From Streptacidiphilus sp. ASG 303 (lineage in GTDB: Bacteria > Actinomycetota > Actinomycetes > Streptomycetales > Streptomycetaceae): a stretch of DNA of 64,000 nt. Made by a program: the position numbers and the translations under genes. The stretch covers positions 248,001 to 312,000 of the forward strand of contig NZ_JAJLRA010000006.1 of the NCBI RefSeq assembly GCF_020991365.1, given 5' to 3'. Within the stretch, counting starts at the first letter, position 1. Each line of letters opens with the position of its first letter. This document shows, piece after piece, positions 1-64,000 of this stretch. The notes below the pieces were generated by a model. It saw only the letters and a program-made list of their open reading frames with translations. It did not search any database and had not been told where the DNA came from.

Positions 1-1395
1 GCCCGCGAGATCGGCGCCGCCCACGCCGAGAACGCCATGATCACCGGCGAGGCCAAGCGCTGGCACGGCGTCGAGGCCATCGCCGACGCCGACATCTGGG
101 AGCTGCGCCGCGCCCTGCGCGCCCAGCTCGTCGACGAGGCCCGCCGCCGGCTGCGCACCTCCTGGCGGCAGCGCGGCGCCGGCGACGCCGAACTCGGCTG
201 GACCGAGTCCGCGCTCGACCCCGACGTCCTCACCATCGGCTTCGCCCGCCGGGTGCCCTCCTACAAGCGGCTCACCCTGATGCTGCGCGACCCCGAGCGG
301 CTGCGCCGCCTGCTGCTCCACCCCGAGCGGCCGGTGCAGATCGTCATCGCCGGCAAGGCCCACCCGGCCGACGACGGCGGCAAGCGGCTCATCCAGGAGA
401 TGGTCCGCTTCTCCGACGACCCCGCGGTGCGCCACCGCATCGTCTTCCTGCCCGACTACGACATGGCCATGGCGCAGCACCTCTACCCCGGCTGCGACGT
501 CTGGCTCAACAACCCCCTCCGCCCGCTGGAGGCCTGCGGCACCTCCGGGATGAAGGCCGCCCTCAACGGCTGCCTCAACCTCTCGGTGCTCGACGGCTGG
601 TGGGACGAGTGGTTCGACGGGTCCAACGGCTGGGCGATCCCCACCGCCGAGGGCACCGGCGTGGGCGGCAACGTCCACGGCGCCGGCATGACCGGCGGCC
701 AGGGCATCGACGCCGACCGCCGGGACGACCTGGAGGCCTCGGCGCTGTACGACCTGATCGAGCACCAGGTCGCCGCCCGCTTCTACGACCGCGGGCCCGG
801 CGGGCTGCCGCACCGCTGGATCGAGATGGTCCGCCACACCCTGGTCCACCTCGGCCCCAAGGTGCTCGCCGGGCGCATGGTCCGCGAGTACGTCGACCGG
901 CTCTACGCCCCCGCCGCGGCCGCCCAGCGGCGCCTCGCCGGGACGGTCCCCGACGGGGAGGCGTACTCCGGCGCCCGCGAGCTCGCCGGCTGGAAGTCCC
1001 GCGTGCGGGAGGCCTGGTCGGCGGTCCGGGTGGAGCACGTGGAGGCCGGGGGACCCGCCGACGCCCCCGAACTCGGCTCCACCCTCGCGCTGCGGGTCCA
1101 GGTCGCGCTCGGCGCGCTGGAGCCGTCGGACGTGGACGTCCAGGTGGTCGCCGGCCGGGTCGACGACAGCGACCGCATCACCGACGCGGCCGTCGTCTCG
1201 CTCAAGCCCTCCGGCAGGCCCGGCCTCGACGGCCGCTGGCTCTACGAGGGACCGCTGGAACTCGCCCGCACCGGCCCCTTCGGGTACACCGTTCGGGTGC
1301 TTCCCTCGCACCCCCTGCTGGCCTCCACCGCCGAGCTCGGGCTCGTCGCCGTCCCGCCGGAGTCGGCGGGCATGGACGCCGGCCTGCTGCGCTGA
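1..1395 (+). CDS. glgP: Alpha-glucan (glycogen/maltodextrin) phosphorylase, 3' part
   Basis: The reading frame is open from base 1, so this is the C-terminal 464 codons of a gene starting upstream. The family phosphorolyses alpha-1,4-glucans to glucose-1-phosphate using pyridoxal phosphate. Visible signatures are GFARRVPSYKR near residue 80 of the fragment, the IVIAGKAHPAD strand, and GTSGMKAALNG, which carries the PLP lysine in the actinobacterial/archaeal-type phosphorylases, followed by LDGWWDEW. The family is usually about 850-880 residues, so roughly 400 N-terminal residues are missing. A strong hairpin follows the stop codon. In Streptomyces this gene usually lies next to the glgE-treS maltosyl-transfer genes, which would be outside the window. 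The glycogen debranching gene lies 9 kb away. Confidence 0.93.
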   Translation, partial: AREIGAAHAENAMITGEAKRWHGVEAIADADIWELRRALRAQLVDEARRRLRTSWRQRGAGDAELGWTESALDPDVLTIGFARRVPSYKRLTLMLRDPERLRRLLLHPERPVQIVIAGKAHPADDGGKRLIQEMVRFSDDPAVRHRIVFLPDYDMAMAQHLYPGCDVWLNNPLRPLEACGTSGMKAALNGCLNLSVLDGWWDEWFDGSNGWAIPTAEGTGVGGNVHGAGMTGGQGIDADRRDDLEASALYDLIEHQVAARFYDRGPGGLPHRWIEMVRHTLVHLGPKVLAGRMVREYVDRLYAPAAAAQRRLAGTVPDGEAYSGARELAGWKSRVREAWSAVRVEHVEAGGPADAPELGSTLALRVQVALGALEPSDVDVQVVAGRVDDSDRITDAAVVSLKPSGRPGLDGRWLYEGPLELARTGPFGYTVRVLPSHPLLASTAELGLVAVPPESAGMDAGLLR

Positions 1396-1410
1396 CGCAC
1401 CCCCTCCCGA

Positions 1411-1442
1411 GCGCCCCCCGTCCCCACTCGGGCGGGGGGCGC
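1411..1442 (+). terminator. Hairpin terminator after glgP
   Basis: Perfect 10-bp arms (GCGCCCCCCG at 1411-1420 and its complement at 1433-1442) enclose a 12-nt loop, 16 bases after the glgP stop codon. There is no U-tract, as is usual for Streptomyces terminators. Confidence 0.7.
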
Positions 1443-1529
1443 CCGTGCGCCTGTGGTTAGGATGGCACGCGTTTTTCCCGGCCCGTCCACGGCGCCGGGC
1501 CTGCCGCCGACCACACCGAGGGGGAACGG

Positions 1530-2120
1530 GTGTCGGGATCGTTCAGCGTGGACGTCCAGCAGTTGGACGCGCTGGCCAGGGAGTTGAAGGAGAGCGTCGC
1601 GGCGATGACCGCCGCCCGGCACTCCATGGAGACCACCGGTCCGAGGACCACCGGCAGCAAGAACCTGGACCACGCCTGCGACGACTTCCAGGACACATGG
1701 GGCTACGGGCTCCAGCAGATCCGGGAGACCGCCGAGGCCGTCACCCAGGGCCTGGAGGCCACCGCCAAGGCCTACCGTGCGACGGAGGACGCCCTGAGCG
1801 GCATGTTCCGCAGCGCCCTCGACGGCGGCGCGGGGCCGGGGCCGCGGCCGGGGCCGGGCCGGATCGAGCACGGCGGCGGGCAGCACCTGCCGCCGGACCC
1901 GCGGTCGCTGGACGGCGGACCGGCGCTGCTCCCCGACCAGGGCCGGGGGCACGGCCAGGACCAGGGGCACGGCCAGGGCGCGGGCCCCGGGGACGTGCAG
2001 ACCATGCCGTACCGGCTCCGGCCCGGCGACTGGCGGCCCCAGGGGCCGGACACGGTACCGATCGACCACGGCGACGGCTCCGCGGAGTTCGTCCGCCGCG
2101 ACGACATCCGCACGGTCTGA
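1530..2120 (+). CDS. WXG100/ESX-like protein with Gly/Pro/His-rich tail
   Basis: The gene encodes 196 residues with a GTG start preceded by a G-rich ribosome site (GAGGGGG). Residues 1-95 are helical and resemble the ESAT-6/WXG100 superfamily: two amphipathic helices joined by a turn at DTWGYGL near residue 58. The second half is low complexity (GPGPRPGPG, then GHGQDQGHGQG), then ends in a short ordered segment. WXG100 proteins are small secreted or structural partners of type VII secretion systems. A -10-like TAGGAT at 1458-1463 could be the promoter. It is followed after 13 bp by another WXG100-like gene, so the two are probably cotranscribed. No EccC ATPase or other type VII component is in the window. 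The function is inferred from fold-like features only. Confidence 0.7.
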   Translation: MSGSFSVDVQQLDALARELKESVAAMTAARHSMETTGPRTTGSKNLDHACDDFQDTWGYGLQQIRETAEAVTQGLEATAKAYRATEDALSGMFRSALDGGAGPGPRPGPGRIEHGGGQHLPPDPRSLDGGPALLPDQGRGHGQDQGHGQGAGPGDVQTMPYRLRPGDWRPQGPDTVPIDHGDGSAEFVRRDDIRTV

Positions 2121-2133
2121 GGGGGATCCGCAG

Positions 2134-3375
2134 ATGACCGGCTTCACGCTCGACCCCGACTTCCCCGCACTCGGCTTCGACCCCGCACCGGGCAACCCCG
2201 GCAACGTCGACGCCCTGGTCATGCAGCTGACCTCGTCGGCCCGGCACCTGGAGGCCGCCCACCAGACCCTCCGCCGGGTCACCGGCGGCGGCACCGACTG
2301 GCAGGGCGACGCCGCCCGGGGCTTCAGCGCCCGCGTCGCGCCGCTGCCCGCCCAGCTCGACGCCGCCCGCCGGTCCTTCGAGGAGGCCGCCCGGCAGCTC
2401 GACGGCTGGCGCGCCGACCTCGACGGCATGCAGTCCAAGGCCCGCGCCTACGAGCACGAGGCCGAGCAGGCCCACGCGCGGATGAAGCGGGCGGAGGACA
2501 ACCCCGACCTGGACCTGGCCGGCCACGTCTTCGACAACGACGCCGACCTCGCCGCCGCCCAGTCCCGGCTGGACGCCGCCAACCGCGAGCTGGAGGCCGC
2601 CTCCCAGGCGCTCGGCGAGATCCGGGCGCAGGCCATGGACCTCGCCGGCCAGCACAAGGACCTCGCCGACCGCTGCGCCGCCGCGATCCGTCGCGCCGCA
2701 GAGGGCGCCCCCGACGGCCCCGGCCTCTTCGACCGCCTCGCCGACGGCATCAAGGACCTCGTCACCCTCCAGCTGCGGATGGCCAGGTCCGTCGCCGACT
2801 TCGTCAAGAACCACGCCAACGCCATCGCGGCGGTGGGGGACATGCTTTCCACCGCCAGCACGCTGGTGGGCGTGGTCGGCACCGCGATCGACCTTGTCGG
2901 CTGTGCCTTCCCTCCTGTGGAGCCCGTCGGACTCATGCTCAATGCGACGTCAGGTGTGCTCGGCCTGGGCGCTCTGGGCTTCCATGCGGCGGCCAAGGCG
3001 GGTGGGGCGGACGTGTCCGGCAGCACTCTCGCCCAGGACACGTTCGGTGCCCTGTCCTTCGGGTTCGGCGACGGCATCGCGGTTGCGGGACGAGTCGGGA
3101 TGGCGGCACCCCGGGTCGTCCGCGCAGCAGCCCAGGGGGAACTGGTCACAGGCGGAACGGGATTCCTCCTCAACACCATGTCCTTGAAGGACATGGTCGG
3201 AGACCCTCACACCCTCGGCTACTTCCAGCCGAAGGGCAAGCGCCAGCATGACGAGTACGCCGTCACCACGGTTCTCGGCTCCCCTCTCGCGGGAGGCCTC
3301 CTGGTCGGCTTCCAGAACGCCTGGCACGACGGCAGCAAGAAGGACGCCGCTGCTGCGGATCAGCGGGGGAAGTGA
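2134..3375 (+). CDS. WXG100-domain protein with long coiled coil and hydrophobic C-terminal half
   Basis: This 413-residue protein has a WXG-type turn (TDWQGDAARGF, near residue 55) inside an N-terminal helical hairpin. A long predicted coiled coil follows to about residue 190, rich in Ala, Glu and Arg. Gly/Ala/Val-rich hydrophobic stretches at about 229-290 could insert in a membrane. The C-terminal 90 residues have noticeably less biased third-codon usage than the first half, which may mark a region of different origin. The architecture resembles polymorphic type VII secreted proteins, which carry variable C-termini, but I recognise no toxin motif. The following gene starts in the overlapping TGATG, so the two are translationally coupled. 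Confidence 0.7.
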   Translation: MTGFTLDPDFPALGFDPAPGNPGNVDALVMQLTSSARHLEAAHQTLRRVTGGGTDWQGDAARGFSARVAPLPAQLDAARRSFEEAARQLDGWRADLDGMQSKARAYEHEAEQAHARMKRAEDNPDLDLAGHVFDNDADLAAAQSRLDAANRELEAASQALGEIRAQAMDLAGQHKDLADRCAAAIRRAAEGAPDGPGLFDRLADGIKDLVTLQLRMARSVADFVKNHANAIAAVGDMLSTASTLVGVVGTAIDLVGCAFPPVEPVGLMLNATSGVLGLGALGFHAAAKAGGADVSGSTLAQDTFGALSFGFGDGIAVAGRVGMAAPRVVRAAAQGELVTGGTGFLLNTMSLKDMVGDPHTLGYFQPKGKRQHDEYAVTTVLGSPLAGGLLVGFQNAWHDGSKKDAAAADQRGK

Positions 3376-3998
3376 TGAACCTCGACCGGATCGCCGCGCT
3401 CTTCGACGGCCGCCCCCGCGTGGACTCCTCGCAGTACACGATGGACGGCCCTGAGCTTCTGTGGATGTCCTACCTGTACGGCTACCGCTACGAAGGGCTG
3501 TCTCCCCTCAAGAACGGGGCGCTGTTCCACTTCGTCCGCGATGATTCAGCCTCTGCCCGGCGGAGGGCCGCCTGGATGCGCGCTCCGCACCTCGATCCGA
3601 CGTTTCCCCCGCCGGTCTCCTGGTCCATGGGTGCACCGTGGGGCTGGACGCCGCCTGGCTGGCACCCTGGAGCGAAGGTCGCCCTGCCGACCCGGGAGGA
3701 GCGTGCCGACCTCCTCTCGCTCGTCATGGTCGACAGGGGAAACTCCCGCTACTTCTGGGGTGTCCTGGCGATGGTTGCGGGCGGTGGCGCCGTCGCCGCC
3801 TGGGGGCGCGGCCCCGGTTTCTGGCTGGTGTGGGCCGTCGTCGTTGCTGCTCTCTTCGTCTGCACCCTCATCGGCACGGTCTTCGTCCCGCGTCGTCATG
3901 CGGCCGGTGCTGCCAGGGCCAGAGCCAGGCTGGGCATCGGAGACGCATCCGTCGGGGCAGGCTCCCCACCTGGCCCGCCGCCCGCGACACTGCGCTGA
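3375..3998 (+). CDS. Two-helix membrane protein of unknown function, coupled to the WXG100 gene
   Basis: The gene encodes 207 residues from ATG 3375, which shares its A with the stop codon of the preceding gene. An in-frame GTG lies one codon earlier. The N-terminal ~120 residues are soluble and rich in Trp and Pro (for example SMGAPWGWTPPGWHP). Two adjacent hydrophobic helices follow at about 125-142 and 145-170, and the tail is basic. I recognise no family. Coupling to a possible type VII substrate would fit an accessory or immunity-type membrane partner, but that is inference from position only. Confidence 0.65.
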   Translation: MNLDRIAALFDGRPRVDSSQYTMDGPELLWMSYLYGYRYEGLSPLKNGALFHFVRDDSASARRRAAWMRAPHLDPTFPPPVSWSMGAPWGWTPPGWHPGAKVALPTREERADLLSLVMVDRGNSRYFWGVLAMVAGGGAVAAWGRGPGFWLVWAVVVAALFVCTLIGTVFVPRRHAAGAARARARLGIGDASVGAGSPPGPPPATLR

Positions 3999-4025
3999 AC
4001 GCCGCAGAGAAAGGCCGGTGACGGC

Positions 4026-4766
4026 ATGCCCGACTATCAGGTCGTTTTCGACCTTCCGCCGGACTTCCACGACCTGGCGATCGGTGCGGATCCCGACGAG
4101 GTCCGCACCGCACTCGTCCACCGCATCGGCGCCGAACGGGTCGAGGACATTCCGGCCTTCGTGCTCAAGGGACTGCTGACCGACTATGAGCAGTCCTCGC
4201 GGCTCATGAGGGAACTGGGAATCTTCCATGCCTCCACCGCGCTCGGCAGGGTCGGAGACCATCCCTCGGCCTCCTCTCTCTTCCTGGCCCATACGGAAGC
4301 GGACTGCACCGACCCGGAGGTCGCCGTCGAGGGTGTCCTTCGCATCCGGGGGGGCGGACCCGGGTCGGAGAACCGCAAGGTCCAGCGGTACGACCTGCCG
4401 TGCGGCCCGGCGGCGATCACCGTCGAGGCCGCACCCGGCATGGTGATCCCTGCGGAGTTGACCGAGTCCGGTGAGGACGAGCCGGTGACCGTGGCCACGC
4501 TGCAGGCGTGGATCCCGGTGCCGGCGGCGGCCGACCCGGCCCGGCGGAGCCTGCTGGTCGTCACCTTCACCACGCCCAGCGTGCAGGACTGGGAGGTCTA
4601 CTGCCCGGTGGTCGTGGACCTGCTGCGCAGCCTGCGGTTCGTCACGGACGGGCACGGCGGCGGGGACGGCGGGGGCACAGGCGGGTACGGCGGCGGCCAG
4701 GGCGGGCCGGTCGTTCCGGTCCCGGCGGGTGACGGGGCGTCCCGGATCACCGCCGCGTTCGGCTGA
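4026..4766 (+). CDS. Protein of unknown function, last gene of the WXG100 cluster
   Basis: This 246-residue protein starts at an ATG 27 bases after the previous stop codon. No signal peptide or membrane helix is visible. Residues 1-210 look like a mixed alpha/beta globular domain, and a Gly-rich linker (GGGDGGGTGGYGGG) precedes a short hydrophobic end. I recognise no catalytic motif. It has the same orientation and close spacing as the three genes before it, so it probably belongs to the same transcript. It faces the ABC exporter genes across a bidirectional hairpin. Confidence 0.65.
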   Translation: MPDYQVVFDLPPDFHDLAIGADPDEVRTALVHRIGAERVEDIPAFVLKGLLTDYEQSSRLMRELGIFHASTALGRVGDHPSASSLFLAHTEADCTDPEVAVEGVLRIRGGGPGSENRKVQRYDLPCGPAAITVEAAPGMVIPAELTESGEDEPVTVATLQAWIPVPAAADPARRSLLVVTFTTPSVQDWEVYCPVVVDLLRSLRFVTDGHGGGDGGGTGGYGGGQGGPVVPVPAGDGASRITAAFG

Positions 4767-4852
4767 CCTGGCGTCAGGCAGCCTGCCGTGCCGGGGCCGG
4801 TGACCCGTCCGGTCGCCCCTCCCCGCGCCCTCCGGCCGGTACGCGCCCGTCC

Positions 4853-4890
4853 TCCGGCCGGTCCGGTCCTCCTGGACCGGACCGGCCGGA
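4853..4890. terminator. Bidirectional terminator hairpin
   Basis: Perfect 17-bp arms (4853-4869 and 4874-4890) with a 4-nt TCCT loop lie between the convergent gene ends at 4766 (plus) and 4901 (minus). The symmetry fits a terminator serving both directions. Confidence 0.8.
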
Positions 4891-4900
4891 CCCGGGCGGG

Positions 4901-6838
4901 TCAGACCAGGCTGTCCCGCCAGGCCTGGTGGAGGTCGGCGAAGCGGCCGGCGGAGCCGATCAGGTCGGCGGGGGTGCCGTCCTCGACGACGCGGCCCTGC
5001 TCCATGACCAGCACCCGGTCGGCGATCTCCACGGTGGAGAGCCGGTGGGCGATGATCACCGCCGTGCGGCCCGCCAGCACGGTGCGCATGGCCTCCTGGA
5101 CGGCCCGCTCGCCGGGCACGTCCAGCGACGAGGTGGCCTCGTCGAGGATGAGGACGGCCGGGTCGGCGAGCAGCGCGCGGGCGAAGGCGACCAGCTGCCG
5201 CTGGCCCGCCGAGATCCGTCCGCCGCGCTTGCGCACGTCGGTGTCGAAGCCCTCCGGCAGCGCGGCGACGAAGTCGTACGCTCCGATGGCCCGGGCGGCC
5301 TCCTCCACCTCCTCGCGGGTGGCCCCGGGCCGGCCGACGGCGATGTTGTCGGCGACCGTCCCGGAGAAGAGGAAGGACTCCTGGGTCACCATCACCACGC
5401 CGCGGCGCAGGTCGGGGGTGGAGAGCCGGCGCAGGTCCACGCCGTCCAGGGTGATCCGGCCGTCCGTGGGGTCGTGGAAGCGGGCCAGCAGCTTGGCGAG
5501 CGTGGACTTGCCCGCGCCGGTCGCGCCGACCACGGCGACCGTCTGCCCGGCGGGCAGCACCAGGTCGAAGCGGGGCAGCACCTCCTTGCCGTTCCGGTAG
5601 GCGAAGGAGACGCCCTCGAAGGCCACCTCGAGCCCCTTGGCCGACGCCTCCGGCCGCTCCGGCAGCCGCTCGGGCTCGGCGGGCTCGGCGACGGTCGGCT
5701 CGTGGGCCAGCAGGCCGGCGATCTTCTCCAGGGCCGCGGACGCCGACTGGTAGCTGTTGAGGAACATGGCCAGGTGGTCGATGGGGTCGAACAGCCGTCG
5801 CAGGTACAGCACGAAGGCGGCCAGCACGCCCAGCCGCAGGCTCCCGTCGGCGACCAGGTACGCGCCCCACAGCACCACGGCCGTGATCCACGCGTTGGCG
5901 GTGGCGCGGGAGGAGGCGACGAAGCGGGCCATCGCGAGCAGTCCGTCCGCGTTGGCCGTCGCGTACTCGGCGTTGACGACGCCGAACGCCTCGTCGTTGG
6001 CCTGCTCCCGGCGGAACGCCTGCACCGGCCGGATGCCGTTCATGGTCTCGGTGAAGCGGACGATCACCGTCGCCACGGCGGTGCGGGAGCGCCGGTACAC
6101 CGTGCGGGACCGGCGCCGGAAGGACCGGGTGAGCAGGTACACGGGCACGAAGGACGCCAGGGAGGCGAGGCCCAGGCGCCAGTCCATCACCAGCAGCAGC
6201 ACCGAGATGTAGGTGACCGACAGGGCGACCGAGAGCAGCTCCTGCAGGCCCTCGTTGAGGAGCTCCCGCAGGGCGTCCACGTCGCTGGTGGCGCGGGAGA
6301 TGATCCGGCCGGAGGTGTAGCGCTCGTGGAAGTCCAGGCTGAGCCGCTGGGCGTGCCGGAAGATGCGGCCGCGCAGGTCCAGCAGGACGTCCTGGTTGAT
6401 GCGGCCGGAGAGCCGGATGAAGGCCCGCTGGAGCAGGGTGCCCAGCAGGGCGCAGCCCAGGTAGGCGGCGGTGACGGCCACCAGCGGGCCGGAGTCGCTG
6501 CGGCGCAGCGCGGGGATGGCCCGGTCGATGGCGACCGACACCAGCAGCGGCCCGGCCTGGAGGGCGGCCTGCTGGACCAGGATCAGCAGCATGGCGACGG
6601 CGATCCGCCGCCGGTGGGGGCCCATCAGGCTGCGCAGCAGCGCGCGGGGGGCGCCCGGCGGGACGGGGATGTCCTCGTCCTCCCCGTGCGGGGGCCCGGC
6701 GTCGTCGGCGGCGATGCCGTCGGGGGTGTCCTCGGAGGTGCCGTCGGCGTGGGCCGGGGCCGCGGTCCCGGTGCCCGCGGGCTCCGGGCCGGGGCCGTCC
6801 CGCAGGGCGTCCGGCTCCGTCTCGGTGGTCGAGGTCAT
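4901..6838 (-). CDS. ABC exporter half-transporter, catalytic-site subunit
   Basis: The gene encodes 645 residues: an acidic, disordered N-terminus (about 75), a six-helix type I exporter membrane domain, and a C-terminal ATPase domain. The ATPase has Walker [10 protein letters not shown] and Walker [12 protein letters not shown] with the catalytic Glu present, but a non-canonical signature, ISAGQ, in place of LSGGQ. This is the pattern of one half of a heterodimeric exporter. The ATG at 6838 overlaps the stop codon of the upstream partner as ATGA, indicating translational coupling and equal production. A much longer open frame continues upstream, but the overlap and the partner's identity fix this start. 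The substrate cannot be told from sequence. Confidence 0.93.
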
Positions 6839-8796
6839 CGGGCCGTGCTCCTTTCCCGGACGGTGTCCGTCCTGCCGGTGCGGTCCGCGGGCTCCGTGCC
6901 CACCGTGCTCTCCGTGCCGTCCGCCCCACCGGTGCCGTCCGCGGTGTGCTCCCGGCCGGCCGGTTCGCCGGACATCAGCTCCCGGTAGGCGGGACAGGAC
7001 CCCAGCAGCTCCTGGTGCGTGCCGACCGCGGCGATCCGGCCGTCGGCCAGCAGCGCCACCCGGTCGGCGAGCAGCACGGTGCTCGGCCGGTGCGCCACCA
7101 CCAGTGCCGTGGTGTCGGCGAGGACGTGGCGCAGGGCCTCCTCCACCAGGGCCTCGGTGTGCACGTCCAGCGCGGACAGCGGGTCGTCGAGCACCAGGAA
7201 GGCGGGTCGGCCGACGACGGCGCGGGCCAGGGCCAGCCGCTGGCGCTGGCCGCCGGAGAGGCTGAGGCCCTGCTCGCCGACCTGGGTGTCCAGCCCGTCG
7301 GGCAGCCGGCGGGTGAAGTGGGCCTGGGCGGTGTCCAGTGCCCGGTCCAGCGCCTCCTGCCCGGCGCCGGGGGCGCCCATCAGGACGTTCTCCCGCACCG
7401 AGGCGGAGAAGAGCGTGGGCTCCTCGAAGGCGGTGGCGACCCGTTCGCGCACCTGCCGCCGGGACAGGTCGCGGACGTCGGTGCCGTCCAGCGTGATCGA
7501 TCCGGCGGTGGCGTCGTACAGGCGGGGGATCAGGGCGGTGAGGGTGGTCTTGCCGCTGCCGGTGGCGCCCACCAGGGCCATCGTCTCGCCGGGCCGGACG
7601 TGCAGGTCGACGCCGCGCAGCAGGTCGGGGGAGTCCGGCGGTGCGTCGGGGTAGCGGAACCGGACGCCGGTGAAGCGGATGCCGTCCGGCACGGCGCCGC
7701 CGGAGGCCCGGTCCGCCTGCGGCCGGTCCGCCCGGGCCCGGCCCGCGGCGGACGCGTCCTGCTCCTCGGCCTCGGGGGTGTCCATGACCTCGAAGAACCG
7801 GTCGGCCGCGGTCGCCGCCTCGTTGCTGTACGCCAGCAGCCAGCCCAGGGACTCCACCGGCCAGCGCAGCGCCAGCGCGGTGGAGAGGAAGGCGACCAGG
7901 GTCCCCGCGCTGAGGTGGCCGTGGGCGACCAGCACGCACCCCGTGCACAGGGCCGCGCCGAGCGCGACCTCGGGCAGGCCGACGACGACCGCCCACAGGT
8001 CGGCCAGCAGCCGCGCCTTGTGCAGCTCGGTGGAGCGCAGCTCGGACGCCTGCTCCCGGAAGCGCCGGGCCATGGTGCGGTGGCGGCCGAAGGCCTTGAG
8101 GATGCGGATCCCGAGGACCGACTCCTCGACGACCGTGGCGAGGTCGCCGATCTGGTCCTGGGCCCGGCGGGCGGCCCTGCTGTACCGGGCCTCGAAGTAC
8201 GAGCAGAGCAGCACCAGCGGGGCGGCGGGCAGCACGAGGATCAGCCCGAGCCGCCAGTCCAGCGAGAACATGATGGCCACGCCGGTCAGGAAGGTCGCCG
8301 TGTTGACGATCAGGAAGACCAGCGGGAAGGCCAGGAAGAGCCGCAGCGTGAAGAGGTCCGAGGTGGCGCGCGACAGCAGCTGCCCTGAGGCCCAGCGGTC
8401 GTGGAAGGAGACGGGGAGGCGCTGGAGCCGGGCGTGCAGGTCGCCCCGCATGGCCCGCTCGACCCGCGCCAGCGGACGGGCGATCAGCCAGCGCCGGACG
8501 CCGAACAGCCCGGCCTCGGCCATGCCCAGCAGCAGGAGCAGGCCGGCGAGCGGCCAGAGCCCTGCGGTGTCGTGGTGGGCGATCGGGCCGTCCACGATCC
8601 GCCGCAGGACCAGCGGCACCAGGAGCGCCGCGCTGGAGGCGACCAGGGCGGCCGTGGTGGAGCCCGCCAGGAACCAGCGCACCGGCCGCACGTAGGGCCA
8701 CAGGCGGAGCAGGGAGCGCACGGCGGAGCGCTTCGGCGCGGGTGCGGGCGCCGGAGCAGGGGACGGGGTGGCGGCTGCGGCCGGGTCTTCGGACAT
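6835..8796 (-). CDS. ABC exporter half-transporter, degenerate-site subunit
   Basis: This 653-residue protein has a Pro/Ala-rich N-terminus, a six-helix exporter membrane domain and an ATPase domain. The ATPase has Walker A GATGSGKTT and a canonical LSGGQRQRLALARA signature, but Walker B reads FLVLDDP, with Asp where the catalytic Glu normally sits. Together with the non-canonical signature of its partner this predicts one non-hydrolytic and one active nucleotide site, as in heterodimeric exporters such as TM287/288 or BmrCD. The ATG at 8796 has no clear ribosome site. A TANNNT-like hexamer (TACGCT on the minus strand) ends eight bases upstream, so the message may be nearly leaderless. Confidence 0.93.
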   Translation of the reverse strand: MSEDPAAAATPSPAPAPAPAPKRSAVRSLLRLWPYVRPVRWFLAGSTTAALVASSAALLVPLVLRRIVDGPIAHHDTAGLWPLAGLLLLLGMAEAGLFGVRRWLIARPLARVERAMRGDLHARLQRLPVSFHDRWASGQLLSRATSDLFTLRLFLAFPLVFLIVNTATFLTGVAIMFSLDWRLGLILVLPAAPLVLLCSYFEARYSRAARRAQDQIGDLATVVEESVLGIRILKAFGRHRTMARRFREQASELRSTELHKARLLADLWAVVVGLPEVALGAALCTGCVLVAHGHLSAGTLVAFLSTALALRWPVESLGWLLAYSNEAATAADRFFEVMDTPEAEEQDASAAGRARADRPQADRASGGAVPDGIRFTGVRFRYPDAPPDSPDLLRGVDLHVRPGETMALVGATGSGKTTLTALIPRLYDATAGSITLDGTDVRDLSRRQVRERVATAFEEPTLFSASVRENVLMGAPGAGQEALDRALDTAQAHFTRRLPDGLDTQVGEQGLSLSGGQRQRLALARAVVGRPAFLVLDDPLSALDVHTEALVEEALRHVLADTTALVVAHRPSTVLLADRVALLADGRIAAVGTHQELLGSCPAYRELMSGEPAGREHTADGTGGADGTESTVGTEPADRTGRTDTVRERSTAR

Positions 8797-8975
8797 CGTT
8801 CGCGAGCGTACGACTCACCACCGACAAGCACACCCGGTTTTCCGGCCGCTCCGCCCGGGAGGGGGCCGCGGCGCGCCCGCGGCCCGGCGTGTCCCGGCAC
8901 GGGAGGAGGGGTGCCGGACCCGCGGAGGACCGGCATGCGAAAGGCCGGGACGGCTCCGCCATCCCGGTGTGTCCC

Positions 8976-9048
8976 GTGCTGCGTGCTGCGTGCTGGGGGT
9001 GCTGGGCGTGCTGGGCGTGCCGCCTGCTGCGGCCTGCTGCGGCCTGCC
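8976..9048. repeat. Short GC-rich imperfect tandem repeats (GTGCTGC/GTGCTGG)
   Basis: The 264-base gap between the exporter start (8796) and the anti-sigma stop (9061) holds runs of GTGCTGC, GTGCTGG and CCTGCTGCGG units. I see no gene in the gap. An inverted repeat around GGCAC-GGGAGGAGG-GTGCC lies just before it. Confidence 0.5.
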
Positions 9049-9060
9049 GGCCGGGGACGG

Positions 9061-9855
9061 CTACCCGTCCCGCCGGGCCCCCTGGCCCTGTGTCAGCCGC
9101 ACCAGCCGGTGCCCGGAGTCGGACACGATGTCGATGCTGCTGATGTCCTCCGGCCGGGCCGAGGTGGAGGCGGGCACGGAGGTGGTGTCGGCGTAGCCCG
9201 ACCCCCAGGTGCCGCCGGTCTCGGTGCGCCCGTCCCGGGTGTGCACCACCATGGAGCAGCGGATGCCCTGCGGCAGCCCGTCGAGCCGCAGCTCCACCTG
9301 GGTGCCCCACGCCTTGCGGACCAGGCCCGCCGTGGCGCCGACCCGGCTGGCGGGGTCGGTCGCGTGCAGGGTGGCGGCCGCCGGCTGCGCGGCCGCGGTG
9401 TCGCCGCGCGTCACCCCGAGGTAGACGGCGGCGCCGGTGGCGCAGGCCGCCACCGCGACGGAGGCGGCGGTCAGCAGCCGCCTCGCCCTGTGGTCCCGGC
9501 GGTGCGAGACCGGCGCCGGCTCGTGGTGGGGGGCGGCGCGGTGCGACGGCGGTCCGCCGCGTGCCGAGGGGAGGAAGGTCCCGCCGCCGCCCGGCGACGG
9601 GGGCGCCGGCTCCGCGGGCGGCCCGGCCGTCCGGGGCACCGCCGCGAGCCGGTGGAACGCCTCCGCGTCCTCGGCGGTCTCCGCCATCTCCTCGAACGGC
9701 GTGCGCCGCAGCAGCCCCGGCAGCGGTGCGAGCTGGACCAGCTCGTCCCGGCAGCGCGGGCATCCGTCGAGGTGCCGTTCGAGCGCGGCGCGCTCCCGGC
9801 CGTCGAGCGCTCCGAGCATGTAGGCGCCCAGAGAGACGCTCTCCTGGCACGTCAT
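9061..9855 (-). CDS. Anti-sigma factor, zinc-finger (ZAS) type, single membrane helix
   Basis: The gene encodes 264 residues. The first 45 contain the zinc-binding anti-sigma signature His-x3-Cys-x2-Cys (HLDGCPRC) in a helix rich in Leu and Glu. A Pro/Gly-rich cytoplasmic linker follows, then one membrane helix near residues 140-165, then an extracytoplasmic domain of about 95 residues ending in a basic tail. The ATG at 9855 overlaps the sigma-factor stop codon (ATGA), the usual arrangement for a sigma/anti-sigma pair. The inferred role is to hold the ECF sigma factor at the membrane until a signal outside the cell releases it. The longer frame running upstream overlaps the sigma gene and is rejected as the start. 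Confidence 0.88.
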   Translation of the reverse strand: MTCQESVSLGAYMLGALDGRERAALERHLDGCPRCRDELVQLAPLPGLLRRTPFEEMAETAEDAEAFHRLAAVPRTAGPPAEPAPPSPGGGGTFLPSARGGPPSHRAAPHHEPAPVSHRRDHRARRLLTAASVAVAACATGAAVYLGVTRGDTAAAQPAAATLHATDPASRVGATAGLVRKAWGTQVELRLDGLPQGIRCSMVVHTRDGRTETGGTWGSGYADTTSVPASTSARPEDISSIDIVSDSGHRLVRLTQGQGARRDG

Positions 9856-10397
9856 GGTGCTGTCACCCCTCGTTCCTCCAGCACGTTCCGCAGTGCGCGC
9901 AGCGCGTAGTAGCAGCGCGACTTGACCGTCCCCGCGGGTATGCCCAGGTGCTGGGCGGCCTCCGCCACCGTACGCCGCAGGTAGTACACCTGGACCAGGA
10001 CCGCCCGGTGGTCCGGCCGCAGCCCCCGCAGGGCCTCCGCCATCTGCCAGCTCTCCAGCATCCGGTCCAGCTCGTCCTCGCCGCGCCCGGGAGGCTCCTC
10101 CTCGCCGAGCGGGCTCTCCGGCGGACGCGCCTGCGTCCGGCGGAAGGCGGACACCACCAGGTTGTGGGCCACCGTGTGCAGCCACGGCCCGGCGCGCTCG
10201 GGGTCGAGGGTGGCCCGGTGCTGCCACGCCCGCAGGAACGTCTCCTGCACCAGGTCCTCCGCCCGCTGGTAGTCGCCGTGCAGCAGCCGCAGGACGTGTC
10301 CGAGGACAGAGCGTCCGTACCGCGCGTACAGGGCTCGCACCCACTCCGAGTCGCTGTGGGCCGTGATGGTCGTTGTTGCCGTGGCTGTCTGCTGCAT
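9852..10397 (-). CDS. ECF RNA polymerase sigma factor
   Basis: The 181-residue protein has region 2 (residues about 20-90: ALYARYGRSVLGHVLRLL, then EDLVQETFLRAWQ) and region 4 (about 120-175: VYYLRRTVAEAAQHLGIP, GTVKSRCYYALRALR). The minimal two-domain layout, size and coupled membrane anti-sigma place it in the ECF group. Sequence feel and promoter suggest the ECF19-like group that includes mycobacterial SigL/SigK, but I could not confirm the group. The ATG at 10397 lies seven bases after a promoter that fits this group, so the gene is probably autoregulated and leaderless. There is no ribosome site upstream. Confidence 0.9.
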   Translation of the reverse strand: MQQTATATTTITAHSDSEWVRALYARYGRSVLGHVLRLLHGDYQRAEDLVQETFLRAWQHRATLDPERAGPWLHTVAHNLVVSAFRRTQARPPESPLGEEEPPGRGEDELDRMLESWQMAEALRGLRPDHRAVLVQVYYLRRTVAEAAQHLGIPAGTVKSRCYYALRALRNVLEERGVTAP

Positions 10398-10403
10398 GGG
10401 TCC

Positions 10404-10431
10404 AGTACGCCCGTTGCCGCAGAGTGGTTCA
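10404..10431 (-). promoter_or_regulatory. Probable ECF-type autoregulatory promoter (TGAACC-N16-CGTACT)
   Basis: On the minus strand TGAACC (10431-10426), a 16-bp spacer and CGTACT (10409-10404) match the promoter form known for the SigL-type ECF group, TGAACC-N16-CGT. The sigma-factor ATG begins seven bases further on, which is where transcription would start. This predicts an autoregulated, leaderless transcript. Confidence 0.6.
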
Positions 10432-10471
10432 AGGCACCCTAGACTCCCTTAAGGATGACCTGAGGCTGAGG

Positions 10472-12760
<2,289 letters not shown>

Positions 12761-12997
12761 GGCGCACCCTCCCACCGCGGGGCGTCCCGTGCCCCGTCAC
12801 TCCTTGTTTCCCCAGATCGGGGGCGCCTGTCACGCACGGAATCCGTCAGCGACCCTCCGTGACCGCTCCACCGCTTTGGGTGATGCGGCCGTGTCCTTGC
12901 GGGCGCCGGATCGTTGGGACGGTTGGCCGGGCGCCGGGCCCGGCCCGGTCGGCACCTGCGGGATCGGCCGTCCGAGTGAGTCCAGGGAGGCGCCGGG

Positions 12998-14224
12998 ATG
13001 CACCCGGGAAGCACCGCGCGGGGCGGGCGCACCGCCCTCGCCGCGGTCGGCGGGGTCCTGCTCGTGCTGGCCGCACTGGCGGGATGCCGACCCGCCGACC
13101 CCGTGCGCCCCTCCTCGGACGGCGCCGTCGCCGCCACCCCCGCGCCCCCGCGGGTCTCCCGCGCCGCCGTCACGGTCGTGCCGACCGACGGCGCCTCCGA
13201 CGTCGCGCCGACCGGGTCCGTCCGCGTCACCGCCGAGCGGGGGCGGCTGACCTCGGTCCGGCTGGCGGACGACGGCGGGCACACCGTCCCCGGCCACCTG
13301 GAGCCGGGCGGCGCCGCCTGGCTGCCCGACGCGCCGCTGGCGCTCTCCACCCGCTACACGGTGGACGCGACCGCCCGGGACGCCGAGGGCCTGGAGGCCG
13401 CCCGGCACGCCGCCTTCACCACCCTCGTGCCGAAGCACACCGCCGTCGCGTTCTTCACGCCCGAGGCCGGCTCGACGGTCGGCGTCGGCATGCCCGTCTC
13501 GCTGCGGTTCACCCGGCCGATCGCCGACCGGGCCGCGGTGGAGCGGGCGGTGCGGGTCACCGCGGACCCGCCCGTCCCGGTGCGGCTGCACTGGTTCGAC
13601 GGCACCCGCCTGGACTTCCGGCCCAAGTACTTCTGGAAGCCCGGCACCCGGGTGCTGCTGTCGCTGCGCCTGCGCGACCAGCGGGTCGCGCCGGGCGTGT
13701 ACGGGGTGCAGCGCAAGGACGTGCGGTTCACCGTCGGCCGCTCGCAGGTCTCCACCGTCGACGTCAGGGCCCGCACCATGACGGTGCGCCGCGACGGCGG
13801 CGTGCTGCGCACCCTGCCGATCTCGGCGGGCAGCCCGCAGCACCCCACCTACAACGGGTACCTGGTGGTGTCCGAGAAGTTCGCGGTGACCCGGATGAAC
13901 TCCCGGACCGTGGGCCTGGGCAGCGAGTACGACATCCCCGACGTGCCGCACGCCATGCGGCTGACCGGCTCCGGCACCTTCGTGCACGGCAACTACTGGG
14001 CCCCCCGCTCGGTCTTCGGTGCCGAGAACACCAGCCACGGCTGTGTGGGCCTCGCCGACACCAAGGGCGGCGGCGCCGACACCCCGGCCGGCTGGTTCTT
14101 CGCCCACTCGCTGATCGGCGACGTCGTCCGCGTGGAGGGCTCCGACGACCGCACGGTCGACCCGGCCAACGGGCTCAACGGCTGGAACCTCGCCTGGTCG
14201 CAGTGGAGCCCCCAGCCCCGCTGA
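12998..14224 (+). CDS. L,D-transpeptidase lipoprotein (YkuD domain)
   Basis: The 408-residue protein has a lipoprotein signal with lipobox LAGC (Cys about residue 29), a Thr/Pro-rich linker, two Ig-like domains of the type seen in mycobacterial LdtMt2 (about 45-250), and a C-terminal YkuD catalytic domain. The active-site motif SHGCVGL puts the catalytic Cys at residue 349, with the partner segment FVHGNYW just before. The family makes 3-3 (meso-DAP/LL-DAP) crosslinks in peptidoglycan outside the membrane. It is followed by a paralog in tandem. It is divergent from glgX, and the 237-base gap between them must hold both promoters. The window shows no other cell-wall genes beside the pair. Confidence 0.92.
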   Translation: MHPGSTARGGRTALAAVGGVLLVLAALAGCRPADPVRPSSDGAVAATPAPPRVSRAAVTVVPTDGASDVAPTGSVRVTAERGRLTSVRLADDGGHTVPGHLEPGGAAWLPDAPLALSTRYTVDATARDAEGLEAARHAAFTTLVPKHTAVAFFTPEAGSTVGVGMPVSLRFTRPIADRAAVERAVRVTADPPVPVRLHWFDGTRLDFRPKYFWKPGTRVLLSLRLRDQRVAPGVYGVQRKDVRFTVGRSQVSTVDVRARTMTVRRDGGVLRTLPISAGSPQHPTYNGYLVVSEKFAVTRMNSRTVGLGSEYDIPDVPHAMRLTGSGTFVHGNYWAPRSVFGAENTSHGCVGLADTKGGGADTPAGWFFAHSLIGDVVRVEGSDDRTVDPANGLNGWNLAWSQWSPQPR

Positions 14225-14398
14225 CCGCGCCCCCCTGCCGGGCCCCGCCCGCCCCGCGGCCGCCCGCGCCCTCGCTCCGGGGCCGCCGCTGCCTGCCGTT
14301 ATCCTCGGATGTCCAGCCGCGTGCAGGATCACGGCCCGGTGCAACCGGCCCGCCCCCCTGTGCGTGTAGTGAGGTGAAACCGGGAGGGGAGCACACAC

Positions 14399-15688
14399 GT
14401 GAAGCCGGAACAGGCGGCAGCCGCCGCGATACGCCCGAGCGCCGTACGAGGCAGGAACCGGGGCGCCGCGCGGGGTGCGCTCGCCCTGCTCCTCGGCCTC
14501 CTGCTGGCCCTCGTCACCGCCTGCAGCTCCGGCGGGTCGAAGTCCTCGGACGCGTCCGGGGGCAAGGGCGGCGCCGACAAGGGCGCCAGCCAGGCCGACA
14601 AGGCCGCCGCGCAGAAGACCTCCGACGCCGTGATCTCCATCACGCCCAAGGACGGCGCCTCCAACGTCCCGACCCGCGACGCCCTCAAGGTCACCGTCGC
14701 CAAGGGGAAGCTCACCTCGGTCAAGGTCACCTCGGAGTCCGGCGCGGCCGTCGCCGGCGCCCTCGCCGCCGACGGCAGCAGCTGGACGCCGGCCGACTCC
14801 CTGAACACCGGCGTCAAGTACCGGGTCGAGGCGCACGCCAAGGACGCCAAGAACCTGGAGGCGGTGGAGAACGCCACCTTCACCACGCTGACGCCCGCCA
14901 ACACCTTCATCGGCTACTTCAACACCGAGCAGGGGCAGACCTACGGCGTCGGCATGATCGTCTCGCTGCGGTTCAACAAGCCGATCGCCAACCGCAAGGA
15001 CGTCCTCGGCCACATCAAGGTGACCGCGAACCCCGCGGTCGACGTGGTCGGCCACTGGGTCGACGGCCAGCGGCTGGACTTCCGCCCCAAGGACTACTGG
15101 GCGCCCGGCACCCAGGTCACCCTGGGCCTGCGGCTCAACGGCGTCCAGGGCTCCCCGGGCGTCTACGGCGTGCAGTCCAAGGACGTGAAGTTCTCCATCG
15201 GCCGCTCGCAGGTCAGCCTGGTGGACGCCGAGAAGCACACCATGACGGTCCGCAAGAACGGCGCCGTGCTCCGGACCATCCCGATCTCCGCCGGGTCGCC
15301 GCAGAACACCACCTACAACGGCAGGATGGTGATCTCCGAGAAGTACACCGAGACCCGCATGAACGGCGACTCGGTCGGCTTCAAGGGCGAGTACGACATC
15401 AAGGACGTGCCGCACGCCATGCGGCTGACCACCTCCGGCACCTTCGTGCACGGCAACTACTGGGGCAGGCCGGACATCTTCGGCGCCGAGAACACCAGCC
15501 ACGGCTGCGTGGGCCTGCGCGACGCCAAGGGGGCGAAGGACCCGGGGACCCCGGGCGCCTGGTTCTTCTCCCACTCGCTGATCGGCGACGTGGTCGAGGT
15601 GGTCCACTCGCACGACAGGACCGTCGACCCGTTCAACGGCATCAACGGCTGGAACATGGACTGGTCGCAGTGGACGGCCGGCAGCTGA
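14399..15688 (+). CDS. L,D-transpeptidase lipoprotein (YkuD domain), second copy
   Basis: The 429-residue protein is a clear paralog of the preceding gene, with closely parallel sequence from the Ig-like domains onward. The signal ends in lipobox VTAC, followed by a Ser/Gly/Lys-rich linker. The catalytic motif SHGCVGL has its Cys at residue 370. The GTG start has a good ribosome site (GGGAGGGGA). The 174-base gap from the first copy and a TATCCT-like hexamer near 14300 suggest its own promoter. A 14-bp hairpin terminator follows. The tandem pair probably arose by duplication and may give conditional or partly redundant crosslinking. Confidence 0.92.
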   Translation: MKPEQAAAAAIRPSAVRGRNRGAARGALALLLGLLLALVTACSSGGSKSSDASGGKGGADKGASQADKAAAQKTSDAVISITPKDGASNVPTRDALKVTVAKGKLTSVKVTSESGAAVAGALAADGSSWTPADSLNTGVKYRVEAHAKDAKNLEAVENATFTTLTPANTFIGYFNTEQGQTYGVGMIVSLRFNKPIANRKDVLGHIKVTANPAVDVVGHWVDGQRLDFRPKDYWAPGTQVTLGLRLNGVQGSPGVYGVQSKDVKFSIGRSQVSLVDAEKHTMTVRKNGAVLRTIPISAGSPQNTTYNGRMVISEKYTETRMNGDSVGFKGEYDIKDVPHAMRLTTSGTFVHGNYWGRPDIFGAENTSHGCVGLRDAKGAKDPGTPGAWFFSHSLIGDVVEVVHSHDRTVDPFNGINGWNMDWSQWTAGS

Positions 15689-15714
15689 CCGGCCCGTAGC
15701 CGCCAGGCCGCCCG

Positions 15715-15761
15715 CCGAGGCCCGGCCCGGAGCACCGCGTGTGCCCGGGGCCGGGCCTCGG
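15715..15761 (+). terminator. Hairpin terminator after the second L,D-transpeptidase
   Basis: Perfect 14-bp arms at 15715-15728 and 15748-15761 surround a 19-nt loop, beginning 26 bases after the stop codon. Confidence 0.75.
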
Positions 15762-15885
15762 CCGTGTCCGGGCCGCCGTGCCCGGCCCTCCGTCCCGGCC
15801 CCCGGGCGGCCACGCGCTAGGGTCGGCCCGGGCGGTACCCCGCCCGCACCGGACCCGTTCCGCACCACCCACCCCGGAGGCCGCA

Positions 15886-16659
15886 ATGACGCGTTCCGTC
15901 CACCTCGACGTCGAGGACGGCGTCGGCACCGTCCGCCTGGACCGCCCGCCGATGAACGCCCTCGACGCCGCCATGCAGGACCAGCTCCGCGAGGCCGCCG
16001 AGGAGGCGTCGCGCCGGTCCGACGTGCGCGCGGTCGTGCTCTGGGGCGGGGAGAAGGTCTTCGCGGCCGGCGCCGACATCAAGGAGATGCAGGCCATGTC
16101 GTACGCCGACATGGCCGAGCGCGGTGGCCCGCTCCAGGAGGCCTTCACGGCCGTGGCCCGCATCCCCAAGCCGGTGGTCGCCGCGGTCACCGGCTACGCG
16201 CTGGGCGGCGGCTGCGAACTCGCCCTGTGCGCCGACGTCCGCGTCGCGGCGGACAACGCCCGCCTCGGCCAGCCCGAGATCCTGCTCGGCCTGATCCCCG
16301 GTGCGGGCGGTACCCAGCGGCTGGCCCGGCTCGTCGGCCCCTCCCGGGCCAAGGACCTGATCTTCACCGGCCGGCACGTCAAGGCCGACGAGGCGCTCCG
16401 CATCGGCCTCGTCGACCGGGTGGTCCCCGCCGAGGAGGTGTACGCGACCGCGCACGCGTGGGCCGCGAAGCTCGCCGCCGGCCCGGCGCTCGCGCTGCGC
16501 GCCGCCAAGGAGGCCGTCGACCGCGGCCTGGAGACCGACCTGGACTCGGGGCTCGCGATCGAGCGGAGCCTCTTCGCGGGGCTCTTCGCCACCGAGGACC
16601 GCGAGATCGGGATGCGCAGCTTCGTCGAGGAGGGCCCGGGCAAGGCGAAGTTCCGCTGA
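15886..16659 (+). CDS. Enoyl-CoA hydratase/isomerase family protein
   Basis: The 257-residue protein is a full-length crotonase-fold enzyme. It shows the oxyanion-hole segment FAAGADIKEM (about residues 60-70) and GYALGGGCELALCADVRVA followed by PEILLGLIPGAGGTQRL, which carries the second-site acidic residue, then GLVDRVVP. This pattern fits true enoyl-CoA hydratases that hydrate trans-2-enoyl-CoA in beta-oxidation. The substrate range cannot be read from sequence. The ATG at 15886 follows GGAGG at good spacing; upstream in-frame starts overlap the terminator of the previous gene and are rejected. It stands alone, with no other fatty-acid gene nearby. Confidence 0.92.
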   Translation: MTRSVHLDVEDGVGTVRLDRPPMNALDAAMQDQLREAAEEASRRSDVRAVVLWGGEKVFAAGADIKEMQAMSYADMAERGGPLQEAFTAVARIPKPVVAAVTGYALGGGCELALCADVRVAADNARLGQPEILLGLIPGAGGTQRLARLVGPSRAKDLIFTGRHVKADEALRIGLVDRVVPAEEVYATAHAWAAKLAAGPALALRAAKEAVDRGLETDLDSGLAIERSLFAGLFATEDREIGMRSFVEEGPGKAKFR

Positions 16660-16828
16660 CGCGCCCGCGCCCCGTCCGCGCCGTGGCCGGGCGCCCGTGG
16701 GCGCCGCCCGTGACCGCTGCCCGCGCCGTGGCCGGACCCCGCCGCGGCGCGGGCGGCGCGATCGTACGACTGATGATCCTTTCCCGGTTGTGGCCACGTC
16801 CGGGGGCCGCAGCGGCCATGATGGGCGC

Positions 16829-17317
16829 ATGTCGGGCCGGGGAGAAGCAGAGCGGACGCACCACCCGAGCCCGGGGTTCCCGGACGAGTTCGCCCCGGAC
16901 CCGCTGGAGGCCGCCTTCTTCGACCGCCTCTCGCACCCCGCCGTCGACGAGGTGCGGCTGCCGGCGACGGCGGAGTCGGCCGGCGAGGCGCGGCGGCTGA
17001 CCCTCTCCGTGCTGGAGCTCTGGGGTCTGGTGCAGCAGCGGGAGGCCGCCGAGCAGCTCGTGGGCGAGCTGGTCGCCAACGCCGTACGGCACACCGGCGG
17101 CCGCACGGTGGGCGTGCGGTTCGCCCGCCGGCCGGGCTGCCTGCGCGTCGAGGTGCGGGACCCGTCGCGGGCGCTGCCGTGCCTGATCCGGGTGGAGGCC
17201 GACGCGGACTCCGGGCGGGGGCTGCAGCTGGTGGAGGCGATGTCCGACCGCTGGGGCGCCGACCTGCTGTCGCGGGGCAAGAGCGTCTGGTTCGAGCTGC
17301 GGGTGCGCGAGCGCTGA
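16829..17317 (+). CDS. RsbW/SpoIIAB-like ATP-binding regulatory protein
   Basis: The 162-residue protein has a HATPase_c domain covering residues about 45-160. The N box ELVANAVRHTGG and the glycine-rich GRGLQLVEAMSDRWG are intact, while no phospho-acceptor histidine domain is present. Streptomyces carry dozens of such small anti-sigma-like ATPases, which act as switch kinases or partner-binding regulators. The N-terminal 40 residues are specific to this protein. No anti-anti-sigma or sigma gene adjoins it, so the partner is unknown. ATG 16829 is preferred because the frame further upstream reads as low-complexity GC sequence. Confidence 0.82.
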   Translation: MSGRGEAERTHHPSPGFPDEFAPDPLEAAFFDRLSHPAVDEVRLPATAESAGEARRLTLSVLELWGLVQQREAAEQLVGELVANAVRHTGGRTVGVRFARRPGCLRVEVRDPSRALPCLIRVEADADSGRGLQLVEAMSDRWGADLLSRGKSVWFELRVRER

Positions 17318-18018
17318 GGGGCCGAGGGACCGCCCGGGAGGCAGGACCGCCGGGGGGGCGGGAGGCGCCCGGAACGCATGCGGGCCCCCGTGCGCCGTGA
17401 TGAGGCGGTGCGGGGGCCCTGCAGCTCACCGCGCAGGCCAGAGGGGGTGCGTGCCGTGCGGTGCGTGACGGCCGTGCCGGGTCGTGCGGAGGCCGTGGTC
17501 AACGGGTACCAGTGTCCCACAGGGTGGGACAGTCGGGCAAACCGTACGCCTGGCATTCAAAGGTGTGCATATCGATTCACCTTGTGTTCGTGAGCCTGTC
17601 GGGCTGCAGGCCTTGTTTGCGCCGGATCTTTGGCTCCGGAGTGTGCGTCCGCCCCCCGGTGCGGCCCTGCCCGCACGGCGTACGCCCCTCCCGGCGCGGC
17701 GTCCGTGCAGGGCCCGTGCGGCGTCCGTGCAGTGTCCGCGGGGAGGGTCCGGGCAGTCTCCCGGGGAATCTGCTAAACCGGTTCGGTTCACACCGTTGTC
17801 ATCGTTCGGGTGCGCCTTTACGCTGAGTCCCGCGCCGAATGCCGTCGACCATTCGGGCAGCCGGAAGGGCGCCCTGCGCCCCGGCCCCGGGCGACGATGT
17901 CGCCGGTCGACACGGTGTCGAAGCCCCAGGCCGGAACAGGGGCAGAGCCCGGTCGCCGTGCTGTGCCGCGACCCCCGAACGGAATCCGCGAGATTCCTCC
18001 CGACAGGGGAGTCGTCCC
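17318..18018. other. 701-bp intergenic region with short palindromes
   Basis: No convincing gene on either strand. The middle (about 17500-17620) is less GC-rich than its surroundings. It contains a perfect 8-bp inverted repeat with a 3-nt loop at 17513-17531 (TGTCCCAC-AGG-GTGGGACA), a 6-bp inverted repeat AAGGTG-N12-CACCTT at 17560-17583, and a palindromic AACCGGTT near 17776. The mannanase promoter must lie here. Any of these could be regulator binding sites. Confidence 0.5.
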
Positions 18019-19620
18019 ATGAGAAAACGCATTGCGGGTGCCCTGGCGGCGCTTTTCGCACTCGTCGTCCCGATGCTCGCCGCCGCCCAGCCCGCGCACG
18101 CCGCGACCGGCCTCCACGTGAGCAACGGCCGTCTGGTGGAGGCCGGCGGCAGCGACTTCGTCATGCGCGGCGTCAGCCACGCGCACACCTGGTACCCCAC
18201 CCACCTCAACGCCCTCGACGACATCAAGGCGCTCGGCGCCAACACCGTCCGGGTGGTGCTCTCCAGCGGGGACCTCTACACGAAGAACGACACGGCCGAC
18301 GTCGCCAACATCGTCTCCCGGTGCAAGGCCGACCGCCTGATCTGCGTCCTGGAGGTCCACGACACCACCGGCTACGGCGAGAGCAGCGGTGCCGTCTCCC
18401 TGAGCCGGGCCGCCGACTACTGGGCCGGTGTGAAGAGCGCGCTGGACGGCCAGGAGAGCTACGTCGTCATCAACATCGGCAACGAGCCCTACGGCAACGC
18501 CAACACCGGCGCCTGGACCAACGACACCGCCGACGCGATCCGGAAGATGCGCGCCGCCGGCTTCCACCACACCCTCATGGTCGACGCGCCGAACTGGGGC
18601 CAGGACTGGTCCTTCACCATGCGCGACAACGCCCGCACGGTCTTCTCGGCCGACCCCGAGGCCAACACGGTCTTCTCGGTGCACATGTACGGCGTCTTCA
18701 ACACCGCCGCCAAGGTGAGCGACTACCTCAACCGCTTCGTCTCGGCGAAACTGCCCATCGTGGTCGGCGAGTTCGGCTGGAAGCACACCGACGGCGACCC
18801 CGACGAGGACGCCATCATGTCCACCGCGCAGTCGCTGGGGCTCGGCTACCTGGGCTGGTCGTGGAGCGGCAACGGCGGCGGGGTCGAGTACCTCGACATG
18901 GCGACGGGCTTCGACGCCTCCCGGCTGACCAGCTGGGGCCAGCGGGTCTTCAACGGCGCCAACGGCATCCGGTCCACCGCGAAGGAGGCGTCCGTCTACA
19001 GCGGCACCGGCGGGGGCGGCACCGACACCACGCCGCCCACCGCGCCCGGCGCACCGGTCGTCACCGCCACCACGAGCAGCAGCGTCTCGCTCTCCTGGGG
19101 GGCCGCCACCGACGACACCGGCGTCGCCGGCTACGACGTCTACCGCGGCGGCGCCAAGGTCGGCAGCACCGCCGGCACCTCCTACACGGACACCGGCCTG
19201 ACCGCCTCCACCGCCTACGCCTACACCGTGAAGGCCCGTGACGCGGCCGGCAACACCTCGCCCGCGTCCGCCGCCGTCACCGCCACCACCCAGGCGGGGA
19301 GCACGGGCGGCGGCGACTCCGGCTGCACCGCGTCCTTCCGCGTGGACAACCAGTGGAGCGGCGGCTTCATCGGCATCGTCACCGTCAAGAACACCGGCAG
19401 CGCGCCGACGAAGGGCTGGAAGGTCACCTGGACCTTCGGCGGCGACCAGAAGATCGTCAACTCCTGGAACGCCACGGTCGTGCAGAGCGGCGCGTCCGTC
19501 TCCGCCGCCAACGTCGACTACAACGCGTCGGTGGCGCCCGGGGCCTCGACCGACCTGGGCTTCCAGGCGAACGTGACCGGCCCGCCCGGCACGCTCACCC
19601 CGGTCTGCACCGCGGGCTGA
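18019..19620 (+). CDS. Secreted GH5 beta-mannanase with Fn3 and CBM2 modules
   Basis: The 533-residue protein has a Sec signal peptide (residues 1-29, cleavage after AHA). The GH5 catalytic domain spans about 30-330, with acid/base Glu156 in NIGNEPYG and nucleophile Glu251 in GEFGW. A Gly/Thr linker follows, then one fibronectin type III module (about 337-425) and a C-terminal CBM2 (about 432-533) with the expected flanking cysteines. The catalytic domain resembles the GH5_8 mannanases of Streptomyces (LHVSNGRLVE, GVSHAHTWYP), which cut beta-1,4-mannan chains. A cellulase activity is a less likely alternative. The ATG at 18019 follows AGGGGAG. It stands alone, consistent with regulation from the long upstream region. 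Confidence 0.92.
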   Translation: MRKRIAGALAALFALVVPMLAAAQPAHAATGLHVSNGRLVEAGGSDFVMRGVSHAHTWYPTHLNALDDIKALGANTVRVVLSSGDLYTKNDTADVANIVSRCKADRLICVLEVHDTTGYGESSGAVSLSRAADYWAGVKSALDGQESYVVINIGNEPYGNANTGAWTNDTADAIRKMRAAGFHHTLMVDAPNWGQDWSFTMRDNARTVFSADPEANTVFSVHMYGVFNTAAKVSDYLNRFVSAKLPIVVGEFGWKHTDGDPDEDAIMSTAQSLGLGYLGWSWSGNGGGVEYLDMATGFDASRLTSWGQRVFNGANGIRSTAKEASVYSGTGGGGTDTTPPTAPGAPVVTATTSSSVSLSWGAATDDTGVAGYDVYRGGAKVGSTAGTSYTDTGLTASTAYAYTVKARDAAGNTSPASAAVTATTQAGSTGGGDSGCTASFRVDNQWSGGFIGIVTVKNTGSAPTKGWKVTWTFGGDQKIVNSWNATVVQSGASVSAANVDYNASVAPGASTDLGFQANVTGPPGTLTPVCTAG

Positions 19621-19670
19621 CCGCCCCCGCGCACGGCGGCCCTGGTGTCGGAAGGAGCCATCACCGTGCC

Positions 19671-19694
19671 AACCGGCTGATTCCCGGGCCGGTT
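19671..19694. promoter_or_regulatory. Inverted repeat AACCGGC-N10-GCCGGTT upstream of the helicase operon
   Basis: Perfect 7-bp arms at 19671-19677 and 19688-19694, 60 bases before the likely GTG of the pseudokinase-helicase gene and 51 bases after the mannanase stop. It could be an operator for the operon or a weak terminator for the mannanase gene. The 10-nt spacing, about one helix turn plus, favours a dimer-binding site. Confidence 0.4.
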
Positions 19695-19753
19695 TGCGCT
19701 ATGTATGGACGAGCCGCAGTGCGAGCGGGGACCTGGGGGCGAGCGGAGGCGCA

Positions 19754-22700
19754 GTGGAAGCGGCGGAGACGGACCGGCTGGTCGAGTACTTCTTCTGCGA
19801 CCCCCAGACCGCCCTGGGGCGCTACGGCACACCCGCCGGACGGAACGTCGCCGAGTGCGGCCACGAGCTGATCTCCGGTGCGCTGCACCGGTACGACCTC
19901 ACCGACGGCGGCCAGTTCCCGGTGACGCTCCAGCTCTACCAGGGACTCTCCAACGTCGCGGGCCACCTGTGGGAACAGGAGGTCCGCGTGCTGCTGCGCG
20001 CGGCGGCCCTGCGGCACCCGGCACTCCCGGAGATCGTCACCGGCGGCTACCGGGATGCCGAGGCGACCCGTTCCAAGGGCTTCGATGTCAACGGATTCGC
20101 GTACGTGGTCACCAAGGGCGCTGTCGACAGCCTTGCCGACGGCGGCCTCCTGGACGACCTCCGGGGACAGCACGCGGTGGCGGTCAGGCAGTTCTTCTTC
20201 CTTGCGGACGCACTGTCCGTACTGCACGGACAGAAGATCGTGCACCGGAACCTGTGGCCCGGCAGCATCGACGTCCACCAGGACACCTCCATGCCCGTCG
20301 GTCCCGAGCGCCTGCAGCTGCGACTCTCCCGCTTCGAGATGAGCGCCCTCATCGGCAACCTGCTGCGGGCGACCGAGATGGACACCGAGCACGCCGCCGA
20401 GCAGGTCACCCGCCTCCTGCTCGGGCAGGACACCGAGGCGTTGGCCTACTGCGCCCCGGAGAGGCTCGCCTACCTCTTCCCGGTCCAGGGGACCGAGCCC
20501 GCCGACCACGCCAGTTCCGACGTCTTCAGCCTGGGCGCCACCGTCGCCGAGTGGTTCCTCCCCGAGAGGCCCGGTCCGGCGGCTCCCTCCGCCCCGGGAA
20601 GCGACCACCTGCTCGCCTGGGCGCGCAACCGGCACACGGCGCTGCGGGAAGCCCTCGCCGGCCACCCCGACCTTCCCGGCCCCCTGCGGACGCTCCTCAC
20701 CGACATGCTCGCCCACCACCACCGCGAACGGCCCACCAGCTACGAGGTCGTGGAGCGGATCAGCAGCAACTACGAGGAGATATCGGGCCACTGGGCCCAG
20801 GTCTCGGATGTCCAGCTGCCCTACCTGATGGCCTTCCTCCCCGCCGAGTCCCGCCACACGCTGTACCACTGGGGATGGCTGACCCATGACCCGGAGTCCG
20901 AGGAAGGGCACCGGGAGCTCGCCGAGCTCATCGAGCAGGACCTGTGCGGGGCGCGCCTGGTCCACGCGCCCCACGGGGCCGTGCCCTACGTCGTTCCGGG
21001 GGACAAGCAGACCAAGCGGGAGGCCCAGCTGCTCCTGATCGGGGCGCGGGCGGCCTGGTTCTGCCAGCGCTACCGGCCGTTCAGTGCGCTCGGCACCGCG
21101 CTGGGCCCGCCCCGCGAGGACACCCTGGTGATCAAGTACACGGTGTCCCTCGACAGCTCCGCAGGCCGTTCGATTCTGGACGACGTCGCCCGGACCCGCT
21201 TCCACCGCACCATCCCCTCGGTCGAGGCCGTCGCCTACAACATCCACCCGGCGGAGTTCGCCAGGGCGCAGGCCGGCCGGCCCAAGTGGACCCCGCTCGT
21301 CGATGCGATCGCGCGGGCGGTGGTCGACTCGCCGACCGACCTGGTCTACGAGCAGGCCTTCGACTGGCTGCTGAGCTACCAGGAGGTGGAACTCCAGGCC
21401 CGTGAGTACGCCTACGAGGTCGACAAGGAGGACAGCGGAGCCCGCTACCTGACGCTGCGGCTGGACGCGGCGCGCGACGACGCCCGCAGGCACCGCAACG
21501 CCATGCTGACCTACTACTGCGAGGACCCGGCGCTCCGGCCGCCCCTCGGCGACTTCTTCGCCTCCTTCGCCTCCGAGGAGGGGGGCGACATCGAGGTCCT
21601 GGACGACCGCAACGGTGCTCCCCGGCGCCATCGCGACCGCCGGGTCCTCGTCAGCCTCGACGACCAGCTGGGCGAGCAGGCCATCCGGGTCCGCCTGCAC
21701 TCCGACAGCGGCAGGCCCCCGGACCGGGGCTGGATCCGTCCCGCGGGGGATCTCGGGAGCTGGGTCGCCTACCGCCGCCAGCTGCACGCGCGCTGGAAGC
21801 TCCTGGGAAACAAGGTGCTCCTCCAGCAGCTCCAGAGCCCGACGACGATCAAGGGGCTTCCGGAGCGCTGGAAGGACGCGGGCACCGGCCTGGTGGGGGG
21901 CGAGGTGGTGACCGACATGCTGGTGTCGCAGCCGTTCTTCGCCCTCCAGGGGCCCCCCGGCACCGGCAAGACCGAGATGACCGCGAGAGCGGTCATCGCC
22001 TACCTCCGGCAGGAGCCCGCTGCCCGGGTGATGGTCTCGGCCCAGTCCAACTGGGCCCTGGACAACCTGGCCGCCCGGATCCTGGAGCGGCTCGCCCCGG
22101 AGGACGAGCAGCAGGGGGAGGCCGGTGGGAAGGACGCGCCGGAGAACCGTCCGCTCGACGCGCTCACCGTGGGCGACATCATCGCGCTGCGTGTCACCAC
22201 GAGTTCCTCCGCCGACCGCGTGGACGACCGCCTGCGCCCCTTCCGTCCCGCAGAGCTCGCCGAGGCGCGTTCCGAGGCCCTCCAGAAGTACGCCGTCAGG
22301 GCGCAGAAGGAGGCCGGCCGGGACAGCCGGGAGCTGCAGCTGCTCAAGGAGTGGGAGAAGGTGGCGAAGGGGGCCGTGCCCGAACTCACGGACCGCATCC
22401 GGCGCTCCGCCAACCTCGTCTTCGCGACCTGCTCGTCCGCCGACCCGGAGCACATGTCGGTCACCGGCAACGAGGAGCCGTTCGACTGGGTGCTGATCGA
22501 GGAGGCTGCCAAGGCGTGGCCCACCGAGATCGCCATCCCCCTCGCCCAGGGCCTGCGATGGACCCTGATCGGCGATCACCACCAGCTCCCGGCCCACCGC
22601 AGACAGGACGTCGAACGCTTCCTGCACGACTCCGCCGACCACCCCGACCCCGCTCTGGCCCTGCACGGTTCCCGCAGTGCCGAGTACCTGCGCGTCTTCA

Positions 22701-23443
22701 ACATGTTCGGCAGCCTCTTCGACCGGCCGGCCGCCGGCACCGACCGGGCCGACGGCTCCCTGTCCCGGCCCGTACGCACGCTCAGCACGCAGTTCCGGAT
22801 GAACCGGCCCATCGGGAACCTGATCAGCCGGGTCTTCTACCCTGATCCCGAGGACCCCGGGGGCGAGGGGCTCATCCGCACCGGGAAGGCCGACGAGCCG
22901 CACGGCTACGGTGCGCCGGAATGGCTGGGCGACGCGTCGCTCGTCTGGCTGGACACGCACGCCCTGACCGGCTGCGAGGACGAGCCCGCCTGGAAGAACC
23001 GCGGTGAGGTCGAGGTCGTGTCCGAGCTGGTGTCCCGGCTCAGCCCGCGTCCCCAGCCGCGTCGCGATGGCGGGGGCCACGACGCCCTGGCCGTGCTCGC
23101 CCCGTACCGGCAGCAGACCGATCTGCTGCGCGCCCGAAGCGATTTGGCCCCTTTCGTCCACACCGTCCACGCCTACCAGGGGCGGGAGGCCGAGGCGGTC
23201 GTCGTCTCCCTGGTCCGGGACCGCAACCGGAGCGAGGCGAAGGACCAGCCGTGGAAGAACCTGGGCCACCTGGTCCAGCCCGATCTGGTCAACGTGATGT
23301 GCTCGCGCGCTCGGCGACTTCTGGTCATGGTCGGCGACCTCGAGCATTTCGCGGGCAGCGGGGTGGAGTTCTGGGCGCAGGTCTGCGATGCGTTCCGGCA
23401 GTACGGCCTGGTCCTGCCGGCCGGGCGGGCGTTCGGTGACTGA
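19754..23443 (+). CDS. Pseudokinase-SF1 (Upf1/Dna2-like) helicase fusion
   Basis: The protein is 1,229 residues from GTG 19754 (GGAGG just upstream); an in-frame TTG at 19694 would add 20. Residues about 20-320 follow a Ser/Thr kinase fold: a C-helix (WEQEV), YCAPERL (APE motif) and SSDVFSLGATVAEWF are kept. The VAIK Lys is replaced (VTLQ), HRD reads HRN (about 164-166) and the DFG position reads SRFE, so it is probably a pseudokinase. A 400-residue unassigned middle leads to an SF1 helicase: Walker A GPPGTGKTE (about 733), Walker B-like LIEEAAK (about 914), GDHHQLP, STQFRMNRP (about 1011), VHAYQGREAEAV (about 1139) and NVMCSRAR (about 1180). It is first in a three-gene operon. The likely role is nucleic-acid remodelling controlled by the kinase-like domain. 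Confidence 0.85.
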   Translation: MEAAETDRLVEYFFCDPQTALGRYGTPAGRNVAECGHELISGALHRYDLTDGGQFPVTLQLYQGLSNVAGHLWEQEVRVLLRAAALRHPALPEIVTGGYRDAEATRSKGFDVNGFAYVVTKGAVDSLADGGLLDDLRGQHAVAVRQFFFLADALSVLHGQKIVHRNLWPGSIDVHQDTSMPVGPERLQLRLSRFEMSALIGNLLRATEMDTEHAAEQVTRLLLGQDTEALAYCAPERLAYLFPVQGTEPADHASSDVFSLGATVAEWFLPERPGPAAPSAPGSDHLLAWARNRHTALREALAGHPDLPGPLRTLLTDMLAHHHRERPTSYEVVERISSNYEEISGHWAQVSDVQLPYLMAFLPAESRHTLYHWGWLTHDPESEEGHRELAELIEQDLCGARLVHAPHGAVPYVVPGDKQTKREAQLLLIGARAAWFCQRYRPFSALGTALGPPREDTLVIKYTVSLDSSAGRSILDDVARTRFHRTIPSVEAVAYNIHPAEFARAQAGRPKWTPLVDAIARAVVDSPTDLVYEQAFDWLLSYQEVELQAREYAYEVDKEDSGARYLTLRLDAARDDARRHRNAMLTYYCEDPALRPPLGDFFASFASEEGGDIEVLDDRNGAPRRHRDRRVLVSLDDQLGEQAIRVRLHSDSGRPPDRGWIRPAGDLGSWVAYRRQLHARWKLLGNKVLLQQLQSPTTIKGLPERWKDAGTGLVGGEVVTDMLVSQPFFALQGPPGTGKTEMTARAVIAYLRQEPAARVMVSAQSNWALDNLAARILERLAPEDEQQGEAGGKDAPENRPLDALTVGDIIALRVTTSSSADRVDDRLRPFRPAELAEARSEALQKYAVRAQKEAGRDSRELQLLKEWEKVAKGAVPELTDRIRRSANLVFATCSSADPEHMSVTGNEEPFDWVLIEEAAKAWPTEIAIPLAQGLRWTLIGDHHQLPAHRRQDVERFLHDSADHPDPALALHGSRSAEYLRVFNMFGSLFDRPAAGTDRADGSLSRPVRTLSTQFRMNRPIGNLISRVFYPDPEDPGGEGLIRTGKADEPHGYGAPEWLGDASLVWLDTHALTGCEDEPAWKNRGEVEVVSELVSRLSPRPQPRRDGGGHDALAVLAPYRQQTDLLRARSDLAPFVHTVHAYQGREAEAVVVSLVRDRNRSEAKDQPWKNLGHLVQPDLVNVMCSRARRLLVMVGDLEHFAGSGVEFWAQVCDAFRQYGLVLPAGRAFGD

Positions 23444-23497
23444 GCGCCGCGGCACGGCAGGTCCGATCGGCGCACGGGGGACGGGGGAGGAGCACGG

Positions 23498-26400
23498 ATG
23501 GGCAACCTGACGGTCAGTGTGCGGTGCGTGGTGGTGCCGGTCAGGGTCACGCTGGGCTACGGCCGGTTCGTCTCCCCGATCGAACAGATCGTCCTGAAGA
23601 AGCTCACGCTCCACGAGGCCGACGGCCTCGACGAGCCGGCCGTCTACGGAGCCGACGAACTGGCCCGCAGCCTCGGCCTCGGTCAGCGCCTCACCCTCGA
23701 CATCATCTCCGACCTGTGGCACAAGAACTACATCACCCTGGACCTCGCCCGGGGCGTGGTACGGGCCGCGGACCACGTCCGGCGCCGCGCGGCGCAGGGG
23801 ACGCTGCACGAACTGGAGGGCGCCGAGGTCCACAGCGTCGAGTACCCCCTGATGGTGGACTCCCTGACCGGCACCCTCATGCCGGTCAACGGCTCCCCCC
23901 GACCGCAGGAGGGCCACCACGTCGTCCCGGTGCTCGACCGCTGGGCCACGGACGACACGTTCACCCAGGCCGAGCTGGCCGACGCCCTCCACGAGCACCT
24001 GCGCCAGGAGCGCCGCCAGGAGCGCCGCCAGGGCGCACAGGGCCGGGAGCAGCGCGTGCTCACCGCCCAGCTCGTCCCCGCCGACCTCCGTCCGCCGCCG
24101 CAGAACCGCTGGCTGCCCCTGAGCATCACCGTGGGGTGGGACAACGACGCCCAGAAGATCCGCCTCTTCTCCGACGACCCGGCATTTCCCACCGAGAGCC
24201 GGCTGCGCGCCCTCAGCCGGATCGCCGAGCTGCTGGAGACCCTGCCGGAGAACGCCTTCGCCACCCAGGTACGCCGTGCCGCCAACAGCCAGTTCGTCGA
24301 GGCCCCGTCCCTGGAGACGGCCCTGGAGCGACTGGAGGAGGCGGCGGCCGGGGTCTCCGGATCCGCCCCCGGGACACAGCATGCCCGGCACAACGAACTC
24401 GCCAGGCAGAGCCGCCAGGTGACGGAACTGCTTCGGCTGCGGGTCGCCTCCGAGGTCCGCACCCGCGTCGTGGTCGACCCGGACGACCACCGCGAGACCG
24501 TCGTCGAGCTGATCGAACGCGCGCGCCGGCAGATCGTCCTCGCCTGCCCCTCCGTCGGCTACGAGCCCCTCTACGCCTTCTCCGAGCACCTGCGCCAGGC
24601 GCTGGCCAGGGGCGTCCACGTTGTCCTGCTGTGGGGGGAGAGGCACGGGGACGAGGTCTCGGAGAAGGTGCGCAACCTCCTCAACGACCTGCGGCGGGCG
24701 GGCCGCGGCAAGCTCGTATGGACCTACCGTCCCAGCCGGACCCATGCCTGCCTGGCGGTCTGCGACGACCGGGCCGCGCTGGTGACGGGCCACCGCTTCC
24801 TGAGCCCTCCACCGCCCCGGCACGGCAGGGAGGGCCGCGACCGGCAGAACCGCGCCCTGCAGGTCGGTGTGCGGGTCGAGGCCCCGACTTCCGGCCCCTG
24901 CGATCCCGTGGAAGGGCTCCTGCGCTGGGCCAGGACCGCAGTGCCCGACTACTCGGTCGGCCAGAAGGTCCACATCCGGCACAGCGACTTCACGGAGGCC
25001 GCGGGTACCGAAGGCGCGAGCACCGCGTCCGGTGGGGAGCCGCCCGGTGACGCAGCGAGGCAGGGGGAGGCCGAGGAGGAGCGGTCCTCCTCCTGGGAGC
25101 CCCTGCTTCCCGGGCTCCCCGCCGAACCCGCCGTGCCCGCCGACGGCGCGCCGCCCTCTGCGGCGGTGACGGCGGTGTGGGGCCAGGCATGGGTCGAGTA
25201 TGCGGCCGCCCTGCGCCGACAGCTCGAGGCCCGCACACTGCCGTGGGCCATGGTCCAGGTGGACGGGGCGCACCGTGAGACCCTGTGGCAGGCACTGCGC
25301 CACAGCCGCTCCCGACTGCTGCTGTCGGGTGCCCGGGTCGGCCCGGACGCCTTCGACTTCCGCGCGTCCGCGGCCCTGGAGAAGCTGCTCCGGGCGGGTG
25401 TCCGGGTGACCGTCGCCCACGGCCGGCCCACCGAGTCGACCGGCGTCGCCGAAGGCCCCCGCCGCCTGCTGGCCGGCCTGAAGGCGGCCTTCGCCGACCG
25501 TGGTCTCCAGGTCGTCCAGCAGGCGACCAACGCCCGTCTGATGGTGAGCGACGACGAGGCGCTGGTCGGCAGCTTCGACCTGCTCTCCCTCGGCAGCCAG
25601 GCTCCCGGTCTCTCCCACAAGCGTCCCAGCGAGATCGGTCTCAGGCTGATCGACCGGCGCACAGCCGACCAGCTGGTCGATGCCGTGCACGGTGCCCCGC
25701 AGCGCGACGCGCCGGATTCGGTGGAGAGCAGCCCGCCCACGGCCGCCAAGGCCGAGGCGGCGGCACCGGACATGGCCGGCCGCGCCCAGCGCCTGCTCAA
25801 CACCGTGGCGGAGGAGGCCCCGTCCGGAGACCCGGCCGCCGTTGCGGCACTGGCCCGTGACTGCGTCGAGCAGCTCGCAACCCAGGGGGGCGACGCCGTG
25901 TGGGCCCTGCTCGACACCCTGAGGCGGCACGACGCCTACCGCCCGGTGCTGCGTCCGGCGGCCGCGTACGCGAGCGGACGGTTCGCCGGGAGCCCCGAGG
26001 CCCGGACCTGGCGCCGCTGGCTGATGCGCGACTGCTGGGAGCGCGGCATGTTCGTCGAGGCCGTGGTGCTGCGTGCAGCCATCCCCGGGGACCACACCCG
26101 CCCCCGCCTGCCGCTGTCGCTGGTGGCGGCCGCTCGCGGCGGCGCCCACTTCGACGAAGCGGTGCTGGAGGCCGCCCTCGACGTCGAGGACAGCCTGAAG
26201 CGGTCCAGACCCTGGGCCGGTGCCGAGGCCGCCGCCCTGGTCTCGCTGTGTGTGGCGGAGATCCTGACCGCGGAACGGGGAGATGCCGCCGCGGAGGCCC
26301 TGGACCTGCTGGAGCAGTACCTCGCCGAACCCTGGAGGGCCCTCTCCCGGCTCGGCCGGGACCACTGGGGCGACAGCGCCCTCGGCCCGGTGCCCGTGGC

Positions 26401-26962
26401 CGAGATCCGGGCCCAGGCGGACCGCGCCCGGCACCGGACGGAGGTCGACCGGGCGTGGGAGGAACTGTCCCGGCGCCACGGCCGCGCGGCCCAGGTCACC
26501 TTCCGCTTCCAGTCCGGCACCCGCACCCATGCCCGGCTCTTCGGCCCCGACGGCGACTTCGGCTGCCTCAAGGGCCCGATCGACGCCAGGGACGGCGAAG
26601 CCGTACGGCAGTGGCTGGCCGCCCATCCGGCCTCCGACGTCGACCGGGTCCTGGACCGTGCCACCCGTTCGGTGGGGGCCACGCACGAGCTTCGGCTGAT
26701 GGCCAACAACCAGCGTCTCAACTTCGTCGCCAGGCTCGTCGAGGTCGCCGAGGGCGCCGCCGACCTTGTGGCGCTCCTGAACGCGGACAGCCCGGCAGGC
26801 ACCCGCAGGCTTGCCGGGCACGCTCCCGTGGCCCGCGCGCTGTCCTCGCTGCTGCCCCGGGTGGTTGCCGCGGCGGAGGACCTGGACGGCCCCGAGCCGC
26901 TGCTCGCCCGGGACGTGCTCGCCCGACTGTCCGACATCGCCGCCTGGGGGGGATCCATATGA
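23498..26962 (+). CDS. Large protein with winged-helix and two degenerate phospholipase-D-like motifs
   Basis: The protein is 1,154 residues, with ATG preceded by GGGGGAGGA. A winged-helix-like domain lies near residues 28-85. Two PLD-superfamily-like blocks follow at about 325-435 and 590-700. The first motif reads H-A-C-x4-D then G (HACLAVCD near 415), so the catalytic Lys is Cys and the GSxN Ser and Asn are lost. The second reads NARLMVSD then VGSFD, so His and Lys are both replaced. Catalysis of the usual HKD kind is therefore unlikely. The remaining ~400 residues look like all-helical repeats. Its stop overlaps the next start (ATGA) and it follows the helicase by 54 bases, so the three products are probably made together. 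PLD-like proteins beside helicases occur in restriction and defence loci, but this one matches no named system that I know. Confidence 0.8.
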   Translation: MGNLTVSVRCVVVPVRVTLGYGRFVSPIEQIVLKKLTLHEADGLDEPAVYGADELARSLGLGQRLTLDIISDLWHKNYITLDLARGVVRAADHVRRRAAQGTLHELEGAEVHSVEYPLMVDSLTGTLMPVNGSPRPQEGHHVVPVLDRWATDDTFTQAELADALHEHLRQERRQERRQGAQGREQRVLTAQLVPADLRPPPQNRWLPLSITVGWDNDAQKIRLFSDDPAFPTESRLRALSRIAELLETLPENAFATQVRRAANSQFVEAPSLETALERLEEAAAGVSGSAPGTQHARHNELARQSRQVTELLRLRVASEVRTRVVVDPDDHRETVVELIERARRQIVLACPSVGYEPLYAFSEHLRQALARGVHVVLLWGERHGDEVSEKVRNLLNDLRRAGRGKLVWTYRPSRTHACLAVCDDRAALVTGHRFLSPPPPRHGREGRDRQNRALQVGVRVEAPTSGPCDPVEGLLRWARTAVPDYSVGQKVHIRHSDFTEAAGTEGASTASGGEPPGDAARQGEAEEERSSSWEPLLPGLPAEPAVPADGAPPSAAVTAVWGQAWVEYAAALRRQLEARTLPWAMVQVDGAHRETLWQALRHSRSRLLLSGARVGPDAFDFRASAALEKLLRAGVRVTVAHGRPTESTGVAEGPRRLLAGLKAAFADRGLQVVQQATNARLMVSDDEALVGSFDLLSLGSQAPGLSHKRPSEIGLRLIDRRTADQLVDAVHGAPQRDAPDSVESSPPTAAKAEAAAPDMAGRAQRLLNTVAEEAPSGDPAAVAALARDCVEQLATQGGDAVWALLDTLRRHDAYRPVLRPAAAYASGRFAGSPEARTWRRWLMRDCWERGMFVEAVVLRAAIPGDHTRPRLPLSLVAAARGGAHFDEAVLEAALDVEDSLKRSRPWAGAEAAALVSLCVAEILTAERGDAAAEALDLLEQYLAEPWRALSRLGRDHWGDSALGPVPVAEIRAQADRARHRTEVDRAWEELSRRHGRAAQVTFRFQSGTRTHARLFGPDGDFGCLKGPIDARDGEAVRQWLAAHPASDVDRVLDRATRSVGATHELRLMANNQRLNFVARLVEVAEGAADLVALLNADSPAGTRRLAGHAPVARALSSLLPRVVAAAEDLDGPEPLLARDVLARLSDIAAWGGSI

Positions 26963-29547
26963 CCGCAGCGCAGGAGCAGCCCGAGGTCCCCGCCGTCCCC
27001 CGCGACCTGGTGGCCCACTGGGCCGGGCGATGGCGCTACCCGTCCTTGCTGGCCCTGCTCAGCCGCACGGGCGAGGATGCGGCGCTCGGAGCCGACGCGG
27101 CGGCGGACGCGGTCGCCGACGGACTTGCTCGCCCGATGGGGCTCCCCGAGCACGCGGCATCGGCGCTCATCGAGCGGGGCGAGTTCGCAGCGGCCCGGCA
27201 GGTGCCCGGCTGGGTTGACGCGGAGGGCGCCGTCGAGGCGGCCGTCGCCGAGGCCAGGGCCCGGCTCGGGCGCCGTCTCGACCGGTTGGCCCGCCGGGCG
27301 GTCCGCGCCGGCCTCGCCGACCGACCACCGGAGGGGCTGGAGCCGCTGCTGGAGGTCCGGTCGGCGGACGCCGACGCGGTCCTCGCCGACTGGCAGGGGC
27401 GCCTGGAGCAGGCCGAGAGGCGCCGGGTCGCCGAACTGGATGACCGGCTCTGCGCTGCGGTGGAGGAGGACGGCTGGACCTCGGGCGGGACCGACGCGCC
27501 CGGTCAGGCCTGCGCCGACTGGGAGCAGGCCGTACGGAACTGCCTGCGCCAGGGTGAACTCGCCGCCGCCGAAAGGCTGCTGGACGCAGGTCCCTCCCCG
27601 GATGCCGTCGGCGGACCGCTCACCGTGCCCGGCCAGCGGATCTGGCCGTGGGCGGACGTGCCCGTGCGCGAGGTTTTGGCGTGGTACGCCGGCTCGGTGG
27701 GCGCCCGCCCGGAGTTCGGCAGCCAGTGGCTGCCGGACGACGAGTCCGGCACCGCGCTGGTGGCGGCACTCGCAGAGCTGCACCTGAACGTGTCGGCCGA
27801 GACTGTGCGCGGCTTCGCCAACGCCCTCGACACCCATCTCGGAGCCGACGCCGCCCGGCACCAGGTGGAGGAGTACGGAGGCGGATTCGTCACCTGGCTC
27901 TCGGGTGTCGCCGACTACCAGCGCATCCCGCAACTCGCCCTGCCTCGCAAGCTCCGGCTGTACGTGGGCCCGGACGGCTGGTCGCCCGAGGTCCCGGAGA
28001 AGGACCGGCCGGCGGCCTGGCTGGTTCTGCGCATGCAGGCCACGGCCCGGCAGCGGGAGCTCGTCCCGCCGGGCGTGGCGGTTCTCGACGTCCGTACGGT
28101 GCTCCAGCTCGCCGCCCCGGACCGCCACGGCCGGGCCACCTCACGAGGCCACCGCACGGTCAACCTGCTGCGGTCCATGGGCCGGGGCCTGCGGGTCGTG
28201 GACATCGTCGGCCGGCAGCCGCTGCCGGACGACCGCTCCGGTCCCGCCGCCCATCCGCACGAGGAGCACGAGGACCTCGCCTGGTGGCTGGACCTGCTCG
28301 GCGTCCGTTCCACCGATGCCGCCGTCGACATGCTCCTGTACGACACCGACGGCCATCCTGTGGCGCTGCGGGCCGCGCTGGCAGGGCTGATACCGGACAC
28401 CGACCGGCCCTACGAGCTGACGTCCGAGGCGCTGGAGGAGTGGCGCGCCGACCCCGACGCCCAGGCGGCCTTCCACGACACGGTGGTGGAGCAGTCGTTC
28501 CTCGGCTCCGACCGTGAGGCGGCCGCTGCACTGCGCTCGGTCCTGCTGCTCGTCCGCGGTGAGCCCGACCTGGCCCTGTCGCCCGAGGACGTCGCGGCGG
28601 TCCTCGGTCCGTCCGCGTCCACGGCGGGAAGCCTGCCGATGGAACTGGGTGCCGCCCTCTCCCGGGTCGCGGCCGCCGGCTTCCTGCGCCAGGACCCGGG
28701 GAGCGGCCGGTACCGCTGGAACGGGCCCGGTCTGGCGGCCCTCCTCACCGGCCCCGACCCGCGTCGTGTCGAGTCCCTCCTCGACCAGGACCTGCGGGAG
28801 CTCTACGACCGTCGGGACCGGAGCGAGGAGAGCGCGGTGCTCGGCCTGCTGGAGGTGCGCGAGTCGTACGCGCACACGAGGGTCAACCGGCTGGCCGGAG
28901 CGGCCGACGCCATCAGGCGCACGCTGGAGCGCGACGACCTCTCGGAGGGGGGGCGCGCCAACCTGCACGGTGCACTGCGGGCCGTGGAGGAGAGCCAGCT
29001 GGCGGAGGCGCGGGCCCGGGACCCCAAGCGCCTGTACGACGACCTGAACACCAAGGAGCCTCTGGACCTGCGGTCCGAACTCGAGAGCCACTGCCTGGGA
29101 CTGCTGGCCGAGGCGCCGCCCGGCGTCGCCGTCGACTTCGTCCCGGGCACCGACCGGGAGGTGGTCGTCTGGGCCAGCCATCAGCTCCTCAAGATGGCTG
29201 TGGGCAACCTCCTCGACAACGCGCTCCGTGAGGTCGGGACCGACGGAAGGATCCGGGTCACCCTCGGCCTCCTGCCGCGCGGACGCGGGGGAGCCGGCAG
29301 CCCCGTCGCCCGGATCGACGTGGAGGACAGCGGGCCGGGGGTGGCCGAGTGCTGGCTGCCCTTCCTCAACGGGCTGGTGGGCGGCCCTCCGCCGACCGCG
29401 CCTAAGGGCAGCGGCCGGGGGGTCGCCTTCGCGCGGAACTTCATCGTGGACCACAACGGCACCCTCCGGTTCCTGGGGCGCTCGCACGAGCTCCGCGGAG
29501 CCCACGTGCGCATCGAACTGCCGGTCACCGGGGCCCCGGCCGGCTGA
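26959..29547 (+). CDS. Helical protein with C-terminal GHKL (histidine-kinase-like) ATPase domain
   Basis: The 862-residue protein starts at an ATG inside the preceding stop (ATGA). The N-terminal ~530 residues are mostly helical and unrecognised. A winged-helix-like segment lies at about 530-600, and a helical pair at about 630-690 contains ESYAHTRVNRLAGA, whose His639 sits where a dimerisation/phosphotransfer helix would have one. The end is a clear GHKL ATPase: N box MAVGNLLDNALREVG (about 745), DVEDSGPGV (about 787) and GSGRGVAFARNFIVDHNG (about 816). It is cytoplasmic with no membrane helix. The convergent neighbour has a receiver domain, so phosphotransfer between the two is a natural hypothesis. 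GHKL proteins without kinase activity also exist, and the H639 role is unproven. Confidence 0.8.
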   Translation: MTAAQEQPEVPAVPRDLVAHWAGRWRYPSLLALLSRTGEDAALGADAAADAVADGLARPMGLPEHAASALIERGEFAAARQVPGWVDAEGAVEAAVAEARARLGRRLDRLARRAVRAGLADRPPEGLEPLLEVRSADADAVLADWQGRLEQAERRRVAELDDRLCAAVEEDGWTSGGTDAPGQACADWEQAVRNCLRQGELAAAERLLDAGPSPDAVGGPLTVPGQRIWPWADVPVREVLAWYAGSVGARPEFGSQWLPDDESGTALVAALAELHLNVSAETVRGFANALDTHLGADAARHQVEEYGGGFVTWLSGVADYQRIPQLALPRKLRLYVGPDGWSPEVPEKDRPAAWLVLRMQATARQRELVPPGVAVLDVRTVLQLAAPDRHGRATSRGHRTVNLLRSMGRGLRVVDIVGRQPLPDDRSGPAAHPHEEHEDLAWWLDLLGVRSTDAAVDMLLYDTDGHPVALRAALAGLIPDTDRPYELTSEALEEWRADPDAQAAFHDTVVEQSFLGSDREAAAALRSVLLLVRGEPDLALSPEDVAAVLGPSASTAGSLPMELGAALSRVAAAGFLRQDPGSGRYRWNGPGLAALLTGPDPRRVESLLDQDLRELYDRRDRSEESAVLGLLEVRESYAHTRVNRLAGAADAIRRTLERDDLSEGGRANLHGALRAVEESQLAEARARDPKRLYDDLNTKEPLDLRSELESHCLGLLAEAPPGVAVDFVPGTDREVVVWASHQLLKMAVGNLLDNALREVGTDGRIRVTLGLLPRGRGGAGSPVARIDVEDSGPGVAECWLPFLNGLVGGPPPTAPKGSGRGVAFARNFIVDHNGTLRFLGRSHELRGAHVRIELPVTGAPAG

Positions 29548-29549
29548 GA

Positions 29550-30554
29550 TCAGCCCGGGCCCAGCATGCGGTCGACCGCCTCCCGGACGTGGAGGCTGTC
29601 GAAGGTGCCGTCCGTCCGGTCGGCCTTCGTGCAGATCCCGGACAGCCCGAAGCGCTCGGTGAGGTGCCGGTAGTTCTGCTCGACGTCGCCGCTCAGGAAG
29701 TACGCGGTGATGAGGATCCTCGGGATCCTGCGCTTCTGGAGGTCCATCAGGGCGTGGAAGCCGTGGTTGTCGTCGTTGCGCGGGGTCAGGTGGCGGTCGA
29801 CCAGGGCACCGTGGAACTGGGGCGGATCGCCGGCCATGAGCCGGTGGTACTCGTCCAGGTTTCTGACCGTGGTGATGTCGCAGTCCCCGAACAGGGTCTC
29901 CAGCAGCCGGCACATCTGCTCGTCGTCCTCGACGATCAGCAGCCGCCGCCGTGCCCTGGCCCTCCGCCCCGGGTAAAGGGCGTCCGCGCGCCCCACGGCC
30001 GGGTCGTGTCCGAACCGGTCCGCGAACACGGCCCAGCCCTCCACCTCCACACCCTGCCGGAACAGCGCCGACACGGCGTCCACCAGCTGCCGCCGTGCCC
30101 TGACCGCCGCGTTCCAGTGCCTGTCCTCGACCAGGTGGTGCACCTGGAGCGGATCCCCGCGCCACATCGCGAGCAGGCGGGCCACCTCGCCGGTGTCCGG
30201 TGCTCCTCCCAGGGCCGCGACCCGGCCCGGGAATTCGAGCACGTCCAGGCGGAGGAGGTCCTTCGGCAGCCGGTAGCCGCTCGAAGCCGACCTGGGGATC
30301 TCGACCCCGTGCCTCCTGAGGACCGCGTTCACCTTGCCGACATGGGTGTACACCGCGCCGGAGGACCCCCGGCGCGGCAGCATGTCCCTGATGCTCTCGC
30401 AGGACACCAGTTGCCCCTGCATGAAGAGCAGCCGCAGCAGGATGGCCGCTCCCACCCCGACGAGCGGCGTCCGCCCCCCGGCGGAGCTCTCCACGACCAG
30501 TTCACCGAGCGCGCTGACGTACGGCCTGTCCTGCTCCGGAACCCCGTCCCCCAT
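29550..30554 (-). CDS. SARP-like regulator with C-terminal receiver domain (wHTH-BTAD-REC)
   Basis: The protein is 334 residues. Residues about 10-85 form an OmpR/SARP-type winged helix (LGELVVES, then LLRLLFMQGQLVSCESI and VYTHVGKVNAVLRRHGVEI). Residues about 90-195 resemble the BTAD helical domain of SARPs (ARLLAMWRGDPLQ, then WNAAVRARRQLVDAVSALF). Residues about 205-334 are a CheY-like receiver with all key residues: VEDD, the phospho-acceptor Asp in ALVDRHL, Thr in LITAYF and Lys in CTKAD. Receivers normally come first, so this order is inverted. The stop codon is two bases from the GHKL gene's stop on the opposite strand. It probably regulates the helicase-PLD-GHKL operon or itself, and a direct repeat of SARP-box geometry lies about 240 bp upstream. 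Confidence 0.8.
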   Translation of the reverse strand: MGDGVPEQDRPYVSALGELVVESSAGGRTPLVGVGAAILLRLLFMQGQLVSCESIRDMLPRRGSSGAVYTHVGKVNAVLRRHGVEIPRSASSGYRLPKDLLRLDVLEFPGRVAALGGAPDTGEVARLLAMWRGDPLQVHHLVEDRHWNAAVRARRQLVDAVSALFRQGVEVEGWAVFADRFGHDPAVGRADALYPGRRARARRRLLIVEDDEQMCRLLETLFGDCDITTVRNLDEYHRLMAGDPPQFHGALVDRHLTPRNDDNHGFHALMDLQKRRIPRILITAYFLSGDVEQNYRHLTERFGLSGICTKADRTDGTFDSLHVREAVDRMLGPG

Positions 30555-30790
30555 GGCCTCATGCTAGAGCGCGGTACGGCGGACCGGGCAGGGACGGGTG
30601 CATCCGAGGCGCCCGGCCCCTGCGCGGGAGCAAGGCTCCCGGACACCCGGGCGACGGGCGCGGGCCTGCCCGGTCCGGACCGGTTTACCGCTCGCCTCCG
30701 CGGGCACGTCCGGACCTTCCGCGCCACGGGGCGGCGAGCCCTGCTGCGGCGCACTCCCGGGGCATGTCCCGCTGGAGCGGGAGGGGCTGT

Positions 30791-30808
30791 CTGAACCGTA
30801 CCTGAACC
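30791..30808 (+). promoter_or_regulatory. Direct heptamer repeat CTGAACC-N4-CTGAACC (SARP-box geometry)
   Basis: Two identical heptamers separated by four bases give the 11-bp period known for SARP-family operators. Further GTTCA half-sites in reverse orientation lie at 30836-30848. The site sits in the 399-bp gap between the SARP-like regulator (divergent) and a small membrane-protein gene. No convincing -10 box stands at the classic distance. The rest of the gap holds no gene that I can support. Confidence 0.4.
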
Positions 30809-30953
30809 AAAGTCAGCAACCCTTCCTGCCGGACGGGTTCAAGTTCAGGGCGAAGCCCATGGGGCGGCTGAGGACTACCCGGTTCCCTGGGTTCCACGGG
30901 CACCCGGCCCGCAGGCCCAGGAAGGGCCGAGCCTCCCCGCAGGAGTGAGTTAC

Positions 30954-31241
30954 ATGCCCACCACGTCCGTAAAGACCTGTGCCGCCGTCGGCACCGGCTC
31001 CGTCACCGCCCACGTCGCCGGCCTTTCCCCGCTCCAGGCCCTCGCCGTCGGCATCGCCGTCCTGGCCGCCGCCGTGCTGCTCAAGCTGCTCGTCCTGGAG
31101 TGGTTCTCCCGGAAGGGCGAGGGAGTGCGCAGCGACGTGCTGAAGTTCGCCTCCATGCTGTTCCTCGGCCGGGAGGCCGCCTCCGCCCCCGACGTGCCGG
31201 CGTCCCGGAAGCGCAGAGCACGCAGGCGCCGCCCCAGGTGA
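30954..31241 (+). CDS. Small single-helix membrane protein
   Basis: The 95-residue protein starts at an ATG eight bases after AGGAG. One hydrophobic helix spans about residues 25-48 (ALAVGIAVLAAAVLLKLLVL), followed by a basic C-terminal tail rich in Arg. I recognise no family. It has its own good ribosome site and ends before a strong palindrome, so it is probably a monocistronic gene. Its short upstream region contains the CTGAACC repeats, so it may belong to the same regulatory unit as the divergent SARP-like gene. Confidence 0.6.
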   Translation: MPTTSVKTCAAVGTGSVTAHVAGLSPLQALAVGIAVLAAAVLLKLLVLEWFSRKGEGVRSDVLKFASMLFLGREAASAPDVPASRKRRARRRRPR

Positions 31242-31337
31242 CCGGCCGGCACGGCCCCGGAGGGCGAGGACGCCTCCGGGGCTCCGTGGGGCGGGCGTGG
31301 TCCCGGCGCCGGTGGCGTCACGGTCGCGTGCGCCCCC

Positions 31338-31397
31338 GCCGGTGCTCCTCCTTCGCCCGGCCGGGGCGCCCCGGCCGGGCGAAGGAGGAGCACCGGC
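31338..31397. terminator. 60-bp perfect palindrome, bidirectional terminator
   Basis: Bases 31338-31367 are the exact reverse complement of 31368-31397, with no mismatch and no spacer. It lies between the convergent ends of the small membrane gene (31241) and sdaA (31435). It is very stable as RNA in either direction, which fits a two-way terminator. Confidence 0.75.
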
Positions 31398-31434
31398 CGT
31401 GGCGGACCGGAACGCGCGGTCGGCACCCGCCCCG

Positions 31435-32802
31435 TCAGCACTCGATGACGTTGACCGCGAGGCCGCCGCGCGAGGTCTCCTTGTACTTGACCTTCATGTC
31501 GGCGCCGGTCTCCTTCATGGTCTTGATCGCCTTGTCGAGGGAGACGTGGTGGCGGCCGTCGCCGCGCAGCGCCATCCGGGCCGCCGTGACGGCCTTCACC
31601 GACGCCATGCCGTTGCGCTCGATGCACGGGATCTGGACCAGTCCGCCCACCGGGTCGCAGGTCAGCCCGAGGTTGTGCTCGATGCCGATCTCGGCCGCGT
31701 TCTCCACCTGCTCCGGGGTGCCGCCCAGCACCTCGGCCAGGCCGCCCGCCGCCATCGAGCAGGCCGAGCCGACCTCGCCCTGGCAGCCGACCTCGGCGCC
31801 GGAGATCGAGGCGTTCTCCTTGAAGAGCATGCCGATGGCGCCCGCCGCCAGCATGAAGCGGACCACGCCGTCCTCGTCCGCCCCCGGGACGAAGTTCATG
31901 TAGTAGTGCAGCACGGCCGGCACGATCCCGGCGGCGCCGTTGGTGGGCGCGGTGACGACCCGGCCGCCCGCCGCGTTCTCCTCGTTGACGGCCATCGCGT
32001 AGAGGGTGACCCACTCCATCGCGTTGGCCGGGCCGATCCCCTCGGCGCGCAGCGCGCGGGCGGCGGTGGCGGCCCGGCGGCGGACCTTCAGCCCGCCCGG
32101 CAGGATGCCCTCGCGGGTCATCCCGGCCCGCACGCACTCCTGCATCACGCCCCAGATCTCCAGCAGCCCGGCCCGGATCTCGGCCTCGCTGCGCCAGGCC
32201 CTCTCGTTCTCCAGCATCAGCGCGGAGATCGACAGCCCGGTGGTGCGGGTCAGGTGCAGCAGCTCCTCGCCGGTGCGGAACGGGTGGCGCAGCACGGTGT
32301 CGTCGGGCTTGACCCGGTCGGCGCCGATGGCGTCCTCGTCCACGACGAAGCCGCCGCCGACCGAGTAGTAGGTCTTCTCCAGCACCGGCACCCCGGCCTC
32401 GTCGTACGCGCACAGGGTCATGCCGTTGGCGTGGTACGGCAGTGAGCGGCGGCGGTGCAGGATCAGCTGGCGGTCCGGGTCGAAGGCGATCTCGTGGGCG
32501 CCCAGCAGGCTGAGGCGGCCGGTCGCCCGGATCCGCTCCACGCTCTGCCCGGCCGCCTCGACGTCCACGGTGCGCGGGGAGTGGCCCTCCAGGCCGAGCA
32601 GCACCGCCTTGGGCGTGCCGTGACCGTGGCCGGTGGCGCCGAGCGAGCCGAAGAGCTCGGCGCGCACGGAGGCGGTGCGGACCAGCAGCCCCTCGGACTT
32701 CAGCCGCCGGGCGAACATCCGGGCGGCGCGCATCGGGCCGACCGTGTGGGAACTGGACGGGCCGATGCCGATGGAGAAGAGGTCGAAGACGCTGATGGCC
32801 AC
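31435..32802 (-). CDS. sdaA: L-serine dehydratase (ammonia-lyase), iron-sulfur type
   Basis: The 455-residue single-chain enzyme deaminates L-serine to pyruvate and ammonia using a [4Fe-4S] cluster. The N-terminal beta domain shows [22 protein letters not shown]. The C-terminal alpha domain carries the conserved cysteines in [24 protein letters not shown] and the final IEC. GTG 32802 is preferred because GGGAG lies upstream and the product then begins [12 protein letters not shown]; an earlier in-frame ATG adds nine unlikely residues. It follows glyA on the same strand, but three hairpins in the 272-base gap suggest that it is mostly transcribed from its own promoter. It joins glycine cleavage and SHMT in serine/glycine breakdown. 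Confidence 0.95.
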
Positions 32803-32911
32803 GGTGGAACCGACTCCCGGGGGCCCCACGGCGGTGTGGGGCGGGTTCGGGTCCGCACGGTCCTCCCCGGGGGTGCCGGGGGAGGGGTCGCGCGGACGGG
32901 GGAAAGCGAAC

Positions 32912-32944
32912 GGGGCGGGCGGACGGGTCGCGTCCGCCCGCCCC
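32912..32944 (-). terminator. Hairpin between glyA and sdaA
   Basis: Perfect 14-bp arms (32912-32925 and 32931-32944) with a 5-nt loop lie upstream of sdaA on the minus strand. Either a second terminator for glyA or an attenuator in the sdaA leader. Confidence 0.5.
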
Positions 32945-33002
32945 CAGTGTCACCCGGAGGGCCGGGCCCTCCAAAAGGCGGGTGCCCCGGAGGGGCGGCG
33001 GC

Positions 33003-33068
33003 CTCCGCGCGGGGCGGCGCGCGCCGCCCCGCGCGGAGACCGCCCGGGCCGGGGTCCCCGGCCCGGGC
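33003..33068 (-). terminator. Double hairpin terminator after glyA
   Basis: Two adjacent hairpins follow the glyA stop. The first has 13-bp arms at 33042-33054 and 33056-33068; the second is a 36-bp perfect palindrome at 33003-33038. They begin seven bases after the stop codon, so readthrough into sdaA should be limited. Confidence 0.75.
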
Positions 33069-33074
33069 TGCGGG

Positions 33075-34343
33075 TCAGAGCCCCGGGTAGAGGGGGTGCT
33101 TCGCGGCCAGCGCGGCGACGCGGGCCTTCAGCTCCTCGGCCCGCGCCTCGTCGAAGCCCGGCTTGAGGGCCTCGGCGATGATGTCGGCGACCTCGCGGAA
33201 GTCCTCGGCGCCGAAGCCGCGGGTGGCCAGCGCCGGGGTGCCGATCCGCAGGCCGGAGGTGACCATCGGCGGGCGCGGGTCGAAGGGCACCGCGTTGCGG
33301 TTGACGGTGATGCCGACCTCGTGGAGCCGGTCCTCGGCCTGACGGCCGTCCAGCTCGCTGCTGCGCAGGTCCACGAGGACCAGGTGGACGTCGGTGCCGC
33401 CGGAGAGGACGGCCACGCCCGCCTCGGCGGCGTCGGCGCGGCCCAGGCGCTCGGCGAGGATCGCCGCGCCCTCCAGGGTGCGCTGCTGGCGCTCCTTGAA
33501 CTCCTCCGAGGCCGCGACCTTGAAGGCGACCGCCTTGGCGGCGATCACGTGCTCCAGCGGGCCGCCCTGCTGGCCGGGGAAGACCGCGGAGTTGATCTTC
33601 TTGGCGAGTTCGGCCTTGGAGAGGATCACACCGCCGCGCGGGCCGCCCAGGGTCTTGTGGGTGGTGGTGGTCACCACGTCCGCGTAGGGCACCGGCGAGG
33701 GGTGCAGACCCGCGGCCACCAGGCCGGCGAAGTGGGCCATGTCCACCATCAGGTAGGCGCCGACCTCGTCCGCGATCCGGCGGAAGGCGGCGAAGTCCAG
33801 CTGCCGCGGGTACGCGGACCAGCCGGCCACGATCAGCTTCGGCCGGTGCTCCTTCGCCAGGCGCTCCACCTCGTCCATGTCGACCAGGCTGGTCTGCTCG
33901 TCGACGTGGTACGCCACCACGTTGTAGAGCTTGCCGGAGAAGTTGAGCCGCATGCCGTGGGTCAGGTGGCCGCCGTGCGCCAGGTCCAGGCCCAGGATGG
34001 TGTCGCCCGGCTGGAGCAGGGCGAACATCGCGGCGGCGTTGGCCTGCGCGCCGGAGTGCGGCTGCACGTTGGCGGCCTCGGCGCCGAACAGCTCCTTGAT
34101 GCGGTCGATCGCGATCTGCTCGACCGTGTCGACGTGCTCGCAGCCGCCGTAGTAGCGGCGGCCGGGGTAGCCCTCGGCGTACTTGTTGGTGAGGACCGAG
34201 CCCTGCGCCTCCATGACCGCCACCGGGGCGAAGTTCTCGGAGGCGATCATCTCGAGGGTGGTCTGCTGGCGGGTGAGCTCGGCGTCGACCGCGGCGGCGA
34301 CCTCGGGGTCGAGGGCGTGCAGGGACTGGTTGAGAACCGTCAT
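33075..34343 (-). CDS. glyA: Serine hydroxymethyltransferase
   Basis: The 422-residue, full-length PLP enzyme interconverts serine plus tetrahydrofolate with glycine plus 5,10-methylenetetrahydrofolate. The PLP lysine lies in [15 protein letters not shown] near residue 230. The N-terminus ([10 protein letters not shown]) and the substrate-binding segment [14 protein letters not shown] are intact. The gene is third in the minus-strand series gcvT-gcvH-glyA. The glycine cleavage reaction and this enzyme share the one-carbon carrier, so joint control by the upstream glycine riboswitch makes sense. A hairpin between gcvH and glyA may lower its expression relative to gcvT-gcvH. Confidence 0.96.
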
Positions 34344-34382
34344 CAGGGGTCTTCCGGTGAAAGGGCGGGCGGGGAGACCGGG

Positions 34383-34420
34383 GCGGCCGCAGCGCAGGGG
34401 TCCTGCCCGGCTGCGGCCGC
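34383..34420 (-). terminator. Hairpin between gcvH and glyA (partial terminator or attenuator)
   Basis: An 11-bp outer stem (34383-34393 with 34410-34420) encloses an inner 5-bp stem GCAGG-GGT-CCTGC. It lies in the 99-base gap between the two genes and could tune the ratio of GcvH to GlyA. Confidence 0.55.
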
Positions 34421-34442
34421 TGCGGGGGTGGCCGGCGAGTGC

Positions 34443-34820
34443 TCAGCCGCCGGTGAAGGCGGTGTACTCGTCGGCGCTCAGCAGGCCCTCGGGGTCGCCG
34501 TCGAGCCGGACCTTGAACAGCCAGCCGTCCTCGAACGGGCCGGAGTTCACGAGCGCGGGGTCGTCCACCACGGCCTGGTTGACCTCGGTCACCTCGCCGC
34601 TGGCGGGGGAGTACAGGTCGCTGACCGACTTGGTGGACTCGAGCTCGCCGCACGGCTCGCCGGCGGTGACGGCCTGGCCGACCTCGGGAAGCTGGACGTA
34701 GACCACGTCGCCGAGCGCGTCGGCGGCGTGCGCGGTGATGCCGACGGTGGACACGCCGCCCTCCGGGGCGGTCAGCCACTCGTGCTCCTTGCTGAACTGC
34801 AGGTGCTGCGGGTTGCTCAT
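34443..34820 (-). CDS. gcvH: Glycine cleavage system H protein
   Basis: The 125-residue lipoyl carrier shuttles the aminomethyl group between the P and T proteins of the glycine cleavage complex. The lipoylated Lys64 lies in [14 protein letters not shown], and [19 protein letters not shown] is the typical beta-strand region. It lies between gcvT and glyA on the same strand. No gcvP (decarboxylase subunit) is present in the window; in Streptomyces it is commonly encoded elsewhere. Confidence 0.96.
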
Positions 34821-34978
34821 GGCGGCAATTCTCCAGGATGGGATGCGGGTACGGCGAAACGGGCCGCATGTCGGCCGGGGCTCCGGCGAAGCGGCAGGTC
34901 AGCGGCGCGCCTGCGGGTGCGGCACCGCCCGGAGGGGGCGGGGTCCGCGCGGGCGGCGGCGGGGGGTGCGGGCCGCCG

Positions 34979-36103
34979 TCAGCGGGCGCGCTTGTAGAAC
35001 GGCAGCGCCACGACCTCGACCGGCTCGCGGGTGCCGCGCACGTCGACGGCGACGGAGGAGCCCGGGGCGGCGTGGGCGGCGTCCACGTAGGCGATGGCGA
35101 TCGGCTTCCCCAGGGTGGGGGAGGGGGCGCCGGAGGTGACCTCGCCGACCGGCGCGCCGTCCGCGTCCACCACGGCGTACCCGGCCCGCGGCACCCGGCG
35201 GCCCGCGGAGACCAGGCCGACCAGGCGGCGCGGCGGGGCGGCCTCGGCGTCGGCGGCGGCCTTCTCCAGGGCGGCGCGGCCGACGAAGTCCCCGCCGTTG
35301 GTCGTCTTGTCGAAGCGGACGACCCGGCCGAGGCCCGCGTCGAAGGGGGTGGTGGCGGCGGTCAGCTCGTGCCCGTACAGCGGCATGCCGGCCTCCAGCC
35401 GCAGCGTGTCGCGGCAGGACAGGCCGCACGGGACCAGCCCGTGCCCGGCACCGGCCTCGGTGAGGGCCTGCCACAGGTGCTCCGCGTCGGCGGGCGCGGC
35501 GAAGACCTCGAAGCCGTCCTCGCCCGTGTAGCCCGTGCGGGCGAGCAGGACCTCGCGGCCGGCCACGGTCGCGGGCAGGCAGGCGTAGTACTTCAGCCCC
35601 GCCAGGTCGGCGTCGGTGAGGGCGCCCAGGATCGCGGCGGCCTCCGGGCCCTGCACGGCGACGAGCGCGTACGCGTCGCGGTCGTCGCGGACGGCGGCGT
35701 CGAAGCCGGCGGCGCGGGCGGTGAGCGCGTCCAGGACGACCTGGGCGTTGGAGGCGTTCGCCACCACGAGGAACTCCTGCTCCCCGGTGCGGTAGACGAT
35801 CAGGTCGTCCAGGATGCCGCCGTCCTCGGCGCAGATCATGGTGTACCGGGCGCGGTGCGGGCCGAGCGCGGAGACGAAGCCGACCAGGGCGTGGTCCAGC
35901 GCCTCGCCGGCCTGCGGGCCGCTGACGGTGATCTCGCCCATGTGGGAGAGGTCGAAGAGCCCGGCCCGGGTGCGGACGGCGTTGTGCTCGTCGCGCTCGC
36001 TGCCGTAGCGCAGCGGCATGTCCCAGCCCGCGAAGTCGGTCATGGTGGCGCCGAGGGCGCGGTGGACGGCGTCCAGGGCGGTGCGGCGGGGGCCGGCGGT
36101 CAT
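34979..36103 (-). CDS. gcvT: Glycine cleavage system T protein (aminomethyltransferase)
   Basis: The 374-residue enzyme transfers the aminomethyl carbon from lipoyl-H protein to tetrahydrofolate and releases ammonia. The folate-binding N-terminus (MTDFAGWDMPLRYGS) and DLSHMGEI are intact, as are CGLSCRDTLRLEAGMPLYGHEL and the C-terminal barrel. ATG 36103 follows GAGGAG at good spacing; upstream sequence is riboswitch, not protein. It is the first gene downstream of a tandem glycine riboswitch, so it should be induced by glycine. Confidence 0.96.
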   Translation of the reverse strand: MTAGPRRTALDAVHRALGATMTDFAGWDMPLRYGSERDEHNAVRTRAGLFDLSHMGEITVSGPQAGEALDHALVGFVSALGPHRARYTMICAEDGGILDDLIVYRTGEQEFLVVANASNAQVVLDALTARAAGFDAAVRDDRDAYALVAVQGPEAAAILGALTDADLAGLKYYACLPATVAGREVLLARTGYTGEDGFEVFAAPADAEHLWQALTEAGAGHGLVPCGLSCRDTLRLEAGMPLYGHELTAATTPFDAGLGRVVRFDKTTNGGDFVGRAALEKAAADAEAAPPRRLVGLVSAGRRVPRAGYAVVDADGAPVGEVTSGAPSPTLGKPIAIAYVDAAHAAPGSSVAVDVRGTREPVEVVALPFYKRAR

Positions 36104-36200
36104 GGGGGTGCTCCTCGGTGGGGCCGGGCTGTCGGGCGCGGCGGACGGGGGACGGGCACGGACCTGCCGGGCATGCACGGGGGCATGCGGCGGCCCGGGT

Positions 36201-36425
36201 CTCCCCATCTGTCGTCGCAACCTGAGAGCTTCACCGCGCCCGCCCGCGGTCGGGGCGTCGGCGGCTTGCACCGTGGGTGGGAGCACGGAGGGCCGTGTCC
36301 GCTTTCCAGATGTGCCTCGCCCGCGCGGTAGCTGTGCCTGAGAGATTCCGGGGAGGACTTGCTCCTTCGGCGCCGGTGCCGCCCGGCCCGGGGTGCGGGC
36401 GGTCGGGCGGCCGGACTCTCCCGCG
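36201..36425 (-). promoter_or_regulatory. Tandem glycine riboswitch controlling gcvT
   Basis: Read on the minus strand, the first aptamer starts GGGAGAGTCC (36422-36413), continues with CGCCGAAGGAGCAA and closes at CTCTCAGGCA (36344-36335). The second contains CGGTGCAAGCCGCC, then GAAGCTCTCAGGTT (CTCTCAGG at 36228-36221) and ends GACAGATGGGGAG. Two copies of the CTCTCAGG core joined by a short linker are diagnostic of the cooperative two-aptamer class. It lies 98 bases before gcvT and is expected to switch the operon on when glycine is high. The limits are approximate. Confidence 0.9.
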
Positions 36426-36598
36426 CGGGTTCGAACGGCCGGTATGGAGTTGGGCGCGCCCATCATGACACGGCGGACCGGGCGGCGCGAGGGCGGCTCC
36501 GCGCCTGTTCGCTCCCCTTTGCCCCGCCCCGGCCTTTACTCTTTCTTGGTGTTCCCGGGCCCGTGCGACCCCGCACGGCCGGAGACGGGAGGGCCGGT

Positions 36599-37357
36599 GT
36601 GGACGAGGCACGCGCGACCGCGGGGGTGCTGCGGCCGCAGGGGGTCCAGGACCTGCGCGGCCGCGGGGCCGGCCGGGAGCTGCACTACCCGGCGGGGGAC
36701 CTGCTCGTGGTCTCCGGCCTGCCCGGCAGCGGCAAGAGCACCCTGATCGGGCGGGCCGTCCCGCCCGGCGTCCGGCGGATCGACTCCCACGACGTGCGGG
36801 CGGACTTCGCCCGGCGGCTGCCGGACCGGCTCCCGTACGCGGTCTACCGGCCGCTGGTGCGGGCCGTCCACTACTGGCGGCTGCGCGGAGCGGTGCGCGA
36901 CGGCGGTCCGGTGGTGGTGCACGACTGCGGGGAGCGCGGCTGGGTGCGGGGCTGGCTGGGCTGCCGGGCGCGGCGGCAGGGCCGGGGCCTGCACCTGCTC
37001 CTGCTGGACGTCGACCCGGAGCAGGCCTCGGGCGGCCAGCGGGCGCGCGGCCGGGCCGTGTCCGCCGCGGCCTTCGCCCGCCACCTGGCCGGGTGGCGGC
37101 GGCTGCTGGCGGAGGTGGAGCGGGCGGCCCCGGGGGGCCGCCTGCCGGGCGGGGCGGTGTCGGTGGTGCTGCTAGACCGGGCGGGGGCGGGACCGCCGTC
37201 GCTGGTCCGGTTCGGCGGGGAGCGGGCCGGGGGCGGGCTGCCCGCGGGGAGGCGGCCGGCGGAGGAGATGCCCGCGGGGAGGCGGCCGGCGGAGGACCTG
37301 CCCGAGGAGGACCGGTCCAGGGGCGGGCGGTCCGGGGCGGTGCGGGGGGCCCCGTGA
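36599..37357 (+). CDS. P-loop ATPase (AAA_33-like kinase fold)
   Basis: The protein is 252 residues from GTG 36599, with GGGAGG upstream. Walker A is GLPGSGKST near residue 42, followed by RIDSHDVRADFA, which resembles the acceptor-side motif of small kinases of the zeta-toxin/polynucleotide-kinase-like group. A possible Walker B-like strand is GGPVVVHDCGERG. The C-terminal 50 residues repeat the 10-residue unit AGRRPAEE/D and look disordered. The substrate is unknown. It is divergent from gcvT across the riboswitch, and a promoter-like TACTCT near 36538 may serve it. Confidence 0.75.
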   Translation: MDEARATAGVLRPQGVQDLRGRGAGRELHYPAGDLLVVSGLPGSGKSTLIGRAVPPGVRRIDSHDVRADFARRLPDRLPYAVYRPLVRAVHYWRLRGAVRDGGPVVVHDCGERGWVRGWLGCRARRQGRGLHLLLLDVDPEQASGGQRARGRAVSAAAFARHLAGWRRLLAEVERAAPGGRLPGGAVSVVLLDRAGAGPPSLVRFGGERAGGGLPAGRRPAEEMPAGRRPAEDLPEEDRSRGGRSGAVRGAP

Positions 37358-37511
37358 CCGGGTCCGCGGCCGGGACCCCGCGCCCTTCCGTCCTGCGGCA
37401 CGGGTCCTGCGGTGAGGGGCGTCCTCCGCCGGGGGCCGGGCGGCTATCGTGCCCTGTACCGGCGCGGGCACGCCCCGGTACAGGCGAGGCGAGAACGGCG
37501 GTTCAGGGCAG

Positions 37512-38570
37512 ATGGGCTTTCCGGCGGACGGCACCCCCCTCGGGTACACACCGGCCGAGCACACGCCGGCCGACCACACGGCGGCCGACCCCCTGACGGG
37601 CGGCTGGGCGCAGCCCGGGTACGCCCCGGTCGGGCACCCGGACCCGGCGGACCCGGCGTACGGCGGGTACGCCGGCGGCCAGGACGCGCAGGGGCAGTAC
37701 CCCGGCGGCCAGTACGCCGAGGGCCAGTACGCCGAGGGCCAGTACGCCGAGGGCCGGTACTCCGACGGCCACCACGCCGAGGGCGGGTACGCGGACCCGC
37801 AGCAGGCCGCCGGGCACCCGCCCCGGGACCGGCAGTCCGGCTGGCCCGCCAACGAGCTGGAGCAGGTCCTCTCGGCGGCGATCGGCGACCCGGGGGCCAC
37901 CCCCCGGCTGTTCGAGGTGCTGGCCCGCAGCCACGTCTGGGTGCCGCTGCCCTCCGGCGCCGCCCCCGCCGACGGCGTCGGACTGGACCTGCCGGCCGTC
38001 GAGCTGGCCGGCGCGCCCTACGTCCCGGTCTTCAGCTCCGAGGAGACCTTCCTCCGGACCGCCGGGAACCTGCCGTTCGCGGTCGCGCCGATGTGGGAGT
38101 TCGCCCGCGGCCTGCCGGTGGGGGTGGGCATCGCGGTCAACCCGGACGCGCCCGTGGGGGTCCCGGTGCCGCCCGAGGGCGTCCACGAGCTCTGCCGCGG
38201 CCCGCGCGACGACCGCTGGGCCGCCGAGCCCGCCCCGGGGTCGCGGGTGGCGCTGCGCGAGCCCGGCATGCACGAGGAGCCGGTGGACTTCCTCGCCGCT
38301 GCCGCCGCCGAGCTCGCCGCCGTGCCGGTGGTGCTGAGCGCCCGCCGGGCGCTCGCCTCGGTGGAGGGCTCCGACCCGGTGCTCTTCGTCGGCGTCGAGC
38401 TCACGGCCTGGGAGCCCGGGGACAAGGCGGCGGCCACCGAGGCGCTCGGCCGCGCCCTGGGCGTGGCGCCGCTGCCCTGGCAGGTCAGCATCGTGCTGCT
38501 CGACATCGCCCGGGACCCGGTCGGCGAGTGGATGGCGCAGCAGGTCGCCCCCTTCTTCGTCCGCGCCTGA
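37512..38570 (+). CDS. SseB family (enhanced serine sensitivity) protein with repeat-rich N-terminus
   Basis: The protein is 352 residues. Residues 1-110 are low complexity with a tandem GQYAE-type pentapeptide. Residues about 120-245 form an SseB-like domain (NELEQVLSAAIGDP, PLPSG, PYVPVFSSEE) and about 255-352 the SseB C-terminal domain (PGSRVALREP, then FVGVEL and a closing FFVRA). The name comes from E. coli SseB, linked to serine sensitivity; the biochemical role is unknown. ATG 37512 is chosen because the upstream frame is non-descript, though its ribosome site is weak. A second SseB-like gene follows. Confidence 0.82.
   Translation: MGFPADGTPLGYTPAEHTPADHTAADPLTGGWAQPGYAPVGHPDPADPAYGGYAGGQDAQGQYPGGQYAEGQYAEGQYAEGRYSDGHHAEGGYADPQQAAGHPPRDRQSGWPANELEQVLSAAIGDPGATPRLFEVLARSHVWVPLPSGAAPADGVGLDLPAVELAGAPYVPVFSSEETFLRTAGNLPFAVAPMWEFARGLPVGVGIAVNPDAPVGVPVPPEGVHELCRGPRDDRWAAEPAPGSRVALREPGMHEEPVDFLAAAAAELAAVPVVLSARRALASVEGSDPVLFVGVELTAWEPGDKAAATEALGRALGVAPLPWQVSIVLLDIARDPVGEWMAQQVAPFFVRA
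37692..37785 (+). repeat. 15-bp in-frame tandem repeat (GGCCAGTACGCCGAG)
   Basis: Three identical 15-bp units at 37707-37751, flanked by diverged copies, encode GQYAE repeats in the disordered N-terminus of the SseB-like protein. Likely to vary in copy number between strains. Confidence 0.8.
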
Positions 38571-38724
38571 GCCCGCCGGGACGCGTGCCCCGCACCCGCG
38601 CCCCGCACCCGGGCCCGCCGGGACGCGCACCCGTGCCCCGCGCCCCGCGCCCGTGTCCGGGACACGCCCCGGCCCCGGGCGGCATGACGCCCGGGTGCCG
38701 GGCGCCGTAGGGTGCTGCCGACGC

Positions 38725-39615
38725 ATGCAGAAGGTGAGGGCGGAGTTGAGCGCGGGAGCGGCAGGCGGGGGCGCGCACGGGCAGTGGGCGGCCCCGGGGG
38801 CGGTCGAGCGGGCACTGCGCGAGGTGGCGCCGGGCCGCTACGACGCGTACGAGGCGCTGCTGCACGCGATCGCCGACGGGCAGGTGTGGATGCTGCTCTG
38901 GCAGGGCACGCCCGGCAGCCCGGACGCCCAGTACGGGAACATGGAGGTCGGCGGCCACCGCTACGTGCCGTGCGCGACCTCGCCCGAGCAGCTCGCGGCC
39001 AGCGGCTGGACCCGCGCCCACGAGCAGGTCTCCGGGCGCGAGGTCGCGGCCTCCCTGTACCGGGACCGCTGGGGCCTGTGGCTGGACCCGCACGCCCCGG
39101 GCGGCGGCGTCGGCGTGCCCTGGGCGGACCTGCGGCGCGTCGCGGCCGGGCTGGACCGGCTGCCGGCCGGCCCGCTGTCGCTGAGCGAGCCCCAGGTCCA
39201 GGCGCCGCACTACTACGCCCTGCTGACCCAGCAGGCGTACGCGACCCCGGTGGTCCGCACGCTGCGCCGCGCCTGGGTGCGGCCCGCGGTCGGCGAGCCG
39301 TACCTGGCGATCGGCCTGGACCTGTACGACACCGGCCCGCAGGCGGTCGACGCGGTGCGCGGCATGATGCAGCGCTCGATCGCGGTCGCCCCGGCGGGGC
39401 TCGCGGTGTCGACCGTGGCGATGGCGGACGAGTACGACCCGGTGGCGATGTGGATGGCCGCCTTCGCCCGGCCGTTCTTCGACCGCGAGCTGGCGGGCGC
39501 CGCCCCGCCGCAGCCGGCGCCGGGCTACGGCTACCCGCCGCAGGGGCAGCAGTACGGCTACCCGCACCAGCCGCAGCCGCAGCCGCAGCAGTGGCCCGGC
39601 CACCCGCCGCGCTGA
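38725..39615 (+). CDS. SseB family protein, second copy, with Gln/Pro/Tyr-rich tail
   Basis: The protein is 296 residues. An SseB-like N-terminal domain (APGAVERALREVAPGRYDAY, then DGQVWMLLWQG) and an SseB-C domain (PYLAIGLDLYDTG, then MAAFARPFFDREL) are visible. A Tyr/Pro/Gln-rich tail ends the protein. It is a diverged paralog of the preceding gene, 154 bases downstream on the same strand. The ATG at 38725 has no clear ribosome site, while TAGGGT (38708-38713) ends eleven bases before it, so its message may have a very short leader. Confidence 0.82.
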   Translation: MQKVRAELSAGAAGGGAHGQWAAPGAVERALREVAPGRYDAYEALLHAIADGQVWMLLWQGTPGSPDAQYGNMEVGGHRYVPCATSPEQLAASGWTRAHEQVSGREVAASLYRDRWGLWLDPHAPGGGVGVPWADLRRVAAGLDRLPAGPLSLSEPQVQAPHYYALLTQQAYATPVVRTLRRAWVRPAVGEPYLAIGLDLYDTGPQAVDAVRGMMQRSIAVAPAGLAVSTVAMADEYDPVAMWMAAFARPFFDRELAGAAPPQPAPGYGYPPQGQQYGYPHQPQPQPQQWPGHPPR

Positions 39616-39678
39616 CCGCGGCCCCTCCGCGACGACCCGCCGGGGCGGCGCCCGGCCCGCCCCGGCGGCGCCCCGCGG

Positions 39679-41389
39679 TCAGGGCAGCCGCAGGGCCCCC
39701 GCCGGCAGCAGGCCCAGCGGCGGACTGCCCCGCTCCAGCAGCGCCGCGTGGAACCCCCGCAGGGTGAACCGCGCGCCCGCGGCGGACCGGGTGCGCTCCC
39801 GCAGCGCCCGGACCTCCAGCTTGCCCCAGGTGTACCGGCCGTAGCAGGGGTCGGCCGTCCCGCGCCGGGCCTCCGCCGCCGCCGCCGTCCGCGGCAGGTG
39901 GGCGTCGGCCGCGAAGCGCCGGACGGCCTCCCCGACGTCCATGGCCCCGGTGTGCAGCCCGATCGCGCAGGCCAGCCGGGTGGCCCGGACCAGCCCCTCC
40001 AGGGCGACCCCGGCGGCGAACCGGGCGTCGCCCGCCCGGAACCCCTCCTCCAGGCAGACCTCCTCGGCGTAGTGCGCCCACCCCTCGCAGAAGGCCGGCG
40101 AGAACAGGGTGCGGCGCACCGGCGTCGCGGCCCGCCGCAGCGACCGTGCGTGGGCGAAGTGCCCGGGCGCCACCTCGTGCGCCGTGACCGCGGGCAGCGT
40201 CGTGCGGGAGAGGACGGCGAGCCACTCCTCGGCCTCCGCCGCGGGCCAGGACGGGTCCGGCGGGGTGACGTGGTACCAGGACGGCGCGTCCGGCTCGCCG
40301 GGCGCCGCCCAGGTCATCATCGCCGTGGACCAGCGGCGCGACTCCGGCGCCGGGCCCACCCGGCAGACCCCGTCGGTGTGCGGGGCCAGGCCGCGCTCGC
40401 GGGTGAAGGCGAGCAGCTCCCCGGCGAGCCGGGCGGCCTCGGGGACCACCCCGTCCGCGCCGGGGTGGTCGGCCAGCAGCTCCGGGACGAGCTCCGCCGG
40501 GGTGCGCCGCGGGTCGAGCGCCCGGCAGGCCTCGGCGAGCAGCTCCCGCATCCGGTCCCGCTCGGCCTCGGCGCGCTCCGCGAGGCGTCCGAGGTCCACC
40601 CGGACGCCCTCCTGGCTGCCCATCAGCAGGGCCAGGGCGCCGCCGCCGAGGGCGAAGCCGGGGTCGCCCCCGCGGGCCGCCCGCGCCACGTGGGCCACCA
40701 GCCGGGCGTGGGCCGCCAGCGCGTCGGTCACCAGCGGGTCGGGCGCCGGCGGGTCGGCCGCCGGGGCGCCGGGCGCCGGCGCGCCGTCCGGCGCGTCCTC
40801 GTCCGGCGCGCCCCCGGGCGCCCCCGCACCCCGGCCGGAGCCCGGTCCGCGGCCCTGGCCGCTGCCGCGGCTGCGGCTGCGGCGGTTGCCGTGACCGGGG
40901 TGCAGGCCGGCGGCCAGGCCGCGCACCGCGCCCAGCAGGGCGGCCGCGACGGGGGCGGAGAGCCGGTCCAGGGAGGCGATGGCGGCGTCCACGGCGTCCG
41001 GCCAGGCGGCCAGGTGGCGGCGGCGGGCGATGGCCCGCTCCTCGGTCGGCGCGTACTCCCGCTCGTAGCAGGCGAGTTCGAGGTTGGCGAGGTGCAGCGA
41101 GGGGTCGCGGCGGTGCAGCTGGAGCGTGTCCAGCTGCACCTCCAGGGCGTCCTCGAAGACGGCGAGGTGCGCGTCGTCCAGGGAGCCGGGCACGACCGCG
41201 TCGCCGTCCTCCCCGCGGGCGTCCCCGGCCCGCCGCGCCCGCGGCCCGCGCCCGCCGCAGCGCCGCCAGCCCGGCCCGCACCCCGTCCGGTGAGAGGTCC
41301 TGCACCCGCCCGTCGTACTCGTGCCGCCCGGCCGCCTCGCGGACCGTCGGGACCGTCAGGTCGCACACCGCGCGCAGGCGCTGCTCCAT
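39679..41389 (-). pseudogene. DUF885 family (peptidase-like) gene with apparent frameshift
   Basis: Two frames together encode one DUF885 protein. The N-terminus (MEQRLRAVCDLTVPTVREAA, then HEYDGRVQDLSPDGVRAG) starts at ATG 41389. The rest, from about 41240 to the stop at 39679, is in another frame, beginning RRAGDARGEDGDAV before VPGSLDDAHLAVFEDAL. The switch lies within a GC-only stretch near 41225-41265. The downstream frame (about 500 residues) has the family's HEVAPGHFAHA zinc-peptidase-like motif and CEGWAHYAEEV, plus a Gly/Pro-rich insert in the middle. A one-base sequencing error is as likely as a true inactivating shift. If real, only an N-terminally cut product from GTG 41193 could be made. 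Confidence 0.75.
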
Positions 41390-42004
41390 GGCACCCGACG
41401 GTACCGACGCGGCGGCCCCCGGGGACCCCGCGGGACCGTCAGTGCAGCACCGTGCCGCCCCCGCGCCGCCCCGCCCGGGTCCGCCGTGCGCGAACCGCCG
41501 TGTCCGGTGTCCGTCACCCCGCGCCGGGAGCGGCGGACCGTCGCGCTATGCGGACTCAGATGTCCGTATTCCGGAACGCGGGAAGGTCTACTCGCGTCCG
41601 CCTGCGGCGCAAGCCCCTTGTTACAGCCGTGTGAAGGGATCCATTCGCTGGTTTCGGCTCTGCATGCAGGCAGATCACAGTTGCGCAAACATCGCCCCGG
41701 GGGTCTGGCGCACCGCTATTCGGACGCAGCAGAGTTGCGCCGCACGCGGTGAGCCGAGGTTGCCTCTCGCGCCAGTGCGTACCGAGGGCCCCACCGGGTC
41801 CAGTACGTCGAACCGGGGCCATCCGCCCCCGTGCCTCCGGGCACACCAGCACATCGCACCACCGCACCTGACGCACCATCTGTACTGCCGCAGCCGAACA
41901 CCGCGCACCACGACCGGCATACGGCCCGCGCCCCACCCCGGGCGCGGACCGGCCGTCCGGGCACCGTGTGCCGGCCACCGCCGGCGAGGGGATCTGACAG
42001 GACA
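41390..42004. other. 615-bp intergenic region upstream of the dpp operon
   Basis: No gene supported. The stretch 41550-41720 is less GC-rich and holds a palindromic TTGCGCAA at 41681-41688, a second TTGCGC nearby, and TTGTTACA near 41618. It must contain the promoter of the five-gene transporter operon and probably the DUF885 gene's promoter too. Confidence 0.5.
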
Positions 42005-43009
42005 ATGACTGCACCCATCGAGACCACCGGTTCCGTGGCCGAGGCGCCTCCCGAGGCCGTGCTCGCGGGCGCCTCCGCCAAGCAGATCGAGGGCCGCTCC
42101 CTCGGCCGGATCGCCTGGGAACGCCTCAAGCGGGACAAGGTCGCCCTCGGCGGCGGCATCGTGGTCGTCCTCCTGCTGCTGGTGGGCGCGCTCGCACCCG
42201 TCCTCTGCGCCCTGGTCGGCCAGGAGCCGGACATCTTCCACACCGACCTGCTCGACGCCTCGCTCGGCATCGGGACGCCCAAGGGCGCCTTCGGCGGCAT
42301 GAGCTCCACCCACCTGCTGGGCATCGACCCCACCTACGGCCGCGACATCTTCAGCCGCATCGTCTACGGCGCGCAGATCTCGCTGATCGTCGCCTTCGGC
42401 GCCGCCGCCCTCGCCGTCGTGATCGGCGTGCTGCTGGGCATGGCGGCCGGCTTCCTCGGCGGCTGGGTGGACTCGTTCATCAGCCGCACGATGGACGTGC
42501 TCCTGGCCTTCCCGCAGCTGCTCTTCTCGATCGCCCTGGTGTCGGTCGTCCCGACCAAGCTGTTCGGGCTCTCGGGCAGCGGGCCGCGCATCCTCGTCCT
42601 GATCTTCGTGATCGGCTTCTTCGGGTGGCCCTACATCGGGCGCATCGTCCGCGGCCAGACCCTCTCCCTGCGGGAGCGCGAGTTCGTCGAGGCCGCCCGC
42701 AGCCTGGGCGCCGGCCGGGTGCACATCCTGCTCAAGGAGCTGCTGCCCAACCTGGTCGCTCCCATCCTGGTCTACACCACGCTGATGATCCCGACCAACA
42801 TCCTGAACGAGGCGGCCCTCAGCTTCCTCGGCGTGGGTGTCCAGCCCCCCACGCCCTCGTGGGGCCAGATGCTGTCGGACTCGGTCCAGTACTACACGGT
42901 GGACCCGGCCTACATGGTGATCCCCGGTCTGGCGATCTTCATCACCGTGCTGTCCTTCAACCTCTTCGGCGACGGGCTGCGCGACGCCCTCGACCCGAAG
43001 GGGAACTGA
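42005..43009 (+). CDS. Peptide/nickel ABC transporter permease (DppC/OppC type)
   Basis: The 334-residue integral membrane protein has an N-terminal cytoplasmic segment, a first helix at about 45-67, an OppC-type extracytoplasmic loop, and five further helices. The EAA loop EAARSLGAGRVHILLKELLP couples it to the ATPases. The substrate class (di/oligopeptides or nickel) follows from the family, not from specific residues. It is unusual in preceding the binding-protein gene. The ATG at 42005 is preceded by only a weak AGGA. Confidence 0.93.
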   Translation: MTAPIETTGSVAEAPPEAVLAGASAKQIEGRSLGRIAWERLKRDKVALGGGIVVVLLLLVGALAPVLCALVGQEPDIFHTDLLDASLGIGTPKGAFGGMSSTHLLGIDPTYGRDIFSRIVYGAQISLIVAFGAAALAVVIGVLLGMAAGFLGGWVDSFISRTMDVLLAFPQLLFSIALVSVVPTKLFGLSGSGPRILVLIFVIGFFGWPYIGRIVRGQTLSLREREFVEAARSLGAGRVHILLKELLPNLVAPILVYTTLMIPTNILNEAALSFLGVGVQPPTPSWGQMLSDSVQYYTVDPAYMVIPGLAIFITVLSFNLFGDGLRDALDPKGN

Positions 43010-43119
43010 CCGGCCCGCGCTCCGGCGCGGCGCAGGACCCGATGGAGAGCAGGGACTCGTCCATCAGACGGCCAGGGCCCATCCCCGGGCACTGGGCACT
43101 CTCGGAGGTTGACATTACC

Positions 43120-44892
43120 GTGACTACTCGTAACAAGGCGCTCGCCGCCGCCGCCCTGGTCGGGGCGCTGGCCCTCACCACCTCCGCGTGCAGCGGCGGC
43201 TCCAAGAGCTCCGACGGCGGTTCGGGCAAGGGCGGCGGCTCGTCGACCTTCAACGCCGCCGCGACCAGCATCGTGAACCCTTCCACCAAGAAGGGCGGCA
43301 CCCTCAAGCTCTGGAGCACCCAGGACGTCGACTCGCTCGACCCGGCGATCGGCTACTACGCCTTCGTCTGGGACCTGCAGCGCTTCTACACCCGCACCCT
43401 GGTCAACTACCCCTCGAAGCCGGGCAAGGACGGCCTCGCGCTCCAGCCCGACCTGGCCGAGGCCATGCCGACGATCACCGACGGCGGCAAGACCTACACC
43501 TTCAAGCTCAAGCAGGGCCTGAAGTTCGAGGACGGCACCCCGATCACGTCCAAGGACGTCAAGTACGGCATCGAGCGCGTCTTCGCGCAGGACGTGATCC
43601 CCAACGGCCCGATCTACCTGATCGGCGACCTCGACCAGGGCCAGAAGTACCCCGGCCCGTACAAGGACAAGGACAAGGACAAGCTGGGCCTGAAGTCCGT
43701 CCAGACCCCGGACGACAGCACCATCGTCTTCAAGCTCTCCCAGCCGAACTCCGACTTCCTGTACCACCTGGCCATGGGCGGCGGCGCCCCGGTGCCGCGT
43801 GCCAAGGACGACGGCGCCTCCTACGCCAAGCACCCGGTCTCCAGCGGCCCGTACAAGATCCAGGGCTACGTGGCCAACAAGGGCTTCGAGATGGTGCGCA
43901 ACCCCAACTGGGACGCCTCCACCGACAAGCTGCGCCCGGCCCTGCCGGACAAGGTCACCTTCACCGTGACCTCCAACGCGGACGACCTGGACAGCCGCCT
44001 GCTGGCCGGCTCCGTCGACATCGACGCGGGCCAGCGCGGCGTGCAGACCGCCGCCCAGGGCAAGATCCTCCGGACCCCGAAGCTGAAGGCGAGCACGGTG
44101 GACGCCCCCGCGGCGACCATCCGCTACATCTCGCTGCAGACCAAGGTCAAGCCGTTCGACAACGTCAACTGCCGCAAGGCGGTCGAGTACGCGATCAACC
44201 CGACCGACCAGCAGACCGCCCGCGGCGGCCAGTGGGCCGGCAAGATCGCCACCAGCATGCTGCCGCCGTCCATCCCGGGCTCGGACAACTACGACCCGTA
44301 CAACCTGGCCGCCGGCAAGCCGCAGATCGACAAGGCCAAGCAGGCGCTCGCCGCGTGCGGCAAGCCGAACGGCTTCTCCACCACGATCGCGGCCCGCAGC
44401 ACCAGCCCGAAGGACGTCAAGCAGGCCGTGGCCGCCCAGGCCGCGCTGAAGGCCGTCGGCATCACCGCCAACGTCTTCCAGTACGACGGCTCGCAGTCGG
44501 CCTCCACCGTCGGCTCCCCCGCGTTCATGCACAGCCACAACATCGGCCTGAACGTGTTCGGCTGGGGCTCCGACTACCCGACCGGCTCGGGCTTCCTGAG
44601 CGTCCTGATCGACGGCCGCCTGATCTCGAAGTCCGGCAACAACAACTACTCCGAGATCAACGACCCGGAGATCAACGGCTGGATCGACGACGCCGCCAAG
44701 TCGACCGACCCGGCCGCGGCCGCGGCCGACTACACCAAGATCAACCACAAGGTCATGGACCTCGCGCTGTACGTCCCGGGCGTGGTGGAGCAGTCGCTCA
44801 ACTACTACAACCCGCGGCTGACCAACGTGATGTTCTCCCAGCCCCTCGGGATGATCGACTTCTCGGCCCTCGGCCTGTCCGACGGCAAGTGA
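43120..44892 (+). CDS. ABC transporter substrate-binding lipoprotein (SBP family 5)
   Basis: The 590-residue protein has a lipoprotein signal ending in TSAC, then a Ser/Gly linker and a family-5 solute-binding fold of the DppA/OppA type. Typical segments are DVDSLDPAIGYYAF, PDLAEAMPTITDGG, TFKLKQGLKFEDG and VSSGPYKI. It captures peptides (or a similar ligand) outside the membrane and delivers them to the two permeases. GTG 43120 has GGAGG eleven bases upstream, a little far. Longer in-frame starts would bury the signal peptide and are rejected. It is the second gene of the operon. Confidence 0.93.
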   Translation: MTTRNKALAAAALVGALALTTSACSGGSKSSDGGSGKGGGSSTFNAAATSIVNPSTKKGGTLKLWSTQDVDSLDPAIGYYAFVWDLQRFYTRTLVNYPSKPGKDGLALQPDLAEAMPTITDGGKTYTFKLKQGLKFEDGTPITSKDVKYGIERVFAQDVIPNGPIYLIGDLDQGQKYPGPYKDKDKDKLGLKSVQTPDDSTIVFKLSQPNSDFLYHLAMGGGAPVPRAKDDGASYAKHPVSSGPYKIQGYVANKGFEMVRNPNWDASTDKLRPALPDKVTFTVTSNADDLDSRLLAGSVDIDAGQRGVQTAAQGKILRTPKLKASTVDAPAATIRYISLQTKVKPFDNVNCRKAVEYAINPTDQQTARGGQWAGKIATSMLPPSIPGSDNYDPYNLAAGKPQIDKAKQALAACGKPNGFSTTIAARSTSPKDVKQAVAAQAALKAVGITANVFQYDGSQSASTVGSPAFMHSHNIGLNVFGWGSDYPTGSGFLSVLIDGRLISKSGNNNYSEINDPEINGWIDDAAKSTDPAAAAADYTKINHKVMDLALYVPGVVEQSLNYYNPRLTNVMFSQPLGMIDFSALGLSDGK

Positions 44893-45008
44893 CCCGCGCC
44901 GTCCTCACCTGTAAGCACAGCTAGACCGAAGGGCAGGTGAAGGCGGGCCGGGTCCGGCCGGCCGCCCCCACGAGGGGCGGCCGGCCCACCGCCGGCCAGC
45001 CGACCGCA

Positions 45009-46013
45009 GTGCTCCTGTACATCGTCCGACGACTCCTGAACGTGGTCGTCATGCTGCTGGTGGTCGCCACGATCACCTTCGGCATCTTCTTCCTGGTGCC
45101 GTGGCTGCAGCACACCGACCCGGTCCTGCGCTACGTCGGCAAGAACGCGAACCCGGTGGCCATCGAGGGCATCAAGGTCAAGCTGGGTCTGGACAAGCCG
45201 ATCTACGAGCAGTTCTGGCTGTACCTCAAGGGCCTGGTCGCCGGCCGCTCGTACAACAACGGCCCGGACACCACCTGGTGCCCGGCCCCCTGCATGGGCA
45301 TCTCCACCCAGACCCAGACCCCCGTCTGGGGCCAGCTGACGGGCGACTTCCCCGTCACCGCCTGGCTCGCCGCGGGCGCGGCCACCCTCTGGCTCGTCTT
45401 CGGCGTCGGCACCGGCGTGCTCTCCGCGCTGCGCAAGCGCTCGGTGCTGGACCGGGTGACCATGGTGACGGCCCTCGCCGGCGTCTCCCTGCCCGTGTAC
45501 TTCACCGGCCTGGTCACCTCCGCCCTCTTCGTCTACAACCTGGGCTGGCTCCCGGAGTCCGACCCCGGTGTGACCCTGGCCGACGACCCGGTGGCGTGGT
45601 TCCAGAACATGCTGCTGCCCTGGATCACGCTGGCCTTCCTCTTCGCGGCGACCTACGCCCGCCTCACCCGCGCCACCATGCTCGACGTCCTGGGCGAGGA
45701 CTACATCCGCACCGCCCGGGCCAAGGGCCTGCGCGAGGGCAAGGTCATCGGCAAGCACGCCATGCGCGCGACGATGACCCCGGTCCTCACCGTGTTCGGC
45801 ATGGACCTGGGCGGACTGCTCGGCGGCGCGATCCTCACCGAGAACGTGTTCAACCTGCACGGCCTCGGCTACGACGCGCTCAACGGCATCACCAAGAACG
45901 ACCTGCCCATGATCATGGGTGTCACCCTGTTTGCGGCCTTCTTCATCGTGATGGCCAACCTGATCGTCGACCTGCTCTACGCGGTCGTCGACCCCCGAGT
46001 GAGGCTCGCATGA
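45009..46013 (+). CDS. Peptide/nickel ABC transporter permease (DppB/OppB type)
   Basis: The 334-residue membrane protein from GTG 45009 begins VLLYIVRRLLNVV, the usual start of DppB permeases, and has six helices. The EAA loop is RTARAKGLREGKVIGKHAMR. A loop after the first helix carries CPAPCMG, with two cysteines in an otherwise Cys-poor protein. An alternative GTG at 44937 would add 24 basic residues and has a poor ribosome site; the true start is uncertain. Its stop overlaps the next start (ATGA). Confidence 0.92.
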   Translation: MLLYIVRRLLNVVVMLLVVATITFGIFFLVPWLQHTDPVLRYVGKNANPVAIEGIKVKLGLDKPIYEQFWLYLKGLVAGRSYNNGPDTTWCPAPCMGISTQTQTPVWGQLTGDFPVTAWLAAGAATLWLVFGVGTGVLSALRKRSVLDRVTMVTALAGVSLPVYFTGLVTSALFVYNLGWLPESDPGVTLADDPVAWFQNMLLPWITLAFLFAATYARLTRATMLDVLGEDYIRTARAKGLREGKVIGKHAMRATMTPVLTVFGMDLGGLLGGAILTENVFNLHGLGYDALNGITKNDLPMIMGVTLFAAFFIVMANLIVDLLYAVVDPRVRLA

Positions 46014-47095
46014 CCGACACCCCCTCCACCGAGCCCCTCGTCGACCTCGCGAAGGACGCGCCCTCCGAGTTCCTCGCGGTGCGCGACCTGCGGGTGCACT
46101 TCCCCACCGACGACGGCGTGGTCAAGTCCGTCGACGGCCTGAGCTTCACGCTGGAGCGCGGCAAGACCCTGGGCATCGTGGGCGAGTCCGGCTCCGGCAA
46201 GTCGGTCACCTCGCTCTCCGTCATGGGCCTGCACCGCAACGTCGGCAAGAAGTCCGGCCCGAGGATCAGCGGGGAGATCTGGCTCGACGGCAAGGAGCTG
46301 GTCGGCGCCTCCCCCGAGGAGGTGCGGCGCCTGCGCGGCCAGAAGATGGCGATGATCTTCCAGGACCCGCTGACCGCGATGCACCCCTTCTACTCGGTCG
46401 GCCACCAGATCATCGAGGGCTACCGCCAGCACCACCCGGACGCGAAGAAGCAGCAGGCCCGCGACCACGCGATCCAGCTGCTCGACCGGGTCGGCATCCC
46501 CCAGCCGGACAAGCGGGTGGACAGCTACCCGCACGAGTTCTCCGGCGGCATGCGCCAGCGCGCGATGATCGCGATGGCGCTGGCCAACGACCCCTCCCTG
46601 CTGATCGCGGACGAGCCCACCACCGCCCTGGACGTCACCGTCCAGGCGCAGATCCTGGACCTCATCCGCGACCTCCAGAAGGAGTTCGGCTCGTCGGTGA
46701 TCATCATCACCCACGACCTCGGCGTGGTGGCCGAGCTGGCCGACGACATCCTGGTGATGTACGGCGGCAAGTGCGTCGAGAAGGGCCCGGCGGCCGACCT
46801 CTTCGACAAGCCCGAGCACCCCTACACCTGGGGCCTGCTCGGCTCGATGCCGCGCATCGACCGGGACCTCCAGGACCGGCTGATCCCCGTCAAGGGCAGC
46901 CCGCCCAGCCTGATCAACCTGCCGTCCGGCTGCGCCTTCAACCCGCGCTGCCCGTACGCCGAGCGGAACGAGGGGCGCTGCACCAGCGAGGTCCCCGAGC
47001 TGGTCGAGGCGGCGCCCGGGCACCGGGCGGCCTGCCACCTCCCCGCCGAGACCCGGCACCGCATCTTCGCCGAGGAGATCGCACCCCGGCTCTGA
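46010..47095 (+). CDS. Peptide/nickel ABC transporter ATPase (DppD/OppD type)
   Basis: The 361-residue cytoplasmic ATPase has Walker [10 protein letters not shown], signature [14 protein letters not shown] and Walker [13 protein letters not shown]. The C-terminal oligopeptide-transporter domain holds a Cys-rich iron-sulfur-type loop ([11 protein letters not shown] and a following GRC). It pairs with DppF to drive import. Translation is coupled to the permease by the ATGA overlap. Confidence 0.94.
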
Positions 47096-47113
47096 CGGCC
47101 GGGTCCCGGCCTC

Positions 47114-47130
47114 GCCGGCCACGGGCCGGC
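47114..47130 (+). terminator. Short GC hairpin between dppD and dppF
   Basis: GCCGGCC-ACG-GGCCGGC, 7-bp arms and a 3-nt loop, lies in the 111-base gap. It is too weak for full termination and may only reduce dppF expression or protect the upstream message. Confidence 0.35.
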
Positions 47131-47206
47131 GGGGCCGGCCAGCACCACACGCGGCACCACGTCGGACCGCACGGCCGGCCCGACTTCCGAGGAGACGAGA
47201 ACAACC

Positions 47207-48304
47207 ATGGCTGATGAGAGCGACACCGCTGCGGAGGCTGCGGCGGCGGTACCGGCGCCCGCACCCGCACCCGCCTCCGAGCGCGAGCCGCTGCTCAAGG
47301 TGACCGGGCTGACGAAGCACTTCCCCATCCACAAGGGGCTGCTGCGCCGCCAGACCGGGGCCGTGCAGGCGGTGGACGGGGTCGACTTCTCCGTCGCGCC
47401 CGGCGAGACCCTGGGCGTGGTGGGCGAGTCCGGCTGCGGCAAGTCGACCACCGGCCGGCTGGTCACCCGGCTGATGGAGCCGACCGCCGGGACGATCGAG
47501 TTCGAGGGCGTGGACATCACGCACCTGTCCACCGCGAAGATGCGGCCGCTGCGCCGCGACATCCAGATGATCTTCCAGGACCCGTACTCGTCGCTCAACC
47601 CGCGGCACACCATCGGCACCATCGTCGGCGCCCCCTTCCGGCTGCAGAAGGTGCAGACCGAGGCCGGCGTGAAGAAGGCCGTGCAGGAGCTGCTGGAGCT
47701 CTGCGGGCTCAGCCCGGAGCACTACAACCGCTACCCGCACGAGTTCTCCGGCGGCCAGCGGCAGCGCATCGGCATCGCCCGCGCCCTGGCGCTCAAGCCG
47801 AAGATGGTCGTGGCGGACGAGCCGGTCTCCGCGCTGGACGTCTCCATCCAGGCGCAGGTGGTCAACCTGCTGGACGACCTCCAGAAGGAGCTCGGCCTCA
47901 CCTACATGATCATCGCGCACGACCTGTCGGTGGTCCGGCACGTCTCCGACCGCGTCGCCGTGATGTACCTCGGCAAGGTCGTGGAGCTGGCCGACCGGGA
48001 CGCCCTGTACTCCCGGCCGATGCACCCGTACACCAACGCGCTGATGTCGGCCGTGCCGGTGCCCGACCCCCGGCGCAGGACCAAGCGGGAGCGCATCCTG
48101 CTCACCGGCGACGTGCCGTCGCCGATCAACCCGCCCAGCGGCTGCCGGTTCCGCACCCGCTGCTGGAAGGCGCAGGAGAAGTGCGCCTCCCAGGAGCCGC
48201 CGCTGGTCGCCCTGGCCTCGGGCCACCAGGTGGCCTGCCACTTCCCCGAGAACGCCCCCGGCAGCGAGGGCGGGGAGAAGAAGGCGGCCGCGGCCGCGGG
48301 GTGA
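47207..48304 (+). CDS. Peptide/nickel ABC transporter ATPase (DppF/OppF type)
   Basis: The 365-residue ATPase has an Ala/Pro-rich N-terminus, Walker [10 protein letters not shown], signature [14 protein letters not shown] and Walker [13 protein letters not shown]. The C-terminal domain has the Cys motif [14 protein letters not shown]. It is the last gene of the operon, giving the complete set of one binding protein, two permeases and two ATPases. The ATG follows GAGGAGACGAG. Confidence 0.94.
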
Positions 48305-48407
48305 CCGCACGGACACCGGGCGGGATGCGCGCACGCGCCTCCCGCCCGGTCCGCCGTCCGCCCGGTCCCCTCCCGCCCGGTCCCCTCCCCGGCCGCTCCG
48401 GCGCACC

Positions 48408-49082
48408 GTGGACCATGGAGCGGTGACCTCGCAGCTCTTCACCCCCGACGTCCAGCACACCCTCGACATCGCCGGCATCTTCGTCTTCGCCCTCTCCGGC
48501 GGCCTGCTCGCCGTCCGCAAGAACCTCGACATCTTCGGCATCGCGATGCTCGCCGAGGTCACCGCCCTGGGCGGCGGCGTGCTCCGCGACCTGATCATCG
48601 GCGCGGTGCCGCCGGCGGCCTTCACCGACACCGGCTACTTCTTCACGCCGCTCGCCGCCGCGGTCGTCGTCTTCTTCCTCCACCCCGAGGTGGAGCGGAT
48701 CACCTGGACCGTGCAGTCCCTGGACGCCCTCGGCCTCGGCCTCTTCGCGGTCACCGGCACCGCCAAGGCCCACGACTACGGGCTGGGCGCGGTCGCCTCG
48801 GTGGCGCTGGGCGTGGCGACCGCGGTGGGCGGCGGCGTGGTCCGCGACGTGCTGGCCAACGAGGTCCCCTCCCTGCTGCGCTGGGACCGCGAGATCTACG
48901 CGGTGCCCGCGATGGCGGCCGCCGTCCTCGTGGCGGTGCTCATCGCGGCCGACGCGCTCGGGCCGGTCACCGGCACCGCGGCCGCCCTGGTCGCCTTCGT
49001 GCTGCGGATGCTGGCGCTCCGGTACGGGTGGCGCGCACCGCGGGCCTGGCACCGCAACGGCGCCCGCACCGGCGAGGAGTGA
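48408..49082 (+). CDS. TRIC (UPF0126) family membrane channel
   Basis: The 224-residue protein has seven hydrophobic helices in two repeated halves. Each half contains the family's glycine-rich turn (LGGGVLRDLIIG and VGGGVVRDVLAN). Bacterial homologs form trimeric cation channels; the physiological role in Streptomyces is not known. GTG 48408 and GTG 48423 are both possible starts and neither has a clear ribosome site. It stands between the dpp operon and the cysteine desulfurase gene without obvious link to either. Confidence 0.85.
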   Translation: MDHGAVTSQLFTPDVQHTLDIAGIFVFALSGGLLAVRKNLDIFGIAMLAEVTALGGGVLRDLIIGAVPPAAFTDTGYFFTPLAAAVVVFFLHPEVERITWTVQSLDALGLGLFAVTGTAKAHDYGLGAVASVALGVATAVGGGVVRDVLANEVPSLLRWDREIYAVPAMAAAVLVAVLIAADALGPVTGTAAALVAFVLRMLALRYGWRAPRAWHRNGARTGEE

Positions 49083-49255
49083 CCGGCGAGGAGTGACCGG
49101 TGGGGAGCGGCCCCTCGAGCGCCGGGTGAGGGCGGCCCGCGGCGGGCGGCGTGCGGGCCCTGCCGCCGCCGACCTGCGAGGACGGCGCCCGCCCGCCCGC
49201 CGGGCGGCGTACGGCGGTCACCCGCGGACCGGGCTGGCCCTACTATGGACGGGCC

Positions 49256-50443
49256 ATGCCCTACCTCGATCACGCGGCGACCACCCCGATGCTCCCCGAG
49301 GCGATCAGCGCCGTGACGGCGCACCTCGGCAGCACCGGCAACGCGTCGTCCCTGCACGCGGCGGGACGGCGCGCCCGGCGCGTCGTCGAGGAGTCCCGGG
49401 AGGCGCTGGCGCGGGCCCTGGGCGCCAGGCCGAGCGAGGTCGTCCTCACCGGCGGCGGCACCGAGTCCGACAACCTCGCGGTCAAGGGCCTGTACTGGGC
49501 CCGCCGCGACGCCGACCCCGCCCGGACCAGGGTGCTCTGCAGCCCGGTCGAGCACCACGCCGTCCTGGACGCGGTCCACTGGCTCGGCGACCACGAGGGC
49601 GCGCAGGTCGAGTTCCTGCCGGTCGACCGGTACGGCCGGGTGCACCCCGAGGCGCTGCGCGCCGCGATCGAGGGCGGCACCGGCCCCGGGACGGTCGCGC
49701 TGGTCACCGTGATGTGGGCCAACAACGAGGTCGGCACCCTGCAGCCGGTCGCCGAGCTGGTCGAGACGGCCCACGCGTACGGGATCCCGGTGCACTCCGA
49801 CGCCGTGCAGGCGCTCGGCCAGGTCCCGGTGTCCTTCGCCGACTCCGGCCTCGACGCGATGACCGTCACCGGCCACAAGATCGGCGGCCCGTACGGGATC
49901 GGCGCCCTCGTCCTCTCCCGGGCCTTCACCCCCGTCCCGCTGCTGCACGGCGGCGGGCAGGAGCGCGACGTCCGCTCCGGGACGCTCGACGTGCCGGGCG
50001 CCGCCGGCTTCGCCGCCGCCGCCCGGATCGCGGTGGAGCGGCAGGCCGTCCACGCCAAGGAGACCGCCGCGCTGCGGGACGCCCTGGTCGCGGCGGTCCG
50101 CGCGGCCGTCCCCGACGCCGTGCTCAACGGCGACCCCGACCCCGCCGGGCGGCTCCCCGCCAACGCCCACTTCTCCTTCCCCGGCTGCGAGGGCGACGCC
50201 CTGCTGATGCTGCTGGACGCCCGCGGCATCGAGTGCTCCACCGGATCCGCCTGCTCCGCCGGGGTGCCCCAGCCCAGCCACGTGCTGCTGGCCGCCGGCG
50301 CCGAGCCGGACCTGGCCCGGGCCTCGCTGCGCTTCTCGCTCGGCCACACCAGCACCGCGGCGGACGTCGAGGCGCTGGCCGAGGCCATCGGCCCGGTCGT
50401 CGAGCGCGCCCGGAACGCGGGCCTCGCCTCGGCACGGCGCTGA
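49256..50443 (+). CDS. Cysteine desulfurase (NifS/IscS type)
   Basis: The 395-residue PLP enzyme starts [11 protein letters not shown]. The PLP lysine lies in [12 protein letters not shown] near residue 207, and the sulfur-carrying cysteine in [13 protein letters not shown] near residue 325. It converts cysteine to alanine and passes the persulfide sulfur on. The next gene is the tRNA thiolase mnmA, the expected sulfur acceptor, so the pair probably serves tRNA 2-thiouridine synthesis. There is no ribosome site. TACTAT at 49241-49246 ends nine bases before the ATG, suggesting a leaderless or very short-leader message. Confidence 0.94.
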
Positions 50444-50468
50444 ACCGGCCCGTACCCTGGTGGGCATC

Positions 50469-51647
50469 ATGAGCGACTTTCCTGGTACGGGCAGCGGGCC
50501 CGGCGCGGCCCTGCCCGGAGCGGACGGGCCGGCCGGCCCCGGCGGCGGGCGCCGCCTGCGGGTCCTGGCGGCCATGTCCGGAGGGGTGGACTCCGCGGTC
50601 GCGGCCGCCCGCGCCGCCGAGGCCGGGCACGACGTGACCGGTGTCCACCTCGCCCTCTCCGCCAACCCGCAGTCCTTCCGCACCGGCGCCCGCGGCTGCT
50701 GCACGCTGGAGGACTCCCGCGACGCCCGCCGCGCCGCCGACGTGATCGGCATCCCCTTCTACGTCTGGGACATGGCCGAGCGCTTCCGCGAGGACGTCGT
50801 CGACGACTTCGTCGCCGAGTACGCCGCCGGGCGCACCCCCAACCCGTGCCTGCGCTGCAACGAGAAGATCAAGTTCGCGGCGCTGCTGGACAAGGCCCTC
50901 GCCCTCGGCTTCGACGCCGTCTGCACCGGCCACTACGCCCGCGTCGTGGACGGCCCCGCCGGCCGCGAGCTGCACCGGGCCGTCGACGCCGCCAAGGACC
51001 AGTCGTACGTGCTGGGCGTGCTCGACGCCGACCAGCTCGCCCGCGCCCTCTTCCCGCTCGGCGACACCCCCAAGGAGCTGATCCGCGAGGAGGCCGAGCG
51101 CCGGGACCTCGCCGTCGCCCGCAAGCCCGACAGCCACGACATCTGCTTCATCGCCGACGGCGACACCCAGGGCTTCCTCGCGCAGCGCCTGGGCACCTCC
51201 CCCGGCGACATCGTCGACACCGACGGGACCAAGGTCGGCGAGCACCAGGGCGCCTACGGCTTCACCGTCGGCCAGCGCAAGGGCCTGCGGATCGGCCGTC
51301 CCGCCGCCGACGGGAAGCCCCGCTACGTCCTGGACGTCTCCCCGGTCGACAACCGGGTCACGGTCGGCCCCGCCGAGGCCCTGGACGTCGTGGCGCTCAC
51401 CGGCATCCGCCCCCGCTGGTGCGGCCCGGCCCCGGCCGGCCCGGGGGAGTACACCGCCCAGCTGCGCGCCCACGGCGGCGAGGTGCCGGTGACCGCGGAG
51501 CTCGTGGACGGCGAGCTGCGGGTGCGCCTCGCCGAGCCCGCCCGGGGGATCGCGCCGGGCCAGGCCGTGGTGCTCTACGAGGGGACGCGCGTGGTCGGCT
51601 CGGCCACCATCGCCGCCACCGAGCGGCGCAGCGCGGCCCGGGCCTGA
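50469..51647 (+). CDS. mnmA: tRNA-specific 2-thiouridylase
   Basis: The 392-residue enzyme thiolates U34 of tRNAs for Lys, Glu and Gln. It has the PP-loop motif [12 protein letters not shown] near residue 38, the first catalytic cysteine in [12 protein letters not shown] and the second in [11 protein letters not shown]. The N-terminal 30 residues are a Gly/Pro-rich extension. It lies 25 bases after the desulfurase gene. TACCCT at 50453-50458 before ATG 50469 could give it an extra, near-leaderless promoter. Confidence 0.95.
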
Positions 51648-51688
51648 CCCCCGCCGGGCCTGACCCTCGCCGGGCCTGATCCTCGCCG
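51641..51688 (+). repeat. Three 16-bp tandem repeats spanning the mnmA stop codon
   Basis: Units of GGCCTGACCCTCGCCG (with single-base variants) begin at 51641, 51657 and 51673. The TGA in the first is the mnmA stop codon, so the repeat supplies backup TGA triplets in shifted frames. Confidence 0.6.
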
Positions 51689-51792
51689 GGCCGGGTCCGG
51701 AGCGGGCCGGGCGGCCCCGGCCGCCCCCCCCGGCCCCGCCGCCGCACCCCCGTGGCCCGGGGGCGGGGGCGCGTGATACGCATGGAGGCACC

Positions 51793-52335
51793 ATGGACAT
51801 CACCGTCTTCTGCTCCGCCGCCGACCTCGACGACCGCTACACCGCCCCGGCCCGGAAGTTCGCCGCCCTGCTCGGCGAGCGCGGCCACACCCTCGTCTGG
51901 GGCGGCTCCCAAGCCGGCCTGATGGGCGTCCTCGCCGACGGCGTCAAGGCCGCCGGGGGCCGCCTGGTCGGCATCTCCGTCGAGCTGCTGGCCCACAAGG
52001 CCTACCAGGGCGCCGACGAGCTCGTGACCACCCGCGACCTGGCCGAGCGCAAGGCCGCGCTGCTCGCCCGCGCCGACGCGGTCGTGGTGCTCGCCGGCGG
52101 CCTCGGCACGCTCGACGAGCTCACCGAGGTGCTGGAGCTGAAGAAGCACGGCCTGCACGCCAAGCCGGTCGTGGTCCTCGACAGCGAGGGCTTCTACGAC
52201 GGCCTGCGCAGCCAGCTGCAGCGGATGGACGCCGAGGGCTTCCTGCCCCTGCCGCTGGACGAGCTGGCCCTCTTCGCCGAGGACCCCGCCACCGCCCTCG
52301 CCGACCTCGAGGCCGCCGCCGCCACGGCGGGCTGA
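51793..52335 (+). CDS. LOG-family/TIGR00730-type Rossmann-fold protein
   Basis: The 180-residue protein begins MDITVFCSAADLDDRY, has LVWGGSQAGLMGVLADG, and AGGLGTLDELTEVLELKK in place of the family motif PGGxGTxxE. Members are nucleotide-monophosphate phosphoribohydrolases, including cytokinin-activating LOG enzymes; others are of unknown substrate. The Pro-to-Ala change in the motif is minor. GGAGG lies at good spacing before the ATG. It is not clearly linked in function to its neighbours. Confidence 0.85.
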   Translation: MDITVFCSAADLDDRYTAPARKFAALLGERGHTLVWGGSQAGLMGVLADGVKAAGGRLVGISVELLAHKAYQGADELVTTRDLAERKAALLARADAVVVLAGGLGTLDELTEVLELKKHGLHAKPVVVLDSEGFYDGLRSQLQRMDAEGFLPLPLDELALFAEDPATALADLEAAAATAG

Positions 52336-52401
52336 GCCGTCCGCCCCCGGCCCGCCCCCTCCGCGCACCGGCGGGGAGCGGGCCGTGGTAGGAATCGGCC
52401 C

Positions 52402-53091
52402 ATGGCAACGCATCTGATCACGGGGGCAGGGTCCGGCATCGGCGCGGCGGTCGCCCGGCGGCTGGCCGGGCGCGGCGACGAGCTGTGGCTGCTGGCGCGG
52501 GACGCCCGGCGCGCCAAGGAGCTGCGCGAGCGGTTCCCCGGCAGCCGCACGCTCGTCGGCGACCTCGCCGAGCCCGAACGGCTCTCCTGGGCCTTCGGCC
52601 ACCAGGAGCTCCCGGTGGAGCTGGACTCCCTGGTCCACGTGGCGGGCGTCGTCGAGCTGGGACCGGTGGGGGAGCTGCCGCCCAAGGTCTGGCAGCAGAC
52701 CCTCGCCGTGAACACGGTCGCCCCCGCCGAGGTCACCCGGCTCCTGCTGCCCTCGCTGCGGCAGGCCCGCGGCCGCGTCCTCTTCGTCAACTCCGGCGCC
52801 GGGCTGCGGGCCAACGCCCAGTGGAGCGCCTACGCGGCCAGCAAGTTCGCGCTGCGGGCGCTCGCCGACGCCCTGCGCGAGGAGGAGCACGGCAACGGCG
52901 TGCGGGTCACCAGCGTCTACCCGGGCCGCACCGCCACGCCGATGCAGGAGAAGGTCCACGCCCAGGAGGGCAGGGCCTACGACCCCGCGGCCTGGATCGA
53001 CCCCGAGTCGGTGGCCGCGACCGTGCTCACCGCCCTCGACCTGCCGCGCGACGCGGAGATCACCGACGTGACGGTCCGCCCGGGCCGCTGA
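52402..53091 (+). CDS. Short-chain dehydrogenase/reductase
   Basis: The 229-residue protein has the NAD(P)-binding glycine motif ITGAGSGIGAAVARRL at the N-terminus, HVAGVVE in place of NNAG, a Ser in LFVNSGAG and the catalytic Tyr-x3-Lys in WSAYAASKFAL. The substrate is unknown. No ribosome site is visible. TAGGAA at 52389-52394 ends seven bases before the ATG, as expected for a leaderless transcript. Confidence 0.88.
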   Translation: MATHLITGAGSGIGAAVARRLAGRGDELWLLARDARRAKELRERFPGSRTLVGDLAEPERLSWAFGHQELPVELDSLVHVAGVVELGPVGELPPKVWQQTLAVNTVAPAEVTRLLLPSLRQARGRVLFVNSGAGLRANAQWSAYAASKFALRALADALREEEHGNGVRVTSVYPGRTATPMQEKVHAQEGRAYDPAAWIDPESVAATVLTALDLPRDAEITDVTVRPGR

Positions 53092-53285
53092 CGGGCGCGC
53101 CTGCGGCCGGCGGCACCTCCGGGACGGGGCCGCGTCCCGGCGCCGTGCGGCCGCCCCCGCCGTCCGTGCCGCCCAGGCCCCCCGGGAGGGCCTGCCGGGA
53201 GGCCCCCGGGCCCCGGCCGCTGCGGGAACGGCACGCGGCCGCCCGGGCGGACGGCGGCGGGCCCCGCGTCTCGTACCCTTCCGAC

Positions 53286-56799
<3,514 letters not shown>

Positions 56800-57163
56800 C
56801 CGGACGTCACCCCTCCGGTGGCCGGATCCCGTTGGCATGGACCGGTCTCCGGGGGGTCTCCCGCACAACGGCGCGGGTTCGCATGTCCGAAACCCTGCCC
56901 CTCCTCCCGGCGTGGACTTACCCTGGGACGCAGCCTGCCCGCGCGAGCGGGGCCGCGGCGACGGCGCTGTCGCGCGCGGACCATCAGGCGAGGCACCCAC
57001 CGCTCGCACCGCGGGGAGACCCTCGGACGTGCGCCGGTGCCGCCCGACAGGGCCGCGGCAGGGGAGACGTGCGGTCCCCGCACCGGGCGGCGGCCGGCGT
57101 CGGACGGCAGCGCGGGCACGGAGGGGCGGCCAGGCGGGGCGGGGACCGACGGAGGAAGCGCGC

Positions 57164-58885
57164 ATGGAACTGCGCACGGAACGGCACCCCCGGGGGGACA
57201 CCCCCCACCCCGCCCAGGGGCTGACGGGTGCGGCACTGCTGCTCGGCATCCTGCTCGCGGGCGCCGCGCCCCTCATACCGCTCGCCCTGCTGGTCGGCCG
57301 GTACGAGGCGGAGCTGCTGCCGCTCTTCGCGGTGCCGCTCGCGGTCCTCGTCGCCGCCTGGCGGATCGCCCGCGACCGCGCCCGCGACCAGCTCACCGAC
57401 CCGCTCACCGGCCTGCCCAACCGCCAGGCGCTGCTGCTGGCCGCCCGGGCCGCCATCGCCGACGGCAGCACCGCCCCGCCCGCCGACCCCGCCGGCCGGG
57501 TGGGGCTGATCCTGCTCGACCTCGACCGCTTCCGGTCGCTCAACGACACCCTGGGCCACTCCGCCGGCGACCGGCTCCTCGTCCAGATCTCGCGCCGGCT
57601 GCACGCCGCCCTCAGCAGCGGCGGCCTGCTCCCCGCCGAGCCGCGGACCGGCCGCGGCCGCCGCCGCTCCGACGACCCCTTCTCGGTGCTCCCGCCCCCG
57701 GTGCAGGGCGTCAGCCGCGCCGTCGTCGCCCGCATGGGGGGAGACGAGTTCGCCGTCCTGCTCCCCGGCGTGGGGTGCGCGGTCACCCTGCAGCGCCTCG
57801 CCCGCGCCCTGATCGCCGAACTCGCCGCCCCCAGCCGGGTCGACGGCCTGCTCGTGGTGCTGGAGGCCAGCGCCGGCGTCTGCATCTTCCCCGACCACGC
57901 CCCCGACGCCGAGTCCCTGCTGCGCCGCGCGGACGTCGCCATGGGCCACGCCCAGCGCGGCCGCACCGGCGTGGAGGTGTACGACCAGGAGCGCGATGCC
58001 GACACGCCCGTCCGCGTGGGCCTGCTCGGCGACCTGCGGCGCGCCCTGGAGGCGGGCGAGGTCGAGCTGCACTACCAGCCGAAGGTCGCCTTCGACGGCC
58101 GTGTCGTCGGCCTGGAGGCGCTGCTGCGCTGGGAGCGCCCCGGCCGGGGCCGGATCAGCCCGGAGGAGTTCGTCGGGCTGGCCGAGTCCAGCGGCCTGAT
58201 GCCCCGCCTCACCGACTACGTCCTGGACGCCGCCGTCCACCAGCTCGCCGAGTGGCGCTCCCAGGGACTGGAGGTGCAGGTCGCGGTCAACGTCTCGCCC
58301 CGCGACGTGCTCACCCCGGGCTTCGCGGCCGGCGTCGCCGACCGCCTCGCCCGCGCGGCCGTGCCGCCGCAGGCCCTCCAGCTGGAGATCACCGAGCGGA
58401 TGCTGCTGGACGACTCGCACCGTGCCGCCGACACCCTGGACGAGCTGCGCCGCTACGGGGTCGGCATGTCCCTGGACGACTTCGGGACCGGCCACTCCTC
58501 CCTCGTGCGGCTGCGCAGCCTCCCCGTCGGCGAGCTCAAGATCGACCGGTCGTTCGTCTCCCGGATGGTCGCCGACGCCCACGACGCGGCGGTGGTCCGC
58601 TGCTCGGTCCAGCTGGCCCACTCGCTCGGCCTGACCGTGGTCGCCGAGGGCGTGGAGGACGACGAGACCTGGGAGCGGCTGCACGGCATGGGCGTCGACG
58701 CGGTGCAGGGCTGGCTGGTCTCCGCCGCCCTCCCCGCCGACCAGGCCTCCGCCTGGCTGCGGGTGCGGCGCACCGCCGCGCCGGCGCCGGAGCTGGTGGC
58801 CCCCGCCGCCCCGCCGCCGGTACCGGCCCTGCCCCAGGAGCCGCTGCTGCCGCCGGACCCCGCCGCCCAGGCCCCGCCCGCGTAG
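57164..58885 (+). CDS. Membrane-anchored GGDEF-EAL cyclic-di-GMP protein (RmdB-like)
   Basis: The 573-residue protein has two N-terminal membrane helices (about 20-65), a GGDEF domain with an intact RMGGDEFAVLLPG and a Pro/Arg-rich insertion before it, then an EAL domain with EALLRW, HYQPKV, and the catalytic LDDFGTGHSSL. Both active sites look intact, so synthesis, hydrolysis or both are possible. The domain layout and its position between ligA and gatC recall the Streptomyces phosphodiesterase RmdB, from memory rather than a search. C-di-GMP controls development through BldD in this genus. ATG 57164 follows GGAGGA. The C-terminus is Pro-rich. Confidence 0.9.
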   Translation: MELRTERHPRGDTPHPAQGLTGAALLLGILLAGAAPLIPLALLVGRYEAELLPLFAVPLAVLVAAWRIARDRARDQLTDPLTGLPNRQALLLAARAAIADGSTAPPADPAGRVGLILLDLDRFRSLNDTLGHSAGDRLLVQISRRLHAALSSGGLLPAEPRTGRGRRRSDDPFSVLPPPVQGVSRAVVARMGGDEFAVLLPGVGCAVTLQRLARALIAELAAPSRVDGLLVVLEASAGVCIFPDHAPDAESLLRRADVAMGHAQRGRTGVEVYDQERDADTPVRVGLLGDLRRALEAGEVELHYQPKVAFDGRVVGLEALLRWERPGRGRISPEEFVGLAESSGLMPRLTDYVLDAAVHQLAEWRSQGLEVQVAVNVSPRDVLTPGFAAGVADRLARAAVPPQALQLEITERMLLDDSHRAADTLDELRRYGVGMSLDDFGTGHSSLVRLRSLPVGELKIDRSFVSRMVADAHDAAVVRCSVQLAHSLGLTVVAEGVEDDETWERLHGMGVDAVQGWLVSAALPADQASAWLRVRRTAAPAPELVAPAAPPPVPALPQEPLLPPDPAAQAPPA

Positions 58886-59394
58886 CCCCGTCCCGGTAGC
58901 CCCGTCCCTGCAGTCCCGTCCCTGCAGTCCTGCCTCTCGGTCCCGCGGCGTGCCCGCCACCGGGTGCCGGCCCCGCCCGGTCCGCGCCGGCACCCGCTGC
59001 TGCCGCCGCGCCTCGCGCGTCGCACATCACGCCCCCGTCGCCGCCGTCCCCGTGCCCACCGCCCCCCGTGCCCACCGCCCCCCGTGCCCGCCGCCGTCCC
59101 CGGGGCCGCGGGCGGAGCCGGCCCGCCGTGGCCCGCCCCGCCGCCGCCCGCGGCCCGCCTCCCCGGCCGTCCGCCGCCGCCCCGGCGGGGCGCCCCGCGG
59201 TACCCGCGGCCCGCGCACGGCGGCCCGCGTCCGCGTCCGCGCCCCGGCCGCCCGTCCGGTGTCCGCCCGCCCGACCCCCCGCGGGGCCATAGGATGGGGT
59301 CCACAGAGCAAGAGGACGGACAGGCCGCGCAGGCCGCCGTCCGGGCCGTTCCCCGCGACCGGCCTCACCAGAACTCACCCTTGAGGATCGCTGC
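58886..59394. other. 509-bp intergenic region before gatC
   Basis: No gene supported. It holds short tandem repeats (AGCCCCGTCCCTGC-like units at about 58883-58935 and CCCACCGCCCCCCGTG units near 59055-59090). A -10-like TAGGAT at 59289-59294 could start the gatC transcript with a leader of about 95 bases. Confidence 0.5.
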
Positions 59395-59691
59395 ATGCCT
59401 GGCATCACGCGCGAGGAGGTCGCCCACCTCGCCCGGCTGTCGCGTCTTGAGCTGAAGGACGAAGAGCTCGACCACTTCGCCGAGCAGCTCGACGTGATCA
59501 TCGGCGCGGTCGCCCGCGTTTCCGAGGTCGCCGGACAGGACGTCCCGCCGACCTCCCACCCGCTGCCGCTGACCAACGTCATGCGCGCCGACGAGGTGCG
59601 GCCGTCGCTGACCCCCGCCGAGGCCCTGGCCGGCGCCCCGGCGTCGGAGGAGCAGCGCTTCCGCGTCCCGCAGATCCTCGGGGAGGACTGA
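59395..59691 (+). CDS. gatC: Asp-tRNA(Asn)/Glu-tRNA(Gln) amidotransferase subunit C
   Basis: The 98-residue subunit stabilises GatA and GatB. It starts [20 protein letters not shown] and has the family segment [15 protein letters not shown]. It is two bases from gatA, so the two are translated together. Actinobacteria use GatCAB to make Gln-tRNA by transamidation of misacylated Glu-tRNA. Confidence 0.96.
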
Positions 59692-59693
59692 CC

Positions 59694-61183
<1,490 letters not shown>

Positions 61184-61187
<4 letters not shown>

Positions 61188-61441
61188 GCAGTTCCTCGAA
61201 GGGCGGCAAGGCCGCGCAGCTCAAGGGTTTCAAGCACTCCCGCCCCGGCCTGTACCTGGGCATCGGCAGCAGCGCCTTCGGCGCCCTCGGCATCCTCCGC
61301 GATGTCAAGAAGGCCCGGGGGGACAGCGACACCCTGAAGCTGGTCAACGCGGTGGTCGCCGCCGTCGCGCTGGTCACCAGCACCGCGCTGCTGATCCGCG
61401 AGCTGAAGCAGCTGGGCGACGACGACGTCCTGCTGGGCTGA
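61184..61441 (+). CDS. Small membrane protein encoded between gatA and gatB
   Basis: The 85-residue protein starts at GTG 61184 inside the gatA stop (GTGA), with GGAGGAGG upstream. The first 45 residues are basic and Gly/Ser-rich ([20 protein letters not shown]), followed by one hydrophobic helix ([19 protein letters not shown]) and an acidic end. I know of no function. Its coupling to gatA suggests coordinated production with the amidotransferase rather than a direct role in it. A strong terminator-like hairpin follows, before gatB. Confidence 0.75.
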
Positions 61442-61450
61442 GGCCCCGCC

Positions 61451-61486
61451 GGAGCCGGCCGGTGCCCCGGGGCACCGGCCGGCTCC
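61451..61486 (+). terminator. Perfect 36-bp palindrome between the small membrane gene and gatB
   Basis: Bases 61451-61468 are the exact reverse complement of 61469-61486. It could terminate or attenuate transcription inside the gatCAB series and lower gatB relative to gatA, or mark a separate gatB promoter downstream. Confidence 0.65.
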
Positions 61487-61523
61487 CCCAGAACCTTTCC
61501 GTGAACGTGAAGAAGGGGACGCT

Positions 61524-63029
61524 GTGAGCGTCGTGAACCTGGTGTCGTTCGAGGACGCCCTGGCGTCGTACGACCCGGTGATGGGCCTGGAGGTCCACGT
61601 CGAGCTGGGCACCGCCACCAAGATGTTCTGCGGGTGCTCGACCGCCCTCGGCGCCGAGCCCAACTCCCAGGTCTGCCCGACCTGCCTCGGCATGCCCGGT
61701 GCGCTGCCGGTGGTCAACGCCGCCGCCGTGGAGTCCGCGGTCCGGATCGGCCTGGCGCTGAACTGCGAGATCGCCGAGTGGTGCCGGTTCGCCCGGAAGA
61801 ACTACTTCTACCCGGACATGCCGAAGAACTTCCAGACCTCGCAGTACGACGAGCCGATCGCCTTCGACGGCCACCTGGACGTCGAGGTCGACGGCGAGGT
61901 CTTCCGGGTCGACATCGAGCGCGCCCACATGGAGGAGGACACCGGCAAGTCCTCCCACATCGGCGGCGCCACCGGCCGCATCCACGGCGCCGAGTACTCC
62001 CTGCTCGACTACAACCGGGCCGGCATCCCGCTGATCGAGATCGTCACCAAGCCGATCACCGGCGCGGGCGCGAAGGCCCCCGAGGTCGCCAAGGCGTACG
62101 TCGCCGAGCTGCGCGAGCTCATCCGGGCGCTGGGCGTCTCCGAGGCCCGCATGGAGATGGGCCAGATGCGCTGCGACGTCAACCTCTCGCTGCGCCCGAT
62201 CGGCCAGGAGAAGTTCGGCACCCGCTCCGAGACGAAGAACGTCAACTCGCTGCGCTCGGTCGAGCGCGCCGCCCGCTTCGAGATCCAGCGGCACGCCGCC
62301 GTGCTCTCCGAGGGCGGTACCATCGTCCAGGAGACCCGCCACTTCCACGAGGACGAGGGCACGACCACCTCCGGCCGCGTCAAGGAGGAGGCGGAGGACT
62401 ACCGCTACTTCCCCGAGCCGGACCTCGTGCCCGTCGCGCCGGCCCGGGACTGGGTCGAGGAGCTGCGCGCCTCCCTGCCCGAGCTGCCGCGGCTGCGCCG
62501 CCGCCGGCTCCAGCAGGAGTGGGGCCTGTCCGACAAGGACATGCAGTCCGTCCTCAACGCCGGCGCCATCGAGCCGATCCTGGAGACCGTCGCCGCCGGC
62601 GCCCCCGCCGACCAGGCCCGCAAGTGGTGGATGGGCGAGCTGGCCCGCCGCGCCAACGAGTCCGGCACCGACCTCACCGCCCAGCCCATCACCCCGGCCC
62701 AGGTGGCCCGGATCTGCGCGCTGGTCGCCGAGGGCTCCCTCAACGACAAGCTGGCCCGCCAGGTCATCGAGGGCGTCCTGAACGGCGAGGGCGGGCCCGA
62801 CGAGGTCGTCGCCGCGCGCGGCCTGGCCGTCGTCTCCGACGACTCGGCGCTCGGCACCGCCGTCGACGAGGCCATCGCCGCCAACCCGGGCGTCGCCGAC
62901 AAGGTCCGCTCCGGCAAGGTCGCCGCCGCCGGCGCCCTGGTCGGCGCGGTCATGAAGGCCACCCGGGGCCAGGCCGACGCCGCCCGCGTCAAGGAGCTCG
63001 TCCTGGAGCGGCTCGGCGTCGAGGGCTGA
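61524..63029 (+). CDS. gatB: Asp-tRNA(Asn)/Glu-tRNA(Gln) amidotransferase subunit B
   Basis: The 501-residue subunit binds the misacylated tRNA and activates its carboxyl group with ATP. It has [20 protein letters not shown], zinc-site cysteines continuing in [13 protein letters not shown], and [15 protein letters not shown]. The C-terminal helical and YqeY-like tail domains are present ([20 protein letters not shown]). The GTG start has GAAGAAGGGGA upstream. Two hairpins follow the stop codon. Confidence 0.97.
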
Positions 63030-63086
63030 GCCCCGCACCGCGCCCCTCCCGCACCGCGCCCCGGACCCCGACGGTCCGAGGACCCC

Positions 63087-63155
63087 GGCCGGAGTCCCTG
63101 GGGCACTCCGGCCCCCACGGCGCCGCCGCCCCCCGCACCCGGGGGCGGCGGCGCC
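63087..63155 (+). terminator. Double hairpin terminator after gatB
   Basis: A first hairpin has 9-bp arms at 63087-63095 and 63105-63113. A second has 15-bp arms at 63119-63133 and 63141-63155 with a 7-nt loop. Both are perfect. Confidence 0.75.
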
Positions 63156-63169
63156 GTCGCACGTCCCCC

Positions 63170-63274
63170 TCCTGAGCCGTCCCGCCCCCGTCCTGAGCCG
63201 TCCCGCCTCCGTCCTGAGCCGTCCCGCCTCCGTCCTGAGCCGTCGTGCCCCCGTCCTGAGCCGTCCCGCCCCCG
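63170..63274. repeat. Minisatellite: five 21-bp tandem units
   Basis: Five consecutive units of exactly 21 bp, each starting TCCTGAGCCGTC, run from 63170 to 63274 with only a few substitutions. They lie in the 383-bp gap between gatB and a small gene. There are no unique spacers between units, so this is not a CRISPR array. Confidence 0.85.
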
Positions 63275-63412
63275 CCCTAAGGCGTCCGGGCCCGGGAGGA
63301 TGCGGCAGCCTGCCGATGCGGCGCACCCCCCTGGGCGAGGAGTCTCGTACCAGGACGACAGCCCGGCCGGTCCGGCCGGGCCCGGGAACCCACGAGGGGG
63401 CAGACCGCCGTG

Positions 63413-63607
63413 ATGGAGTACGAGTTCATGCACTACCGCGCCAGGGACCTGCAGCTCCAGGCCGCCCGCCGGCGGCTGGTCCTGGAGGCGCAGGCCGCCC
63501 GCCGCGAGCGGTCGGGGAACCGTCCCGGACTGCTGCGCCGCCTGGCCGGCTCCGTGCGGGCCGCCGCCGCGCCGGAGGCCGCGCCGCAGCGGCTGCGCGA
63601 GTGCTGA
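63413..63607 (+). CDS. Small basic protein, 64 residues
   Basis: It starts at ATG 63413 after GAGGGGG (GTG 63410 is also in frame). The product is helical and very rich in Arg, Ala, Leu and Gln (HYRARDLQLQAARRRLVLEA), with no membrane helix. I know of no family. A real small gene is likely because of the ribosome site and the position between a terminator region and the next regulator, but coding cannot be proven from one sequence. Confidence 0.5.
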   Translation: MEYEFMHYRARDLQLQAARRRLVLEAQAARRERSGNRPGLLRRLAGSVRAAAAPEAAPQRLREC

Positions 63608-63828
63608 CCAGCGGGCCGGCCGCGGGAGCGGCGGCTGCGGACACCGGGGGGAGGGACGCCGAGGGCGCCCTCCCCCCGGGCCTTCCCGCCCCGGCCGTCC
63701 CCGCACCGTCGCCGGCCCTGTCCGCCCCCGCCCCTGCTCCGCCCCGCCGCGGGCCCGTCGCCGCCCCGCCGCCGGCCGCCGCCCCGGTCGCCGCGGCAAT
63801 CCCGGCGACGCCGTCCGACCCGTGTGGC

Positions 63829-64000
63829 ATGCTCGGCGCCGTGGAGCACAGATCCGTCAGCCCCGTCTTCGTCGGCCGCGGCCGGGAGCTCGCCGCTCTC
63901 ACCGAGGCCCTCGGGCGCGCCGGCGCGGGCCGGCCGCAGGCCCTGCTCGTCGGCGGCGAGGCCGGGGTCGGCAAGACCCGCCTGCTGGAGGAGTTCCTGG
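63829..64000 (+). CDS. P-loop ATPase regulator (LuxR/LAL-type or AAA), 5' part
   Basis: The frame is open to the window end. It starts at ATG 63829 or GTG 63841 and reads SPVFVGRGRELAALTEAL, the usual opening of large ATPase regulators, then Walker A GGEAGVGKTR and LLEEF. The first ~55 residues fit the N-terminus of LuxR-family LAL regulators, which are about 900 residues with a C-terminal HTH. The diagnostic part lies beyond the window, so the class is a guess. Confidence 0.7.
   Translation, partial: MLGAVEHRSVSPVFVGRGRELAALTEALGRAGAGRPQALLVGGEAGVGKTRLLEEFL

Follow-up and report, generated by a model that had tools for sequence, protein, structure and literature searches.

The four-gene locus in the window, a stretch of 64,000 nucleotides from Streptacidiphilus sp. 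ASG 303, is best read as a variant of Mokosh type I, neither a wholly new system nor an ordinary Mokosh. Profile matches identify its first two genes as the MkoA and MkoB of Mokosh type I, and they are accompanied by a histidine-kinase-like GHKL protein (gene 3) and a receiver-bearing regulator (gene 4). We see about an even chance that this is a conflict system derived from Mokosh type I, the ancestral enzymatic output having been lost and two-component signalling having taken its place.

Genes 1 and 2 are separated by a 54-bp gap, genes 2 and 3 share an ATGA overlap, and genes 3 and 4 are convergent with 2 bp between their stops (Table 1). An ORF check found all four reading frames with the lengths and junctions that an earlier note on this DNA had given them, and a codon-usage gene finder independently chose exactly these four.

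Table 1. Coordinates of features in the window and in related loci.
Feature	Position	Strand	Remark
TTTGCGCTATGTATGGAC, promoter or regulator-site candidate	window 19693-19710	+	also in Streptomyces sp. TRM49041, where its spacing to mkoA is similar
Gene 1, MkoA-like, 1229 aa	window 19754-23443	+	pseudokinase (HRN, no DFG) and SF1 Upf1/IGHMBP2-type helicase
Gene 2, MkoB-like, 1154 aa	window 23498-26962	+	degenerate double PLD and C-terminal extension
Gene 3 (P0003), histidine-kinase-like GHKL protein, 862 aa	window 26959-29547	+	helical N-terminal region, putative DHp hairpin, C-terminal HATPase_c
H639 codon, candidate phosphoacceptor histidine	window 28873-28875	+	conserved in 5/5 regulator-bearing loci, absent in 6/6 STAND-WD40 loci
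Gene 4 (P0004), regulator, 334 aa	window 29550-30554	-	N-terminal region wHTH/BTAD-like by eye, C-terminal receiver
D253 codon, candidate phosphoacceptor aspartate	window 29796-29798	-	invariant in 5/5 regulators
L131 regulator	L131:3788-5005	+	convergent receiver gene, as in other regulator loci
STAND-WD40 gene	L034:612-4742		before mkoA
STAND-WD40 gene	L065:872-4816		before mkoA
STAND-WD40 gene	L087:1314-4901		before mkoA
STAND-WD40 gene	L088:15011-18829		before mkoA
STAND-WD40 gene	L130:1168-5121		before mkoA
STAND-WD40 gene	L035/L092		before mkoA

The Mokosh core genes and their catalytic motifs

Mokosh type I, as Millman and colleagues are said to have described it in 2022, consists of MkoA and MkoB. 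Classical members differ in the catalytic HKD of the Mokosh PLD domain. Searched with the PADLOC Mokosh type I models (PDLC03920, PDLC03922), gene 1 matches MkoA over nearly its full length (residues 47-1223; 829.7 bits, E=1.3e-249) and gene 2 matches MkoB over residues 2-729 (428 bits, E=2.5e-128), with a C-terminal extension of about residues 730-1154 outside the coverage of the MkoB model. A relation to a phage-defence system, as the earlier note had proposed, is thus borne out. In Pfam, gene 1 matches AAA_11 and AAA_12; the kinase and PLD matches in genes 1 and 2 are sub-threshold only, as expected because these domains are degenerate. The MkoA and MkoC helicases have been classed as SF1_Upf1 (PMC10925250). 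Mokosh was described in work on Asgard archaea as degrading foreign transcripts (PMC11291487), and a 2026 review lists its mechanism as uncharacterised (PMC12926258).

Inspection of the motifs agrees with the earlier view that the kinase and PLD motifs are degenerate while those of the helicase, GHKL and receiver domains are intact. The MkoA helicase is complete (Walker A GPPGTGKT with K739; EEAA with E916/E917), and the kinase region is recognisable with its catalytic residues lost, HRD having become HRN (N166) and DFG being absent. HxKx4D was not found in the window MkoB, and HxK is present in neither PLD half (H416-x-C418; N678-x-R680). With both HKD motifs lost, the usual nuclease effector is missing. 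Going by these residues, the nuclease and the kinase of the window look dead, and there is no obvious candidate for a killing effector within or adjoining the locus. The locus therefore resembles Mokosh type I in its two core genes in the same order, its near full-length MkoA, its MkoB match and its Upf1-type helicase, but departs from it in the degenerate kinase and PLD motifs, in an MkoB of 1154 aa compared with about 465 in Streptomycetales loci with intact motifs, and in the added histidine-kinase-like and receiver genes, which lie outside the PADLOC Mokosh models.

In the MkoA clade to which the window belongs (see below), the kinase HRD/DFG motifs are lost in the MkoA inspected, HRD reading HRN in 7/7 aligned proteins, all of which retain the helicase motifs, and HKD is retained only by locus L131 among five MkoB tested. 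Four other MkoA of the same order (L068, L069, L071, L074) have an intact kinase with HRD and DFG, and HKD is kept in the MkoB tested from this group (L069, L070, L071, L074). In another group (L066, L067, L073) the MkoA kinase motifs are lost, and HKD is absent from the two MkoB checked there (L067 and L073). Loss of the kinase motifs and loss of the PLD HKD thus tend to coincide among the Mokosh-I-type loci L066-L075, which suggests that both activities work as a pair. Separately, a transposase, IS1182-like by eye, lies between mkoA and mkoB in one locus of the clade (L033:10995-12656 (-), genome G049); the operon of its near-twin L032 is uninterrupted.

Co-occurrence and inheritance of the four genes

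Gene 3 was recovered at full length from 11 loci (G030, G049, G078, G100, G164, G437, G489, G941, G1022, Streptomyces sp. TRM49041 and the window), those of G078 and G1022 being partial matches in the searches whose full length was read from the fetched loci. In 11/11 it is immediately preceded by MkoA and a long MkoB, which rules out genes 3 and 4 as passengers. The fetched stretches of 10 other Mokosh-I-type MkoA loci of the same order hold no gene 3, and in several of these loci MkoB is short, at about 465 aa. A search of 199 genomes that started from MkoA gave three matches in the studied clade (G000, G100, G164), and gene 3 is present in each of the three. At full length the gene is rare, occurring in 6/394 genomes of the order and in single genomes of two other families, a tally in which few candidates were scored per genome so that some members may be missed. 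Plasmid or phage carriage was considered and rejected, as the gene 3 protein has no match in plasmids; MkoA has only partial helicase-region homologues there, at <60% identity.

The 11 loci form one clade in an MkoA tree (IQ-TREE, 21 rows; support 100/100), and this clade divides into two sister groups. One (window, L031, L032, L033, L131; support 100/99) has a convergent receiver gene in 5/5 loci. The other (L034, L035, L065, L087, L088, L130; support 100/98) lacks the receiver regulator in 6/6 loci and instead has a gene for a STAND-type ATPase with WD40 repeats before mkoA in every one, usually abutting it or overlapping it by a few bases. Each group's extra gene was sought in the fetched stretches of the other and was absent. 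The earlier proposal that the four genes belong together and co-occur elsewhere is thus upheld, by gene 3 behind MkoA-MkoB in all 11 loci and by the regulator in five; the STAND-WD40 architecture of the sister group did not figure in it.

The STAND-WD40 assignment comes from Pfam on four proteins and from profile matches for L035 and L130. At the N-terminus, caspase-like H-G and C motifs are invariant in the four proteins aligned. Pfam and PDB searches gave no confirmation of a caspase domain, and the likeness to caspases rests on these HG and C motifs only. PADLOC, run on three of the proteins, returned nothing beyond weak matches to an ATPase model. A reverse-strand gene after the GHKL gene in L034 was considered and proved to encode an unrelated HTH protein. 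The locus of L131 (G1022) is followed by a gene whose product is, by eye, TIR-like/deoxyribosyltransferase-like and carries S1-type repeats, while a vWA-type gene is transcribed divergently from mkoA (the coordinates given for this observation are L131:2243-3600 (-) and L131:14958-16016 (+)); further out is a NarL-like gene whose receiver is degenerate.

Comparison of the window with Streptomyces sp. TRM49041 gives dN/dS values of 0.17 for mkoA, 0.31 for mkoB, 0.30 for gene 3 and 0.38 for gene 4, so all four genes are under purifying selection. In the same comparison, dS of the four genes (0.41-0.46) equals that of the neighbouring serine dehydratase (0.40) and glyA (0.42), and the TRM49041 locus lies at the same site with the same downstream neighbours. 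Given the above, the locus was inherited together with its neighbours there and is not freshly inserted, which leaves the suggestion in the earlier note that it occupies an insertion point weak.

The histidine-kinase-like protein, the regulator and a possible relay

Gene 3 matches Pfam HATPase_c above the cut-off (E=1.3e-11), and its ATP-binding boxes are intact (N754; DSGPG 790-794; GSGRG 817-821). Against the PDB, its profile matched histidine kinases, ZraS and CckA among them, far better than gyrase. Ahead of the ATPase domain is H639-x3-N643. A helix modelled at residues 621-657 holds H639, and together with a second helix (663-686) it resembles a DHp hairpin, in a low-confidence part of the model (pLDDT about 50-73). 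Overall model quality is low (pLDDT 43), conservation across the DHp region is weak, and a Pfam search gave no profile match to HisKA. Across the five regulator loci the motif reads HTRVN, HTMVN, HYNGN twice and HQADN, a notable retention because these loci represent three lineages sharing about 30% identity. In the six STAND-WD40 loci the histidine is absent from this position, mostly in a tryptophan context; the contrast in histidine and regulator is one evolutionary split, and the counts are therefore not independent, although histidine and regulator both persist across deep divergence. The PDB matches and H-x3-N together identify gene 3 as histidine-kinase-like, where it had been recorded simply as a GHKL ATPase. 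Wider GHKL matches, at E of about 1e-15 to 1e-22, cover the HATPase region only and were taken as unrelated histidine kinases. The kinase gene of L131 appears to be frameshifted within the ATPase domain (about 5000-5400 (-)), through sequencing error or decay.

The receiver residues of gene 4 (D210/D211, D253, T283, K310) are conserved across the five regulator loci. Among the PDB matches that Foldseek listed for the gene 4 model, all are receiver domains or proteins that carry one (best E 2e-3, prob 1.0); the Pfam match to Response_reg, at E=0.022, is below the cut-off. Gene 4 had been called a SARP-receiver regulator, and of that name the receiver half holds, given the residues and the Foldseek matches. 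The AfsR/SARP identity of the N-terminal half was a by-eye resemblance that Pfam, PDB and plasmid searches did not support: none of the five regulators matches BTAD or Trans_reg_C in Pfam at E<=0.05, and Pfam thus lends no support to DNA binding by this half.

Upstream of mkoA, the element TTTGCGCTATGTATGGAC keeps 15/18 bases in Streptomyces sp. TRM49041 (L031), where the upstream DNA has otherwise diverged, and it is the sole match in the window, against 0.01 expected. It is absent from the three more distant regulator-bearing loci. This conserved element, the regulator's position as a separate convergent gene and the strong MkoA and MkoB matches are what an ordinary Mokosh type I would offer, in which MkoA and MkoB alone defend and the kinase and regulator merely time expression of the operon. 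We think this unlikely: both HKD motifs are lost in the window MkoB, and the kinase gene, which shares an ATGA overlap with mkoB, persists in six loci that have neither the regulator nor the histidine, so it is more than an expression switch.

That same retention of gene 3 where phosphoacceptor histidine and receiver are lacking would fit a structural ATPase, clamp- or chaperone-like, within an MkoAB machine, the receiver then being a phosphate-independent switch. Kaur et al. 2021 (PMC8195603) propose that receivers independent of a kinase act as switches in conflict systems. Such a role for the window locus seems improbable, since gyrase is a poorer match to the HATPase domain than histidine kinases are, and loci with both genes preserve H-x3-N and the phosphorylation residues of the receiver.

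Under the two-component reading, the MkoA helicase and its MkoB partner would recognise or remodel foreign nucleic acid, and this recognition would switch on the gene 3 histidine kinase. The kinase would autophosphorylate at H639 and hand the phosphate to D253 of the regulator, which might then alter transcription of its own operon or of distant genes that execute defence. The anatomy of the window locus suggests that it raises an alarm via a classical signalling relay without cutting the invader directly. The loss of kinase and PLD catalysis, the retention of the helicase and the swap of the downstream module all point to the helicase pair as the sensor. In the sister group the same MkoA-MkoB core appears to drive the STAND-WD40 protein with its caspase-like motifs as a swapped output module. 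A broader and more tentative reading, which we hold to be rather less than evenly probable, is that a MkoA-MkoB sensor core with dead effectors works as a plug-in alarm whose outputs can be exchanged: a transcription regulator reached by phosphorelay in one group, the STAND-WD40 protein in the other. Immunity would then be signalled via a canonical two-component relay. Gene 3 would connect the core to these outputs, a role proposed mainly because of the regulator/STAND-WD40 swap. Histidine-to-aspartate phosphotransfer and the regulon would provide a tractable readout for what the helicase pair senses, and two-component signalling would be joined to bacterial immunity in directly testable form.

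Relation to other conflict systems

The locus had been put forward as an undescribed system fitting no named one. That does not hold for genes 1 and 2, which are MkoA and MkoB. Genes 3 and 4 are assigned to a defence system by neither PADLOC nor NCBIfam. Our literature search, thin on subscription journals and with the founding Mokosh paper outside it, found no account of Mokosh genes partnered by a histidine kinase, a receiver or a STAND-WD40 protein. DISARM and BREX, with which the locus had been compared, are not its nearest relatives; PADLOC gave only weak DrmC and PglW kinase-region matches, and Mokosh type I is closer. DISARM shares with the window a helicase and a PLD-fold protein, and the PLD half matches DrmC weakly (E=1.5e-7), but MkoB is a far better match, and neither a methyltransferase nor DrmA/DrmB is among the genes called and scanned around the locus. 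In BREX and BREX-related loci (PMC12839542) a minimal histidine kinase is likewise attached to a defence locus; there the kinase and a wHTH are fused to a Schlafen-family RNase, whereas in the window a gene of its own, placed after MkoAB, encodes the kinase, which has a receiver regulator to itself. The STAND/caspase conflict systems known from multicellular bacteria resemble the sister group in its STAND-WD40 protein with caspase-like motifs, and they too include receivers (PMC7159879, PMC8195603). The window has no STAND protein, and no Mokosh core was found in the consulted parts of those two papers.

A host regulatory or nucleic-acid stress system using a Mokosh-like helicase pair is very unlikely: it would suit the lack of an effector gene in the window locus and the vertical inheritance at the same site in the window genome and Streptomyces sp. 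TRM49041, yet the locus is rare and patchy in the order, is kin to a named defence system and has a sister clade whose STAND-WD40 protein is an architecture typical of conflict systems.

Two further observations concern the surroundings of the locus. A tandem pair of Ig-like/YkuD L,D-transpeptidase genes lies at window 12998-15688. Beside the locus, a hydrophobic ORF of 95 aa (window 30954-31241 (+)) without a Pfam match is kept in L031, with 75% identity over 72 aa.

Follow-up and report, generated by a model that had tools for sequence, protein, structure and literature searches.

According to the available text of PMC11672841, type I Mokosh pairs an RNA helicase, to which an STK domain has been added, with a PLD nuclease encoded by a separate gene. 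Dead kinases are already known in defence proteins, since PglW of type 2 BREX, in the part of its description available (PMC12839542), carries an inactive and an active kinase in tandem, following a NERD nuclease. The locus analysed here lies in a window of 64,000 nucleotides from Streptacidiphilus sp. ASG 303, to which all positions refer unless a locus is named. It shares with type I Mokosh a COG1112/Upf1-like SF1 helicase with an N-terminal kinase-fold domain (MkoA), followed by an adjoining gene for a PLD-family protein (MkoB). However, its kinase domain lacks the three catalytic residues (Gln60, Asn166 and Arg193 stand in their places), its MkoB lacks the catalytic HKD motifs and carries an extension of ~430 aa, and two extra genes, encoding a predicted histidine kinase and a putative response regulator, belong to the locus. 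Like the anti-phage protein PglW, the window MkoA has a catalytically dead kinase module, but PglW, according to the same partial source, keeps a second, active kinase, whereas MkoA has a single dead kinase domain fused to a helicase. The extra pair resembles HK853-RR468 and CckA in its DHp-CA fold, with the His on the first DHp helix and N and G boxes, and in a receiver with an acidic residue, a phosphoacceptor Asp and a Lys; it differs in the long unrelated N-terminal half of the histidine kinase, in having a Mokosh core as operon partner, and in the C-terminal position of the receiver within the regulator. The portions of the literature searched, with subscription papers and preprints outside their scope, contained no report of a pseudokinase, a histidine kinase or a response regulator in Mokosh.

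The mkoA-like gene occupies 19754..23443 on the + strand (GTG start at 19754, stop at 23443) and encodes 1229 aa, comprising the kinase-like domain (residues 1-345), a middle region (346-654) and the helicase (655-1229). It is followed on the same strand by the mkoB-like gene (23498..26962; 1154 aa, the extension being C-terminal) and by a third gene (26959..29547; 862 aa), which overlaps mkoB by 4 bases and encodes the predicted histidine kinase, a soluble protein. The gene for the putative regulator, P0005 (29550..30554; 334 aa), lies on the - strand and is convergent with the third gene, their stop codons being two bases apart. The PADLOC profile for MkoA (PDLC03920) matched residues 47-1223 of the 1229-aa ORF (E 1.3e-249), and that for MkoB (PDLC03922) matched residues 2-729 of the 1154-aa ORF (E 2.5e-128). 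Because of these adjacent matches, the kinase-like domain with its helicase is assigned to MkoA of type I Mokosh, and the locus, on profile evidence, is a divergent type I system of actinobacteria. It is the one full-length MkoA match in its own genome, the remaining 29 being partial and mostly confined to the kinase part of the profile. The original prediction, a kinase-fold domain without its catalytic motifs fused to a helicase, had contained neither this MkoA/Mokosh identity, nor the lost catalytic motifs of the PLD partner, nor the downstream histidine kinase and response regulator.

The kinase-like domain of MkoA

In the domain encoded at 19754..20788 (+), alignment with MkoA proteins that have intact kinases places Gln60 (position 19931) at the VAIK Lys, and the family alignment places Asn166 (20249) at the HRD Asp and Arg193 (20330) at the DFG Asp. 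All three losses had been predicted, with HRD correctly read as HRN; the accompanying reading of DFG as SRF was one residue off and is ruled out, since the family alignment sets Phe194 on the DFG Phe and the motif reads R193-F194-E195. Ser171 stands in place of the HRDxKxxN Asn. Residues that support the fold are present, namely the APE Glu236 (20459), the alpha-F Asp256 within DVFSLG (20519) and the alpha-I Arg326, in line with the earlier observation that the APE motif and a D-x-x-SLG segment are kept. Pfam Pkinase scored 25.2 bits over residues 150-334, under its 31.7-bit cut-off, as expected for a degenerate kinase domain. An AlphaFold2 model built from 38 aligned domains reached a mean pLDDT of 90.9 and a pTM of 0.91, and VIA-align superposed 258 residues of it on BRAF (6xfp) with Z 23.0 and an rmsd of 3.3. 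Protein kinases were among the matches listed by Foldseek, PknB being first by E; structure matches within one Z are ties, and no particular kinase is named as nearest. The anticipated intact kinase fold is thereby borne out by a high-confidence prediction. The same 38 domains gave no sign of a catalytic Lys or Asp at a shifted position, a finding that would have overturned the original prediction: their 18 invariant columns, which include His164-Arg165, hold no Lys, and the sole invariant Asp is that of alpha-F.

For comparison, 77 MkoA proteins were retained after 6 identical genome copies and 4 short ORFs had been dropped. Three states were assigned by hand from the motif read-out and then counted by script; a Fisher test, which takes no account of common descent, is not relied on. 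In state A (n=11), the Lys, the HRD Asp, the HRDxKxxN Asn and the DFG Asp are each present in 11/11; D[FY]G was read in L098, L107 and L110-L115, and DFA in L099, L108 and L109. These intact motifs rule out that the kinase is dead in all Mokosh. State B (n=17), a Mokosh group with two genes, keeps the Lys in 15 of 16 readable members and has lost both catalytic Asp residues (0/17 each), with Gly at the DFG Asp position in all and Glu at the DFG Gly position in 17/17. State C (n=49, including the window) has none of the three residues in 48 readable members: the Lys is found in 0/48, the HRD Asp in 0/48 (Asn in 39) and the DFG Asp in 0/48 (Arg in 47, Gly in 1), while the metal-binding Asn of HRDxKxxN is also gone (0/48), Glu195 occupies the DFG Gly position in 48/48, and the APE Glu, the alpha-F Asp and the alpha-I Arg are each kept in 49/49. 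Since the count is zero of 48 at each of the three catalytic positions and Glu195 is universal, the catalytic loss is not due to chance, and the replacements foreseen for one protein turn out to be conserved in its homologues. The three catalytic residues are not found together in 66/77 of these MkoA-profile relatives, so the full triad is not necessarily a family-defining feature. The sample is not random, clade C having been gathered mostly by a scan seeded with its own members, and the proportions are not prevalences.

A tree of the helicase part only, rooted on state A by choice, groups all 49 state-C proteins together (local support 0.945) and all 66 B and C proteins together against A (0.957). 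The kinase-only tree returns the same groupings with lower support (0.814 for C and 0.885 for B+C). The nearest neighbour of C in the tree is a state-B protein (L090). The simplest reading of these trees is a stepwise loss, in which both catalytic Asp residues would have disappeared in the ancestor of B and C and the Lys subsequently in the ancestor of clade C; the relative order of Lys loss and histidine-kinase gain is indistinguishable. The nearest relative of the window is L041 (MkoA 87% identical). For this one sequence pair, a simple counting method gave dN/dS values of 0.103 (pseudokinase), 0.208 (middle region), 0.203 (helicase), 0.305 (MkoB), 0.297 (third protein) and 0.381 (regulator). 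Having the lowest value, the dead kinase is under the strongest constraint of all operon modules. Judged by these alignments and the predicted model, the N-terminal domain of MkoA is a true pseudokinase, whose fold and structural residues are selected for and whose anchoring and catalytic residues are gone, and it presumably does not phosphorylate. With its fold, its conserved losses and its purifying selection, the fusion of a pseudokinase to a helicase stands as predicted, and the further suggestion that the domain acts as a switch on the helicase, in a sensor or scaffold role, would be compatible with all results.

The helicase and the neighbouring proteins

The helicase core (21716..23440, +) contains the ATPase motifs GPPGTGKT (residue 733), EEAAKAW (916), GDHHQL (940), QGREAE (1142) and CSRARR (1183), and its key residues are invariant in 10 relatives. 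Pfam AAA_11/AAA_12 matched this part, and the nearest solved helicases for a related group-B profile (A2) are Upf1/SMUBP-2/Sen1. In the window MkoB both HKD motifs are replaced, reading HACLAVCD at residue 416 and NARLMVSD at 678. Among 48 clade-C MkoB proteins, neither motif is intact in 35, both are intact in 11 and only the first in 2; state-B MkoB (n=11) has both in 8 and neither in 3. In state-A MkoB (n=9) a regular expression gave one HKD match in 5/9 and none in 4/9, a count from which the catalytic state is not inferable. As read from these motifs, loss of the nuclease signature is frequent in clade C and not universal.

The C-terminal part of the third protein matches Pfam HATPase_c (E 1.3e-11), as do 39/42 aligned homologues at E<=0.01. 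A candidate phosphoacceptor His639 (position 28873), the N-box Asn754, the G1 box D790-G792-G794 and G821 are invariant in 21 homologues, nearly all of which belong to the window's subclade. In the predicted structure (mean pLDDT 84.1), His639 lies on a helix spanning residues 601-656, followed by a second helix (663-685) and the catalytic domain, an arrangement that provides the DHp helix with its His and the GHKL ATPase of a histidine kinase in both sequence and model. Structure matches, which cover residues 621-859 only, include YycG, CpxA, HK853 and CckA, with a DHp-CA fold and Z up to 19.3. The HK853 alignments 4jav, 4jas and 4jau put residue 639 on position 260 if ungapped, and other PDB titles name an H260A mutant. 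In three loci, MkoB and the third protein form one uninterrupted ORF (L055, 13678-19476; L060, 13663-19569; L068, 13681-18534).

A homologue of the histidine kinase was found by profile in 46/49 clade-C loci, including the window; in the other three, two contigs end inside mkoB and L070 has none in the ~2 kb after mkoB. The profile search detected neither the histidine kinase nor the regulator in the 17 state-B loci. In the 11 state-A loci it detected no regulator and one marginal histidine-kinase match, to an upstream ATP-binding gene (L112, E 9e-4). Within clade C, subclade C1 (third genes of L028-L032, L062, L064, L067, L069, L071, L073, L074, L076, L079, L081, L082 and L089) keeps the HATPase protein, in which the conserved His is missing, and has no regulator. 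The role of the third protein must therefore differ in C1, where the ATPase may act without phosphotransfer. The third gene of L053 is frameshifted in appearance, and its G1 Asp reads A.

P0005 has a C-terminal receiver-like part with Asp210, Asp253 (29796-29798) as the putative phosphoacceptor and Lys310 (29625-29627), all invariant in 25 homologues. Its Pfam Response_reg match is weak, with E 0.022 for the window protein and 3/25 homologues at E<=0.01, and its assignment as a probable response regulator is based on these residues together with co-occurrence with the histidine kinase. The N-terminal part has a SARP/AfsR-like look. The regulator, which in clade C accompanies the window's subclade, is present in 27/46 loci with a third gene, and in 27/27 of those the third protein has the His. 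The 19 regulator-negative loci have H in that column, which is loosely aligned in C1, in 3 cases and in another sequence context. Most of this co-occurrence corresponds to one split in the tree; more informative are L068 and L080, on separate branches within the regulator-bearing part, in which the third protein no longer has its HATPase domain and the regulator has disappeared too. Co-occurrence of this kind is consistent with phosphotransfer from the third protein to the regulator. Co-expression of the regulator with the operon is not a given, because it is transcribed in the opposite direction. Overall, the helicase, the histidine kinase and the receiver look like the sole intact catalytic sites of the window locus.

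Proposed signalling mechanism and its alternatives

The locus is probably a variant of Mokosh in which Ser/Thr phosphorylation was abandoned, a His-Asp relay was added and the pseudokinase serves as a scaffold or allosteric part. The mechanism and defence role that we infer are as follows. Control by phosphorylation would have passed from the Ser/Thr kinase of MkoA to the His-Asp relay, and the helicase would remain the nucleic-acid engine, recognising foreign nucleic acid. The pseudokinase and the PLD-fold MkoB could act as a scaffold or as an allosteric relay to the histidine kinase, which would listen to the helicase-pseudokinase-PLD complex, its N-terminal 600 residues being the likely docking or sensing part. 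Phosphorylation of the regulator would then set a transcriptional response. A more specific and more tentative version, for the window and its close relatives, holds that the locus is a two-component system fed by nucleic acid: with both original Mokosh enzymes, kinase and PLD nuclease, dead, the helicase-pseudokinase-PLD complex would feed a cytosolic histidine kinase, and the regulator would answer foreign nucleic acid with a transcriptional response.

Loci with active kinases provide a point of comparison. In 3/11 state-A loci, all from alphaproteobacterial plasmids, a PP2C gene lies directly 3' of mkoB (L111, 8876-9601; L112, 8882-9667; L114, 8960-9769), which suggests reversible Ser/Thr phosphorylation there. 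These loci have the same operon core as the window and the kinase domain in the same place in MkoA, but they combine intact kinase residues with PP2C as the third gene, whereas in the window the kinase is dead and the third gene encodes a histidine kinase. PP2C was found in none of the 17 state-B loci. That one branch pairs a kinase with PP2C, and another a dead kinase with the histidine kinase, suggests a change of signalling chemistry; this pairing with PP2C was seen only in the three alphaproteobacterial loci, so the idea that a kinase and phosphatase were replaced by a His-Asp relay draws on few cases. Separately, a PP2C-like ORF is located ~2 kb beyond the locus in L080 (21074-22879), the sole case in the 49 clade-C loci.

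A doubtful alternative is that the locus has become a regulatory device on a Mokosh chassis that no longer serves defence, sensing host nucleic-acid stress and delivering its output solely through the regulator. A window MkoB without both HKD motifs, a regulator of presumed DNA-binding type, and a chromosomal position among metabolic genes, common to the window and L041, would all suit such a device. However, the retention of both HKD motifs in 11/48 clade members speaks against it, as does the patchy presence of the locus. Any MkoA-type match at 1e-20 was found in 15/394 genomes of the family, five of them being distant group-B matches, and a match at 1e-40 in 1/3 genomes of the genus. In one congener (G025) the site is empty: the two genes that flank the locus in the window, for a cellulase before mkoA and a serine dehydratase at the far end, are neighbours there. 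In another (G011) the same site holds ~7 kb of other genes (L120, 3250-10273), one ORF of which has weak STAND-NTPase matches; PADLOC recognised none of four ORFs of this cargo. Because of the empty site, the other cargo and the patchy presence, the locus is regarded as accessory DNA inserted at a chromosomal site of variable content, possibly an insertion hotspot between the cellulase and serine dehydratase genes, which is in keeping with defence cargo and does not amount to proof of it.

Proteins once called pseudokinases, such as WNK, SelO and CASK, have proved to use unconventional catalysis, and the MkoA domain might likewise transfer phosphate or a nucleotide through non-canonical residues. 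The site is indeed constrained, with Glu at the position of Glu195 throughout clade C and group B and an invariant His164-Arg165, and group B keeps the Lys. Such activity is nevertheless improbable, since the 38 domains have no conserved Lys, their catalytic loop and DFG position are without any conserved Asp or Asn, and even the metal-binding Asn has been lost in clade C. It is very improbable that the kinase domain is a functionless relic on its way out, a view to which the three lost catalytic positions and the missing MkoB nuclease motifs in 35/48 of the clade might lend themselves, given a dN/dS (0.103) below that of the helicase (0.203) and all other modules, fold residues kept in 49/49, a high-confidence fold and retention of the domain across many genera.

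The preferred reading, a Mokosh variant with a His-Asp relay, describes a branch from actinobacteria whose kinase has died by strictly conserved replacement, which has often lost the nuclease motifs as well, and which has gained a histidine kinase and a regulator. The series from an active kinase, through one that keeps the Lys and has lost catalysis, to one that has lost all three residues allows tests of what the kinase domain is for in Mokosh and of whether a pseudokinase can gate the helicase. If the relay exists, a defence-type helicase would here provide the input to a two-component pathway, which would be unusual.

Distribution and genomic surroundings

A second MkoA profile (PDLC03921, 1607 positions) was matched by its second half only in 396 actinobacterial genomes, so that branches with a longer N-terminal part of MkoA are undetectable here. 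When an Acinetobacter mkoA was searched against E. coli genomes in distant mode, no match was obtained. Phage records held no match for P0007, and an active MkoA was matched there by its helicase part only; a scan of viral contigs returned three loci, one of them full-length. No plasmid match was obtained for P0004.

Searches for repeats upstream of mkoA and for tRNA in the window were negative, and a Pfam scan of seven flanking proteins revealed no defence genes. Just upstream of the locus, the cellulase gene (17839-19620) encodes a GH5 enzyme with fn3 and CBM2 domains. A small HATPase_c_2 protein, presumably RsbW-like, is encoded outside the locus at 16697-17317. Further upstream, cross-matching DNA at 13168-15688 apparently represents two similar tandem genes, the second of which (14399-15688) is of the L,D-transpeptidase type by Pfam YkuD.
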